From: an uncultured Candidatus Nitrosopumilus sp.
GTDB taxonomy: Archaea; Thermoproteota; Nitrososphaeria; Nitrososphaerales; Nitrosopumilaceae
DNA length: 40,215 bases
Reading direction: 5' to 3'
NCBI GenBank assembly: GCA_905479565.1
Contig: CAJQMY010000013.1
Location: 1 to 40,215 of the forward strand
Under the pieces are notes generated by a model that saw only the letters and a program-made list of their open reading frames with translations, searched no databases and was not told where the DNA came from. Below, in pieces: positions 1 through 40,215 of this stretch; position 1 is the stretch's first letter; each line of letters starts with the position of its first letter. Made by a program: the position numbers and the translations under genes.

Positions 1-118
1 CTTGATTACTCATGTATGATGTTTTCAAAATTTACATAAAAGCAAAACGAATGATTCGTTCATCTCATTCATCAGGTGAATCGTATCAATTCATAATTGA
101 TAAAAGATGATTTGAAAA

Positions 119-142
119 GGATGGGCCAAATTATGCCCATCC
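119..142. terminator. Strong GC-rich hairpin, terminator-like on the minus strand
   Basis: Perfect 8-bp inverted repeat GGATGGGC / GCCCATCC around an 8-nt loop, conspicuous in very AT-rich DNA. Read on the minus strand it is followed directly by TTTTC, so it could end transcription of something read leftwards from the 244-438 frame. On the plus strand no T-run follows. Function is inferred; it could also be part of a structured RNA. Confidence 0.4.
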
Positions 143-243
143 CTTGGACGGTCATGGGGAATTCTATTTTTAGTTTAATTCATCCAATTCAAGTTTGATA
201 GAATTTTAATGGGTTTGGGGAATAGATATACATTTTTTGACTG

Positions 244-438
244 TTAACCTATGAAAATGTCCCTTTCTATACGTTGACGTAGACCTTGAATTAAAACATT
301 ATTGTATGTAATCCTGTCGGATCCACTTTTTTTAAAAAACGGCTTAAGTGTCACTTCCCATTCATTAAATAGATAATTAGTAGAAATTACTTTAATTCCA
401 AAAATTAAAACAAAATGTAAAACTGCTTTAGTGAATGT
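244..438 (-). pseudogene. Unassigned open frame, possible gene remnant
   Basis: A minus-strand frame runs open for about 64 codons and ends in TAA at 244-246. There is no ATG in frame; the only clear alternative start is a GTG deep inside. The composition looks coding, with a mixed polar C-terminal half containing EWEVTLKPFF and GLRQRIERD. I do not recognise the family. It could be the 3' part of a decayed gene or chance. Its termination lies just upstream, in the minus sense, of the hairpin at 119-142. Confidence 0.25.
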
Positions 439-546
439 CTAATTTTTAGATATAAAATCGAATCATAACTATATAATTTTATTATGCAGTTACTTACAAA
501 ACTTTAGAGTAAATCCAAAATACTCTTAATTCTATTTCCTGTTGAA

Positions 547-1038
547 ATGAAATTACAAGTGCTGATGTTTTATCAAGATGATCCAAAAAAATGTACCGCT
601 GCTAAAATGGTTAAATTCGGTCTTGCGCAAAACATTAAAAAAATTGGTTCTAAAGGTTTGGTATTAGATCCGTTTTCTGAAAAAACTTTACTTCCTAAAG
701 ATAAATCCACTATCAATACGATAATTGGCATAGATTGTTCTTGGAATCTGGCGGATCAAGCATTTTCTAAAAAATTTTCTGGTATCAAAAGAAAATTACC
801 TCCTTTACTTGCCGGCAATCCTGTGAATTATTCAAAATTAAATAAATTAACTACTGCTGAGGCATTAGCAGCATCTTTGTTTATTTTGGATTCTAAAGAT
901 CAGGCTTTGGAATTACTTGACAAATTCAAATGGGGTCATACATTCTATGAACTTAATCAAAATCTTTTGGAAGAATATTCTAATCTTGAAAATGAATCAC
1001 AAGTAGATCTAATTTTAAAAGATTATGGTTTACTTTGA
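547..1038 (+). CDS. Tsr3-like ribosome biogenesis protein (rRNA aminocarboxypropyltransferase family)
   Basis: 163 aa, matching the archaeal Tsr3 (DUF367) family in length and order of motifs: an N-terminal RLI-like segment with a Lys-Lys-Cys-Thr stretch, the motif IDCSWN near residue 60, then RKLPPLLAGNPVNY near residues 82-96 and a helical segment with TAEALAASL. In eukaryotes Tsr3 uses SAM to transfer an aminocarboxypropyl group to a hypermodified small-subunit rRNA base; the archaeal role is inferred from family. The ATG at 547 is the natural start. The gene is convergent with the substrate-binding protein gene, and their 3' ends overlap by 16 bases. Confidence 0.88.
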   Translation: MKLQVLMFYQDDPKKCTAAKMVKFGLAQNIKKIGSKGLVLDPFSEKTLLPKDKSTINTIIGIDCSWNLADQAFSKKFSGIKRKLPPLLAGNPVNYSKLNKLTTAEALAASLFILDSKDQALELLDKFKWGHTFYELNQNLLEEYSNLENESQVDLILKDYGLL

Positions 1039-3485
1039 TTTTTTTTAAAAAATATTATAACTCCCACTATTGCAATTATTGGCATTGCCCAAATCCAATA
1101 CGATGGTTCATTATCGGCGAATTCAATATTTTTGTGCACTGTTATTGGCAATTCACTTTTGTTATTTACAGTAATGAAACTTGATTCGTAAAAGTCTGGT
1201 TTTAACACCGAGTTTGAAATTGCAAATATTTTGATGTTATTTGCACCTGTGTGTAGTTTGTTTGAGGCCTCTGGATTAATTTTGATAGCTGTTTTACCAT
1301 TTTTTGTGTCTATTGTCTCTGAGATTATTTTCTCTCCTTTACTATTTGTTAAAAAATACAATATTGAATCTGAATTTTTAGTCTCAATATTTAGCGTGAT
1401 TTCTTCTCCTTTTTGTATTAGTTTTTCCATGTCTATTTTCTCAATTGATGGAAACTTTGTTTCCTCAAATCTTGACCATTCGCTTTTTTTGAATGGATAT
1501 GAATCATCATCAAATGCCGTTACTTTGATTGTTCTTGATTCTGGTGAGTATGATTCTAGATAAAATGGGCCATTGCTTATCACTGCATGTTCTTTAGTCT
1601 GAATCCAATTAATTGAAGAATCATATCTATTTTTATGATATTCCACACTTTGATTATTCTTTTTTATTGCTTCTGGAATGTAGTCTGTTTCTTTAAATTC
1701 TTGCAAATAATTTTTGATGATGGCTGCATCATTTGGTATGATTAGCGATAACCAATTGACACTCTTACTTACTGCTCCTGATCTTGAAAATGAAACCTTT
1801 CCATCGATTACTGCTTTCTCCATTGCGGCTGTAATTTCCCACGGAACTAGAGTTGCTATATCTGCCCAGTCTGCAATCTCTCCTTCATCATAATGCCAAT
1901 AGTCCACATACACTTCAACGGTATTTTCGTCTACTGTGTTTATTCCTCTGATTGTCTGAATACTTTGTGCTGCTCTGGGGGTAAATTCTGTGTCAAAAGT
2001 TTTATCATTTTCATCTATTTGGGTTCCCCACTCTATGGTGAAATACAATGCATGTAAAATATCGTTAATATCCATTTTTTGTCCATTATGCCAATTACTG
2101 AGTTTCCAATCAAATGTCACTTTGCTAGTTGCAAATGCATTGGGCCCTACATCTTCCCATTGCTGTGATGCTGAATTCCAAATTTTTGTTTCTTGAGGTA
2201 TGACTAATTTATCGTTTGGACCTGCCGTTTCAACTTGCCAATCTGCTCTAATTGGAATTGTTTTTCCTGTAAATGGGTGCTTGAATGTAGCTGGATCTGA
2301 AATTATTCCCCATATCTGTACACTATAACTATCCGTCATCCCCATCACTGGATTCCATGCCCCTTGATAGATTTGTTTGACTCCTATTGTCAACTCTTCA
2401 TGATCACTCTTAGCATTAATTGGCGTGAATCTGCTTGGTATTCCTGCTCCAAAATCGTTTACTACCCCATTAATTTTTTCATTTACTACGTATTGATCAA
2501 TTTTATTTGCTAGAAAAATTCTAACTGATTCGCTAATTCCTTCTACTACTGCTTCCTGAATTAATTTTGCCCTTTGCTCTGCCGTTTCAAAATCACTTGT
2601 GTATATTTTTTGAGTAATTGTATCTAATTTTTCATTTTTATAATTCCAATATGTTGGATCATTAAATCCTGGCATGTTTGAAAACCAAGGAGAATACATA
2701 TGTCCTAATCCTGAGGAATCGTATTTTACAAATGCTGAACGTTGCCATGCTTCTGTGTATAAATTCCATTTTACGTCTGATGGATTTGAACCATAGACTA
2801 TTGTGAATGCTTTATTCAAATCCCCGAAATCTTTTTTCACTGTGAATCCTATTTTTTCTAGTTCTACTGCTAATATTTCTCCTATTGATTTTCTTATGGG
2901 ATCATCACTTCTAATAAAAATTATAATTTCTATTGGTTCTTTGCCCATCTGCCATTTTCCTTCTTTTTTGATTGCACCTTTCTCTGTTAGTGCTTTAGAA
3001 ATGATTTCTTTTGCTAATGTTGGATTGTATTTGAAATTGAACGTCTCTAACTGTTCAATTATCGTCAGAAATTCTGGGCTTGAAGTACCATAATATGAAA
3101 TGCTTGTAGCCCCGTATCCTCCCATTAACTCATTTACTATCAAATTCCTATCTACTAAATAATTTAAGGCAAATCTGGCATCTTTATCTGAAAAAGGGTT
3201 GAATTTTTCTGATTCTGCAGGGTTTACTAGAATGCTATAAAATCTACTTGTTGCATCAAAAACTTGCAATTCTTCTTTGCCTTGATAGTTTTCTAATCTG
3301 TCTGCTGGGATTGTGTCATAGTATATGTCTAAATTCCCATTTCTGACTTCTTCTAATGCTGTGTTTTCATCTAAATATTGAATGAATTTTACTGAATCAA
3401 AAAATGTATTTTTTTCTGCAAATGATTCATTGTGCATTATTGTTGCCATTGAAAGAGCTAGTATGACAACTAGCATAATTTTCAT
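1023..3485 (-). CDS. Family 5 (peptide/nickel-type) ABC substrate-binding protein with swapped halves, membrane anchored
   Basis: 820 aa, exported: N-terminal signal (residues 1-23) and a C-terminal membrane segment (about 793-812, WIWAMPIIAIVGVIIFF) with a basic tail. Residues 25-350 resemble the second half of an SBP_bac_5 protein: an ENTALEEVRNGNLDIYY segment, then NPFSDKDARFALNYLVDRNLI, where family members carry an iDR motif. Residues about 365-690 resemble the first half: TIGVKQ..GAWNP, TFDWKLSNWHNGQKMDINDILHAL and GPFYLESYSP. The halves are therefore in the reverse of the usual order, suggesting circular permutation. A beta-sandwich-like segment (about 690-785) precedes the anchor. Ligand is unknown, and no permease or ATPase gene lies nearby. 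Confidence 0.85.
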   Translation of the reverse strand: MKIMLVVILALSMATIMHNESFAEKNTFFDSVKFIQYLDENTALEEVRNGNLDIYYDTIPADRLENYQGKEELQVFDATSRFYSILVNPAESEKFNPFSDKDARFALNYLVDRNLIVNELMGGYGATSISYYGTSSPEFLTIIEQLETFNFKYNPTLAKEIISKALTEKGAIKKEGKWQMGKEPIEIIIFIRSDDPIRKSIGEILAVELEKIGFTVKKDFGDLNKAFTIVYGSNPSDVKWNLYTEAWQRSAFVKYDSSGLGHMYSPWFSNMPGFNDPTYWNYKNEKLDTITQKIYTSDFETAEQRAKLIQEAVVEGISESVRIFLANKIDQYVVNEKINGVVNDFGAGIPSRFTPINAKSDHEELTIGVKQIYQGAWNPVMGMTDSYSVQIWGIISDPATFKHPFTGKTIPIRADWQVETAGPNDKLVIPQETKIWNSASQQWEDVGPNAFATSKVTFDWKLSNWHNGQKMDINDILHALYFTIEWGTQIDENDKTFDTEFTPRAAQSIQTIRGINTVDENTVEVYVDYWHYDEGEIADWADIATLVPWEITAAMEKAVIDGKVSFSRSGAVSKSVNWLSLIIPNDAAIIKNYLQEFKETDYIPEAIKKNNQSVEYHKNRYDSSINWIQTKEHAVISNGPFYLESYSPESRTIKVTAFDDDSYPFKKSEWSRFEETKFPSIEKIDMEKLIQKGEEITLNIETKNSDSILYFLTNSKGEKIISETIDTKNGKTAIKINPEASNKLHTGANNIKIFAISNSVLKPDFYESSFITVNNKSELPITVHKNIEFADNEPSYWIWAMPIIAIVGVIIFFKKNQSKP

Positions 3486-3546
3486 GTTGATACTTTCAAA
3501 ACCATGTACTAAAACCTATATTTCTATGATGAATTAAAAACTATGA

Positions 3547-4182
3547 TTGAAAATTCACCCTAAAATGAAAATTGGATTACAAGGAATAATTCCGGGAGGT
3601 GTGTCTGTACAAGATTTTTCTGCTGTTACAAAAATAAATTTTTCTGATTCTAAAATAATTTTAAATGAATTTGTTACAAATGGCATTGGAATAAAACAAG
3701 ATGATTCGTATTATTTTGAAGATGGTGATAAATTAAAAATCGCAGTAAAATTATTAGAAAAAGGTTTTCCAATTGATGAAATTTCGGTTGCTTTGGATTG
3801 GAGAAATTTTGAAGGGCTAACCGCTGAAATATTATCTGAAAAGAATTTTGCAGTGATAAAAAATATGATGCTGACAAAACCTAGAATGGAAATTGATGTT
3901 GTTGGAATTAGACTTGGTATTGCGATTTTGATTGATTGTAAACATTGGAAACGTAACAGCCCATCTGCTTTATTTGCTATGGTAAAAAAACAAATTGCTA
4001 GGACAAAGCACTATGTTGAAAAAACTCCTGGAGCAATGGCTGTTCCTGTAATTGTAACTTTGTATCAGGATAAAATTGATTTTATTAAGAATGTGCCAAT
4101 AGTGCCAATTTTTCAGTTTGCTTCATTTATTGATGAATTTTATGGTAATATTGATCAAATGAAGACTATAGGAACAGACTAG
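3547..4182 (+). CDS. PD-(D/E)XK nuclease-like protein with N-terminal helical domain
   Basis: 211 aa. The N-terminal 80 residues look like a winged-helix or similar small domain. The C-terminal half has the layout of a restriction-endonuclease-like fold: a helix with a Glu (FEGLTAEILSEKNF, about residues 89-102), then EIDVVG (about 116-121) and IDCKHWKR (about 130-137), giving the E...D...(D/E)xK pattern. Role could be DNA repair, restriction or RNA cleavage; substrate cannot be told. Start is uncertain: TTG at 3547 or ATG at 3565 (six codons shorter). It is divergent from the binding-protein gene and overlaps the DUF2070 3' end by 17 bases. Confidence 0.65.
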   Translation: MKIHPKMKIGLQGIIPGGVSVQDFSAVTKINFSDSKIILNEFVTNGIGIKQDDSYYFEDGDKLKIAVKLLEKGFPIDEISVALDWRNFEGLTAEILSEKNFAVIKNMMLTKPRMEIDVVGIRLGIAILIDCKHWKRNSPSALFAMVKKQIARTKHYVEKTPGAMAVPVIVTLYQDKIDFIKNVPIVPIFQFASFIDEFYGNIDQMKTIGTD

Positions 4183-5914
4183 TTACAAACAATATTACAC
4201 ATCCAATCACAAATCCTTTGGTAATTTTTAATGAATTATCCAATGCTTTGGAATAGTCTTCATAAATTCCCTGTCCCATTACTTTTACATTTGATTCATT
4301 TTCTAAAATTTCAAATTTTGCAGATGTGGTATTGTTTTCTGCACTTTTTGCAATTTCAAAAAACCATTTTGCTAGTTTATCTCCACTTGTAATTAATCCT
4401 AATTGGTAGTATCCGTTTCTGTTTCTGGCTTTAACTTGCGCATAATGTGTATCCGATGTACAGATTTCAAGTAATTGATAGTTTTTTTTTGCAAAAATAT
4501 CTATAATTTTCTCCCTGATTCCATTTTCCATGTTGTTGGAATCTGCCCATCCTAGGAAATATTTTTTCTCGTTAATTTTAAGACAAATAATCCCTAATCC
4601 TCCCATTCCCAAGTCTTCTGTCCATACGTCCATTTCATCAGTATTTGCATACCCTAATTCTATTGGAAAATTCTCTTTTATAATTAGAGTATCCAAACAT
4701 GATTTAGCAGCTTTTAGCATGTCTTCTCCGTCTTCTTTTGAAATTTCTTCACCCATTGCATTATGAGTATCTACAATCAATGTTCTTGCATAATTTCTAT
4801 TATTTGCATACTGGACTATTTCTGTTTTTATATAACTGGGGAGATCCTCCATTCCTTGTGGTGATAATGATAAAAACAGTAGTGGGTTGTTTCCAAAAAG
4901 TAAACCTGTTACTCTAGCTTTGTTTATTTGGACTGTTACTGGTTCCGTACATTGCATGCCTTCTTCTTTGACTTTGCTATTCTCTAAATCTTTCAAAAAT
5001 TTTTCAACTTCATTTCTTGATGGAAGATTTAATGCATGATCTGAAATACTGTGCATGATCATTGCTGATGATGACAACCTTTTGTAAATTAGGTAAGGGA
5101 TGTTGCTTCCTCCAACGGGATGATACGGTCCTGGGTGTATTCCTGGTAACACCATTCTGAATTCCTTTTGGCCGTTCTGAGTTGAAAATTTTATTTGTGA
5201 TGTATTTATTTTTGTTTCACTTGAGCGTTCTTCCATGAGCATTTCGGCATCCTCAAAATCATTTCCTTGTGATGCGAGATATGCTTGAATTGTTTTATGC
5301 GTGCTCTCCATCCCTGGTCTTCCTGCTCTGTCTGTTGCCAACGACCATGCGCTTGCAATTATGATAAAAGATATGCCGTATCCTAATCCTATTGGTTCAC
5401 TGAGTATTGAAATCCATAAATCCTGTGGAATTAATGCCAAAAACATTGCTAGTGGTTGAATTAGGCAAATGGCCCAAGCTTTTTTTAAACTCGCACCAAG
5501 AGTTGTAGTGTAAATACCTATTCTAAAAGATGCAAAAAGCAATAATCCAAAAGTAATGAAAAATAGTTCTAAATTTTTTGACAAAACTATGCTTGCGAGT
5601 ATTCCCATCAACAATGTGACAGTCCATAGCATATTTCCAAAAAGGGATGAATGCAATGACTTTGAATATTCTTTCTTTTTTGCAAATCGTGTATCTAATA
5701 ATTGTGTTAAAAGTAATACTCCTAAAACGACTGGTAATCGATGCCAATTTTCTTCAAACCCTAAATTGCCTAAATATCCAAAATATATTGCAAAAACTGT
5801 AACTGATGATACTATCATTGAAACAACTAATGAAAAATATTTTGATGATGGATTAATTAGAGTAAGGGAAAATCTATTGTGTATATTTGAAACGTCATCT
5901 ATCTCTTGTTCCAT
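4166..5914 (-). CDS. DUF2070 family membrane protein
   Basis: About 582 aa from the ATG at 5914, which has a GAAGGA purine stretch just upstream; an in-frame TTG at 5932 would add six residues and overlap the Sec61 beta gene. Several membrane helices fill roughly residues 20-190, a large soluble domain follows, and one more helix closes the C-terminus (about 560-580). The soluble domain has the family signature HPGPYHPVGGSNIPYLIYKRL (about residues 264-284), whose histidines could bind metal, and a DTHNAMGEE stretch. The family is broadly archaeal and of unknown function. It begins 7 bases after the Sec61 beta stop codon, so the two are probably co-transcribed. Confidence 0.85.
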   Translation of the reverse strand: MEQEIDDVSNIHNRFSLTLINPSSKYFSLVVSMIVSSVTVFAIYFGYLGNLGFEENWHRLPVVLGVLLLTQLLDTRFAKKKEYSKSLHSSLFGNMLWTVTLLMGILASIVLSKNLELFFITFGLLLFASFRIGIYTTTLGASLKKAWAICLIQPLAMFLALIPQDLWISILSEPIGLGYGISFIIIASAWSLATDRAGRPGMESTHKTIQAYLASQGNDFEDAEMLMEERSSETKINTSQIKFSTQNGQKEFRMVLPGIHPGPYHPVGGSNIPYLIYKRLSSSAMIMHSISDHALNLPSRNEVEKFLKDLENSKVKEEGMQCTEPVTVQINKARVTGLLFGNNPLLFLSLSPQGMEDLPSYIKTEIVQYANNRNYARTLIVDTHNAMGEEISKEDGEDMLKAAKSCLDTLIIKENFPIELGYANTDEMDVWTEDLGMGGLGIICLKINEKKYFLGWADSNNMENGIREKIIDIFAKKNYQLLEICTSDTHYAQVKARNRNGYYQLGLITSGDKLAKWFFEIAKSAENNTTSAKFEILENESNVKVMGQGIYEDYSKALDNSLKITKGFVIGCVILFVTSLFL

Positions 5915-5921
5915 TGTTCCT

Positions 5922-6086
5922 TCACGGAGCAAAAAATAAATCGATTATCCATGAAACTGCAATTAAACTAATTGGAATTGATACTACGATCTTTGGATCT
6001 ATTTTGAATCCTTTTGTCTCATCTTCAAAGAATCTCATGAGGCCCCCACCTGACGTTGGAAGTGGTGCTGATTTCTTATCTGCCAT
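5922..6086 (-). CDS. Preprotein translocase subunit Sec61 beta (SecG)
   Basis: 54 aa read from ATG at 6086 to TGA at 5922-5924. It begins MADKKSAPLPTSGGGLMRFF, the soluble N-terminus with the Gly-rich GGGLMRFFE signature of archaeal Sec61 beta, continues with an acidic stretch and KIDPKIVV, and ends in a single membrane segment (SIPISLIAVSWIIDLFF). It is the small tail-anchored subunit of the SecYEG/Sec61 channel. The gene sits 7 bases upstream of DUF2070 and 44 bases downstream of the p27-type zinc-ribbon gene on the same strand. A hairpin with the Shine-Dalgarno-like GAGG in its loop lies just upstream of the start. Confidence 0.92.
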   Translation of the reverse strand: MADKKSAPLPTSGGGLMRFFEDETKGFKIDPKIVVSIPISLIAVSWIIDLFFAP

Positions 6087-6089
6087 TAC

Positions 6090-6107
6090 AATTCGTCCTC
6101 ACGAATT
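6090..6107 (-). promoter_or_regulatory. Leader hairpin with Shine-Dalgarno-like GAGG in the loop
   Basis: Perfect 7-bp inverted repeat; the minus-strand RNA would read AAUUCGU-GAGG-ACGAAUU, placing GAGG exactly in a four-base loop. The AUG of Sec61 beta follows the GAGG by 10 bases. A TATA-like TTTTATGTTA lies just upstream (about 6109-6118). Whether the hairpin forms in the transcript depends on where transcription starts. Confidence 0.5.
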
Positions 6108-6130
6108 TTAACATAAAAACTTTATTATTT

Positions 6131-6451
6131 TCATTTCATTTTTTTAGCTGTTTCTAACAATGCATTAATCGTTTTTAGGATGTTTTGTTGTTTTTCATGA
6201 TCTTTTTCATGTTCTAGTTCATTTGACAGATTCTCCAATTTTTTCTCAAATATTTTTTCTATTGCTGATAACTCGTTTGGTTGATTTTCACTTGGTATCT
6301 CTTTTTTTTCTGGTTGTCTGCCACAATTAACGCATAACGCTTGTCCTTCTTTTATTACTCTGACTCCTGTACAATATGGACAGGGCTCACTGAGTAATGT
6401 GGCTCCTTGGAGAAGCATTTCAGCTGCTTTTTTTGTAAGTTCTTCTGTCAC
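6131..6451 (-). CDS. Autoantigen p27 (SSSCA1)-type zinc-ribbon protein
   Basis: 106 aa. Residues 1-25 form an amphipathic helix ending in EMLLQGATLLSEPCP, the start of the p27/SSSCA1 domain. A zinc ribbon follows with CPYC and, about 16 residues on, CVNC. The C-terminal half (about 55-106) is highly charged and likely coiled coil. The family is common in archaea and its molecular role is poorly defined. It is divergent from aIF1 and 44 bases upstream of Sec61 beta on the same strand, so it may be in the operon p27 - Sec61 beta - DUF2070. Confidence 0.85.
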   Translation of the reverse strand: MTEELTKKAAEMLLQGATLLSEPCPYCTGVRVIKEGQALCVNCGRQPEKKEIPSENQPNELSAIEKIFEKKLENLSNELEHEKDHEKQQNILKTINALLETAKKMK

Positions 6452-6555
6452 TGATTATCTTTGATTTCCTATCTAAAAAATCCGTTTATTTTTTATTTTT
6501 TTATAATATTCAAACAAGGCTTAATAGTGTGAATAATTAAATTTATTTCGAACGA

Positions 6556-6864
6556 ATGGCGGTAATTTGTAATACTTGTGGTCTTCCAGAAGATTTGTGC
6601 GCATGTGGTGAACTTGCCAAAGATAGTACTAAAATCATTATTAGGTTGGAAACTAGACGTTTTAAGAAAAAGGGCACTATGATTGAAGGATTGGATCCTA
6701 AGATAAATAATTTAGAAACTGTGGCAAAAGATCTCAAAAATAAATATGCGTGTGGAGGAACTGCAAAAGAAGGTTACATATTCTTACAAGGAGATCATCG
6801 TGATACAATCAAAGACACTTTGATTAATTTAGGATTTGCAGAAGATACAATAGAATTACATTAG
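6556..6864 (+). CDS. Translation initiation factor aIF1 (SUI1 family)
   Basis: 102 aa, the normal length of archaeal aIF1. An N-terminal zinc-binding stretch (CNTCGLPEDLCACG, residues 5-18) leads into the SUI1 fold: IIIRLETRRFKKKGTMIEGLD, KNKYACGGTAKEG and the final QGDHRDTIKDTLINLGF. aIF1 binds the 30S subunit near the P site and assures start-codon fidelity. A TATA-like run (TTTTTTTATAATATTC, about 6498-6513) stands upstream of the ATG. The CPBP protease gene begins two bases after the stop codon, so the two are probably one transcript. Confidence 0.93.
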   Translation: MAVICNTCGLPEDLCACGELAKDSTKIIIRLETRRFKKKGTMIEGLDPKINNLETVAKDLKNKYACGGTAKEGYIFLQGDHRDTIKDTLINLGFAEDTIELH

Positions 6865-6865
6865 A

Positions 6866-7861
6866 GTGCAATTGCAAAATTCAAATAAGATACTTCAGTT
6901 AATCGGAATTCCATTTGCTGCACTACTTTCCGTAGTTTTTGGGTTGCTTTTGATTTCATTCCCAATTGGAATTTATGTAGTTTTTGAAACCGATGTTGGA
7001 GGTGATATTAATTTTGAATATCCTTTGACTCATTTGGATGTTTTTGAGGGTGCTAATTTTTACAAATCTCCACTTGAGGTTAGTATAGGTGATGCTTTTG
7101 TCGTATTGTGGATTTTTTATCTTGTTCTTTTTGTGATTGCCATTCTTGGACCTCGTCATAACATTTTCAAAACTCTTTCACCTCTTATCTCATTTGGAAG
7201 ATATAGTACGCGCGTAAATTATATGGTTGGAATAACTAAATGGTTTTCAATTTTAATCTTGATCTCCACTTTGATAAATTATGTTCAAGAAGGAATTGGT
7301 CTTGAAATCATTCCTCCTTTGGTTGAAAATGATTTAATTCAATTTTTCTATGTTACATTGGCCCCTATTATTGAAGAGTTTGGATTTCGTCTGCTTTTGG
7401 TTGGTATTCCGTTGTTTGTCATGTATTCTGCAAGATCTTCATTGAAATATTTTGTTGGGTGTCTGTGGAATCCTTCTAATTTGGATATTTATGATGCAAA
7501 AAAAGCATTTCTTTTGATAATTTTTGTAGGTGTTCTATTTGGATTTGCACATATTGCATTTAGTGATTCTTGGAGTACTGGAAAATTTGCCCAAGCTGCA
7601 GCAAGTGGAATTATTCTAGGTTGGGTGTATCTTAGATATGGTTTTGTTGCTTCTCTTATGATCCATTGGGCTGCAAATTATTTTGTTTTTTCATACGCTA
7701 ATTTTATTTCTCAATTAAATGTAATCTCTATTGAAGATGCGTTTTTACATCCTTTAATGTCTACTTTAGAAATTCTATTAATGGCTGCAGGTGTCTTTTC
7801 AATTGGTATTTTATGTGTGAATAGGTTTTATTCTCAAAGAGAGTTCACATTAGAGGTCTAG
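6866..7861 (+). CDS. CPBP family intramembrane metalloprotease
   Basis: 331 aa polytopic membrane protein. It shows the CPBP/CAAX-protease motifs in order: IIEEFGFR (about residues 168-175, the EExxxR motif), FGFAHIAF (about 235-242, with the FxxxH-type histidine) and HWAANYFVF (about 272-280). These Glu and His residues form the zinc-dependent active site of the Rce1-like family. About eight hydrophobic segments can be counted. The start is a GTG two bases after the aIF1 stop. The 3' end overlaps the convergent tfb gene by 12 bases. Substrate is unknown; in archaea such enzymes may process prenylated or signal peptides. Confidence 0.88.
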   Translation: MQLQNSNKILQLIGIPFAALLSVVFGLLLISFPIGIYVVFETDVGGDINFEYPLTHLDVFEGANFYKSPLEVSIGDAFVVLWIFYLVLFVIAILGPRHNIFKTLSPLISFGRYSTRVNYMVGITKWFSILILISTLINYVQEGIGLEIIPPLVENDLIQFFYVTLAPIIEEFGFRLLLVGIPLFVMYSARSSLKYFVGCLWNPSNLDIYDAKKAFLLIIFVGVLFGFAHIAFSDSWSTGKFAQAAASGIILGWVYLRYGFVASLMIHWAANYFVFSYANFISQLNVISIEDAFLHPLMSTLEILLMAAGVFSIGILCVNRFYSQREFTLEV

Positions 7862-8758
7862 TGCTACCTTCAATCCTTTGTATCTATTCCTAATTGTAAC
7901 TTCGGTGACTCCTGCAGCTTCTGCAACGTCTTTCTGAGTTTTATTTTCTCCAATCGTTACACATGCTACATAAAGTGCAGCAGCAGCCAATCCCATTGGG
8001 TCTTTACCAGCTGATATTTTTTTTTCTTCCGCAGTTTGTAGGATTTTTGTTGCTTTTCTTTTTGTTTTCTCAGACAACCCTGCTTTACTTGCAATCCTTG
8101 AAATACATTTTACAGGATCAACTACGGGCATCTTTAAGTTTAATTCTCTAAGTAATAATCTATAACATCTTGCAATGTCTTTCCGCTTAATGTTACTTGC
8201 TTGACCTATGTCTTTTAGAGTTCTTGGTGTTCCTGTATCTCGACATGCTGCATAAAGTGCAGATGCAATTAATGCCGATATAGAACGTCCCCTTACCAGT
8301 CCTTTTTCTAAGGCCTTTCTGTAAATGTAAGCTGCTTTTTCAATCACTGCATCTCCTATTGCAAGTTTATCTTTTAATCTGTCCAACTCGCTAAATGCTT
8401 GTCTAAAGTTTCTATCTACTGGTTCATGAACTTGACTTCTACTGTCCCAAGTTCTTAATCTTTCAATAGTGCTCTTCATTGCTGCAGTTAGTGGCTTGCC
8501 TGTTGCGTCTCTGTTTTGTGGGTTGATTATTGTGGCCAAACCCATGTCGTGCATTGCTAGTGATGTTGGCACTCCTGCCCTGCTTTTGTTTTCACCTTCG
8601 TTAGAAAATGACCTCCATTCTGGACCTGATTCTTCTGTTTTATCCGTAATTACAAAACCACATTTTCCACAGAAATTTTCTCCCGTATTGGCATCTGTAA
8701 CTAGAATTCCCTTTCCACATCTGGGACATTTGTCTTTTGGATTAGCTGTTTTAACCAT
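7850..8758 (-). CDS. tfb: Transcription initiation factor IIB (TFB)
   Basis: 302 aa, standard TFB length. N-terminal zinc ribbon (CPRCGKG near residue 11 and CGKCGF near residue 31), B-finger/linker with the conserved WRSF near residue 49, then two cyclin-like repeats, the second with AAAALYVACV and the helix-turn-helix KTQKDVAEAAGVTEVTIRNRYKGL split over residues 275-298. TFB binds the TBP-TATA complex and recruits RNA polymerase. Thaumarchaea often have several TFB paralogues; which one this is cannot be told here. Confidence 0.95.
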   Translation of the reverse strand: MVKTANPKDKCPRCGKGILVTDANTGENFCGKCGFVITDKTEESGPEWRSFSNEGENKSRAGVPTSLAMHDMGLATIINPQNRDATGKPLTAAMKSTIERLRTWDSRSQVHEPVDRNFRQAFSELDRLKDKLAIGDAVIEKAAYIYRKALEKGLVRGRSISALIASALYAACRDTGTPRTLKDIGQASNIKRKDIARCYRLLLRELNLKMPVVDPVKCISRIASKAGLSEKTKRKATKILQTAEEKKISAGKDPMGLAAAALYVACVTIGENKTQKDVAEAAGVTEVTIRNRYKGLKVALDL

Positions 8759-9173
8759 TTTTTCTCAAAATCTTTTGTGATACTATTTAAGATTTTCTAA
8801 TTCATTACTTATAAGTATACCTATAACTGGCTTTTTAATGGTATCTGTTGATCTTTTCTTCTTGTTTTATTTCGGTTTGATTTTATCAATTAATTATTGT
8901 TTAATTTTGAACATTATGAAGATATTGAGTTAAGTTTGTTCAACATAATTCAGCATAAAAATCCCAGATTAACTAGTGAATTGTTGTAAAGAAAAATTTT
9001 TTAAAAATTGTATTGTATATTTTTAAAAGAGATCTTCACTATTATTGTATAGGAAAAATCGAAGAGTTATCTCCTTTTGAAATTCAAAACATAGTTTTAT
9101 CATACATTGACTAATACGATACGAATGGCAATCAAAAAATGATTATAGTGATATTTATAAAAAAATAATAGAT
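8759..9173. other. Intergenic region between divergent tfb and XPB genes
   Basis: About 415 bases with no credible open frame. It holds the tfb TATA element at 8806-8815 and an AT-rich TATTTATAAAA stretch at about 9152-9162, which is too close to the TTG at 9174 to be its normal promoter unless the true start is further in. I see no RNA gene here. Confidence 0.5.
8806..8815 (-). promoter_or_regulatory. Palindromic TATA element of the tfb promoter
   Basis: ACTTATAAGT is a perfect palindrome about 50 bases upstream of the tfb start codon on the minus strand. A start site 25-27 bases downstream would leave a short leader of roughly 25 bases. Because it is symmetric it could also serve rightward transcription. 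Confidence 0.45.
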
Positions 9174-10616
9174 TTGCTGCCTAATTCATCATTCCCCAGT
9201 CCAAAATTATTTTTTGATAAAGGCACTATCCGTATTGAGGATAGTGGACTAATCCAAATTCCAGGTACAAAATATGATGATAGAATCAAAGCTCTCAGAT
9301 CCTATGGTTTGAACTATTCAGAAATTATTGAATATTTGAAAAAAAGTAATTTGGATTTTGTTGACAATGTACCTGATTTCATATCATCGCCTGTATTTCA
9401 AATGAGAAACTTAGAACTACGAGATTATCAACTGCAAGCCATACAAAATTGGGAAAAAACATCCATGAGGGGATGTGTCATTTTGCCTACTGGTGCCGGG
9501 AAAACTGCTATAGGGATTAAAGCAATCGAAAAAGTAAATGCATCTACATTGGTGGTGGTTCCAACAATTGATTTGATGGAGCAGTGGAAAAACAATATTG
9601 CCAAATATCTCTCAATTAATGATCAAAATTCTCAAGACATTTCTATTGGAAAATTAGGTGGAGGTGAAGATAACCTTCAGGCAATCACAGTAACTACATA
9701 TGACTCCGCATATCTTCGAGCATCTTCAATAGGAAATCAATTCAAATTGATAATCTTTGATGAAGTGCATCATCTTCCTGCATCTGGATACCGCTCAATT
9801 GCTGAACAGTTTATTTCACCATGCCGATTGGGTCTCACTGCAACAATAGAGAGAGAAGACGAATTACATGAATTGATACCATACCTTACTGGTGGAGTTG
9901 TCTTTCGTCTTGGTTCGCAGGAACTCTCAGACCAAAAACACCTGGCAGAGTACATCATAGATAGAATTCAAGTTAATCTTACTACAGAAGAGCAAAAAGA
10001 ATATGAAACCAATCATACGAAATTTCTAACAAATCTCAGACAGTTAGGATTCAAAGTTTCATCAATGCACAATCTTAAACAATTAATCATGATGTCAAAC
10101 AAAAACAAGATTGCAAGAGAAGCAATGCTTGCAAGAAATAAAGCAAATGAGATTGCATTAAATAGCCAATCAAAGATAGATGAATTACAAAAAATATTAC
10201 AACAAAACAAGAATACAAAAACAATCATTTTCACTCAGAATAACAAAATGGTGTATGATCTCTCAAATAGATTCCTTATTCCGTACATCACGTACAAGAC
10301 AGTAAAAGACGAAAGACGAGATGTTTTAGAGGGATTCAAATCTGACAGATACAATGCAGTTGTCACCTCCAGAGTATTGGATGAGGGAGTGGATGTTCCT
10401 GATGCAGAATTGGGCATAATTATGAGTGGGACAGGCAGCGGACGAGAACTGATCCAAAGATTAGGCAGAATTCTAAGGCCAAAACAAGATGGTAGAAAGG
10501 CAAGGCTAGTTGAACTGGTTTCAAAACATACACGAGAAACAAACACCAGCGCAAAAAGAATAACTGCATTAAACAAAAATTCTATAAATCAAGACTCATC
10601 CTCCTCTGGAGTGTGA
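9174..10616 (+). CDS. xpb: XPB/Rad25-type SF2 DNA helicase
   Basis: 480 aa. The N-terminal 80 residues form the archaeal XPB damage-recognition-like domain (FFDKGTIRIEDSG, then DDRIKALRSYGLNYSEI). The helicase core follows: LRDYQLQAI (Q-motif region), Walker A PTGAGKT near residue 108, DEVHH near residue 190, LGLTATIER near residue 216, then the second RecA domain with TIIFTQN, VTSRVLDEGVDVP and QRLGRILRPK. The start is a TTG; no upstream ATG is in frame after a TGA at 9108. It precedes bax1 by 45 bases on the same strand. XPB with Bax1 is the archaeal helicase-nuclease pair linked to nucleotide excision repair. Confidence 0.93.
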   Translation: MLPNSSFPSPKLFFDKGTIRIEDSGLIQIPGTKYDDRIKALRSYGLNYSEIIEYLKKSNLDFVDNVPDFISSPVFQMRNLELRDYQLQAIQNWEKTSMRGCVILPTGAGKTAIGIKAIEKVNASTLVVVPTIDLMEQWKNNIAKYLSINDQNSQDISIGKLGGGEDNLQAITVTTYDSAYLRASSIGNQFKLIIFDEVHHLPASGYRSIAEQFISPCRLGLTATIEREDELHELIPYLTGGVVFRLGSQELSDQKHLAEYIIDRIQVNLTTEEQKEYETNHTKFLTNLRQLGFKVSSMHNLKQLIMMSNKNKIAREAMLARNKANEIALNSQSKIDELQKILQQNKNTKTIIFTQNNKMVYDLSNRFLIPYITYKTVKDERRDVLEGFKSDRYNAVVTSRVLDEGVDVPDAELGIIMSGTGSGRELIQRLGRILRPKQDGRKARLVELVSKHTRETNTSAKRITALNKNSINQDSSSSGV

Positions 10617-10661
10617 TACATTGTCTGAAAAAATGACAAAAATAATTGGGAGTCCCTTCTG

Positions 10662-12311
10662 ATGCTTTCATATGAATTACTGCGCACCAAAATTAACCGA
10701 GGTAAGATAACCCCATTATTTTGCACTGCTAACTTTGGCAACGGTACGGACTATGAGCTTGCAAACAAACTCATTATATTTTTTAAAAATGCACAAAAAA
10801 ATAGACAATGTAAAGGGGAGTTGCTACAAAAGATTAGATTACTTGAATCCGAATATGATTACAAGCTAGTACGGGGATTCTTTGCATTGTTGGAGAGGCG
10901 TTCTATTTTTGAACGATTAAACACATTGTCGTCTGTTGCAACTCCTATGTTCATAAGACAAAAATTGTTTGAAGAATCATCAAAGCAAGGTTTAGCTTTG
11001 TCTGATTCCCAGAGACAAGACATCATACAGAAAATTGCAGATCAGATGCATATTTCATCAAAAATTGTTGAAACTATCATGTGGAGTGATAAGGATGAAA
11101 ATTTGATATTAACGCAATTTGACATTATCAACACTAAAGATCTAATTTTATGGTATAATCTTTCACTGTTTCAAACACTTCTTTTCAAATGCACTAAATT
11201 GGAATTCTATGTAAAAGGTGGTCTGCATTGGAAGCAAGTTTTGCGTAATGTTAAAAAATATGGTTTGATGTATAATTTGGAATACTGTTCAGAGCACATT
11301 TCTGGTGATGACTCCATCAATTGTACTTTGGAAGGACCATTCAGCCTATTCAAAATGACCGACAGATATGGTACATCCATGGCCAAATTATTGCCCTCAA
11401 TTGTCGGCACACCAACTTGGAAAATTAATGGCTCAATAGTGAAAAAAACAGACGATGGACGGAAAATTTATTCATTTGAATTATCCAATGAAAGTGACAA
11501 AGAATTTTTTCGCCCAACGATAGAGTCCACATACCACAATGATGATGATTATGTCTATGACAGTTCTACAGAAGCTGCATTTGCAAAGAGATTTCATCAA
11601 CATTTTGATCAAAATGACAAATTTGGATGGAAAATTTCCAGAGAACCAAACCCATTAATTGTGGACGGTAAGGCCATGATTCCTGATTTTGTATTTGAGC
11701 GATTTGGAAGAAAAGTATATTTTGAAATTGTGGGATTTTGGACAAAAGACTATCTTGAGAGGAAGGCTGCTAAGCTAAAAGTGCTATTTGATGATGATAA
11801 AAACAATAAAACTATTGATTTACTGGTGGCAGTAAATTCTGATTTGGCATGTTCACAGATTGAAACAATTTCTGAAGACAAGATTTTTACTTTTCAAAAA
11901 GACGTTTCAATCAAGCCTATCTTAGAATATTTAAAAAAAATTGACGCTGAAATAATTGAAGAAAAGATTCACGCCAAAATAAAACTGGATGAAAAAAATC
12001 TGGATTTGATTTCTATAGCGCAAATTGCTCTTGAAAATTCTCTTCCCGAGGAAGCGGCATTGAAAATTCTTCTTGCTGATTATCCTGATAATTATGTTGT
12101 GGCTGGAACATTTCTGATTTCAAAAGAAAAAATCCGCAACACATGCGATAATCTTGATAAAGTTTCTAAGTTTGTAGATGCTTGCAAGATACTAACATTA
12201 CAAAAAATTCCAGATTCATGTCATGCTGACTTATTATCAAAAATTGGCTATGATGTGGTTTGGGAGGATTTGGATCCTGATCACGCTAGAATATCAAAAC
12301 ACACTGTATGA
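10662..12311 (+). CDS. bax1: Bax1, XPB-associated nuclease (DUF790 family)
   Basis: 549 aa. The N-terminal part begins LSYELLRTKINRGKITPLF, typical of DUF790 proteins, and continues as the helical region that binds XPB. The nuclease domain lies at about residues 300-400, with STEAAFAKRFHQHF followed by the PD-(D/E)XK residues in MIPDFVFERFGRKVYFEIVGFW split across two strands (D near 346, E near 357) and KDYLERKAAKL. In other archaea Bax1 cuts DNA bubbles with XPB, an equivalent of XPB-XPG. Gene order xpb-bax1 is the usual one. Convergent neighbour is cofC, 250 bases away. Confidence 0.92.
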   Translation: MLSYELLRTKINRGKITPLFCTANFGNGTDYELANKLIIFFKNAQKNRQCKGELLQKIRLLESEYDYKLVRGFFALLERRSIFERLNTLSSVATPMFIRQKLFEESSKQGLALSDSQRQDIIQKIADQMHISSKIVETIMWSDKDENLILTQFDIINTKDLILWYNLSLFQTLLFKCTKLEFYVKGGLHWKQVLRNVKKYGLMYNLEYCSEHISGDDSINCTLEGPFSLFKMTDRYGTSMAKLLPSIVGTPTWKINGSIVKKTDDGRKIYSFELSNESDKEFFRPTIESTYHNDDDYVYDSSTEAAFAKRFHQHFDQNDKFGWKISREPNPLIVDGKAMIPDFVFERFGRKVYFEIVGFWTKDYLERKAAKLKVLFDDDKNNKTIDLLVAVNSDLACSQIETISEDKIFTFQKDVSIKPILEYLKKIDAEIIEEKIHAKIKLDEKNLDLISIAQIALENSLPEEAALKILLADYPDNYVVAGTFLISKEKIRNTCDNLDKVSKFVDACKILTLQKIPDSCHADLLSKIGYDVVWEDLDPDHARISKHTV

Positions 12312-12323
12312 TCAATTGTTTGT

Positions 12324-12413
12324 ATGATTGAAGGATTGACAGCAACCAAATTTTACAGCATAAAGATAATTATGGACTTTGCAGAACTCTCTATGGAAAT
12401 AGATGATGATTAG
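12324..12413 (+). CDS. Very short ORF, doubtful
   Basis: A 29-codon frame starting MIEGLTATKFYSIKIIMDF and ending in an acidic tail lies just after bax1. It has no recognisable family and no clear ribosome binding site. It may be chance. The rest of 12312-12562 shows nothing recognisable. Confidence 0.15.
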   Translation: MIEGLTATKFYSIKIIMDFAELSMEIDDD

Positions 12414-12562
12414 TTGTACCATTCTTTTTAAAATTTGATGACATGATCCAAAATTCTTAAAATACCATTGATCTGTAACATGTAGAAAAACCTGTCGTTA
12501 TCATACTGGAATGCTGTGATTTTGTACCTGCACTGATAATTTTTTATGTTTTGATTTTTTTG

Positions 12563-13198
12563 TTATAGTCCTAGTACTTTTTTAATTTTTTCTGATATCT
12601 CTGGCTTTTCATTTTGTTCTAGTAAAAATTTGAGGTCCTCCATATTGTCTACATCCAACATTATTCTTTTTACAAATACCATTGCAACATTGAGTGTGTG
12701 TTTTTTTGCTGTATTCATATGGATTTTGTAACTATCTTCATCATAATGAGTTTCCATCAGATCTATTGGCATTCTTGCCAGTGCGTTAGTACCGTCAAAT
12801 CTTCTTGAAGGGACAATTATTGTAAAATTGGGGTGCATCTTATAGTTTAGCATAAAATCAATATCTTGAGTTTTGATAAACGGAATGTCTTGAGGAACTA
12901 CAATTGATGCGTCATAGTTGTTTTCCAAAAGATATTTGTCAGCTAATGCTACTGCACTGTTGACACTTTCTTCTTTTTCATCAATTATTGTGATTGTGTT
13001 GAATTTCTTTCCAATCTCAATTGCTTTTTTTTCTTTGGTTACCATTACTATTTTTTCAATTTGCGGCGAAATTGATAAAGTATGTAAAATTTCTTCTAAC
13101 ATTATTTTACATAATTCCTTGATTTGTTGATGGGGTAAATCTAAACGTGTTTTAGCACTTAAGAATGTCTTTACAGGAATAATTGCGGCTATTTTCAA
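12563..13198 (-). CDS. cofC: 2-phospho-L-lactate guanylyltransferase CofC
   Basis: 211 aa nucleotidyltransferase fold. It starts KIAAIIPVKTFLSAKTRL, the conserved nucleotide-binding N-terminus of CofC/FbiD, then has VVPQDIPFIKTQDID (metal-binding acidic residues, about residues 100-114) and VPSRRFDGTNALARMP (about 130-145), all characteristic. The enzyme activates a phospho-3-carbon acid with GTP to give the guanylated intermediate used by CofD in F420 synthesis. It starts 1 base after the cofD stop codon, so translation is likely coupled. Confidence 0.93.
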   Translation of the reverse strand: MKIAAIIPVKTFLSAKTRLDLPHQQIKELCKIMLEEILHTLSISPQIEKIVMVTKEKKAIEIGKKFNTITIIDEKEESVNSAVALADKYLLENNYDASIVVPQDIPFIKTQDIDFMLNYKMHPNFTIIVPSRRFDGTNALARMPIDLMETHYDEDSYKIHMNTAKKHTLNVAMVFVKRIMLDVDNMEDLKFLLEQNEKPEISEKIKKVLGL

Positions 13199-13199
13199 A

Positions 13200-14120
13200 T
13201 TAGACGTGTACTTGTTTTAAAATGAAACTTGCTAATGCGTCTTCAGCAATTTTATTTTTCATAGTTATCTTTGTTTCAAAAACTTTGATATCTAAACTTT
13301 GAATTTTCTCTGCCAGCATTCTGTCCTTTGGATCTACAATAATATTTGAACATACATCTGAATACATTTTTGCTAATCCATAAGCATTTGATTCAATTCC
13401 TGCGGCCTGCATATATTTTGCTGCAGGACCACTAATCGCGTTATCTCCGATTAATGGACTGACTGCGACAACTTTTTTCTTCATTTTTGATAATTCTTTT
13501 CTAATTCCTTTAATCTGAAGCATTGGTCCGATCGATGTTAACGGATTTCCTGGTGCTAAAATTACCATGTCTGCATCATGAATTGCATTTACTGCTTCTG
13601 GGTTTGGACGAGCTTTGTCTGATCCGATATATTGAATTCCTTCAATTGGATCTTTGCCTCTATGTTTGACATGATATTCTTGTAAATGTAATTCCCCTTT
13701 GTCTGTAGTAATTCTTGTTTCAATACTGTTATCTGTAACTGGTATGATGTTTGCACTTACTGCAAATTTCTCACACATCCATTTTGTAATGTCACTTAGA
13801 TTCTTTCCATTTTTCAACATGTTTGTTCTGATTAAGTGAGTAGCTGCATCTCTGTCTCCTACTCTAAACCATGTCTCTTCCCCGAAAACTTCCATTTGAC
13901 GTAAAAAGTTAAATGTGTCTTTCTTCATTCCCCATCCTCTTTCTTGATCAAGTAAATCTGCTAATCCGTATACTATTGTATCAATATCTGGACAAACGTA
14001 TAGTCCGTATAACCAATAATTATCTCCTACATTACTAATTACATTAACTTTGGATTCTTGGGCAACTAATCCTCGAACCAGTTTGACTGAACCTGTTCCT
14101 CCTGCTAAGACTGTTATCAT
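13200..14120 (-). CDS. cofD: 2-phospho-L-lactate transferase CofD
   Basis: 306 aa, typical length. N-terminus ITVLAGGTGSVKLVRGL is the signature of CofD, followed by NVGDNYWLYGLYVCPDIDT, GWGMKKDTFNF, and later ILAPGNPLTSIGPML (about residues 190-204) and VSPLIGDNAISGPAAKYM (about 219-236). It transfers the phospholactyl-type group to the deazaflavin FO, giving F420-0. The start ATG has a GAGG about 8-10 bases upstream. It is the first gene of the cofD-cofC pair and divergent from the surface-protein gene at 14237; FO synthase and CofE are not in this window. Confidence 0.94.
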   Translation of the reverse strand: MITVLAGGTGSVKLVRGLVAQESKVNVISNVGDNYWLYGLYVCPDIDTIVYGLADLLDQERGWGMKKDTFNFLRQMEVFGEETWFRVGDRDAATHLIRTNMLKNGKNLSDITKWMCEKFAVSANIIPVTDNSIETRITTDKGELHLQEYHVKHRGKDPIEGIQYIGSDKARPNPEAVNAIHDADMVILAPGNPLTSIGPMLQIKGIRKELSKMKKKVVAVSPLIGDNAISGPAAKYMQAAGIESNAYGLAKMYSDVCSNIIVDPKDRMLAEKIQSLDIKVFETKITMKNKIAEDALASFILKQVHV

Positions 14121-14207
14121 ATCATATTCCTCTAAAACTGTATTTTCTAAGTTTGTTACTTAATATTACTTTTTCAAATATTGCCGATCTAGGTAATTAG
14201 GATACGT

Positions 14208-14215
14208 TTATTAGC
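14208..14215 (+). promoter_or_regulatory. TATA element for a leaderless GTG start
   Basis: TTTATTAG centred about 26 bases before the GTG at 14237 fits an archaeal TATA box for a leaderless transcript. A second, closer AT stretch (TTTTTATAC, about 14219-14227) is too near the start to serve it. Confidence 0.35.
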
Positions 14216-14236
14216 ATATTTTTATACATTTTACTC

Positions 14237-15610
14237 GTGTCTCGGATTGTGTTATTGTCTGTTTTGCTAGCAACTCTTATTGTTGTTGGTACTAGTGCTC
14301 CTGCTTGGGCAGCACAATTGGATGCTAGAATTAATCCTAACACTGAAACCTCTCCATTCAAAATAACTTATCTAAAAACTGTCTTTATTGAATACCCAAA
14401 TGGCGGAGATCTTTTTGATGAATTACAAGGAAAAGAGTGGACTGTGGGTGGAAATGCTGATTCTTCAGATCCTGGTGTTCAAGAACTTATCGAGCAATTA
14501 AACCGTGGAATTGCTAATGATGGTAGTCAAGCACAAGTTGATGACTTGAATGTAACTTATGATTTTCATCTTAAAGCTAGAAACATTAACACTTCAATTG
14601 ACTATCGTGTGATTTTAGAGGGAACTTTGACTGATTATGTGATTACTGATGATGGTCAAAGAACATTAGTTGACTTGGGTTGGAGAGCATTATCTACAGA
14701 TAAAGAAATTATAATCAACGATGTTGAAATTAATATTCCAATTAATATTTTAAGAGATAACGAACCAGAAGCGTACACATACTTTGCTGGAACTGAAGCT
14801 GAAGAAGTTTTAGGTAAACATCTTATGGATGCTGATTTTATTTTAGAACAACCGTTAACTAACTGGCATTTTCTGTTTGATCCAACTGGAATCAATGTAG
14901 ATGCCGGAACTTTTGGATTGGATGACGAAATCGCTGGATTTGTTATATCAACATGGACTATGGGTGAAAGTAGTATTAGAGAAGGTAGACAGGTTGAAAA
15001 AGTCTTTGAAGCAGAAATAATGGCTGATCAACTGTATATTGTTAGAAGTGTTCAATCCACTGATTCAGCAAACTTGTCCACTATAGGATTTGGTGCTTTA
15101 GATAGTTTAGATGGTATTGAAATTGTAGGTGTAACTCCAACCCCTCCTGATGATTATATGACTACCTCAACTGGTGATTTCCCAGTACTGATAGTTTATG
15201 GCATGGCTGGAATAGCAGCTATTGCAGGTATAGCATTTTTCTTTGTTAGTAGCAGATCCCTCAAAAATGAAAAACAAGGCCAACAAGGAATTGATCCCAA
15301 TAGACTACAAGGCTACGAAACTAGTGACGCATCTGGAGGTTACAAGACCAATAGAGGCGAGGCTCAACTAAAGGATGATGCTGATTATCAACAAACACGA
15401 AGTCATTATGATGAGCCTTCTAGTCCACCTCCACAACAAAGTCCGCCTCCACAAGTAACTTCTTCTCAGGATGATGCAGCATGTGGATGTGCAGCATCCG
15501 TTGAAATGGGCTCAGAATGTGATTGTGAAATGCAAGGTGCATGTTTATGTGATGGAACATGTAGATGTAGTGCAGATATCTGTAAAGATCAAGTTAACTC
15601 CATGAGTTAA
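14237..15610 (+). CDS. Membrane-anchored surface protein with Cys-rich tail, function unknown
   Basis: 457 aa from a GTG. A signal peptide (residues 1-25, ending SAPAWAA) precedes a large soluble domain (about 26-305), rich in beta structure and acidic residues, which I do not recognise. One membrane helix follows (about 312-334, FPVLIVYGMAGIAAIAGIAFFF), then a hydrophilic linker with prolines. The last 42 residues carry nine cysteines (416, 418, 428, 430, 436, 438, 442, 444, 449), four of the pairs being CxC, as in metallothioneins. With a cleaved signal peptide the tail would be cytoplasmic. Conserved-protein status in thaumarchaea is likely but inferred. Confidence 0.75.
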   Translation: MSRIVLLSVLLATLIVVGTSAPAWAAQLDARINPNTETSPFKITYLKTVFIEYPNGGDLFDELQGKEWTVGGNADSSDPGVQELIEQLNRGIANDGSQAQVDDLNVTYDFHLKARNINTSIDYRVILEGTLTDYVITDDGQRTLVDLGWRALSTDKEIIINDVEINIPINILRDNEPEAYTYFAGTEAEEVLGKHLMDADFILEQPLTNWHFLFDPTGINVDAGTFGLDDEIAGFVISTWTMGESSIREGRQVEKVFEAEIMADQLYIVRSVQSTDSANLSTIGFGALDSLDGIEIVGVTPTPPDDYMTTSTGDFPVLIVYGMAGIAAIAGIAFFFVSSRSLKNEKQGQQGIDPNRLQGYETSDASGGYKTNRGEAQLKDDADYQQTRSHYDEPSSPPPQQSPPPQVTSSQDDAACGCAASVEMGSECDCEMQGACLCDGTCRCSADICKDQVNSMS

Positions 15611-16024
15611 TTTTAGCTTTAATTTTCTGTTCTTAATATTTCTCTAGATGAAATTGTTCATAGCATTTGATATTTTTGTTAAAAAAATCATTTTCTTATC
15701 ATTCAAAATATCAGTAAATTTAATGATTAGTAATGTCTGTGAGACTTGCAATCATGCTTAATAGTGACATTGCAAAAATTCCGATTCTTACAGGCAAATA
15801 AAATAAAAGAATCCTAATCAGCCGTGAGTTTTTCTAGAATTATGAACAAAGTATTCGATAAAGGCTTGAAATAATTTTTGTTTTTATAGATTGCCCTTAT
15901 GTGTCTGTCCAAGTATACCTCTGTTGTAAGATATTTTTATAATGTGGGAATTGAATTTTTTCTATAACTTTATCTATTCATATTTTTATGAATTCCCTAT
16001 GTCAATTGCACTAAAATTAAAAGT
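15611..16024. other. Intergenic region between surface-protein gene and RNase P RNA
   Basis: About 410 AT-rich bases. No convincing open frame, tRNA or other RNA was found on either strand. Both flanking transcripts converge on it, and T-rich stretches just after 15610 could end the surface-protein transcript. Confidence 0.5.
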
Positions 16025-16307
16025 ATGTGTGCTGGGAGTAACCCTCCTTCTGTTTTCACGATATTTCGCTTTGCAGCCTACCTGAACTTAGTACAGGAAC
16101 TATTAGCTCTGTTTGGCTTTGCTCCATGTGGGTCGTCTTTTTCATTCCTTTTATGGAAACCTCAGGTTTTGCCATCATAGTGCGCCATATTGGATTCTTT
16201 TCTGCTCCGTTGCCAACCATCTCTGATTATCTATCTCCAGATCACATTTCCTGTTTGGAGGGAGGAGTTTCCTCTGCCGTAGCAGCATGTCGTGCTCCAG
16301 CTCACAT
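16025..16307 (-). ncRNA. rnpB: RNase P RNA, archaeal
   Basis: Read on the minus strand, the conserved core is all present and in order. Near the 5' end GAGGAAACTCCTCC (16261-16274) corresponds to GAGGAAAGTCC of the P4 5' strand. The P10-P12/CR region is unmistakable at 16073-16125, with GGAGCAAAGCCAAACAG, an AATAGTTC stretch and GTAGGCTGC, each with a close match in bacterial M1 RNA. The 3' part has ACAGAAGGAGGGTTACTCC (16032-16053), the other side of P4. The ends pair as helix P1: TGTGAGCTGG with CCAGCACACA, one A-A mismatch. It lies about 30 bases after the methyltransferase stop on the same strand. Exact ends are inferred from P1. Confidence 0.93.
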
Positions 16308-16338
16308 GAGTACTGTATTTTGTCATAAGATTTGAGTA

Positions 16339-16968
16339 TTACTTTTCAGATTTTATGCCTATTATGAACAATGTGCCGTATTCTCTTTTCCATTTCTTTT
16401 TGTTTTTCAAATCTTTGATGTTTTTTGTTTTTACATTAAATCCTGCATTTTCAAAAAACTCTTTCCATTCTTTCTTAGAATGCAGATGCATCTGGATTTT
16501 CATCATATTTGCCCATCTTGCAGTTGCCTTGTTATCCGTGTAAAAATCGGTTCCACAAAAAAATTGTCCTCCTGGCTTTAACAATTTGTATATTTTTTTA
16601 AGTGCAATTTCAATAGAGTCTACATAGTAGAGTGACTCCATTGAAAAAATAAAATCAAACTTTTCTCTATTCTTCATTGATTCTATGTCTGCGTGAATAT
16701 ATTCTTCCTTTTTACTCTTTATTTTTTTCCTAGCCTGCATGATCATTTTTTTACTTTTATCAACGCCGATGGATTTTTTACAATTCTCTTCTTTTGCAAT
16801 TTCCCTTACTACCCATCCATTTCCACAACCAACATCTAAAAATGTAAACGGTCTATCAAATGATATTGATTCTAAAAATTTTGAAACATTTCCCCCATGC
16901 TCCTCTTCCATGAGTTCTGCTCTTCCATTTTGAGCCCATTCATCAAATGTTTTCCTGACTCCGCCCAT
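16339..16968 (-). CDS. Class I SAM-dependent methyltransferase
   Basis: 209 aa. Motif I FLDVGCGNGWVVREIA lies near residues 39-54, the acidic post-I residue in IGVDKSKKM near 62-70, a D in YIHADIE near 84-90, and FDFIFSMESLYYVDS near 98-112; LKPGGQFFCGTDFY follows. The last 50 residues are a shorter, lysine-rich C-terminus with NAGFNVKTKNIK. This is the layout of a Methyltransf_11/25 enzyme. Substrate is not identifiable. The RNase P RNA gene follows about 30 bases downstream on the same strand and could share its transcript. Confidence 0.85.
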   Translation of the reverse strand: MGGVRKTFDEWAQNGRAELMEEEHGGNVSKFLESISFDRPFTFLDVGCGNGWVVREIAKEENCKKSIGVDKSKKMIMQARKKIKSKKEEYIHADIESMKNREKFDFIFSMESLYYVDSIEIALKKIYKLLKPGGQFFCGTDFYTDNKATARWANMMKIQMHLHSKKEWKEFFENAGFNVKTKNIKDLKNKKKWKREYGTLFIIGIKSEK

Positions 16969-17085
16969 GTTCTTTGACTATTTTATTTCAATTATAATCT
17001 TATTCTCACTGAGATATGTGATGAACAAATTCTTCGTGTTTCTTATATTTAATTTTTAATTATTAACTTTGAATATAATTGCCTG

Positions 17086-17985
17086 ATGAATCATGTCGAT
17101 AAATACAATGACATGATGGTAAGTGCTGATCATATGATTGAATTGGCAAATTTTGTAGATGCTGAATTAAAGATTTTGGAAATTAGTTACTATCTTAGTG
17201 AACATTTGGTTCTTCACAATGATAGCATTATCTATGATATTTCATTTGATGCTGAAAAAGACATTTGGATAATTAATGATGTCCCTGAAAAATCTATTTT
17301 TGATAGACATGAAAATCTCTATGTCACTGTGTACAATATGGATGGAACCACACATAGTATGGAATTTACTGATACGAAACAAGGTGATTTCTTTACTCCG
17401 TAGATTACTCCTGTTGATCCTGGATTATACGTTGTTATGCTACAGTACAAGGATTCTAAAGCATCTCAAATTGCCCATGTGGAGGATGGCTTTGACTATG
17501 AATACAGTACTGCTGATTTGAGTATGGTTGATTTGACTCGTGATTTTGAGGAATTGCAATAATTTGCTAAAAAATTTGGCGGTGAAAGTTATTATGAAAA
17601 TCTTATGTTTGCATCAGTAATTAATGAAATTGAGTTTGCATTTAAAGACAAAGATGCAGAGGATGTGGATAACAATCTAAAAGAATTGAAAACTATTATT
17701 GAAAGATATCTCCCAGTGAGATCTCGTGTTGCTGTAGTTGAAGCCATTTATGATGACGACAAATTGATTGTATCTGGCGCAGTTCAAAAAACTCTTGCAT
17801 TTAGAGAAGATTTGTTTGTAGATGTGTATGATCAAAGAGGTAACCTGGTTGAAGAAATTTCATTAAAGGGTAGTTCATCTGGATTGTTTACCGAAGTTAT
17901 TTCACGTGGATTTGATTCTGGTGTATATGTAACTCAGTTATAATATTATGATGTGGTTGTAACCGACTTTTTTAATGTAAAATAA
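17086..17985 (+). pseudogene. Two-domain beta-sandwich protein broken by three in-frame stops
   Basis: One frame runs 300 codons with no indel but is interrupted by TAG at 17401-17403, TAA at 17560-17562 and TAA at 17941-17943, then ends in TAA at 17983-17985. The stretches on either side of the stops are clearly one protein: the end of the first domain (GLYVVMLQYKDSKASQIAHVEDG split at the membrane-proximal strand) matches the end of the second (GVYVTQL-stop-YYDVVVTDFFNVK), so the third stop lies inside a conserved strand where the first repeat has Gln (CAG). Each stop is one substitution from Gln or Glu/Lys codons. No signal peptide is visible. A helical linker separates the domains. Family unknown; resembles thaumarchaeal extracellular beta domains. 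Confidence 0.8.
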
Positions 17986-19200
17986 TTATTTTTTACCTTT
18001 TACTAAATTGAAGAGTTGCCTGACTGCCAATTTTGGATGATGTGTTGCTAGTTTGATCATGTTTGATAAACCAAAATCAGCTTTGATAAAGTCGATAAAT
18101 TCTTCCGGTCTTAATTCTTTGATTATGTCTAGTTCTTTATCCCATTCTTCATCAGTAAGACCAATCCATCTATTTTGAACCTTACTTGCAGAATTAATTT
18201 TTGATTCAATTTCTTTTCTCCAGTTATCTTCATAGGGATAAAGTGATTCTTTGTCTGTGTTTCCTGATTTTATTGCATCTGAGGATACCTTTCCTGCAAT
18301 TCTTCCAAATTTTATGGCATATCTTATACCTTCTAACACTAACGGATTTGCTTGCCCTGCTGAGTCTCCTACTAAAATCAAATTGTTGAAAACTGTTTTT
18401 CTAGATAATCCGTCATTTGGAATTAGTCCATAATGAAATTCAATTTCAGTTAATTTACCTAGTTTCTTTATTGGTCCTAATTTTTTCTCTATGATTTCTT
18501 TGAGTCTTTGAGTGGGGTCTACATTTGATTCTGGTTTTCCGACACCTATGCCAATCCTGACCCTGTCTTTTCCTAATGGGAATATCCATGCATATCCTGC
18601 AGGCGAATATTCTTGTCCTACCATTAGCCACCATGTTTCAGAATCTATATTTTCTACTTTCATTTCGTATTCGGCCCCTGCGCCAAATCTTTTCCATTGT
18701 GATGCAAATCCCATTGCTTTGCAAACTGTTGATGGAAAACCACTGGCATCGATCACAACTTTGGAATGAAATGTTGTTTCTCCATTAGATCCTGTGCCTT
18801 CAACTCCGATGATGTCTCCTTTTTCATTTTTAATTACGTTTTTGATGTTCATTTTTATAAAAATGTCTGTCCCTGCATTTTTTGCTTCATTAGCCAACCA
18901 TCGATATGTTTTCCTTACATCTAATACTGCAGCTCTGGGAATTGTATCGCTAATTGTGACTTCGTTATTGGGAGAACAAAATGAAAAATTCTTAATTGGA
19001 TTAAAACAATCATCTGGAATTCCAAATTCTTTAATATTTTGAATCCATGTTACACCGCTAGTCCTCACAGTTTCTGCAATGGTGTTTTCTTTTTCAAGTA
19101 ATGCTACCTTGATTCCGTTCTTTGCAGCAGCATATGCGGCTGAGGAGCCTGCAGGTCCTCCACCTACAATAACTAAATCATAATGATATTCTTTTGACAA
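17986..19200 (-). CDS. Geranylgeranyl reductase family FAD-dependent oxidoreductase
   Basis: 404 aa. FAD-binding Rossmann motif DLVIVGGGPAGSSAAYAAA at residues 8-26, an acidic strand end LLEKE, and a second conserved flavin segment VVIDASGFPSTVCKAMG near residue 145-162. LILVGDSAGQANPLVLEGIRYAI (about 275-297) is the family's C-terminal FAD motif. In archaea this family includes the reductases that saturate the geranylgeranyl chains of membrane ether lipids; several paralogues usually exist, so the exact substrate is uncertain. It ends immediately after the frame of the broken gene at 17086-17985 on the other strand. Confidence 0.85.
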   Translation of the reverse strand: MSKEYHYDLVIVGGGPAGSSAAYAAAKNGIKVALLEKENTIAETVRTSGVTWIQNIKEFGIPDDCFNPIKNFSFCSPNNEVTISDTIPRAAVLDVRKTYRWLANEAKNAGTDIFIKMNIKNVIKNEKGDIIGVEGTGSNGETTFHSKVVIDASGFPSTVCKAMGFASQWKRFGAGAEYEMKVENIDSETWWLMVGQEYSPAGYAWIFPLGKDRVRIGIGVGKPESNVDPTQRLKEIIEKKLGPIKKLGKLTEIEFHYGLIPNDGLSRKTVFNNLILVGDSAGQANPLVLEGIRYAIKFGRIAGKVSSDAIKSGNTDKESLYPYEDNWRKEIESKINSASKVQNRWIGLTDEEWDKELDIIKELRPEEFIDFIKADFGLSNMIKLATHHPKLAVRQLFNLVKGKK

Positions 19201-19252
19201 TTACTTTAAATGATAAATACCTAGGATATAATTTTGAGGAATGGATATTTTG

Positions 19253-19462
19253 CTATTTTTTTAATACTGGAGTTCCTGTGGTATCGTTTTCTCTTTCTGA
19301 ATCAAAAGTTTCCATATGTGCTGGATCTCTATGCATGAAACTATGTATCTCCCCTTCTGCTTTTCTACAGAATTTTGAATGAATTGTCTCTTCGATTTTT
19401 AACGTAGTTTCGTTTTCATGAAATATGCGTTTACCACAGTCTGGACATGTAAATTCAGGCAT
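19253..19462 (-). CDS. Small zinc-ribbon-like protein, unknown function
   Basis: About 69 aa from the ATG at 19462 (an in-frame start 18 bases upstream would add MIQTRF). It opens MPEFTCPDCGKRIFHEN, one half of a zinc-binding knuckle, and has a later Cys and His residues (HSKFCRK, IHSFMHRDPAH). The remainder is charged. No family recognised. It lies 52 bases upstream of the FAD-oxidoreductase gene on the same strand and may be co-transcribed. Confidence 0.6.
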   Translation of the reverse strand: MPEFTCPDCGKRIFHENETTLKIEETIHSKFCRKAEGEIHSFMHRDPAHMETFDSERENDTTGTPVLKK

Positions 19463-19539
19463 AAATCTCGTCTGTATCAAATCTATTTAGATGTATATCT
19501 GTAGCGTTGCATTCTGGGATTTTTTGGATTATTGGTTGT

Positions 19540-19623
19540 CTATTTTGATATGTTATCTAGGATCTCTAAATGTTTATTATATCTCTGGATTATTTCCACA
19601 CTAAGCTGTTCAAAGTTCTTCAT
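19540..19623 (-). CDS. Very short ORF, doubtful
   Basis: 27 codons beginning MKNFEQLSVEIIQRYNKHLE, amphipathic and helix-like in composition, ending TAG. It sits in the 260-base gap between the VOC gene and the small zinc protein on the same strand. No family recognised; could be chance or a small-protein gene. Confidence 0.2.
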   Translation of the reverse strand: MKNFEQLSVEIIQRYNKHLEILDNISK

Positions 19624-19739
19624 TTTGGTTCAAATTTTCTGATTGTAAATCCCCGTGGAAATATAGGTGGAAAACAACCCATCTGACTGTAATTTGTGCT
19701 AAAACACACTTTATTCAACAAATAAAAAAAGAAGGTCTA

Positions 19740-20210
19740 TTACGAACCGTGTTGCTTTGACATATATTCTTCAGCAGCCTCGTGCATTTCTTCAGGAGAT
19801 AGGTCTTTCTTGTGAGTTGATACCATCCACGAATGTCCAAATGGATCGATGACGCTTCCGCATCTGTTTCCCCAAAATGCATCCATTATTGGCATTGCAG
19901 GTTTGGCACCTGCTTGCACTGCCTGATTGTAGACCTTGTCTGAATCCTCCACGTACAGATGAATTATAGTAGAAGTGCCACCTATCGTGGTGGGAGCAGT
20001 ACACCCCATCTGTGGAAATTCATCGGACATCATTACAAAAGAGTCGCCAATCTGAATCATGGCGTGCATTGTTTTGCCATCAGGTGTTGGCATTTGATAA
20101 ATTTCTTTTGCGTCAAATGCCTTTTTGTAAAACTCTATCGCTTCCTTGGAATTGCTTAGAACAATTGACGGAGTCACAGTGTGAAATCCGTCAGGTATTG
20201 ATTTTGTCAT
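19740..20210 (-). CDS. VOC family protein, PhnB/glyoxalase-like
   Basis: About 156 aa from the ATG at 20210; the frame is open further upstream (ATG 20231, TTG 20252), but the text from MTKSIPDGFHTVTPSIVL matches how PhnB-type proteins begin, and a TTTTAACA element lies about 30 bases upstream. Features: KEAIEFYKKAFDAKEI, then MIQIGDSFVMMSDEFP, GGTSTIIHLYVEDSDKVY and the closing GSVIDPFGHSWMVSTH. These are two beta-alpha-beta-beta-beta modules of the vicinal oxygen chelate fold. Specific reaction unknown. Codon use here is less AT-extreme than in neighbouring genes. Confidence 0.85.
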   Translation of the reverse strand: MTKSIPDGFHTVTPSIVLSNSKEAIEFYKKAFDAKEIYQMPTPDGKTMHAMIQIGDSFVMMSDEFPQMGCTAPTTIGGTSTIIHLYVEDSDKVYNQAVQAGAKPAMPIMDAFWGNRCGSVIDPFGHSWMVSTHKKDLSPEEMHEAAEEYMSKQHGS

Positions 20211-20269
20211 AAATGAAAATGCATTGTACATGTTAAAAGATTTTTTACTCAATTGAATGTAAATTGGTC

Positions 20270-20833
20270 ATGGGATTATTTGATACCGTGAAGGGAGTGG
20301 AGCAATATATCAAGATGGCAGAAGGCTATGACGGTACAGAACTAATTAAGATTTTACACAAACACTTGCCTGAAAACTCAACTGTATTGGAGATTGGGAT
20401 TGGACCTGGAAAGGACATGGATATACTAAAGAAATCATATGCAGTGACAGGATCAGATCGTTCTCGAGTTTTTCTGGACAAATACAAGGAAACACATCAA
20501 GATACAGATTTACTATTACTTGATGCTGTGACTATGGAGACAGACAGAACGTTTGACTGTATCTACTCTAACAAAGTATTACATCATCTGACTAAAGAAA
20601 ATTTGAAGAAATCTTTTCAGAGACAAAAAGAAATGTTGAATCAAGACGGAATTTTGTTTCATTCCTTCTGGAAAGGAAATAAAGTCGAAGAAATGGGAGG
20701 CCTACTTTTTATATATTATGAGATGACAGATTTGAAGAAAATAACGGAATCTAATTTTGATATATTGGAGATGAAAACATATACAGAAGTGGAAAAAAAT
20801 GACTCCATTTATGTTGTTTTGAAAACTAAATGA
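20270..20833 (+). CDS. Class I SAM-dependent methyltransferase
   Basis: About 187 aa from the ATG at 20270; a TTG six bases earlier is also in frame. Motif I VLEIGIGPGKDMDIL (about residues 38-52), an acidic post-I VTGSDRSRVFL, then DAVTMETDRTFDCIYSNKVLHHLT (about 83-106) that covers motif II. The C-terminus has a short LFHSFWKGNK and FDILEMKTY. A compact member with no added domain. It is divergent from the VOC gene, 59 bases apart, so the two may share a regulatory region. Confidence 0.82.
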   Translation: MGLFDTVKGVEQYIKMAEGYDGTELIKILHKHLPENSTVLEIGIGPGKDMDILKKSYAVTGSDRSRVFLDKYKETHQDTDLLLLDAVTMETDRTFDCIYSNKVLHHLTKENLKKSFQRQKEMLNQDGILFHSFWKGNKVEEMGGLLFIYYEMTDLKKITESNFDILEMKTYTEVEKNDSIYVVLKTK

Positions 20834-20864
20834 CAATTAGGTCCACATAAAATAAAAAAATCAA

Positions 20865-20872
20865 TTATAAAC
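20865..20872 (+). promoter_or_regulatory. TATA element for a leaderless start
   Basis: TTATAAAC lies 22-29 bases before the ATG at 20894, the normal spacing from TATA to transcription start in archaea, so the small protein gene is probably transcribed without a leader. Confidence 0.5.
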
Positions 20873-20893
20873 GCGAACTTTCACGTTAATTTC

Positions 20894-21217
20894 ATGCGTA
20901 AGGAATTTGTAATACAAAGAATCGATGCATCTCCTGATGGTGCCCCATACGTGATAGTCTCGCTGACATCCTCCAAAGATCTTAAAGAGGGAATACAACC
21001 TCAATCCCAGTTTGATCCTTCGAAGATGATGGACCCTGCTAAAATGGGAGATATGGTAAAGGATCTAAACAAGATGCTTTCAGGTATGGGTGGAATGATG
21101 TCTGGTAGTAGAGGTACATCGCTGAAGATTGATATGCACGAATACAAGGAGATGAATCTTTCTGTAGGTGACAAGGTCTATCTTGATCTTACCAAAGATG
21201 AAAACACGGGTGTTTAA
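20894..21217 (+). CDS. Small Met/Gly-rich protein of unknown function
   Basis: 107 aa. Residues 1-30 (MRKEFVIQRIDASPDGAPYVIVSL) and 80-103 (INMLSV...GDKVYLDL-like strands) look like a small beta-barrel split by a central loop of about 45 residues that is rich in Met, Asp, Lys and Gly (MMDPAKMGDMVKDLNKM, then SGMGGMMSG). The loop could be a flexible helix or an interaction segment. No family recognised. A hairpin (21224-21253) lies directly after the stop and may end the transcript. Confidence 0.7.
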   Translation: MRKEFVIQRIDASPDGAPYVIVSLTSSKDLKEGIQPQSQFDPSKMMDPAKMGDMVKDLNKMLSGMGGMMSGSRGTSLKIDMHEYKEMNLSVGDKVYLDLTKDENTGV

Positions 21218-21223
21218 GTTAGC

Positions 21224-21253
21224 ACGTCCACGCGAAATAAAAATAATGGACGT
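21224..21253 (+). terminator. Inverted repeat after the small-protein gene
   Basis: ACGTCCA and TGGACGT form a perfect 7-bp stem with a 16-base AT-rich loop, starting 7 bases after the stop codon; the stem extends with one mismatch to GCACGTCCA/TGGACGTAC. There is no T-run after it, so it may be a terminator-like or mRNA-stabilising hairpin, or an operator for the next gene. Confidence 0.35.
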
Positions 21254-21416
21254 ACTGATATTTCATGATTTAAAGTATCGTTTAAGTTAAAAAATGAAAT
21301 TGTTTCAAATTAGAAAGTTTGTTCATAGTATAAAGATCTTTTCTTAAATTTTACAAACAGGTTCAATTTCGTGTAGATCTGAATCTTTTATGTAGATAAA
21401 AAATTTCAGACATGGT

Positions 21417-21983
21417 ATGAATAAGGACTTGGAACAGCTTCCAGATAATCTCCCCCAACCACGTAATGATGAAAAATTTGATCATTTAGTTGGAATTACA
21501 ATTCCTAGCATTACTCTGACATCTACAGAAGGGGTGACAGATGTTTCTAAAATAGATGCTAGGTACATTGTTCTGTATTTTTTTCCAATGATGTCTGTTC
21601 CCGAAAAAGCATTACCATTGGGCTGGAATGGTATTCCAGGTGCACGTGGATGCACTCCTCAAAATATTAAAATTAATGAACACATTGAGGATTTACAAGA
21701 ATATGGTGTCAGAGTTTGTGGTATTTCGACTCAATCTGTTGATGAATTAACAGAGCTATCATTATTGAGAAAATTATCTCAACAGTTAATTTCGGATAGT
21801 AGTTTAAAATTTCAAGAGAAGCTGCAGATCCCAACATTTCGTGTTGAAAACAAGACAATGTACAAACGATTGACATTGATTGTAAAAAATTCCAAAATTG
21901 TCAGGGTGTTTTATCCAATATTTCCTCCAGACAAACATATTTTTGAGATTTTAGAATGGTTTGAAACTAATTCTAAGAGTTAG
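21417..21983 (+). CDS. Redoxin/peroxiredoxin-like protein (AhpC/TSA type)
   Basis: 188 aa. Thioredoxin-like fold of the AhpC/TSA superfamily: ITIPSITLTSTEGVTDVS, YIVLYFFPMMSVP, GIPGARGCTPQN and VCGISTQSVDELTEL. In related redoxins the catalytic Cys is in the segment GARGCTPQ (about residue 79 here); a second Cys (RVCGIS) is near residue 101. It therefore probably reduces peroxides or disulfides. The N-terminus before the fold (20 residues) is polar. It stands alone between gaps of about 200 and 160 bases. Confidence 0.8.
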   Translation: MNKDLEQLPDNLPQPRNDEKFDHLVGITIPSITLTSTEGVTDVSKIDARYIVLYFFPMMSVPEKALPLGWNGIPGARGCTPQNIKINEHIEDLQEYGVRVCGISTQSVDELTELSLLRKLSQQLISDSSLKFQEKLQIPTFRVENKTMYKRLTLIVKNSKIVRVFYPIFPPDKHIFEILEWFETNSKS

Positions 21984-22153
21984 TAACTGATTTAGATTAA
22001 AATTCGCGAGGATTTTTCGTGTTCTATGACTAATATTGTCTATGATGTCTTAATGAGAGACTGCTGTCACGTGTTTATTTGGATGTTTCATATTCTTATC
22101 TAGTAATTCATTTTCAACCCAAGCTTTAGATGTTTATTCATTTAATGTTAATC

Positions 22154-22270
22154 ATGGATGAATCTGATATTGGATCATTTTTCATGTGGTTTGCCATTAC
22201 TGGAGTAATTATGCTAGTTACTGGATTTAGCTATAGAGCATATTCTAAAAAGAAAAAACCTCTCCCTTGA
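22154..22270 (+). CDS. Small single-span membrane protein
   Basis: 38 aa from ATG at 22154 (an ATG nine bases upstream is also in frame). An acidic start MDESDIGSFFMWF leads into one membrane helix (about residues 9-26) and a strongly basic tail SKKKKPLP. The positive tail predicts a cytoplasmic C-terminus. No family recognised; acceptance as a gene rests on its membrane-protein-like composition and lack of any other candidate there. Confidence 0.5.
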   Translation: MDESDIGSFFMWFAITGVIMLVTGFSYRAYSKKKKPLP

Positions 22271-22432
22271 AATCGTTTTAAAATCTGATGTTGTCTTTCT
22301 GAATCTGTTTTACCGCCACCTGCATTCAAAATAGTCCTGTGACAATTGTAACTTTTTCATTTAGTCGCGTAATCTTACACTCTAATCATAGTTCATAATT
22401 CTTGTTGAATTTTAATCGTATTTTGATAGTCT

Positions 22433-23305
22433 TTATTCATTAATTTTTTTAATATATTCTATAATTCCTGTATAGTCAATGTCGCCAAATCCTTCTTTAA
22501 TTGCATTTTCATAAACCTCTTCTGCTTTGTTGATCATAGGAAGTTCTACCCCAAGTGATTTTGTAGCATTTGTAATGGTGGTGATGTCTTTTTTTAGATT
22601 TGAAAGTGTGAATGTTGTATCATACTTACCTTCTATCATTTTGTATGCTTTTTTCTCACTCATTCCTGTTTTAAAATAAGTAGAGTTTAAAATTTCTAGA
22701 AATATTTTAGGATCTGCATCTAATTTTTTTACAAGCATGATTCCTTCAGATAATGCCATAGCTAACATTGTGATTTGAAGATTCATAGCTAATTTTATGG
22801 AATTAGCCACCCCGCTTTCTCCTAGGAAAAATACTTTGTTTGATACGGTGTTAAGCACTTCTTTACATCTATCAAAACCTTCTCTGTTTCCTGATGCCAT
22901 CATGACTAAATCACCTGTTATTGCCACATTTGGTCCTCCCATTACTGGAATGTCTAGTTTAGTTATTCCAGAATCCAAAAATTGTTTTGAAATGTTTTTT
23001 GATTCTGAAGGATCGATGGTGCTCATATCTGCAACAATTAGTTTTTCATGGTTTCCATTTGCAATTCCATTGTTATCAAACGAAACCTGTTTTACTGCAT
23101 CCGCATCTTTTACTACTATAATTACTAATTCTGAATTTTCTGCAACTTTTTTTGGAGATTCAACAATGGTTGCTCCTTTTTCTTTTAATTCTGTTGTTTT
23201 TTCTTTTGTTCTATTGTATGCTGTCACTTCATAACCTGAATCCACTAAATGTAATGCCACCGCATTACCTAGCATCCCTAATCCTATGATGCCTATTTTT
23301 TTCAT
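22433..23305 (-). CDS. NAD(P)-dependent beta-hydroxyacid dehydrogenase family protein
   Basis: 290 aa. Rossmann motif IGIIGLGMLGNAVALHLVDSG at the N-terminus, an NRTKEK after the second strand (NADP preference), the substrate-binding DIPVMGGPNVAITGDL near residues 118-133, and the catalytic Lys segment GVANSIKLAMNLQ near residues 160-172. Domain order and length match 3-hydroxyisobutyrate dehydrogenase and related glyoxylate/succinic-semialdehyde reductases. Which acid it acts on cannot be told. The next gene upstream on the same strand ends 24 bases away, so they may form one transcript. Confidence 0.9.
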   Translation of the reverse strand: MKKIGIIGLGMLGNAVALHLVDSGYEVTAYNRTKEKTTELKEKGATIVESPKKVAENSELVIIVVKDADAVKQVSFDNNGIANGNHEKLIVADMSTIDPSESKNISKQFLDSGITKLDIPVMGGPNVAITGDLVMMASGNREGFDRCKEVLNTVSNKVFFLGESGVANSIKLAMNLQITMLAMALSEGIMLVKKLDADPKIFLEILNSTYFKTGMSEKKAYKMIEGKYDTTFTLSNLKKDITTITNATKSLGVELPMINKAEEVYENAIKEGFGDIDYTGIIEYIKKINE

Positions 23306-23329
23306 TTGTCTTCTCCTTGCATGCTTTCA

Positions 23330-23716
23330 CTAGTGTCTCTCTTCATTTTGAATCTCCCAGTGTTTATTTCTGAATCTTGACGCTACAAATTCTAATTGGC
23401 CTATTGTTTTGTCTCCTTTTTTGACTTTAGCAAAATCGAATTTTTTCATTTTAATAATTTTTTCTTTTGGTTTATATCCTCCTTCGATGACTTTTACTTT
23501 GAATCTTTTACTTGCTTTGATAATCATCCTTCTTACATTTTGAACATCGCCAATCCATGAAAACATTTCAAACTCTCCAAAATTTTCTGTAGATAAGTTA
23601 TAGCCGTACAACCTTGCTTCTAGTTTGATAGATTGGGATTTGGCCTGTTCATTTAACCATGTGACAACTTCTTCTCCGTGTCCTTTTTCTACTCCAAATG
23701 TTTCTGAATCTGCCAT
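23330..23716 (-). CDS. Conserved-looking hypothetical protein
   Basis: 128 aa, one domain, no signal peptide or membrane span. Notable segments: GHGEEVVTWLNEQAKSQSIKLEARLYGYNL, then MFSWIGDVQNVRRMIIKASKRFKVKVIEGGY and a Lys-rich middle KEKIIKMKKFDF. The net charge is basic. I do not recognise the family. It lies 24 bases upstream of the hydroxyacid dehydrogenase gene on the same strand, which suggests co-transcription. Confidence 0.65.
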   Translation of the reverse strand: MADSETFGVEKGHGEEVVTWLNEQAKSQSIKLEARLYGYNLSTENFGEFEMFSWIGDVQNVRRMIIKASKRFKVKVIEGGYKPKEKIIKMKKFDFAKVKKGDKTIGQLEFVASRFRNKHWEIQNEERH

Positions 23717-23799
23717 GTAATTATCTTCACAATATTAAACCATAATAATCATTTTCAAATCCTTGTTAAACTAAAATATAGATTCAATTATGATATTTT

Positions 23800-24171
23800 A
23801 TGCTCACAATTGACTGCAAAGATGTTGTATCTGTTAAGAATGATTTACTTGTGTATGTGGCAGATCAAGTGGCCGCAATTCCTACTTTGAAAAATCACCA
23901 GTTTACGCTGTCATCTTTCGATGATGATGAAATTATTGATATTACTGCGGTAATTTCTGCGATAAAGGAATTTTTAGATTCTATAGATGAAGGAAGAAAT
24001 TTTGCTGTAATTTCAAACAATGATGTCATAAACATCACATCCATTTCTGGAAAAATAATTGAAAATACTGCACCTCAGTCTGAACATGAGCTGTTTTCAT
24101 GCACTCATTGTGGGTATGTAACACAATATCAAGTTGAATTGAATGTTCACATGAGAATTCACTATATCTGA
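23800..24171 (+). CDS. Protein with a C-terminal single C2H2 zinc finger
   Basis: 123 aa. The first 95 residues are an acidic alpha/beta domain (MLTIDCKDVVSVKN ... FDDDEIIDITAVISAIKEF) that I do not recognise. The C-terminal 26 residues form one classical zinc finger: CTHCGYVTQYQVELNVHMRIH, with the spacing C-x2-C-x12-H-x3-H. Archaeal zinc fingers of this kind are usually single and part of small DNA- or protein-binding factors. It is divergent from the 23330-23716 gene. The related 24508 gene is downstream on the same strand. Confidence 0.7.
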   Translation: MLTIDCKDVVSVKNDLLVYVADQVAAIPTLKNHQFTLSSFDDDEIIDITAVISAIKEFLDSIDEGRNFAVISNNDVINITSISGKIIENTAPQSEHELFSCTHCGYVTQYQVELNVHMRIHYI

Positions 24172-24507
24172 TTATTTTTAATTTTTTCTAACATCAAATT
24201 GTTTTTAGTAATTGATATTCCATAACCTTTGAAAAATTATGGCGTGATTTTTTTGTGATATTCTAAAATCTAATTATTTGTGACTTTGAAATTTATTATG
24301 TTTCCTCAATGCATTCTATCTTTCGAAAATATCATGAATTATAATTTTATGTTGATTTTGTTTTACAAAGCACCTTACAGAATCTCTTAAAATTTCAAGT
24401 GTCATGATCAAAATTCTGTATCTATTTTATCCATTATTTTTATCGCATGTTGATTCTCAACAGGATCTTTATAAGCACTAATAATTCAAAGTGTTTGTGA
24501 ATCGTCC
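24172..24507. other. AT-rich gap upstream of the small zinc-finger gene
   Basis: About 335 bases without a credible gene. The only clear element is TTTATAAG at 24468-24475, which with a start site about 25 bases on would give a short leader for the gene starting at 24508. No RNA gene seen. Confidence 0.45.
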
Positions 24508-24693
24508 TTGAAGAATAATGTGCCCAAAATTTACTGTGAAAAATGTGATCTGGTTTTAGAATCTCGTGAAAAATTTGATAAGCATCTTGAAAGTCATTCT
24601 TCTGGAATTGCATGTGAGGTATGTCCAATTGACACTGTTATTGCAAAATTTGTAAACTTGTTCAAAAGAAGGTCTTCACGTAATTTGGAATAA
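24508..24693 (+). CDS. Small C2H2-type zinc-finger protein
   Basis: 61 aa. A zinc finger opens the protein: YCEKCDLVLESREKFDKHLESH, with C-x2-C-x12-H-x3-H. A CEVC pair follows and the tail is basic (FKRRSSRN). The start is TTG at 24508, with GTG at 24520 as an alternative; a TATA element (24468-24475) sits about 35 bases upstream. A second, longer single-finger protein lies at 23800. Function is unknown, likely nucleic-acid binding. Confidence 0.6.
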   Translation: MKNNVPKIYCEKCDLVLESREKFDKHLESHSSGIACEVCPIDTVIAKFVNLFKRRSSRNLE

Positions 24694-24725
24694 GTTTTTT
24701 TAACCAATAGTCTCTGTTTTGAAAC

Positions 24726-25388
24726 ATGAATAAAACGGGCGTAATTATAGGTATCATAGTTATTGCAATTATTGCCGGTGTTGCTGTATCGTTACCTGCA
24801 TCATCTTCTGAAACTGTTAATCTAGATATGGGCAGGACTCATGGGACAATCTCTACTGCAATGGGTTCTCCAATACTGGGTGACCCTGCGGCACCAATTA
24901 CCATTGTTGAATTCGGTGACTATCAATGTCATCAGTGTTACAATTGGTTTCACAATACAAAACCTGCAATAGTTGAAGATTATATTGAAACTGGAAAAGC
25001 AAATCTGGTATTTGTTGATTTGGCCTTCTTAGGACGTGATTCACCAATAGCTGCTCAGGCATCTTATTGTGCAGAAGATCAAGAAATGTATTGGGAATAT
25101 CATAACACGCTTTACGATTTTCAAGAGTCTAAAATTGATGGTGGCTGGGCAAATTCTGAAAGACTAAAAGCATTTGCATCCAGTTTAGGACTTGATATGG
25201 ATTTGTTTAACAGTTGTCTTGATTCTGAGAAATACTCTAAGCGTATACAATACAACGTTCAACAAGCAAGAGATCATGGTGTACGAGGAACTCCTGGATT
25301 CTTTATTGTTGGACCTGATGGACAAGAGCAACTTGGTGGTGCTCAACCCTTCTCTGTGTTCAAACAAGTATTGGATCAGATGGCCTAG
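24726..25388 (+). CDS. DsbA-like thiol-disulfide oxidoreductase
   Basis: 220 aa. An N-terminal membrane anchor or signal (residues 5-22, VIIGIIVIAIIAGVAVSL) precedes a thioredoxin fold with a DsbA-type helical insert. The active site is FGDYQCHQCYNWF (CHQC, about residues 67-70), and the cis-Pro loop is RGTPGFFIV near the C-terminus. Such proteins form or rearrange disulfides in extracytoplasmic proteins. It precedes the membrane protein at 25389 with no gap (stop TAG followed directly by ATG), a strong sign of one transcript and a joint function. Confidence 0.92.
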   Translation: MNKTGVIIGIIVIAIIAGVAVSLPASSSETVNLDMGRTHGTISTAMGSPILGDPAAPITIVEFGDYQCHQCYNWFHNTKPAIVEDYIETGKANLVFVDLAFLGRDSPIAAQASYCAEDQEMYWEYHNTLYDFQESKIDGGWANSERLKAFASSLGLDMDLFNSCLDSEKYSKRIQYNVQQARDHGVRGTPGFFIVGPDGQEQLGGAQPFSVFKQVLDQMA

Positions 25389-25874
25389 ATGACGTCTGCA
25401 ATCCATCTGGTGTTTTCAAATCTAAGTTATCTCATCCTATCAATTGTAATTTTTTCAATAATGCTAGTTGGATTGCTAATTCTATCTGAGTATATTTTCT
25501 TAGAACCTTATGTTGTTAGTCATATTCCATCTGGAACTGAGTTTGGGTTTGTTCTTATTGTTTCTATATCTGCATTGTCTGCTCTAGTGTTGCCAATGAA
25601 CATATTTCGTATCAACATACTAAAAAAATCAAAACAAAAGATGAGTGGAGGTATTTTTGGTTCAATTATTGGGGCTGTTGCAGGTGCATGTAGCTGTGGT
25701 CCAATAGGATTTGCTGTAATCTCAACGTTTGGTTCTGTCGGTGCTACGGCAACTGCATTTCTGACCAATTATGAAATCCCAATCCGAATAATTGCAATTG
25801 GTATACTGGCAATTACCTACTTTACAACCGTGAGATCTCTAAAAATGGAATGCAAGTTTGTTCCAAATTCATAA
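25389..25874 (+). CDS. Four-helix membrane protein with a CSCG motif, DsbA neighbour
   Basis: 161 aa with about four membrane helices (about 13-34, 51-70, 84-108, 119-140). Helix 3 contains GACSCGPIGFAV, a Cys-Ser-Cys-Gly stretch in the membrane, and one further Cys lies near the C-terminus (MECKF). No known redox family (VKOR, DsbB, DsbD) is evident. The gene begins on the base after the DsbA stop codon. From position and cysteines it could recycle or anchor the DsbA, but this is inference. Family unrecognised. Confidence 0.7.
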   Translation: MTSAIHLVFSNLSYLILSIVIFSIMLVGLLILSEYIFLEPYVVSHIPSGTEFGFVLIVSISALSALVLPMNIFRINILKKSKQKMSGGIFGSIIGAVAGACSCGPIGFAVISTFGSVGATATAFLTNYEIPIRIIAIGILAITYFTTVRSLKMECKFVPNS

Positions 25875-26234
25875 TATATTAGAAATTATCAATTAGATGT
25901 TGGACTTTCTAAGGAATTGAATCCAAAAATTATGATTAAATAATCCTATTGCAAAAATGGTGGACCCAAGAGAATTGAATCAAGACTTACTAAATTTAGA
26001 GAAAAATGTGATTTAGAGTCAAATTTTGCTTTATGAATAAAGTTTCATTATTAAATTCTGCACTTATTTTCATTCCAAAAATAATAGATGATTTACCATG
26101 GTAGGGAGATTCACAATCTAATGAAATGGAAGATGCTGAAGACTAGAATCAACTCTGAATTTCTATGATGATCTGATGAATTTCATAAATTTACAAAGTC
26201 GAGATATTTATTTGCCTTTTTAGGGTTTAACATA
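25875..26234. other. Gap between the DsbA pair and the archaeosortase gene
   Basis: 360 bases. Apart from the probable small-gene remnant at 25957-26150 there is no gene. An AT-rich ATATTTATTTG (about 26202-26212) lies 23-33 bases before the ATG at 26235 and would serve as a TATA element for a leaderless transcript. Confidence 0.4.
25957..26150 (+). pseudogene. Probable decayed small gene
   Basis: A frame opens MVDPRELNQDLLNLEKN at 25957 and stops after 19 codons. A shift then gives CDLESNFAL and, in the next frame, NKVSLLNSALIFIPKIIDDLPW followed by TAG and SQSNEMEDAED, each coding-like. Reading the pieces together gives a short alpha-helical, acidic protein of about 65 residues interrupted by two shifts and stops. 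The remainder of the 25875-26234 gap shows nothing. No family recognised, so this is an inference from residue composition. Confidence 0.35.
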
Positions 26235-27176
26235 ATGCAGAATTGGAATTTAATTTTTGGAATTTTCATAATTTCTAGTCCAATTCTGTTTGCAATGATT
26301 GCATTTCCTGACTCTATAGCTTGGAGTTGGAATGAAGGCAGGGGTGGTTATTTCTTTGCTCTGATCTTTATTGTTGCTGAATTAATTGGATTGAAGATAG
26401 TAATTTCAAAGAAAAAACTACTTGCTGTAATCCCTTTGGCTTTGGCAACTATTGTTTATCTTGCTTCATTAGAATATGGTTTAAGAGATTACATTATAGA
26501 ATCTGCAGAATATTTTGATGTACAATTAATCTATTCTTGGACTTGGATGTGGGACTTTGTGGTGATGGCAATCTTCATTGTTGTTGCATTGAGTATATTC
26601 TTTGAAAAGCGTTGGATTAGAATTGCTCCTGCCGGCCCGATATTCCTTACAGGCACTGCAATAATCCTTTCACTTGATGCCTTTTTTCCATATGATACAC
26701 TTGGCCCATTACAATATGTTGTTCCGTATTTCGTACAAGCAAATGTTTGGATAATTACTGTGCTTGATCTTGGAACTGCAGTTGCTAGAGACAATGTGAT
26801 GTTTTTACGTGGTGATCATGGTTCCATGGCTCTTCAGGTATTTTGGCCATCAGCTGGCGTTCATAGCATCATAATTTTTTCATTAGTAATTGGGGCATTC
26901 ATGTTAAAACTAAACATTCTGAGAACTCGTAAAGTAATTTACTTTGTTTTAGGAATTATTGGAACCGTTATTGTCAATCTGATTCGAGTTTTTTCATTGT
27001 CTTGGTACGCTCTTAAAGTTACGACTGATCCTGTTGCTTGGGAAGAATATCACAAGATAGCTGGGGAGATAATGTTCTTGCCGTGGCTATTTGCGTTTGT
27101 TTTAGTAGTGATTCTCATTGAATCAAGGCGTCTTAAAAAATCAGAAAATAATGATATTTCTAAAAATAAGAAGTGA
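26235..27176 (+). CDS. Archaeosortase/exosortase family protein (thaumarchaeosortase-like), Ser at the Cys position
   Basis: 313 aa with about eight membrane helices, the normal build of exosortase/archaeosortase transpeptidase-like proteins. The three conserved motifs are in order: FWPSAGVHS (the usual Cys site is Ser206), VNLIRVFSLSW (Arg251) and EEYHKIAGEIMFLPW (His273). The known family uses a Cys-Arg-His triad to process C-terminal sorting signals such as PGF-CTERM. Here Cys is replaced by Ser, so the mechanism, or activity, may differ. A partner with a sorting tail is not identified in this window. The 3' end overlaps dinB by 17 bases. Confidence 0.78.
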   Translation: MQNWNLIFGIFIISSPILFAMIAFPDSIAWSWNEGRGGYFFALIFIVAELIGLKIVISKKKLLAVIPLALATIVYLASLEYGLRDYIIESAEYFDVQLIYSWTWMWDFVVMAIFIVVALSIFFEKRWIRIAPAGPIFLTGTAIILSLDAFFPYDTLGPLQYVVPYFVQANVWIITVLDLGTAVARDNVMFLRGDHGSMALQVFWPSAGVHSIIIFSLVIGAFMLKLNILRTRKVIYFVLGIIGTVIVNLIRVFSLSWYALKVTTDPVAWEEYHKIAGEIMFLPWLFAFVLVVILIESRRLKKSENNDISKNKK

Positions 27177-28254
27177 TGTTGCTTTGTCCTTGAATTTCTG
27201 AAAGTTCTGAAACTTTGACCCCTAGTCTTCTGATTGCGATGGTTTGATTTGCTAATGCTTCTTTTAATAGCTGATCAGATGTTTTTTCCAATTCTTCAAT
27301 ATTTGTAGTAGGGTTTCTTAGCATTCTTGATTTTGATTTGTTTGACAAATCTGATTGTACAAAATGTATCCCAACTGATTTGAACATCTGATTATTTTTT
27401 TTAACTATTCCATGTACTTCTTTACAAAGTTCTTTGATGTTTTCAGATAAGAATTGATAATCTTTAGAGTCTTGTTTTAACGTTGTAATTTTACTGTATT
27501 GTATCTGTGCTTCACGTTTTTTTACTGACTCGTTATCTATTCCTCTAGATGCATTGTAGATATACGCCCCTATTTTTCTCCCGAACTCTTTATTTAATGT
27601 AAAAATGTCTATTTTTTTCAAATCTTGAATTGTTTCTAAATTCATTTCTGAAAATCGCTCTTCTGTTTTTTTACCGATACCTGGTATGGCTCTAATTTTT
27701 AATTGATCTAAAAATACTTCAATTTTTTCTGGTGGTACTGTGGTTAATCCGTCTGGCTTTTGAAAGTCTGATGCTATTTTTGAAATTAATTTATTTGATG
27801 AAATTCCTATTGAACAGCTAAGTTTTATTTTATCTCTAATGGAATTCTTTATTTGCTGTGCAAGATGATTTGCTTTCTCAAAACTCCCATCAACTTTCTC
27901 TGTGATGTCTAGATAAGCTTCATCTCTGCCAACATACTCAAAAATATCTGCAATCTCTTTTATGATCTCCATTGCTTTTTCTGAAATTTTAGTATAGAAA
28001 TCAAAATCCACTGGTATGAAAACTGCATCTTTTCTTTCTGCAAGTCTTTTTTTTGCAAATGCAATTGGAATTCCTGATTTAACCCCGTACTTTCTAGCTA
28101 TGTAATTTGCTGTGGCAATTGCACCACTGTCTCCACCTCTGTCTGAAAAAACACAAACACATACGGGCTTTGATTTTAGTTCTGGAGATCTGGTTTCTTC
28201 ACATTGAGCATAAAAATAATCAAAATCTATGTGGAAAACTACTCTGGTTCCCAA
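27160..28254 (-). CDS. dinB: DNA polymerase IV, Y-family (Dpo4/DinB)
   Basis: 364 aa. Catalytic motifs of the Y-family palm: HIDFDYFYAQCEE (metal-binding Asp) at residues 8-20 and GRDEAYLDIT near residue 108; SIGISSNKLISKIASDFQKPDG follows, then the helix-hairpin-helix AIPGIGKKTEERF and the little-finger domain. The C-terminus ends QSNITSYF, a PCNA-interacting peptide. The enzyme performs translesion synthesis. The start is TTG at 28254. The gene is convergent with the archaeosortase-like gene. Confidence 0.93.
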   Translation of the reverse strand: MGTRVVFHIDFDYFYAQCEETRSPELKSKPVCVCVFSDRGGDSGAIATANYIARKYGVKSGIPIAFAKKRLAERKDAVFIPVDFDFYTKISEKAMEIIKEIADIFEYVGRDEAYLDITEKVDGSFEKANHLAQQIKNSIRDKIKLSCSIGISSNKLISKIASDFQKPDGLTTVPPEKIEVFLDQLKIRAIPGIGKKTEERFSEMNLETIQDLKKIDIFTLNKEFGRKIGAYIYNASRGIDNESVKKREAQIQYSKITTLKQDSKDYQFLSENIKELCKEVHGIVKKNNQMFKSVGIHFVQSDLSNKSKSRMLRNPTTNIEELEKTSDQLLKEALANQTIAIRRLGVKVSELSEIQGQSNITSYF

Positions 28255-28646
28255 TAATTCGATAAAACATTTTGATTATTACTATATTGTGTATTCACAT
28301 TAATGATGGACTCATAATGTCATTATTTGATAGTCTTCTCTAACTGTTAACCGTAAAGGGAACTATGGCATAGTTTCATGATGTTTAAGCGATCTCTGAA
28401 CTCTACTTATTTCAGAAAAATACGTTTATCTGGCTATTATTCATTAACTATCCTAAACTCAAAGACTTTGATAGTATAATTGAGATTAAAAATTTAAAAT
28501 TAATTGTTTGATACTCTAATTGTTGCATTGGAATTTGATGTGATGAGATTCGAGTATTTTTTGAAACTGTAAATCCTCATATAATGAAATAGAAGATTGA
28601 TAATTTATGAGAAATGTCTATAACCACGTGTTCTTTCAGCTGATAT
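28255..28646. other. Intergenic region upstream of dinB and of a small gene
   Basis: About 390 bases between divergent genes. No open frame, RNA gene or clear repeat could be supported. It is AT-rich; promoters for both flanking genes are expected here but no single TATA element stands out. Confidence 0.45.
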
Positions 28647-28880
28647 ATGGACTATTCCAAGTACCTGCAATGCCCTGATTGTCAAAAATCTGGATTGTAC
28701 TGCAGCGAGCACCGAGTAGATGTAGAATCCAGTCTACGTAAGAGAGAATTAAACAAGGTTTTGAAGATGAGTAACTACAGGTCTCCCCAGTACGTACACG
28801 CAATCAAAGGATTGTTGGAATCTTACGATATTTGGAATGCAGTTGAGTCTACAATAAGACAAAAAACTGACCAAAATTAG
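28647..28880 (+). CDS. Small protein with an N-terminal Cys motif, function unknown
   Basis: 77 aa. The first 25 residues hold QCPDCQKSGLYCSEHR, three Cys and one His that could form a zinc knuckle; the rest is helical and basic (SSLRKRELNKVLKMSNYRS). No family recognised. Its codon use is less AT-extreme than the surroundings. Gaps of about 390 bases and 245 bases separate it from its neighbours. Confidence 0.55.
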   Translation: MDYSKYLQCPDCQKSGLYCSEHRVDVESSLRKRELNKVLKMSNYRSPQYVHAIKGLLESYDIWNAVESTIRQKTDQN

Positions 28881-29126
28881 TCATTAGTGTTTCTGCATTT
28901 GTCATGATTTTTTACTAGAGTATTGGAATGCAAATAATTGTTAATTTCTGATAATTTTCACTTCCCAAGCATGACTGTATTGTGAGTGGTTTATTGTTAA
29001 TCCCATTTTTATTTTTTCACTGTTTACGTATTGAACATTAATTGATAAATCAATTGTAATACGATGTGACACAAAATAATCGTTAATCTACAAAATGTTT
29101 TTACTTGCCATTGTCAAAGCATCACT

Positions 29127-29492
29127 ATGTCTAGGGATAGAAAAATACTGGAAATATCTAATTCTGATTTTGACAATCTTAAAGATCGATTTCAAATCGA
29201 GAAAGAGGGTAAAAAAACCAATCTAAGTTTTGGGCCATGGGTTAGCCGGAAGATAAGATTAATGTTGTTCAAAGAGGAATGGGTTGAAAAAAAATACCCT
29301 GACTTACATCTGTTATCAGTTAATGAGTATGAGGCAATAATTGAGGATACAAAGCGCAAGGAAACAAGCACAGTTCATCTAAAAAATGATATGTTGACAT
29401 GCCTGATATGTAAAGATAATTCTACAAATTGCGAGCATGCTTTGTTAATGCACGCATGTAAGCTTGGGGCTATCATCAATAAACAAAGTTAA
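29127..29492 (+). CDS. Small protein with a SWIM-like zinc motif
   Basis: 121 aa. The C-terminal part reads LTCLICKDNSTNCEHALLMHACKL, that is C-x2-C-x6-C-x-H, resembling the SWIM type of zinc-binding motif. The N-terminal part has FGPWVSRKIRLMLFKEEWVEKKYPDL, similar to other small thaumarchaeal proteins that combine a basic helix pair with this motif. Likely nucleic-acid or protein binding, by inference. It lies shortly upstream of the NDH-2 relic. Confidence 0.55.
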   Translation: MSRDRKILEISNSDFDNLKDRFQIEKEGKKTNLSFGPWVSRKIRLMLFKEEWVEKKYPDLHLLSVNEYEAIIEDTKRKETSTVHLKNDMLTCLICKDNSTNCEHALLMHACKLGAIINKQS

Positions 29493-29564
29493 TAATTTTT
29501 TTATCAAAAAGAATGGCCTACAATCTTGAAAATTTCACAATTCTACTAAAATTACCTGTATCTT

Positions 29565-29999
29565 TTGGAGATGTATTATGAACATGATAAATCTGGCATA
29601 CTTGTAGTTGATAAATATCTTAGATTGCCTCAACATTCTGATGTCTTTGTATTATGTGATTGTGCGTATGTTTTAGACTGGCAAAATAAACCATATTCTC
29701 CAACTGCACAACATGTGATTAGAGAAGTCAAAATTATGTCAAAAAATTTGATATTTGCAATTAATGGGAATAATCAATTTTTTATTTTTAATTATTATTC
29801 AAAAGGTTCTATGGTAAAGATTGGTAAAAGAGACAGTGTTGCAAAAATGTTGGGAGTTAATCTTATTGGATTTATATCTTGATTTGTTTGGAAGCAATAT
29901 TGTTTGTCCATTCTGCACATCATAGAAAAACGAATCAGAGTTGGCTTTACTTGGTTTATAGATCTTTTCTTTGCATGCGATATTATAGAATTAAATTAA
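29565..29999 (+). pseudogene. C-terminal relic of a type II NADH dehydrogenase (NDH-2)
   Basis: About 145 codons in one frame with one internal stop (TGA at 29880-29882). It matches the end of an NDH-2-like flavoprotein: EHDKSGILVVDKYLRLP, then DVFVLCDCAYVLD (normally GDCA, the FAD-binding glycine here is Cys), PTAQHVIREVKI and KGSMVKIGKRDSVAKMLG. After the stop the frame continues FVWKQYCLSILHIIEKRIRV and WFIDLFFACDI, the normal membrane-associated C-terminus. The N-terminal two thirds (both nucleotide-binding domains) are absent, so no function is expected. Confidence 0.85.
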
Positions 30000-30201
30000 T
30001 TTGTGACTGACTGCATTCATTTCTATTGTTAATTTGGTAGGTTAATCCATATGGTGTTGAATCTGGAGTTAATATGAAAATACCACTTTATCGCCTTGAT
30101 GGTTTAATAGAATATTGATGAATAATGATATTATTTCATCTAAAAATACTATTGAATAGTTGAGTTTCTACATCTAAATATTGATAAAAGAATTGTATTT
30201 T

Positions 30202-30450
30202 ATGGAATATCCTGTTTCAGTAGATGAAAATGGTGTCAAGTTTAAACCTGAAAAAATGGAAAAGGAAAAACTTTACCATTGTATTTTTAAAAACAAAGCA
30301 ATGTTGGTATTCAAGGATTCTCAAGATGTCATGAATTGTTATGAAATTGAAGAACCTGATTTAGTTGAGCAAATCGGTAAATGTGATAATGATGACGATC
30401 TTGAAAAATTATTTGAGGACTATTTACAGGGAAAACACCTGAAAAATTAA
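30202..30450 (+). CDS. Small acidic protein of unknown function
   Basis: About 82 aa from the ATG at 30202 (a TTG seven codons upstream is in frame). Its first half (MEYPVSVDENGVKFKPEKMEKEKLYHCIF) looks like beta strands, the second half is acidic with DNDDDLEKLFEDYLQG. No family recognised. It ends 41 bases before alba on the same strand and may be transcribed with it. Confidence 0.5.
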   Translation: MEYPVSVDENGVKFKPEKMEKEKLYHCIFKNKAMLVFKDSQDVMNCYEIEEPDLVEQIGKCDNDDDLEKLFEDYLQGKHLKN

Positions 30451-30491
30451 ATAAAAGCGAGAGAGAAAATCGGTATAACGGGAATTTAAAA

Positions 30492-30917
30492 TTGAGCAGC
30501 AATAAAAAATCAAAAGATGCAGAAGATATCTTATCGGAATTTGGTTCTAGAGTTAAATCTGAGCCGACACCTGAGCCTGAGCCGACACCTGAGCCTGAGC
30601 CTGAACAAAGTTCAAGTGGAACTGTATCTTCTTCTAAAGTTCAAGAAGAACGTGATGTAATTTTTGTTGGCACAAAACCAATTATGACTTATGTTTCTGC
30701 AACACTAACTCAGCTTTCAACTAGGCCAGTTGTTACTATCAAAGCGAGAGGTAAACGAATTACACAAGCTGTTGACGTTTCCCAAATGATTGTAAAAAGA
30801 ATGGATTCAGTTGGTTATGTAATTAGTGACGTTAGGATTTCATCTAGTTCTTTAACTTCTCAAGATGGAAAACAACGTAATGTTTCCACAATGGAAATTG
30901 ATATTTCAAAAAATTAG
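30492..30917 (+). CDS. albA: Alba family DNA/RNA-binding protein with acidic N-terminal extension
   Basis: 141 aa. The first 50 residues are a low-complexity tail with a repeated Pro-Glu-Pro-Thr pattern, which the normal Alba lacks. The Alba fold then follows: DVIFVGTKPIMTYVSATLTQL (containing the Lys-Pro of the acetylation site region), VVTIKARGKRITQAVDVSQMIVKRM and the final STMEIDISKN. Alba binds and organises DNA and RNA. The start is TTG at 30492. The tail could modulate binding or contact a partner. A small membrane-protein frame overlaps its last 20 bases. Confidence 0.9.
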   Translation: MSSNKKSKDAEDILSEFGSRVKSEPTPEPEPTPEPEPEQSSSGTVSSSKVQEERDVIFVGTKPIMTYVSATLTQLSTRPVVTIKARGKRITQAVDVSQMIVKRMDSVGYVISDVRISSSSLTSQDGKQRNVSTMEIDISKN

Positions 30918-31137
30918 AATAAATAATTTAATAATAATTCTATTTGGCGTATTATTTGTGGCACTAGTTGTTGGATTTATGGGTGATTCTTGTGTTGTAG
31001 ACAATTTTACAATTACAAATGAAATTTCTTCATATGAAAAGTCCTTGGATCCTGAACTATGTGAAAACATTCTTGAAAAAATTGATTACTATAATGATAT
31101 GTGTATTTCCGAAATAGAAATTTTGGATTGTGGTTAA
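30898..31137 (+). CDS. Small membrane-anchored protein with four Cys
   Basis: About 79 aa if read from TTG at 30898, overlapping the alba 3' end by 20 bases (a longer reading from 30865 lies wholly inside alba and is less likely). One membrane helix (LIIILFGVLFVALVVGF) is followed by about 45 residues with four Cys (SCVVD, LCENI, MCISE and DCG) that would be outside and could form disulfides. No family recognised. Its stop codon TAA shares TTAA with the stop codon of the convergent LysE-family gene. Confidence 0.55.
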   Translation: MIFQKIRINNLIIILFGVLFVALVVGFMGDSCVVDNFTITNEISSYEKSLDPELCENILEKIDYYNDMCISEIEILDCG

Positions 31138-31754
31138 AATAAAATGTCTGACAAAAATATGATTCCAAAATACACTAACAATAAACTCAACCCAATCATG
31201 ATTATTTTGTAATTCCTATTTGAAATTATTCGTGAGCTTTTGGATGCAAGAAATGAAATTCCACCCAACCATGCAAAATCCATCCATATGTGTAGGAAAA
31301 ATACAATTAGTATGCCTGAAAATGCCCAAATTAACATTGCATCTGAAATTAATTTGAATCCTATAGTTAACCACCATACAATAAAAAATGGATTTAATGC
31401 ACTAAGAGCAATTCCGGTAATTAATGGACTGTGTTTTGGAATTAGTGACATGTCTTTGTTTTTTTGTAATATATTTTTAATTTGAATAAATGCAAAAACA
31501 AAAAGTGTAATTGCACCTACGATGGAAATTATCACTCTAAATTCTGGAAATGATTCTAAAGAAAAAACTCCAATCCCTAACAAAATAACTAAAGGAAACT
31601 CTACAATTGTATGGCCGACTGCCATTTTGATACCTGATTTTGTTCCTTCTCGTAATCCATATGATATATTTGCGGCAAATAGTGGGCCTGGTGCCATGAC
31701 TCCTGATGCTGAAATAATCACTATGATAATTGCAAATTCAAAAATCTGAGTCAT
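31134..31754 (-). CDS. LysE family amino-acid exporter
   Basis: 206 aa with about six membrane helices. The N-terminus has the LysE signature ASGVMAPGPLFAANISYGLREG (about residues 15-36), followed by hydrophobic segments and the conserved NPFFIVWWLTIG (about 120-131) and MDFAWLGGISFLA in the C-terminal half. Such proteins export amino acids or related small molecules; the substrate is not identifiable. The 5' end is 44 bases downstream of the PAC2 gene on the same strand, so these may be one transcript. Confidence 0.87.
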   Translation of the reverse strand: MTQIFEFAIIIVIISASGVMAPGPLFAANISYGLREGTKSGIKMAVGHTIVEFPLVILLGIGVFSLESFPEFRVIISIVGAITLFVFAFIQIKNILQKNKDMSLIPKHSPLITGIALSALNPFFIVWWLTIGFKLISDAMLIWAFSGILIVFFLHIWMDFAWLGGISFLASKSSRIISNRNYKIIMIGLSLLLVYFGIIFLSDILF

Positions 31755-31798
31755 TGTTTTTTGAAATATCTAATTCTGAAATAAATCTGGTGTATTTT

Positions 31799-32512
31799 TT
31801 ATCTATACATGGAATCTTTGAGATATTTTGACTCTTCTTCTGCTTCTTTTATCATAATCTCTGCTTTCTCTGCCTCTTTTTGTAGAGATGGGATGTCACA
31901 AGATGCCTCTGGAATTAATTTGGACATTGCCATACATAATTTTGCACTTGATTTGAAATCTGGACCCTCTCCATCTGTATGGACAATTATTACAATTACA
32001 TCTTGGTTTGATATGCTTCCTTCGTTTAGTAATACTCCTGGTATTCCTGGAACTGTCCCGTGCTCTAAAACTTTGAGACCTGTTTCCTTTACTTTAGTTC
32101 TTGCAGATTCTGTACTTCCAATACCTAGCATTTCTTCATCTTCATTTGGTGATTTTATTGCAACACAGCTAACAATTAATTTTATTTTGTGTTTTTTTGC
32201 CCATGATAACATTGTTTTTGCAGTGATTCTATGTAGTGATTGATCTAAAGTTAGATATGACAAAAATATCCCAACTTTTAATTTTTCATTTACAAAAATT
32301 CTTGTTGGAAAATTAGGTTTTCCATCTTTAATAATACTAATTGGAGGAAAAGATTCTGAATCAATTACCCCTTCTAGTTCAAACTGTGATGTGTGAATCA
32401 TTGATTCAGTTGCAATAGCGTTACTAAATCCTACTGATGGAAATCCATCTATTAGGTAACCTTCTTCTAAATCCAATTTTTTAATTTCTCTAATTCGAAT
32501 TTTTGGAATCAA
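31799..32512 (-). CDS. PAC2 family protein (proteasome-assembly-chaperone-like)
   Basis: 237 aa. It starts IPKIRIREIKKLDLEEGYLI, then GFPSVGFSNAIATESMI, the conserved PAC2-family N-terminus, and later VSCVAIKSPNEDEEML, PGIPGVLLNEGSI and VHTDGEGPDFKSSAKL. In archaea this family includes chaperones linked to 20S proteasome assembly; binding here is inferred. The last 30 residues are a charged helix. It lies 44 bases upstream of the LysE gene on the same strand. Confidence 0.88.
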   Translation of the reverse strand: MIPKIRIREIKKLDLEEGYLIDGFPSVGFSNAIATESMIHTSQFELEGVIDSESFPPISIIKDGKPNFPTRIFVNEKLKVGIFLSYLTLDQSLHRITAKTMLSWAKKHKIKLIVSCVAIKSPNEDEEMLGIGSTESARTKVKETGLKVLEHGTVPGIPGVLLNEGSISNQDVIVIIVHTDGEGPDFKSSAKLCMAMSKLIPEASCDIPSLQKEAEKAEIMIKEAEEESKYLKDSMYR

Positions 32513-32696
32513 TGAATGTTTTGTATACTGACTGAATAATAGTTTTTAATTCTACTATTTAATACAGATAACATGATGATTCTAAATGTGTCAAACTATA
32601 CATATAGATTAGAGAATGATGTAAGATTCTATTAAAATTCATACCCAAATAAGGATTATAACCCAAGGACAAATAACTCTCAATTTAAAATCATTT

Positions 32697-33812
32697 TTGT
32701 TGACAAAGTCGCCTAGGGTGTTAGTTTTCATAATGTGGTTTACTGACAAGAGAGACGGTGTAGAGTCCGTAATTTACAAAGAGTATCTTAAATTATCAAA
32801 AAGAATGAATCTAGTGGTACTTGCTAAGCATAGTAATGATAAAACCTATGACAACATAAAAGTAGTAAAAATTCCAAAAATGAAACAACTTTTCTGGATT
32901 ATACGAAATATATTTGCATTTTCCCTAAAAACTATTTACAATCGAAGTGAGTTTGATACAGTTTTTACAAGAATGATAGGATTGCATGTTTTAATTCCTG
33001 CAATCATTTCAAAGTTGTTTTTTCAAAAAAAATTTGTTATGTTTATTTCTGGATCTATGCATGTAGTCAAAACAAAAGAAAATAGATTCAACAGACTAGT
33101 AATCAAGTTTGCAGTTAATTTGGCAGATATGATATGCACTCATTCCTCAATAGTGATTGAAGATTTTGAACAACATCTAGGTAAGAAAATTGAAACAAAA
33201 AAATTACATTTTCTAAATCATTATGTTGATATTGAAGCATTCAAACCTGCGTCTAATTTTAATAAAGAAAATATCGTAATTACTGTAGGGAGAATTCAAA
33301 GAATTAAGGGATTTGAATTTTTAATTAAAGCAGTTCCTTACATTATAAAACAAATTCCTGACGTTAAGATAAAAATTGTAGGTCCTATTCAAGAACAAAA
33401 TTACTATGAAGAATTATGCAATTTAGCTAAAAAAAAGAATTGCCTAAAATACATTGAATTTATTGGTGGAATTCCTAATGATGAATTGGCAAATTTGTTA
33501 GTCAAATCAAAAATTTTTGTTTCCACTTCAAAGGCAATTGGTGTGTCAACAGTAATAGCTGAAGCGATGTCTTGTGGAATTCCAGTCATTTCAACTACTA
33601 AAGGATCAATTCCGACAATGAATAACAAGTCTACTGGTTTTATTGTAAGTACTGAACAGGAATTGGCCATGAAGACGATAGAATTACTAAAAAATGAAAA
33701 ACTAAGAGATACAGTTGCAATAAATTCTAGATTATTAATTAAAGAAAAATTTAGTGAATCATATTTTATTGAAAAATTAAACAAGATATTATTGGATTCA
33801 TCAAAAACATAA
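32697..33812 (+). CDS. GT-B glycosyltransferase, family 4 type
   Basis: 371 aa. GT-B fold of two Rossmann domains. The N-terminal part starts SPRVLVFIMWFTDKRDGVESVI, the second domain begins NIVITVGRIQRIKGFEFLIKA (about 198-218), and the sugar-nucleotide loop is STSKAIGVSTVIAEAMSCGIP (about 277-297), with the Glu at the usual position. It would transfer a sugar from a nucleotide donor, probably for surface glycan or glycoprotein synthesis. The start is TTG at 32697. A decayed methyltransferase lies just downstream on the other strand. Confidence 0.9.
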   Translation: MLTKSPRVLVFIMWFTDKRDGVESVIYKEYLKLSKRMNLVVLAKHSNDKTYDNIKVVKIPKMKQLFWIIRNIFAFSLKTIYNRSEFDTVFTRMIGLHVLIPAIISKLFFQKKFVMFISGSMHVVKTKENRFNRLVIKFAVNLADMICTHSSIVIEDFEQHLGKKIETKKLHFLNHYVDIEAFKPASNFNKENIVITVGRIQRIKGFEFLIKAVPYIIKQIPDVKIKIVGPIQEQNYYEELCNLAKKKNCLKYIEFIGGIPNDELANLLVKSKIFVSTSKAIGVSTVIAEAMSCGIPVISTTKGSIPTMNNKSTGFIVSTEQELAMKTIELLKNEKLRDTVAINSRLLIKEKFSESYFIEKLNKILLDSSKT

Positions 33813-34432
33813 TTATTTTATTTAAAAATAATAAAAACAAGATTTGATTAAAAATAGATATGCTTTTTATATTATTTATTGAATGTTTGTGTAGAGTTGT
33901 GGTGATAGGTTCATGATATGCAGTTATTTCACTTCTGTGATTTTTGTCCGGGATTTTATCATAACCTCCGATTAAACCTATTTTGGCAGTCGAATTAATT
34001 AAACCCTCAATAAACTTGTCATATTCTAAATAATCATGCTGATGAATTAAAACATCAAAACATAAAATAAGTTCAAGGGAGGAATGAAATTGTTGTGAAA
34101 GTTATAAAAAGTTGCCTGTTAAAAAATTAAGATTGGGAAATTGTTTGTGATTTTTAGAAATTATGTTTGTTTTAACGTCTAGTCCTGTGTATTCTTGCAA
34201 ATTCAAACCTTCAGGAATTTATATATCTCTGCATCCCACATCTAGAATAGATTTGGGATCATGTTCATCTAAAATTGACTTTAAACTATTGATTGTTGAA
34301 ATCATAATGTACAAAATCATGTGAATATGGTTATTTTTGACAACATACCCTTCAATTATGATCTTAATACATTATGGAAACCACTCCGCATTCAAACAAT
34401 TATTGTTTTATAAATAAAACTTATACCATTGA
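33813..34432. other. Gap occupied by the methyltransferase relic
   Basis: About 620 bases between the glycosyltransferase and the surface protein. The decayed methyltransferase fills most of it (33835-34317, minus). The last 100 bases before 34433 are AT-rich with TTTTATAAATAAAAC at about 34408-34422, a likely promoter element for the surface-protein gene. No other gene seen. Confidence 0.5.
33835..34317 (-). pseudogene. Decayed class I methyltransferase
   Basis: A minus-strand frame, read from ATG near 34317 or 34305, gives a recognisable methyltransferase: MISTINSLKSILDEHDPKSI, LDVGCRDI at motif I, then a TAA at 34219-34221, IPEGLNLQEYTGLDV, a second TAA at 34102-34104, LILCFDVLIHQHDYLEYDKFI and GLIGGYDKIPDKNHRSEITAYHEP in pieces. 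Two nonsense codons interrupt an otherwise uninterrupted frame; the 3' end has lost its stop. It is next to the glycosyltransferase gene on the opposite strand, as in many glycan-modification clusters. Confidence 0.8.
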
Positions 34433-35944
34433 ATGTTGACAAGAAAATATTCTCATTCTATATTTGTAATGGGTATGATCCTGTTGCTTGGTATGTCTGC
34501 CGGAATATCTTCTCCTACTTTGGCATTTGCTGAAATTGTAACTGACAAGTCTGTTTATTCTAAAGGAGAATTTATCAAAATATCTGGTACTGTTAATTCA
34601 CAAGATGCTGCAACAGTTAATTTAATCAATATTCAAATTACTGATCTTAACAATAACCATGAAATTAAAAATGAAGATACGCCGCTAGGTAATGATAATA
34701 ATTTTTCTGTATCATATGATTCATCTACATGGATAATCGGAGAATACGAAGTAACAATTAGATATAATGATTTTGAAGACACATCTACGTTTGAAATATC
34801 AGGATCTACTTCTTCTAATGATGATAATTCCAACAATGATAATACTGTTAATGACAATGACAATCAGCAACTAGAATCCTCATCTACAAATTTACCAAAT
34901 ACTGTCCCAATTCCTCCTGTTGGTCTAGAATCTAATGTAGTCTCATCCACACAAATAGATCTGTCTTGGGATGCTCCAGATGATAATGACATAATATCCG
35001 GATACAAAATTGAAGTAAGAATGAATACCGATCCAGATTATTCAGTTGTTGTTGAAGATACCAATAATACTGATACCACATACTCTGATACCGATTTGAA
35101 TCCTAACACTATCTATGCCTATCGAGTCTTTGCAATTAATTTTATAGGTGAAAGTGAATCTTCTAGAAGTGTAACTGTAAAGACTCTTGGTAGTACTGAT
35201 GTATCTAATAATAATGATGAAGACACAGAAATACCTACAGATGTTGTGGCTAAAGTAATATCTTCAACATCAGTTGAACTAAGCTGGACTCCGCCAACTC
35301 AAACATTTGATCAAACCATTCAAAGCTATACTATCAAACAAGAACTTGCATCAAACATATATGATGAAATTGCTAGTGTTGCTGGTTCGGCTACCGAGTA
35401 CACAATATCTAACCTGAATACGGATAAAAAGTATGTATTTGTAATATTAGCTAATTATGCGCTTGGTTCCAGTGATATTTCTGAAAAAGCTACTGTTACT
35501 TTGAGTTCTTCATCTGATTCCGATAACGACTCTTCCACTGTGACTCCTGATGACGTACCTGATAAGCCAACAGATTTAACATCCGTAGTCGTCTCATCCA
35601 CACAAATAGATCTGTCTTGGGTTGCACCAGATGATAATAACAATGATAGCAATAATGATGCGATAACAGGTTACAAGATTGAGGCAAGAACTATCAGTAG
35701 CTCATCTTACGACGTAATAGTCAGCGATACAAAAAATACCTCCGTAAAATACTCTCATACTAATCTAGATGCGGATACTGATTACATTTACCGTGTTTCT
35801 GCAATAAACCCTGAGGGAACAAGTGATCCTTCAAGTGAAATCCGTGTTAAGACATTGTCTTCATCTGATTCCAGTATCAATGCTTCTCAGCAAAATGCTT
35901 CTCAAGATGCCTTGTTAATTGACAATGTGAAAAAAATTCTATAG
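34433..35944 (+). CDS. Surface protein with three fibronectin type III domains (reading frame ends early)
   Basis: 503 aa as read. Signal peptide (residues 1-33), a beta domain (about 34-125), an Asn/Ser/Asp-rich linker, then three FN3 domains (about 160-250, 265-355 and 380-475), each with the conserved Trp in ...LSW.AP/PP. Domains 1 and 3 are nearly identical over SSTQIDLSW, and the DNA is nearly identical there. The frame ends at TAG 35942-35944, immediately after an A7 tract (35930-35936), although the coding sequence clearly goes on in the next frame to 36378. An extra A or a -1 slip would restore a 648-residue protein. Confidence 0.85.
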   Translation: MLTRKYSHSIFVMGMILLLGMSAGISSPTLAFAEIVTDKSVYSKGEFIKISGTVNSQDAATVNLINIQITDLNNNHEIKNEDTPLGNDNNFSVSYDSSTWIIGEYEVTIRYNDFEDTSTFEISGSTSSNDDNSNNDNTVNDNDNQQLESSSTNLPNTVPIPPVGLESNVVSSTQIDLSWDAPDDNDIISGYKIEVRMNTDPDYSVVVEDTNNTDTTYSDTDLNPNTIYAYRVFAINFIGESESSRSVTVKTLGSTDVSNNNDEDTEIPTDVVAKVISSTSVELSWTPPTQTFDQTIQSYTIKQELASNIYDEIASVAGSATEYTISNLNTDKKYVFVILANYALGSSDISEKATVTLSSSSDSDNDSSTVTPDDVPDKPTDLTSVVVSSTQIDLSWVAPDDNNNDSNNDAITGYKIEARTISSSSYDVIVSDTKNTSVKYSHTNLDADTDYIYRVSAINPEGTSDPSSEIRVKTLSSSDSSINASQQNASQDALLIDNVKKIL

Positions 35945-36378
35945 AATCATTTTCTAGTCTTATTGATCCTAATAATAGTCCACAATACTATATTGACAGA
36001 TACAATAACGAACCTGTTTACAAAAATTGGTTTAATGAGAATTTTCCAGAAATAACAATTTATGAATCTTTTGGAATAAAAGAACCTAATCCAGAATCCG
36101 AACCTAATCCAATAGCATCTTTTGTTGATCCAAATTTAGATCCTCAACACTATATTGACAGATACAATAACGAACCTGTTTACAAAAATTGGTTTAATGA
36201 GAATTTTCCAGAGTATTCTTCAATTTATCAGGCAGTTGGATTAATTGAGTCCACAGTTGGTAATTCAAAATATGATGAACTAGGATCTGAGAAATGTGGA
36301 TCTGGGACAAAATTGATTGATGGAATTTGTGTAATTGTAGAAACACCTAAAGAAAAACCATGGTGGCAATTTTGGTAA
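35944..36378 (+). CDS. Out-of-frame C-terminal region of the FN3 surface protein
   Basis: About 145 codons continuing the surface protein one frame over. It contains two copies of a unit reading YIDRYNNEPVYKNWFNENFP, a motif seen in thaumarchaeal secreted proteins, then CGSGTKLIDGICVIV and a Trp-rich end, KPWWQFW. There is no independent start near its beginning, so it is not a separate gene. With one extra A in the A7 tract, the join reads VKKNSIESFSSLIDP. Confidence 0.8.
   Translation, partial: ESFSSLIDPNNSPQYYIDRYNNEPVYKNWFNENFPEITIYESFGIKEPNPESEPNPIASFVDPNLDPQHYIDRYNNEPVYKNWFNENFPEYSSIYQAVGLIESTVGNSKYDELGSEKCGSGTKLIDGICVIVETPKEKPWWQFW
35988..36050 (+). repeat. 63-bp direct repeat, copy 1
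   Basis: Identical over 63 bases to 36150-36212. It encodes the YIDRYNNEPVYKNWFNENFP unit; the copies begin 162 bases (54 codons) apart, so the duplication keeps frame. Confidence 0.95.
36150..36212 (+). repeat. 63-bp direct repeat, copy 2
   Basis: Second copy of the repeat at 35988-36050, with no mismatch, including at synonymous sites, so the duplication is recent or kept uniform by conversion. Confidence 0.95.
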
Positions 36379-36579
36379 TTATTGACATTAATAATTTTAG
36401 AAGATTTATTCATAATTAATTCAGTAATCATATCTTGTGTATTTGAAAGTATTATTTCAATCACAAAATATCATCTTTATTTCCTGAGACCGAGTGCTGT
36501 CAATCTTGGTTAACGTATAGAAAGTGAGATGTTTTCATCAGTTAACAACCGGAAAGTGTAAACATGCTGCAAATGATGA

Positions 36580-37017
36580 CTAATTCTCTAGTAATGATTT
36601 AAGAATGAGTTCTTTTGCCAATGCTTCTTTCTTTAATCTTCTAATTTTAGGTGATTTGATTAGCTGTTTGCATTTCTCTGAAAATACTTCAACATCCAAG
36701 TATGTGAGATAATTTTTCACTGCTGCAAACCATGATCGTATACTCTTTGGTTTTATTTCTCTCTTGTCTAAAAAGATAACATAGTCTCTAAGTACTTTGT
36801 ACACATTCAGATCTTGATTTTTTATTCTAGTTACAAGTTGTACTTCATTGCGGTTGTATTTTTGTTGTAAAAATATTCTTAGTCCGCTTTTACCACCCGC
36901 AATAGCAATCCTGTACGCTTTGATTGGTGCATCACTGTGAGAACTAGTATAAACAAAATCTAAATATGATTTCAGTGCTTCTTCATGTGTTTGGGTTTGT
37001 TTTTGTAATTTTAACAT
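36580..37017 (-). pseudogene. Truncated tyrosine-recombinase (integrase), N-terminal domain only
   Basis: 145 aa. It resembles the N-terminal SAM-like, core-binding domain of archaeal phage-type integrases: a helical part (EEALKSYLDFVYTSS), then KPKSIRSWFAAVKNYLTYLD and CKQLIKSPKIRRLKKEALAKE in the usual place just before the catalytic domain. The catalytic Arg...His-x-x-Arg...Tyr domain is missing, as the frame stops at 36580 and nothing matching follows in any frame. It is therefore likely a broken gene left by a mobile element, or a rare stand-alone domain protein. Confidence 0.65.
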
Positions 37018-37091
37018 ACAATGATTCTTTTAGACGATAATAATGCAAACGGCTATTGCTATTCATTTCTGTTAATGGTTTTTATCTAATT

Positions 37092-38033
37092 CTATTTTTG
37101 TAATTTTAAAAGTAATGCCGCATAAATGAATGGCAAAATAGTTGTTACTTCTGCATGAAGTGTTGATTGTTTTGCCATCTGTGTAACTTTTCCCCATGAA
37201 ATCGCTTCTCGTACAAGTGCACCGCTTAAGCTTCCATCAAATTCTTGTGCCGTAGTGATGTAAAATGCATAATCTAACCCTTCTCTGTATTGATTCCACC
37301 ATAATGTGTGATGTTTCGAAATTCCGCCTCCAATCATGAATGCTCCTGATTTTTCCGCTTTGAAAATTAATCCTGATAACAAATTTGCATCTCCTACAAT
37401 GTTTAATTTAAAATCTGCATGTTTCTGTGTGAATAACCAAATTTGACTTCCTACTGCCCCATCCATGATTCCTGGAACTACTACATCTATATCATTTTTG
37501 TATGCCCAGTATAGAAATGAATCCTCGCCGAGATGTTTTCCGATCATTTTACAAATTTCAGACGTGCTCATATCTCTGTTCCCGTTCTGATACTCTTCTT
37601 CTAAGAAACTATGTATCTTTTCTTCAATTAGTGGTCCATAATTATCCATTGGTACTAGGATGTTTCCTAATCTGTGAATGTTCTGATTTGCCAATTCCAT
37701 GTCATCCATTGTGAATGAACCCTCTTTGTAATGTGAAAAGTGTCTGGCAATATCATGATCTAAAGCACCGCATGTTGTAATTGCAACATCAAACCATTTA
37801 TTTTTCATCATGTCTTTGATAATTCCTCTTAATCCTGTAGATACAACTGCTCCGACAAATGACACAAATCTTAAACATTGTTTGTCTGAAATCATTTCTG
37901 TTAAAATCTCCAATCCGCTTGATAGGTTTACTGACTCAAAACCTCCTGATTGAGACAACTCCTCAAAAATTTTTTCTATTGACATGGTTGAATTAATTTG
38001 AATATCTTTCACTGGACGACCGGGATTTATCAT
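37092..38033 (-). CDS. dys: Deoxyhypusine synthase
   Basis: 313 aa, standard length. NAD-binding and active-site motifs are present: FVGAVVSTGLRGIIKDM (about 61-77), TTCGALDHDIARHF, PGIMDGAVGSQIW, and GGGISKHHTLWWNQYREGLDYAFYITTAQEFDGSLSGA in segments, with the catalytic Lys in ISKHH. The enzyme transfers the aminobutyl group of spermidine to a Lys of aIF5A. It is divergent from the inositol-phosphate synthase gene. Confidence 0.95.
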   Translation of the reverse strand: MINPGRPVKDIQINSTMSIEKIFEELSQSGGFESVNLSSGLEILTEMISDKQCLRFVSFVGAVVSTGLRGIIKDMMKNKWFDVAITTCGALDHDIARHFSHYKEGSFTMDDMELANQNIHRLGNILVPMDNYGPLIEEKIHSFLEEEYQNGNRDMSTSEICKMIGKHLGEDSFLYWAYKNDIDVVVPGIMDGAVGSQIWLFTQKHADFKLNIVGDANLLSGLIFKAEKSGAFMIGGGISKHHTLWWNQYREGLDYAFYITTAQEFDGSLSGALVREAISWGKVTQMAKQSTLHAEVTTILPFIYAALLLKLQK

Positions 38034-38108
38034 GATTATCTTGTATGTCCGTACCGAATATAAAATTCTGCCTTTGATGAATGGGGTTTTTCAATTTAAT
38101 AAGGAAAC

Positions 38109-38115
38109 TTTAAAC
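38109..38115 (+). promoter_or_regulatory. TATA-like element of the inositol-phosphate synthase gene
   Basis: TTTAAAC lies about 29 bases before the ATG at 38141, the normal spacing for a leaderless archaeal transcript. Confidence 0.35.
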
Positions 38116-38140
38116 CTCTCATCACAATAATGAATTTTAA

Positions 38141-39235
38141 ATGGCTGATAGAATTAAAGTTGGTTTAGTAGGTATTGGTAATTGTTTTTCAGGTTTAATT
38201 CAAGGAATTGAATATTATAGAAAAAATCCTTCTCAAGAAATTACAGGTATTATTCACGATAAATTAGCCGGATATGGGATTCATGATATTGACTTTGTTT
38301 GTGGATTTGATGTTGGGGAAAATAAAGTTGGCAAGCTATTGCATGAGGCAATTTATGAATATCCAAACATGGTTGATTGGATTGCTAAAGATGATTTGCC
38401 AAAAAATGATGCTTTAGTCTATGAAAGTCCTATTTTAGATGGGGTGGGCGTTTGGGTTGAAAATAGAATTAAACCTATTGTTAGTACAAAAACAACCGAA
38501 CAAATTGCTGAAGATGTAAAAAAAGTTATCAAAGAAAAGGGAGTTGAAATTATTGTATCTTATTTGCCAGTTGGCTCTGATAAAGTAACTGAATTTTGGG
38601 CTCAAATTTGTTTAGATACAAAGACCGCATTTGTAAATTGCATCCCTTCTTTTATCGCATCAGATGAGAAATGGGCTAAAAAGTTTGAAGATGCAAATGT
38701 CCCTTGCATTGGTGATGATATAAAAGGACAAGTTGGTGCTACTATTGTACATCGAACTCTGGCTAAACTTTGTAGTGATAGAGGAACAAAAATTGAAAAA
38801 ACATACCAAATCAATGTTGGAGGTAATACTGATTTCTTAAACATGAAGGAACAAGATAGATTGGCATCTAAGAGAATTTCTAAGACTGAAAGTGTTCAAA
38901 GTCAACTCAAAGATAGATTGGATGATGATCAAATCTATGTTGGTCCTTCGGATTTTATTCCATTCTTAGGTAATACCAAACTCATGTTTATGAGAATCGA
39001 AGGCAGACAATGGGCAAACATTCCATATAACATGGAAGTTCGTTTAGAAGTTGACGATAAAGCAAATTCTGCTGGTATTGTAATTGATGCAATACGATTG
39101 GCAAAAATTGCTCTTGATAGGGGAGTCGGCGGTCCAATTAAACCTGCCAGTGCATATTTGATGAAACATCCAATAGAGCAAACATCTGATGCTAAAGCAA
39201 AAGATGCATGTGAAAAATTTGTTGCAGGCGACTAG
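38141..39235 (+). CDS. ino1: Myo-inositol-1-phosphate synthase
   Basis: 364 aa, the shorter archaeal/bacterial form. NAD-binding motif KVGLVGIGNCFSGLIQGIEYY at the N-terminus. Catalytic core segments: EIIVSYLPVGSD (about 138-149), FVNCIPSFIASD (about 169-180), VPCIGDDIKGQVGATIVHRTL, and QINVGGNTDFLNM. It turns glucose-6-phosphate into inositol-1-phosphate, the head-group precursor of archaeal phosphatidylinositol lipids. The stop codon is directly adjacent to that of the nitrilase gene on the other strand, with no gap. Confidence 0.96.
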   Translation: MADRIKVGLVGIGNCFSGLIQGIEYYRKNPSQEITGIIHDKLAGYGIHDIDFVCGFDVGENKVGKLLHEAIYEYPNMVDWIAKDDLPKNDALVYESPILDGVGVWVENRIKPIVSTKTTEQIAEDVKKVIKEKGVEIIVSYLPVGSDKVTEFWAQICLDTKTAFVNCIPSFIASDEKWAKKFEDANVPCIGDDIKGQVGATIVHRTLAKLCSDRGTKIEKTYQINVGGNTDFLNMKEQDRLASKRISKTESVQSQLKDRLDDDQIYVGPSDFIPFLGNTKLMFMRIEGRQWANIPYNMEVRLEVDDKANSAGIVIDAIRLAKIALDRGVGGPIKPASAYLMKHPIEQTSDAKAKDACEKFVAGD

Positions 39236-39973
39236 TCACTTAAAATTATTAGAATCTAAAAATCTCCTCTTTCTACTCTTTTCGTATTTATTCAAATCAA
39301 ACTCTTTACTGATTCCACATTCTCCATTTATTTTCATAACTTTAGTTGTAACTACTTTGTTCTTTTCATTCAGGTCTATGATGAGACTGTTTCCTCCAAA
39401 CCGCCTATTCTCGACATTGGCTGCCAAGATTGGAATTCTGTTCTCCAATGCTCTGACCTGAACATACATTTGCCAAGGTTCGATCCCCCTCCTGACTATC
39501 CTACTGGGCGAAAACAAAACTTGGGCTCCTTTTTTTACTAAAGTATTTGCCACATTTGGAAATGCCATGTCATAGCAAACTATCACGCCAAATTTGCAGG
39601 CTGTGTTGAAGATTTTAGCCTCGTTTCCTGGTTTTACGCTATCTTTTTCATAGTCAAAAGGATGAATTTTTTCTTGCCTGCCTATGAATTCGCCTTTTGG
39701 ACCAATCACAGGTGATACAATGGATGTTTTTTTCTTTGTAATGTCATAAAATGCTCCTGGGATTATGGTCATGGAAAATTCCTTTGCTATTTTTTTAAAT
39801 TCTGAAAATTCTAAATCAAAACTGTTGATCTCATTGTTTTTTAGCCATTGTTCTGGCAGGCATACAATGTCTGTGTTGTTCCTTCCTAATTTTTTAAGAA
39901 TTTTCATTGCATGAGAAATTCCTTTTTGATTAGTACTTTGTGATACGGTTTGAATTAATCCAAGCTTGACCAT
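39236..39973 (-). CDS. Carbon-nitrogen hydrolase (nitrilase superfamily)
   Basis: 245 aa. The Glu-Lys-Cys catalytic triad is visible: CLPEQWL (Glu, about residue 41), RQEKIHPF (Lys, about 101) and VCYDMAFPNV (Cys, about 134). The order and spacing match the amidase/nitrilase superfamily; substrate could be an amide such as omega-amide or carbamoyl compounds and cannot be told. It is convergent with ino1 and divergent from smc; a strong inverted repeat lies in the divergent intergenic region. Confidence 0.88.
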   Translation of the reverse strand: MVKLGLIQTVSQSTNQKGISHAMKILKKLGRNNTDIVCLPEQWLKNNEINSFDLEFSEFKKIAKEFSMTIIPGAFYDITKKKTSIVSPVIGPKGEFIGRQEKIHPFDYEKDSVKPGNEAKIFNTACKFGVIVCYDMAFPNVANTLVKKGAQVLFSPSRIVRRGIEPWQMYVQVRALENRIPILAANVENRRFGGNSLIIDLNEKNKVVTTKVMKINGECGISKEFDLNKYEKSRKRRFLDSNNFK

Positions 39974-40047
39974 GTTTTTAGAATTGTTTCTTAGTAATTA
40001 TAGTAGGCGTAATTATGCGATCAATAATTAAAAAATTATTTTTTTAC

Positions 40048-40069
40048 TGTTACGAAAAATATCGTAACA
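40048..40069. promoter_or_regulatory. Inverted repeat between nitrilase and smc genes
   Basis: TGTTACGA and TCGTAACA form a perfect 8-bp repeat around AAAATA, in the 174-base region between two divergent genes (39973 and 40148). Such a symmetric site in a shared promoter region is compatible with a dimeric regulator's operator, or with a hairpin. No regulator is known from the sequence. Confidence 0.4.
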
Positions 40070-40147
40070 CAACAAGAAAAATTAATCAATTCTGTCAATT
40101 AAACTTGTTAATCATCGATTATCCAACGTAATGAGAAATAATTATCA

Positions 40148-40215
40148 TTGGTTCATGTTAAAAAAGTTGAGATCTTTGGTTTCAAATCATTTGGATTTAA
40201 GAATACAACTGTACA
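40148..40215 (+). CDS. smc: SMC chromosome segregation ATPase, N-terminal fragment (runs off the window)
   Basis: 22 codons from TTG at 40148, reading VHVKKVEIFGFKSFGFKNTT, the conserved start of SMC proteins just before the Walker A P-loop. The window ends before the ATP-binding motif. SMC forms a dimer that organises and segregates chromosomes. The TTG is favoured because archaeal SMC proteins begin with this same run. Confidence 0.8.
   Translation, partial: MVHVKKVEIFGFKSFGFKNTTV

Follow-up and report, generated by a model that had tools for sequence, protein, structure and literature searches.

The gene at positions 1023 to 3485 on the minus strand of the window (the whole analysed stretch of 40,215 nucleotides) encodes what is, with a probability that we put at roughly 85%, a naturally circularly permuted oligopeptide-binding receptor (family 5, cluster C) of an Opp-type ABC importer. 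At the sequence level this protein, P0001, is a circular permutation, with an order swap far above chance; it is a permuted variant of SBP_bac_5/cluster C and not a standard member, and this order is constant within the genus and is found again, in colinear form, across the Thermoproteota. The repeated natural permutation of one archaeal receptor family is a more interesting result than P0001 alone. The gene is laid out in the window as follows:

1023..3485, minus strand: permuted family-5 solute-binding protein gene P0001, 820 aa (open reading frame with profile and PDB matches, kept in the 31-sequence alignment)
3417..3485, minus strand: Sec signal peptide, residues 1-23, no lipobox cysteine (hydrophobic N-terminus; predicted cleavage between MKIMLVVILALSMATIMHNESFA and EK)
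2421..3407, minus strand: half A, residues 27-355, the canonical C-terminal part (HMM c241-c532; TkOppA 320-593), from sequence matches
2400..2420, minus strand: junction of the canonical C- and N-termini, residues ~356-362 (gap between halves A and B; limits approximate)
1491..2399, minus strand: half B, residues 363-665, the canonical N-terminal part (TkOppA 18-309), from sequence matches
1167..1448, minus strand: putative C-terminal beta-sandwich (Ig-like) stalk, residues ~680-773 (all-beta pattern in the AlphaFold2 model, pLDDT mostly 70-89 there)
1035..1103, minus strand: C-terminal membrane anchor, residues ~795-817, with a basic tail (hydropathy 2.5 over the last 60 residues; model helix 796-817)

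The open reading frame is real and complete, but lies on the minus strand, as a single frame with zero stops. The two motifs lie where they had been placed (FNPFSDKDARFALNYLVDR at residues 95-113 and FDWKLSNWHNGQKMDINDI at about 459-477), and the sequence shows the C-terminal transmembrane segment and has no lipobox cysteine. The claim that the motifs stand in swapped order was borne out by matches to TkOppA, to Pfam and to a canonical HMM, all of them in exchanged order. In a phmmer search against all PDB chains, P0001 residues 372-664 matched residues 18-309 of the 7fi3 chain (TkOppA of Thermococcus kodakarensis; i-Evalue 1.7e-24) and residues 27-275 matched 320-593 of the same chain (2.3e-18), and a profile from 31 relatives raised the whole match to 7fi3 to E=5.7e-65. 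TkOppA, also of family 5, is the best structural and sequence match of P0001 and is matched by both of its parts, but its order is canonical, whereas P0001 is rotated by ~300 residues. The Pfam profile SBP_bac_5 (PF00496; OppA/DppA/NikA) placed P0001 in the family with E=1.9e-26 and 93.5 bits against a cut-off of 32.4. All canonical parts are present once with the same conserved motifs, but the match falls into two stretches, and profile positions 137-348 (P0001 residues 19-249) stand first. Residues 19-354 corresponded to c233-532 of a canonical archaeal HMM, built here from canonical-order archaeal proteins (542 positions, numbered c1-c542). The canonical second part is therefore found ahead of the first; each part is internally colinear, and a short linker joins the canonical C- and N-termini within ~10 residues, near 356-366. 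Both frame and order were kept in the alignment of 31 relatives, one row of which ends at a contig edge. Searches with NCBIfam returned nothing but a sub-threshold match of half A to bacterial NikA (NF045468; 28 bits against a cutoff of 600); P0001 is thus not an equivalog of NikA, which has the canonical order.

Two SBP domains, or their remnants, joined in tandem in one chain could mimic such a permutation. Permutations usually arise by way of duplication, and with 820 aa P0001 exceeds the length of bacterial OppA, but the surplus is made up by the beta domain, the anchor and inserts that TkOppA also has. Further arguing against a tandem pair, each canonical part is single, and halves A and B, compared by BLASTP, showed no resemblance to each other (E=2.5). 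The separate alignment of the halves that the original prediction had proposed as a check found both matching as assigned and neither amounting to a full SBP domain. Tandem duplication was thus not found, which supports the reading as a circular permutation and leaves the tandem alternative very improbable. An architecture scan of the collected open reading frames gave the order A-B in 125 cases and B-A-B in none; the lone A-A-B call was one protein with half A split by an insert.

Even less probable, to the point of being negligible, is an artefact of assembly or gene calling, i.e. a rearranged contig or a frame fusion. The assembly is fragmented, the window being an entire contig of 40 kb, and 1 kb separates the gene from the contig end, but the frame is open throughout and the same order recurs in relatives from numerous separate assemblies, some of them single-contig genomes (G007, G036, G006 and others). 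P0001 had a match in 33 of the 37 genus genomes searched (split over two contig fragments in G035), and the four without one include several incomplete genomes. The receptor nevertheless seems dispensable in the genus, as G156, a single-contig, near-complete genus mate, yielded no match to the permuted receptor nor to SBP_5. Named relatives belong to Nitrosopumilus, Nitrosarchaeum and other Nitrosopumilales/Nitrososphaeria, and single colinear matches spanning both halves reach across the phylum at 29-77% identity. Viral contigs scanned with the family profile contained no relatives, and bacterial plasmids gave solely canonical-order or half matches. One relative (L129:5317-11556) is a 2079 aa open reading frame in which FG-GAP-like repeats and apparent type-I periplasmic binding domains, both named by eye, flank the permuted SBP_5.

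The cut in P0001 falls near c240/241, between npdYwggk and pkidevvikfy of the canonical consensus, in a loop that connects two strands; in TkOppA numbering it lies between ~309 and 320. From OppA structures in general, we take this position to be inside lobe I. The original description of two lobes in swapped order therefore does not hold for P0001, as the chain is cut in one loop, after NPdYW, within a lobe. Two AlphaFold2 models computed from the 31-sequence input, one of the full length and one of the SBP part only, reached mean pLDDT values of 65.5 and 61.6, respectively, and the best PDB match of the full-length model by Foldseek was again 7fi3, partial only, at TM 0.31-0.35. Because these models are poor, we infer, rather than read from them, that the rotated chain closes into a normal two-lobed fold. 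A Pfam search with the C-terminal beta domain gave no match, and the label Ig-like is tentative for this reason. The segment FPSIEKIDM near the C-terminus was considered as a scar of duplication; its resemblance to the N-terminal strand is weak, and it more plausibly opens the beta domain.

Such a protein presumably originated by gene duplication and fusion, followed by loss of the outer ends. In P0001, a short linker (around residue 360) joins the canonical chain end-to-start, and the chain opens anew in the surface loop that follows NPdYW, so that behind the signal peptide the canonical second part precedes the first, with the beta domain and the membrane anchor at the end. The rotated chain would fold into a TkOppA-like Venus-flytrap that, held by its C-terminal anchor, captures short peptides outside the cell and hands them to the OppB/OppC pair of the genome, with two OppD/F ATPases powering import. 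Family membership points to peptides as the probable ligand, as does the pentapeptide with which TkOppA was crystallised according to the title of 7fi3. Permutation events of this kind have occurred repeatedly in archaeal family-5 receptors.

The source genome (1.42 Mb, 64 contigs) encodes P0001 as its single SBP_5 protein, one pair of adjacent BPD_transp_1 genes (OppBC-like, contig C6) and two oligo_HPY ATPases (contigs C56 and C22). The receptor gene has no permease neighbour there and is unlinked to the OppBC pair and to both ATPases. In distant relatives, the permuted SBP gene directly precedes oppB and oppC, and often oppD and oppF too; the permeases of these operons score highest to the OppB/OppC pair of the source genome. 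Thus, the genetic link to OppB/C and oligo_HPY ATPases that marks an Opp/Dpp receptor was found through operons in many relatives. As the gene is not adjacent to a permease in its own genome, its pairing with the permeases is drawn from these distant operons; together with the closeness of their permeases to the resident pair, they lend good support to an importer role. Most likely, P0001 serves as peptide receptor to the one Opp importer of this genome, whose genes are scattered.

The unlinked position of the gene, its membrane anchor and the fusion of L129 to repeats and a second binding domain would also suit a permuted SBP that has lost its role in import and serves as a surface receptor or adhesin, e.g. 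in sensing or in capturing peptides for a protease. We consider this improbable, given that oppBC(DF) operons accompany the gene in many relatives and that the source genome has retained OppBC and two ATPases, for which P0001 is the sole SBP_5 available.

The permeases linked to permuted receptors of this type have an enlarged OppC. Its length is 458-650 aa in all 25 linked P0001-type operons for which a full-length OppC was measured and 478-518 aa in 3 related operons with L163-type receptors, compared to 286-302 aa in 12 canonical operons. The OppC of the source genome (contig C6; L199:8410-9777, minus strand) has 455 aa and carries an insert of ~165 residues after TM1 and before the LGTDxxGRD segment, i.e. 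between TM1 and TM2, where the usual topology places it outside; operons of P0001-type receptors have this insert in common. By analogy with the P2 loop of MalF, which contacts MalE, the OppC insert may dock the permuted receptor. It is equally possible that the insert reflects shared descent with no functional tie to permutation, since nearly all cases come from one branch.

The original prediction had also raised the question of whether all thaumarchaeal homologues share the swapped order. Within the genus the order is indeed fixed, but permutation is not limited to Thaumarchaea, and several independent permutations of this family have taken place across Thermoproteota. When other SBP_5 proteins of the phylum were mapped on the canonical HMM, their chain ends fell at four sites, all of them loops by consensus position, and each cut type had examples adjoining Opp/Dpp genes:

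Cut I, ~c240: P0001-type; L163/164/166/173; the L167-171, L202-216 family
Cut II, ~c275-305: L165; at 54-56% identity G106, G114, G082
Cut III, ~c376: L186/187, L232-257 (family codes f22, f41, f20, f72)
Cut IV, ~c458: L194, L217-231 (family codes f29, f33, f21, f60, f70, f44)

Two close pairs differ by rotation. Between L215 (G349, cut I) and L194 (G103, cut IV), both of family f21, the exchanged halves matched with 62% identity (331-748 on 108-526) and 54% identity (81-330 on 527-777). Similarly, P0004 (cut II) matched the canonical-order L272 with 53% identity (367-678 on 65-368) and 57% identity (128-363 on 383-618). Rotations therefore occurred well within these protein families. The cut-II SBP_5 proteins have a CARDB-like segment near the N-terminus (L165 and L272-L275, a set that includes one canonical-order relative), and most cut-III proteins (L186, L187, L232-L257) have a C-terminal hydrophobic anchor. 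The idea that permutation serves C-terminal anchoring in general was dropped, as types II and IV and the L168-type proteins have N-terminal anchors only.

On a quick IQ-TREE phylogeny of rotated and re-aligned sequences (70 rows, 473 columns, high divergence), the segment orders needed 7 changes, or 6 without TkOppA. In AU tests, for which the groups had been named after a first tree, all cut-I proteins together were rejected (6.7e-7), as were all cut-IV proteins together (1.3e-5) and a union of P0001-type and L163-type proteins without TkOppA (1.7e-6). While the exact count of events is uncertain, more than one event is secure because the cut sites themselves differ. The P0001-type and L163-type proteins with cut I might nonetheless descend from one ancient permutation; they share the cut, the enlarged OppC and C-terminal anchors, and the canonical order of TkOppA would then be a later reversal. 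TkOppA, a single long branch, sits beside the P0001 family with a union support of 100 (its row being incomplete and taken from the phmmer alignment), and a reversal would fit the same tree. That placement and the rejected union without TkOppA speak against common inheritance, and the L168-type cut-I proteins fall far off in the first of these tests; we regard a single ancient event for the two groups as possible but rather unlikely.

Taken as a series of independent rotations, the family-5 binding proteins of Thermoproteota very probably represent a natural permutation series with an added external OppC segment in the P0001 branch. With at least four cut loops and 6-7 order changes, some of them recent (~55-60% identical pairs differing only by rotation), the position of the chain ends would then behave as a freely evolving trait. 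To our knowledge, a natural circular permutation is as a rule a one-time ancient event, and repetition is very unusual. Engineered permuted periplasmic binding proteins used as biosensors show the same kind of rearrangement in the same general fold class; in contrast to these man-made variants of other SBP families, the permutation of P0001 is natural, conserved and repeated. In the open-access literature searched, outside of which most subscription journals lie, no natural permuted family-5 receptor and no link to an enlarged OppC was described, only engineered permutants or unrelated work, and this absence is no proof of novelty. A single family with several permutations at four sites, and with close relatives that are unpermuted or differently permuted, allows direct comparison. 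It makes testable how permutation originates, how it affects folding, anchoring and permease docking, and for what reason it is tolerated or favoured in archaeal surface receptors. Ordinary profile searches score permuted proteins as half matches, as Pfam did here, so annotations may understate or misrepresent what ammonia-oxidising and other archaea can transport.

Two further genes of the window were noted. A 457 aa membrane protein with a cysteine-rich C-terminal tail is encoded at 14237-15610 on the plus strand and had no match in Pfam and NCBIfam searches. The gene at 26235-27176, also on the plus strand, encodes a thaumarchaeosortase that might process the C-terminal anchor of the permuted receptor; it matched TIGR04297 with 616 bits.
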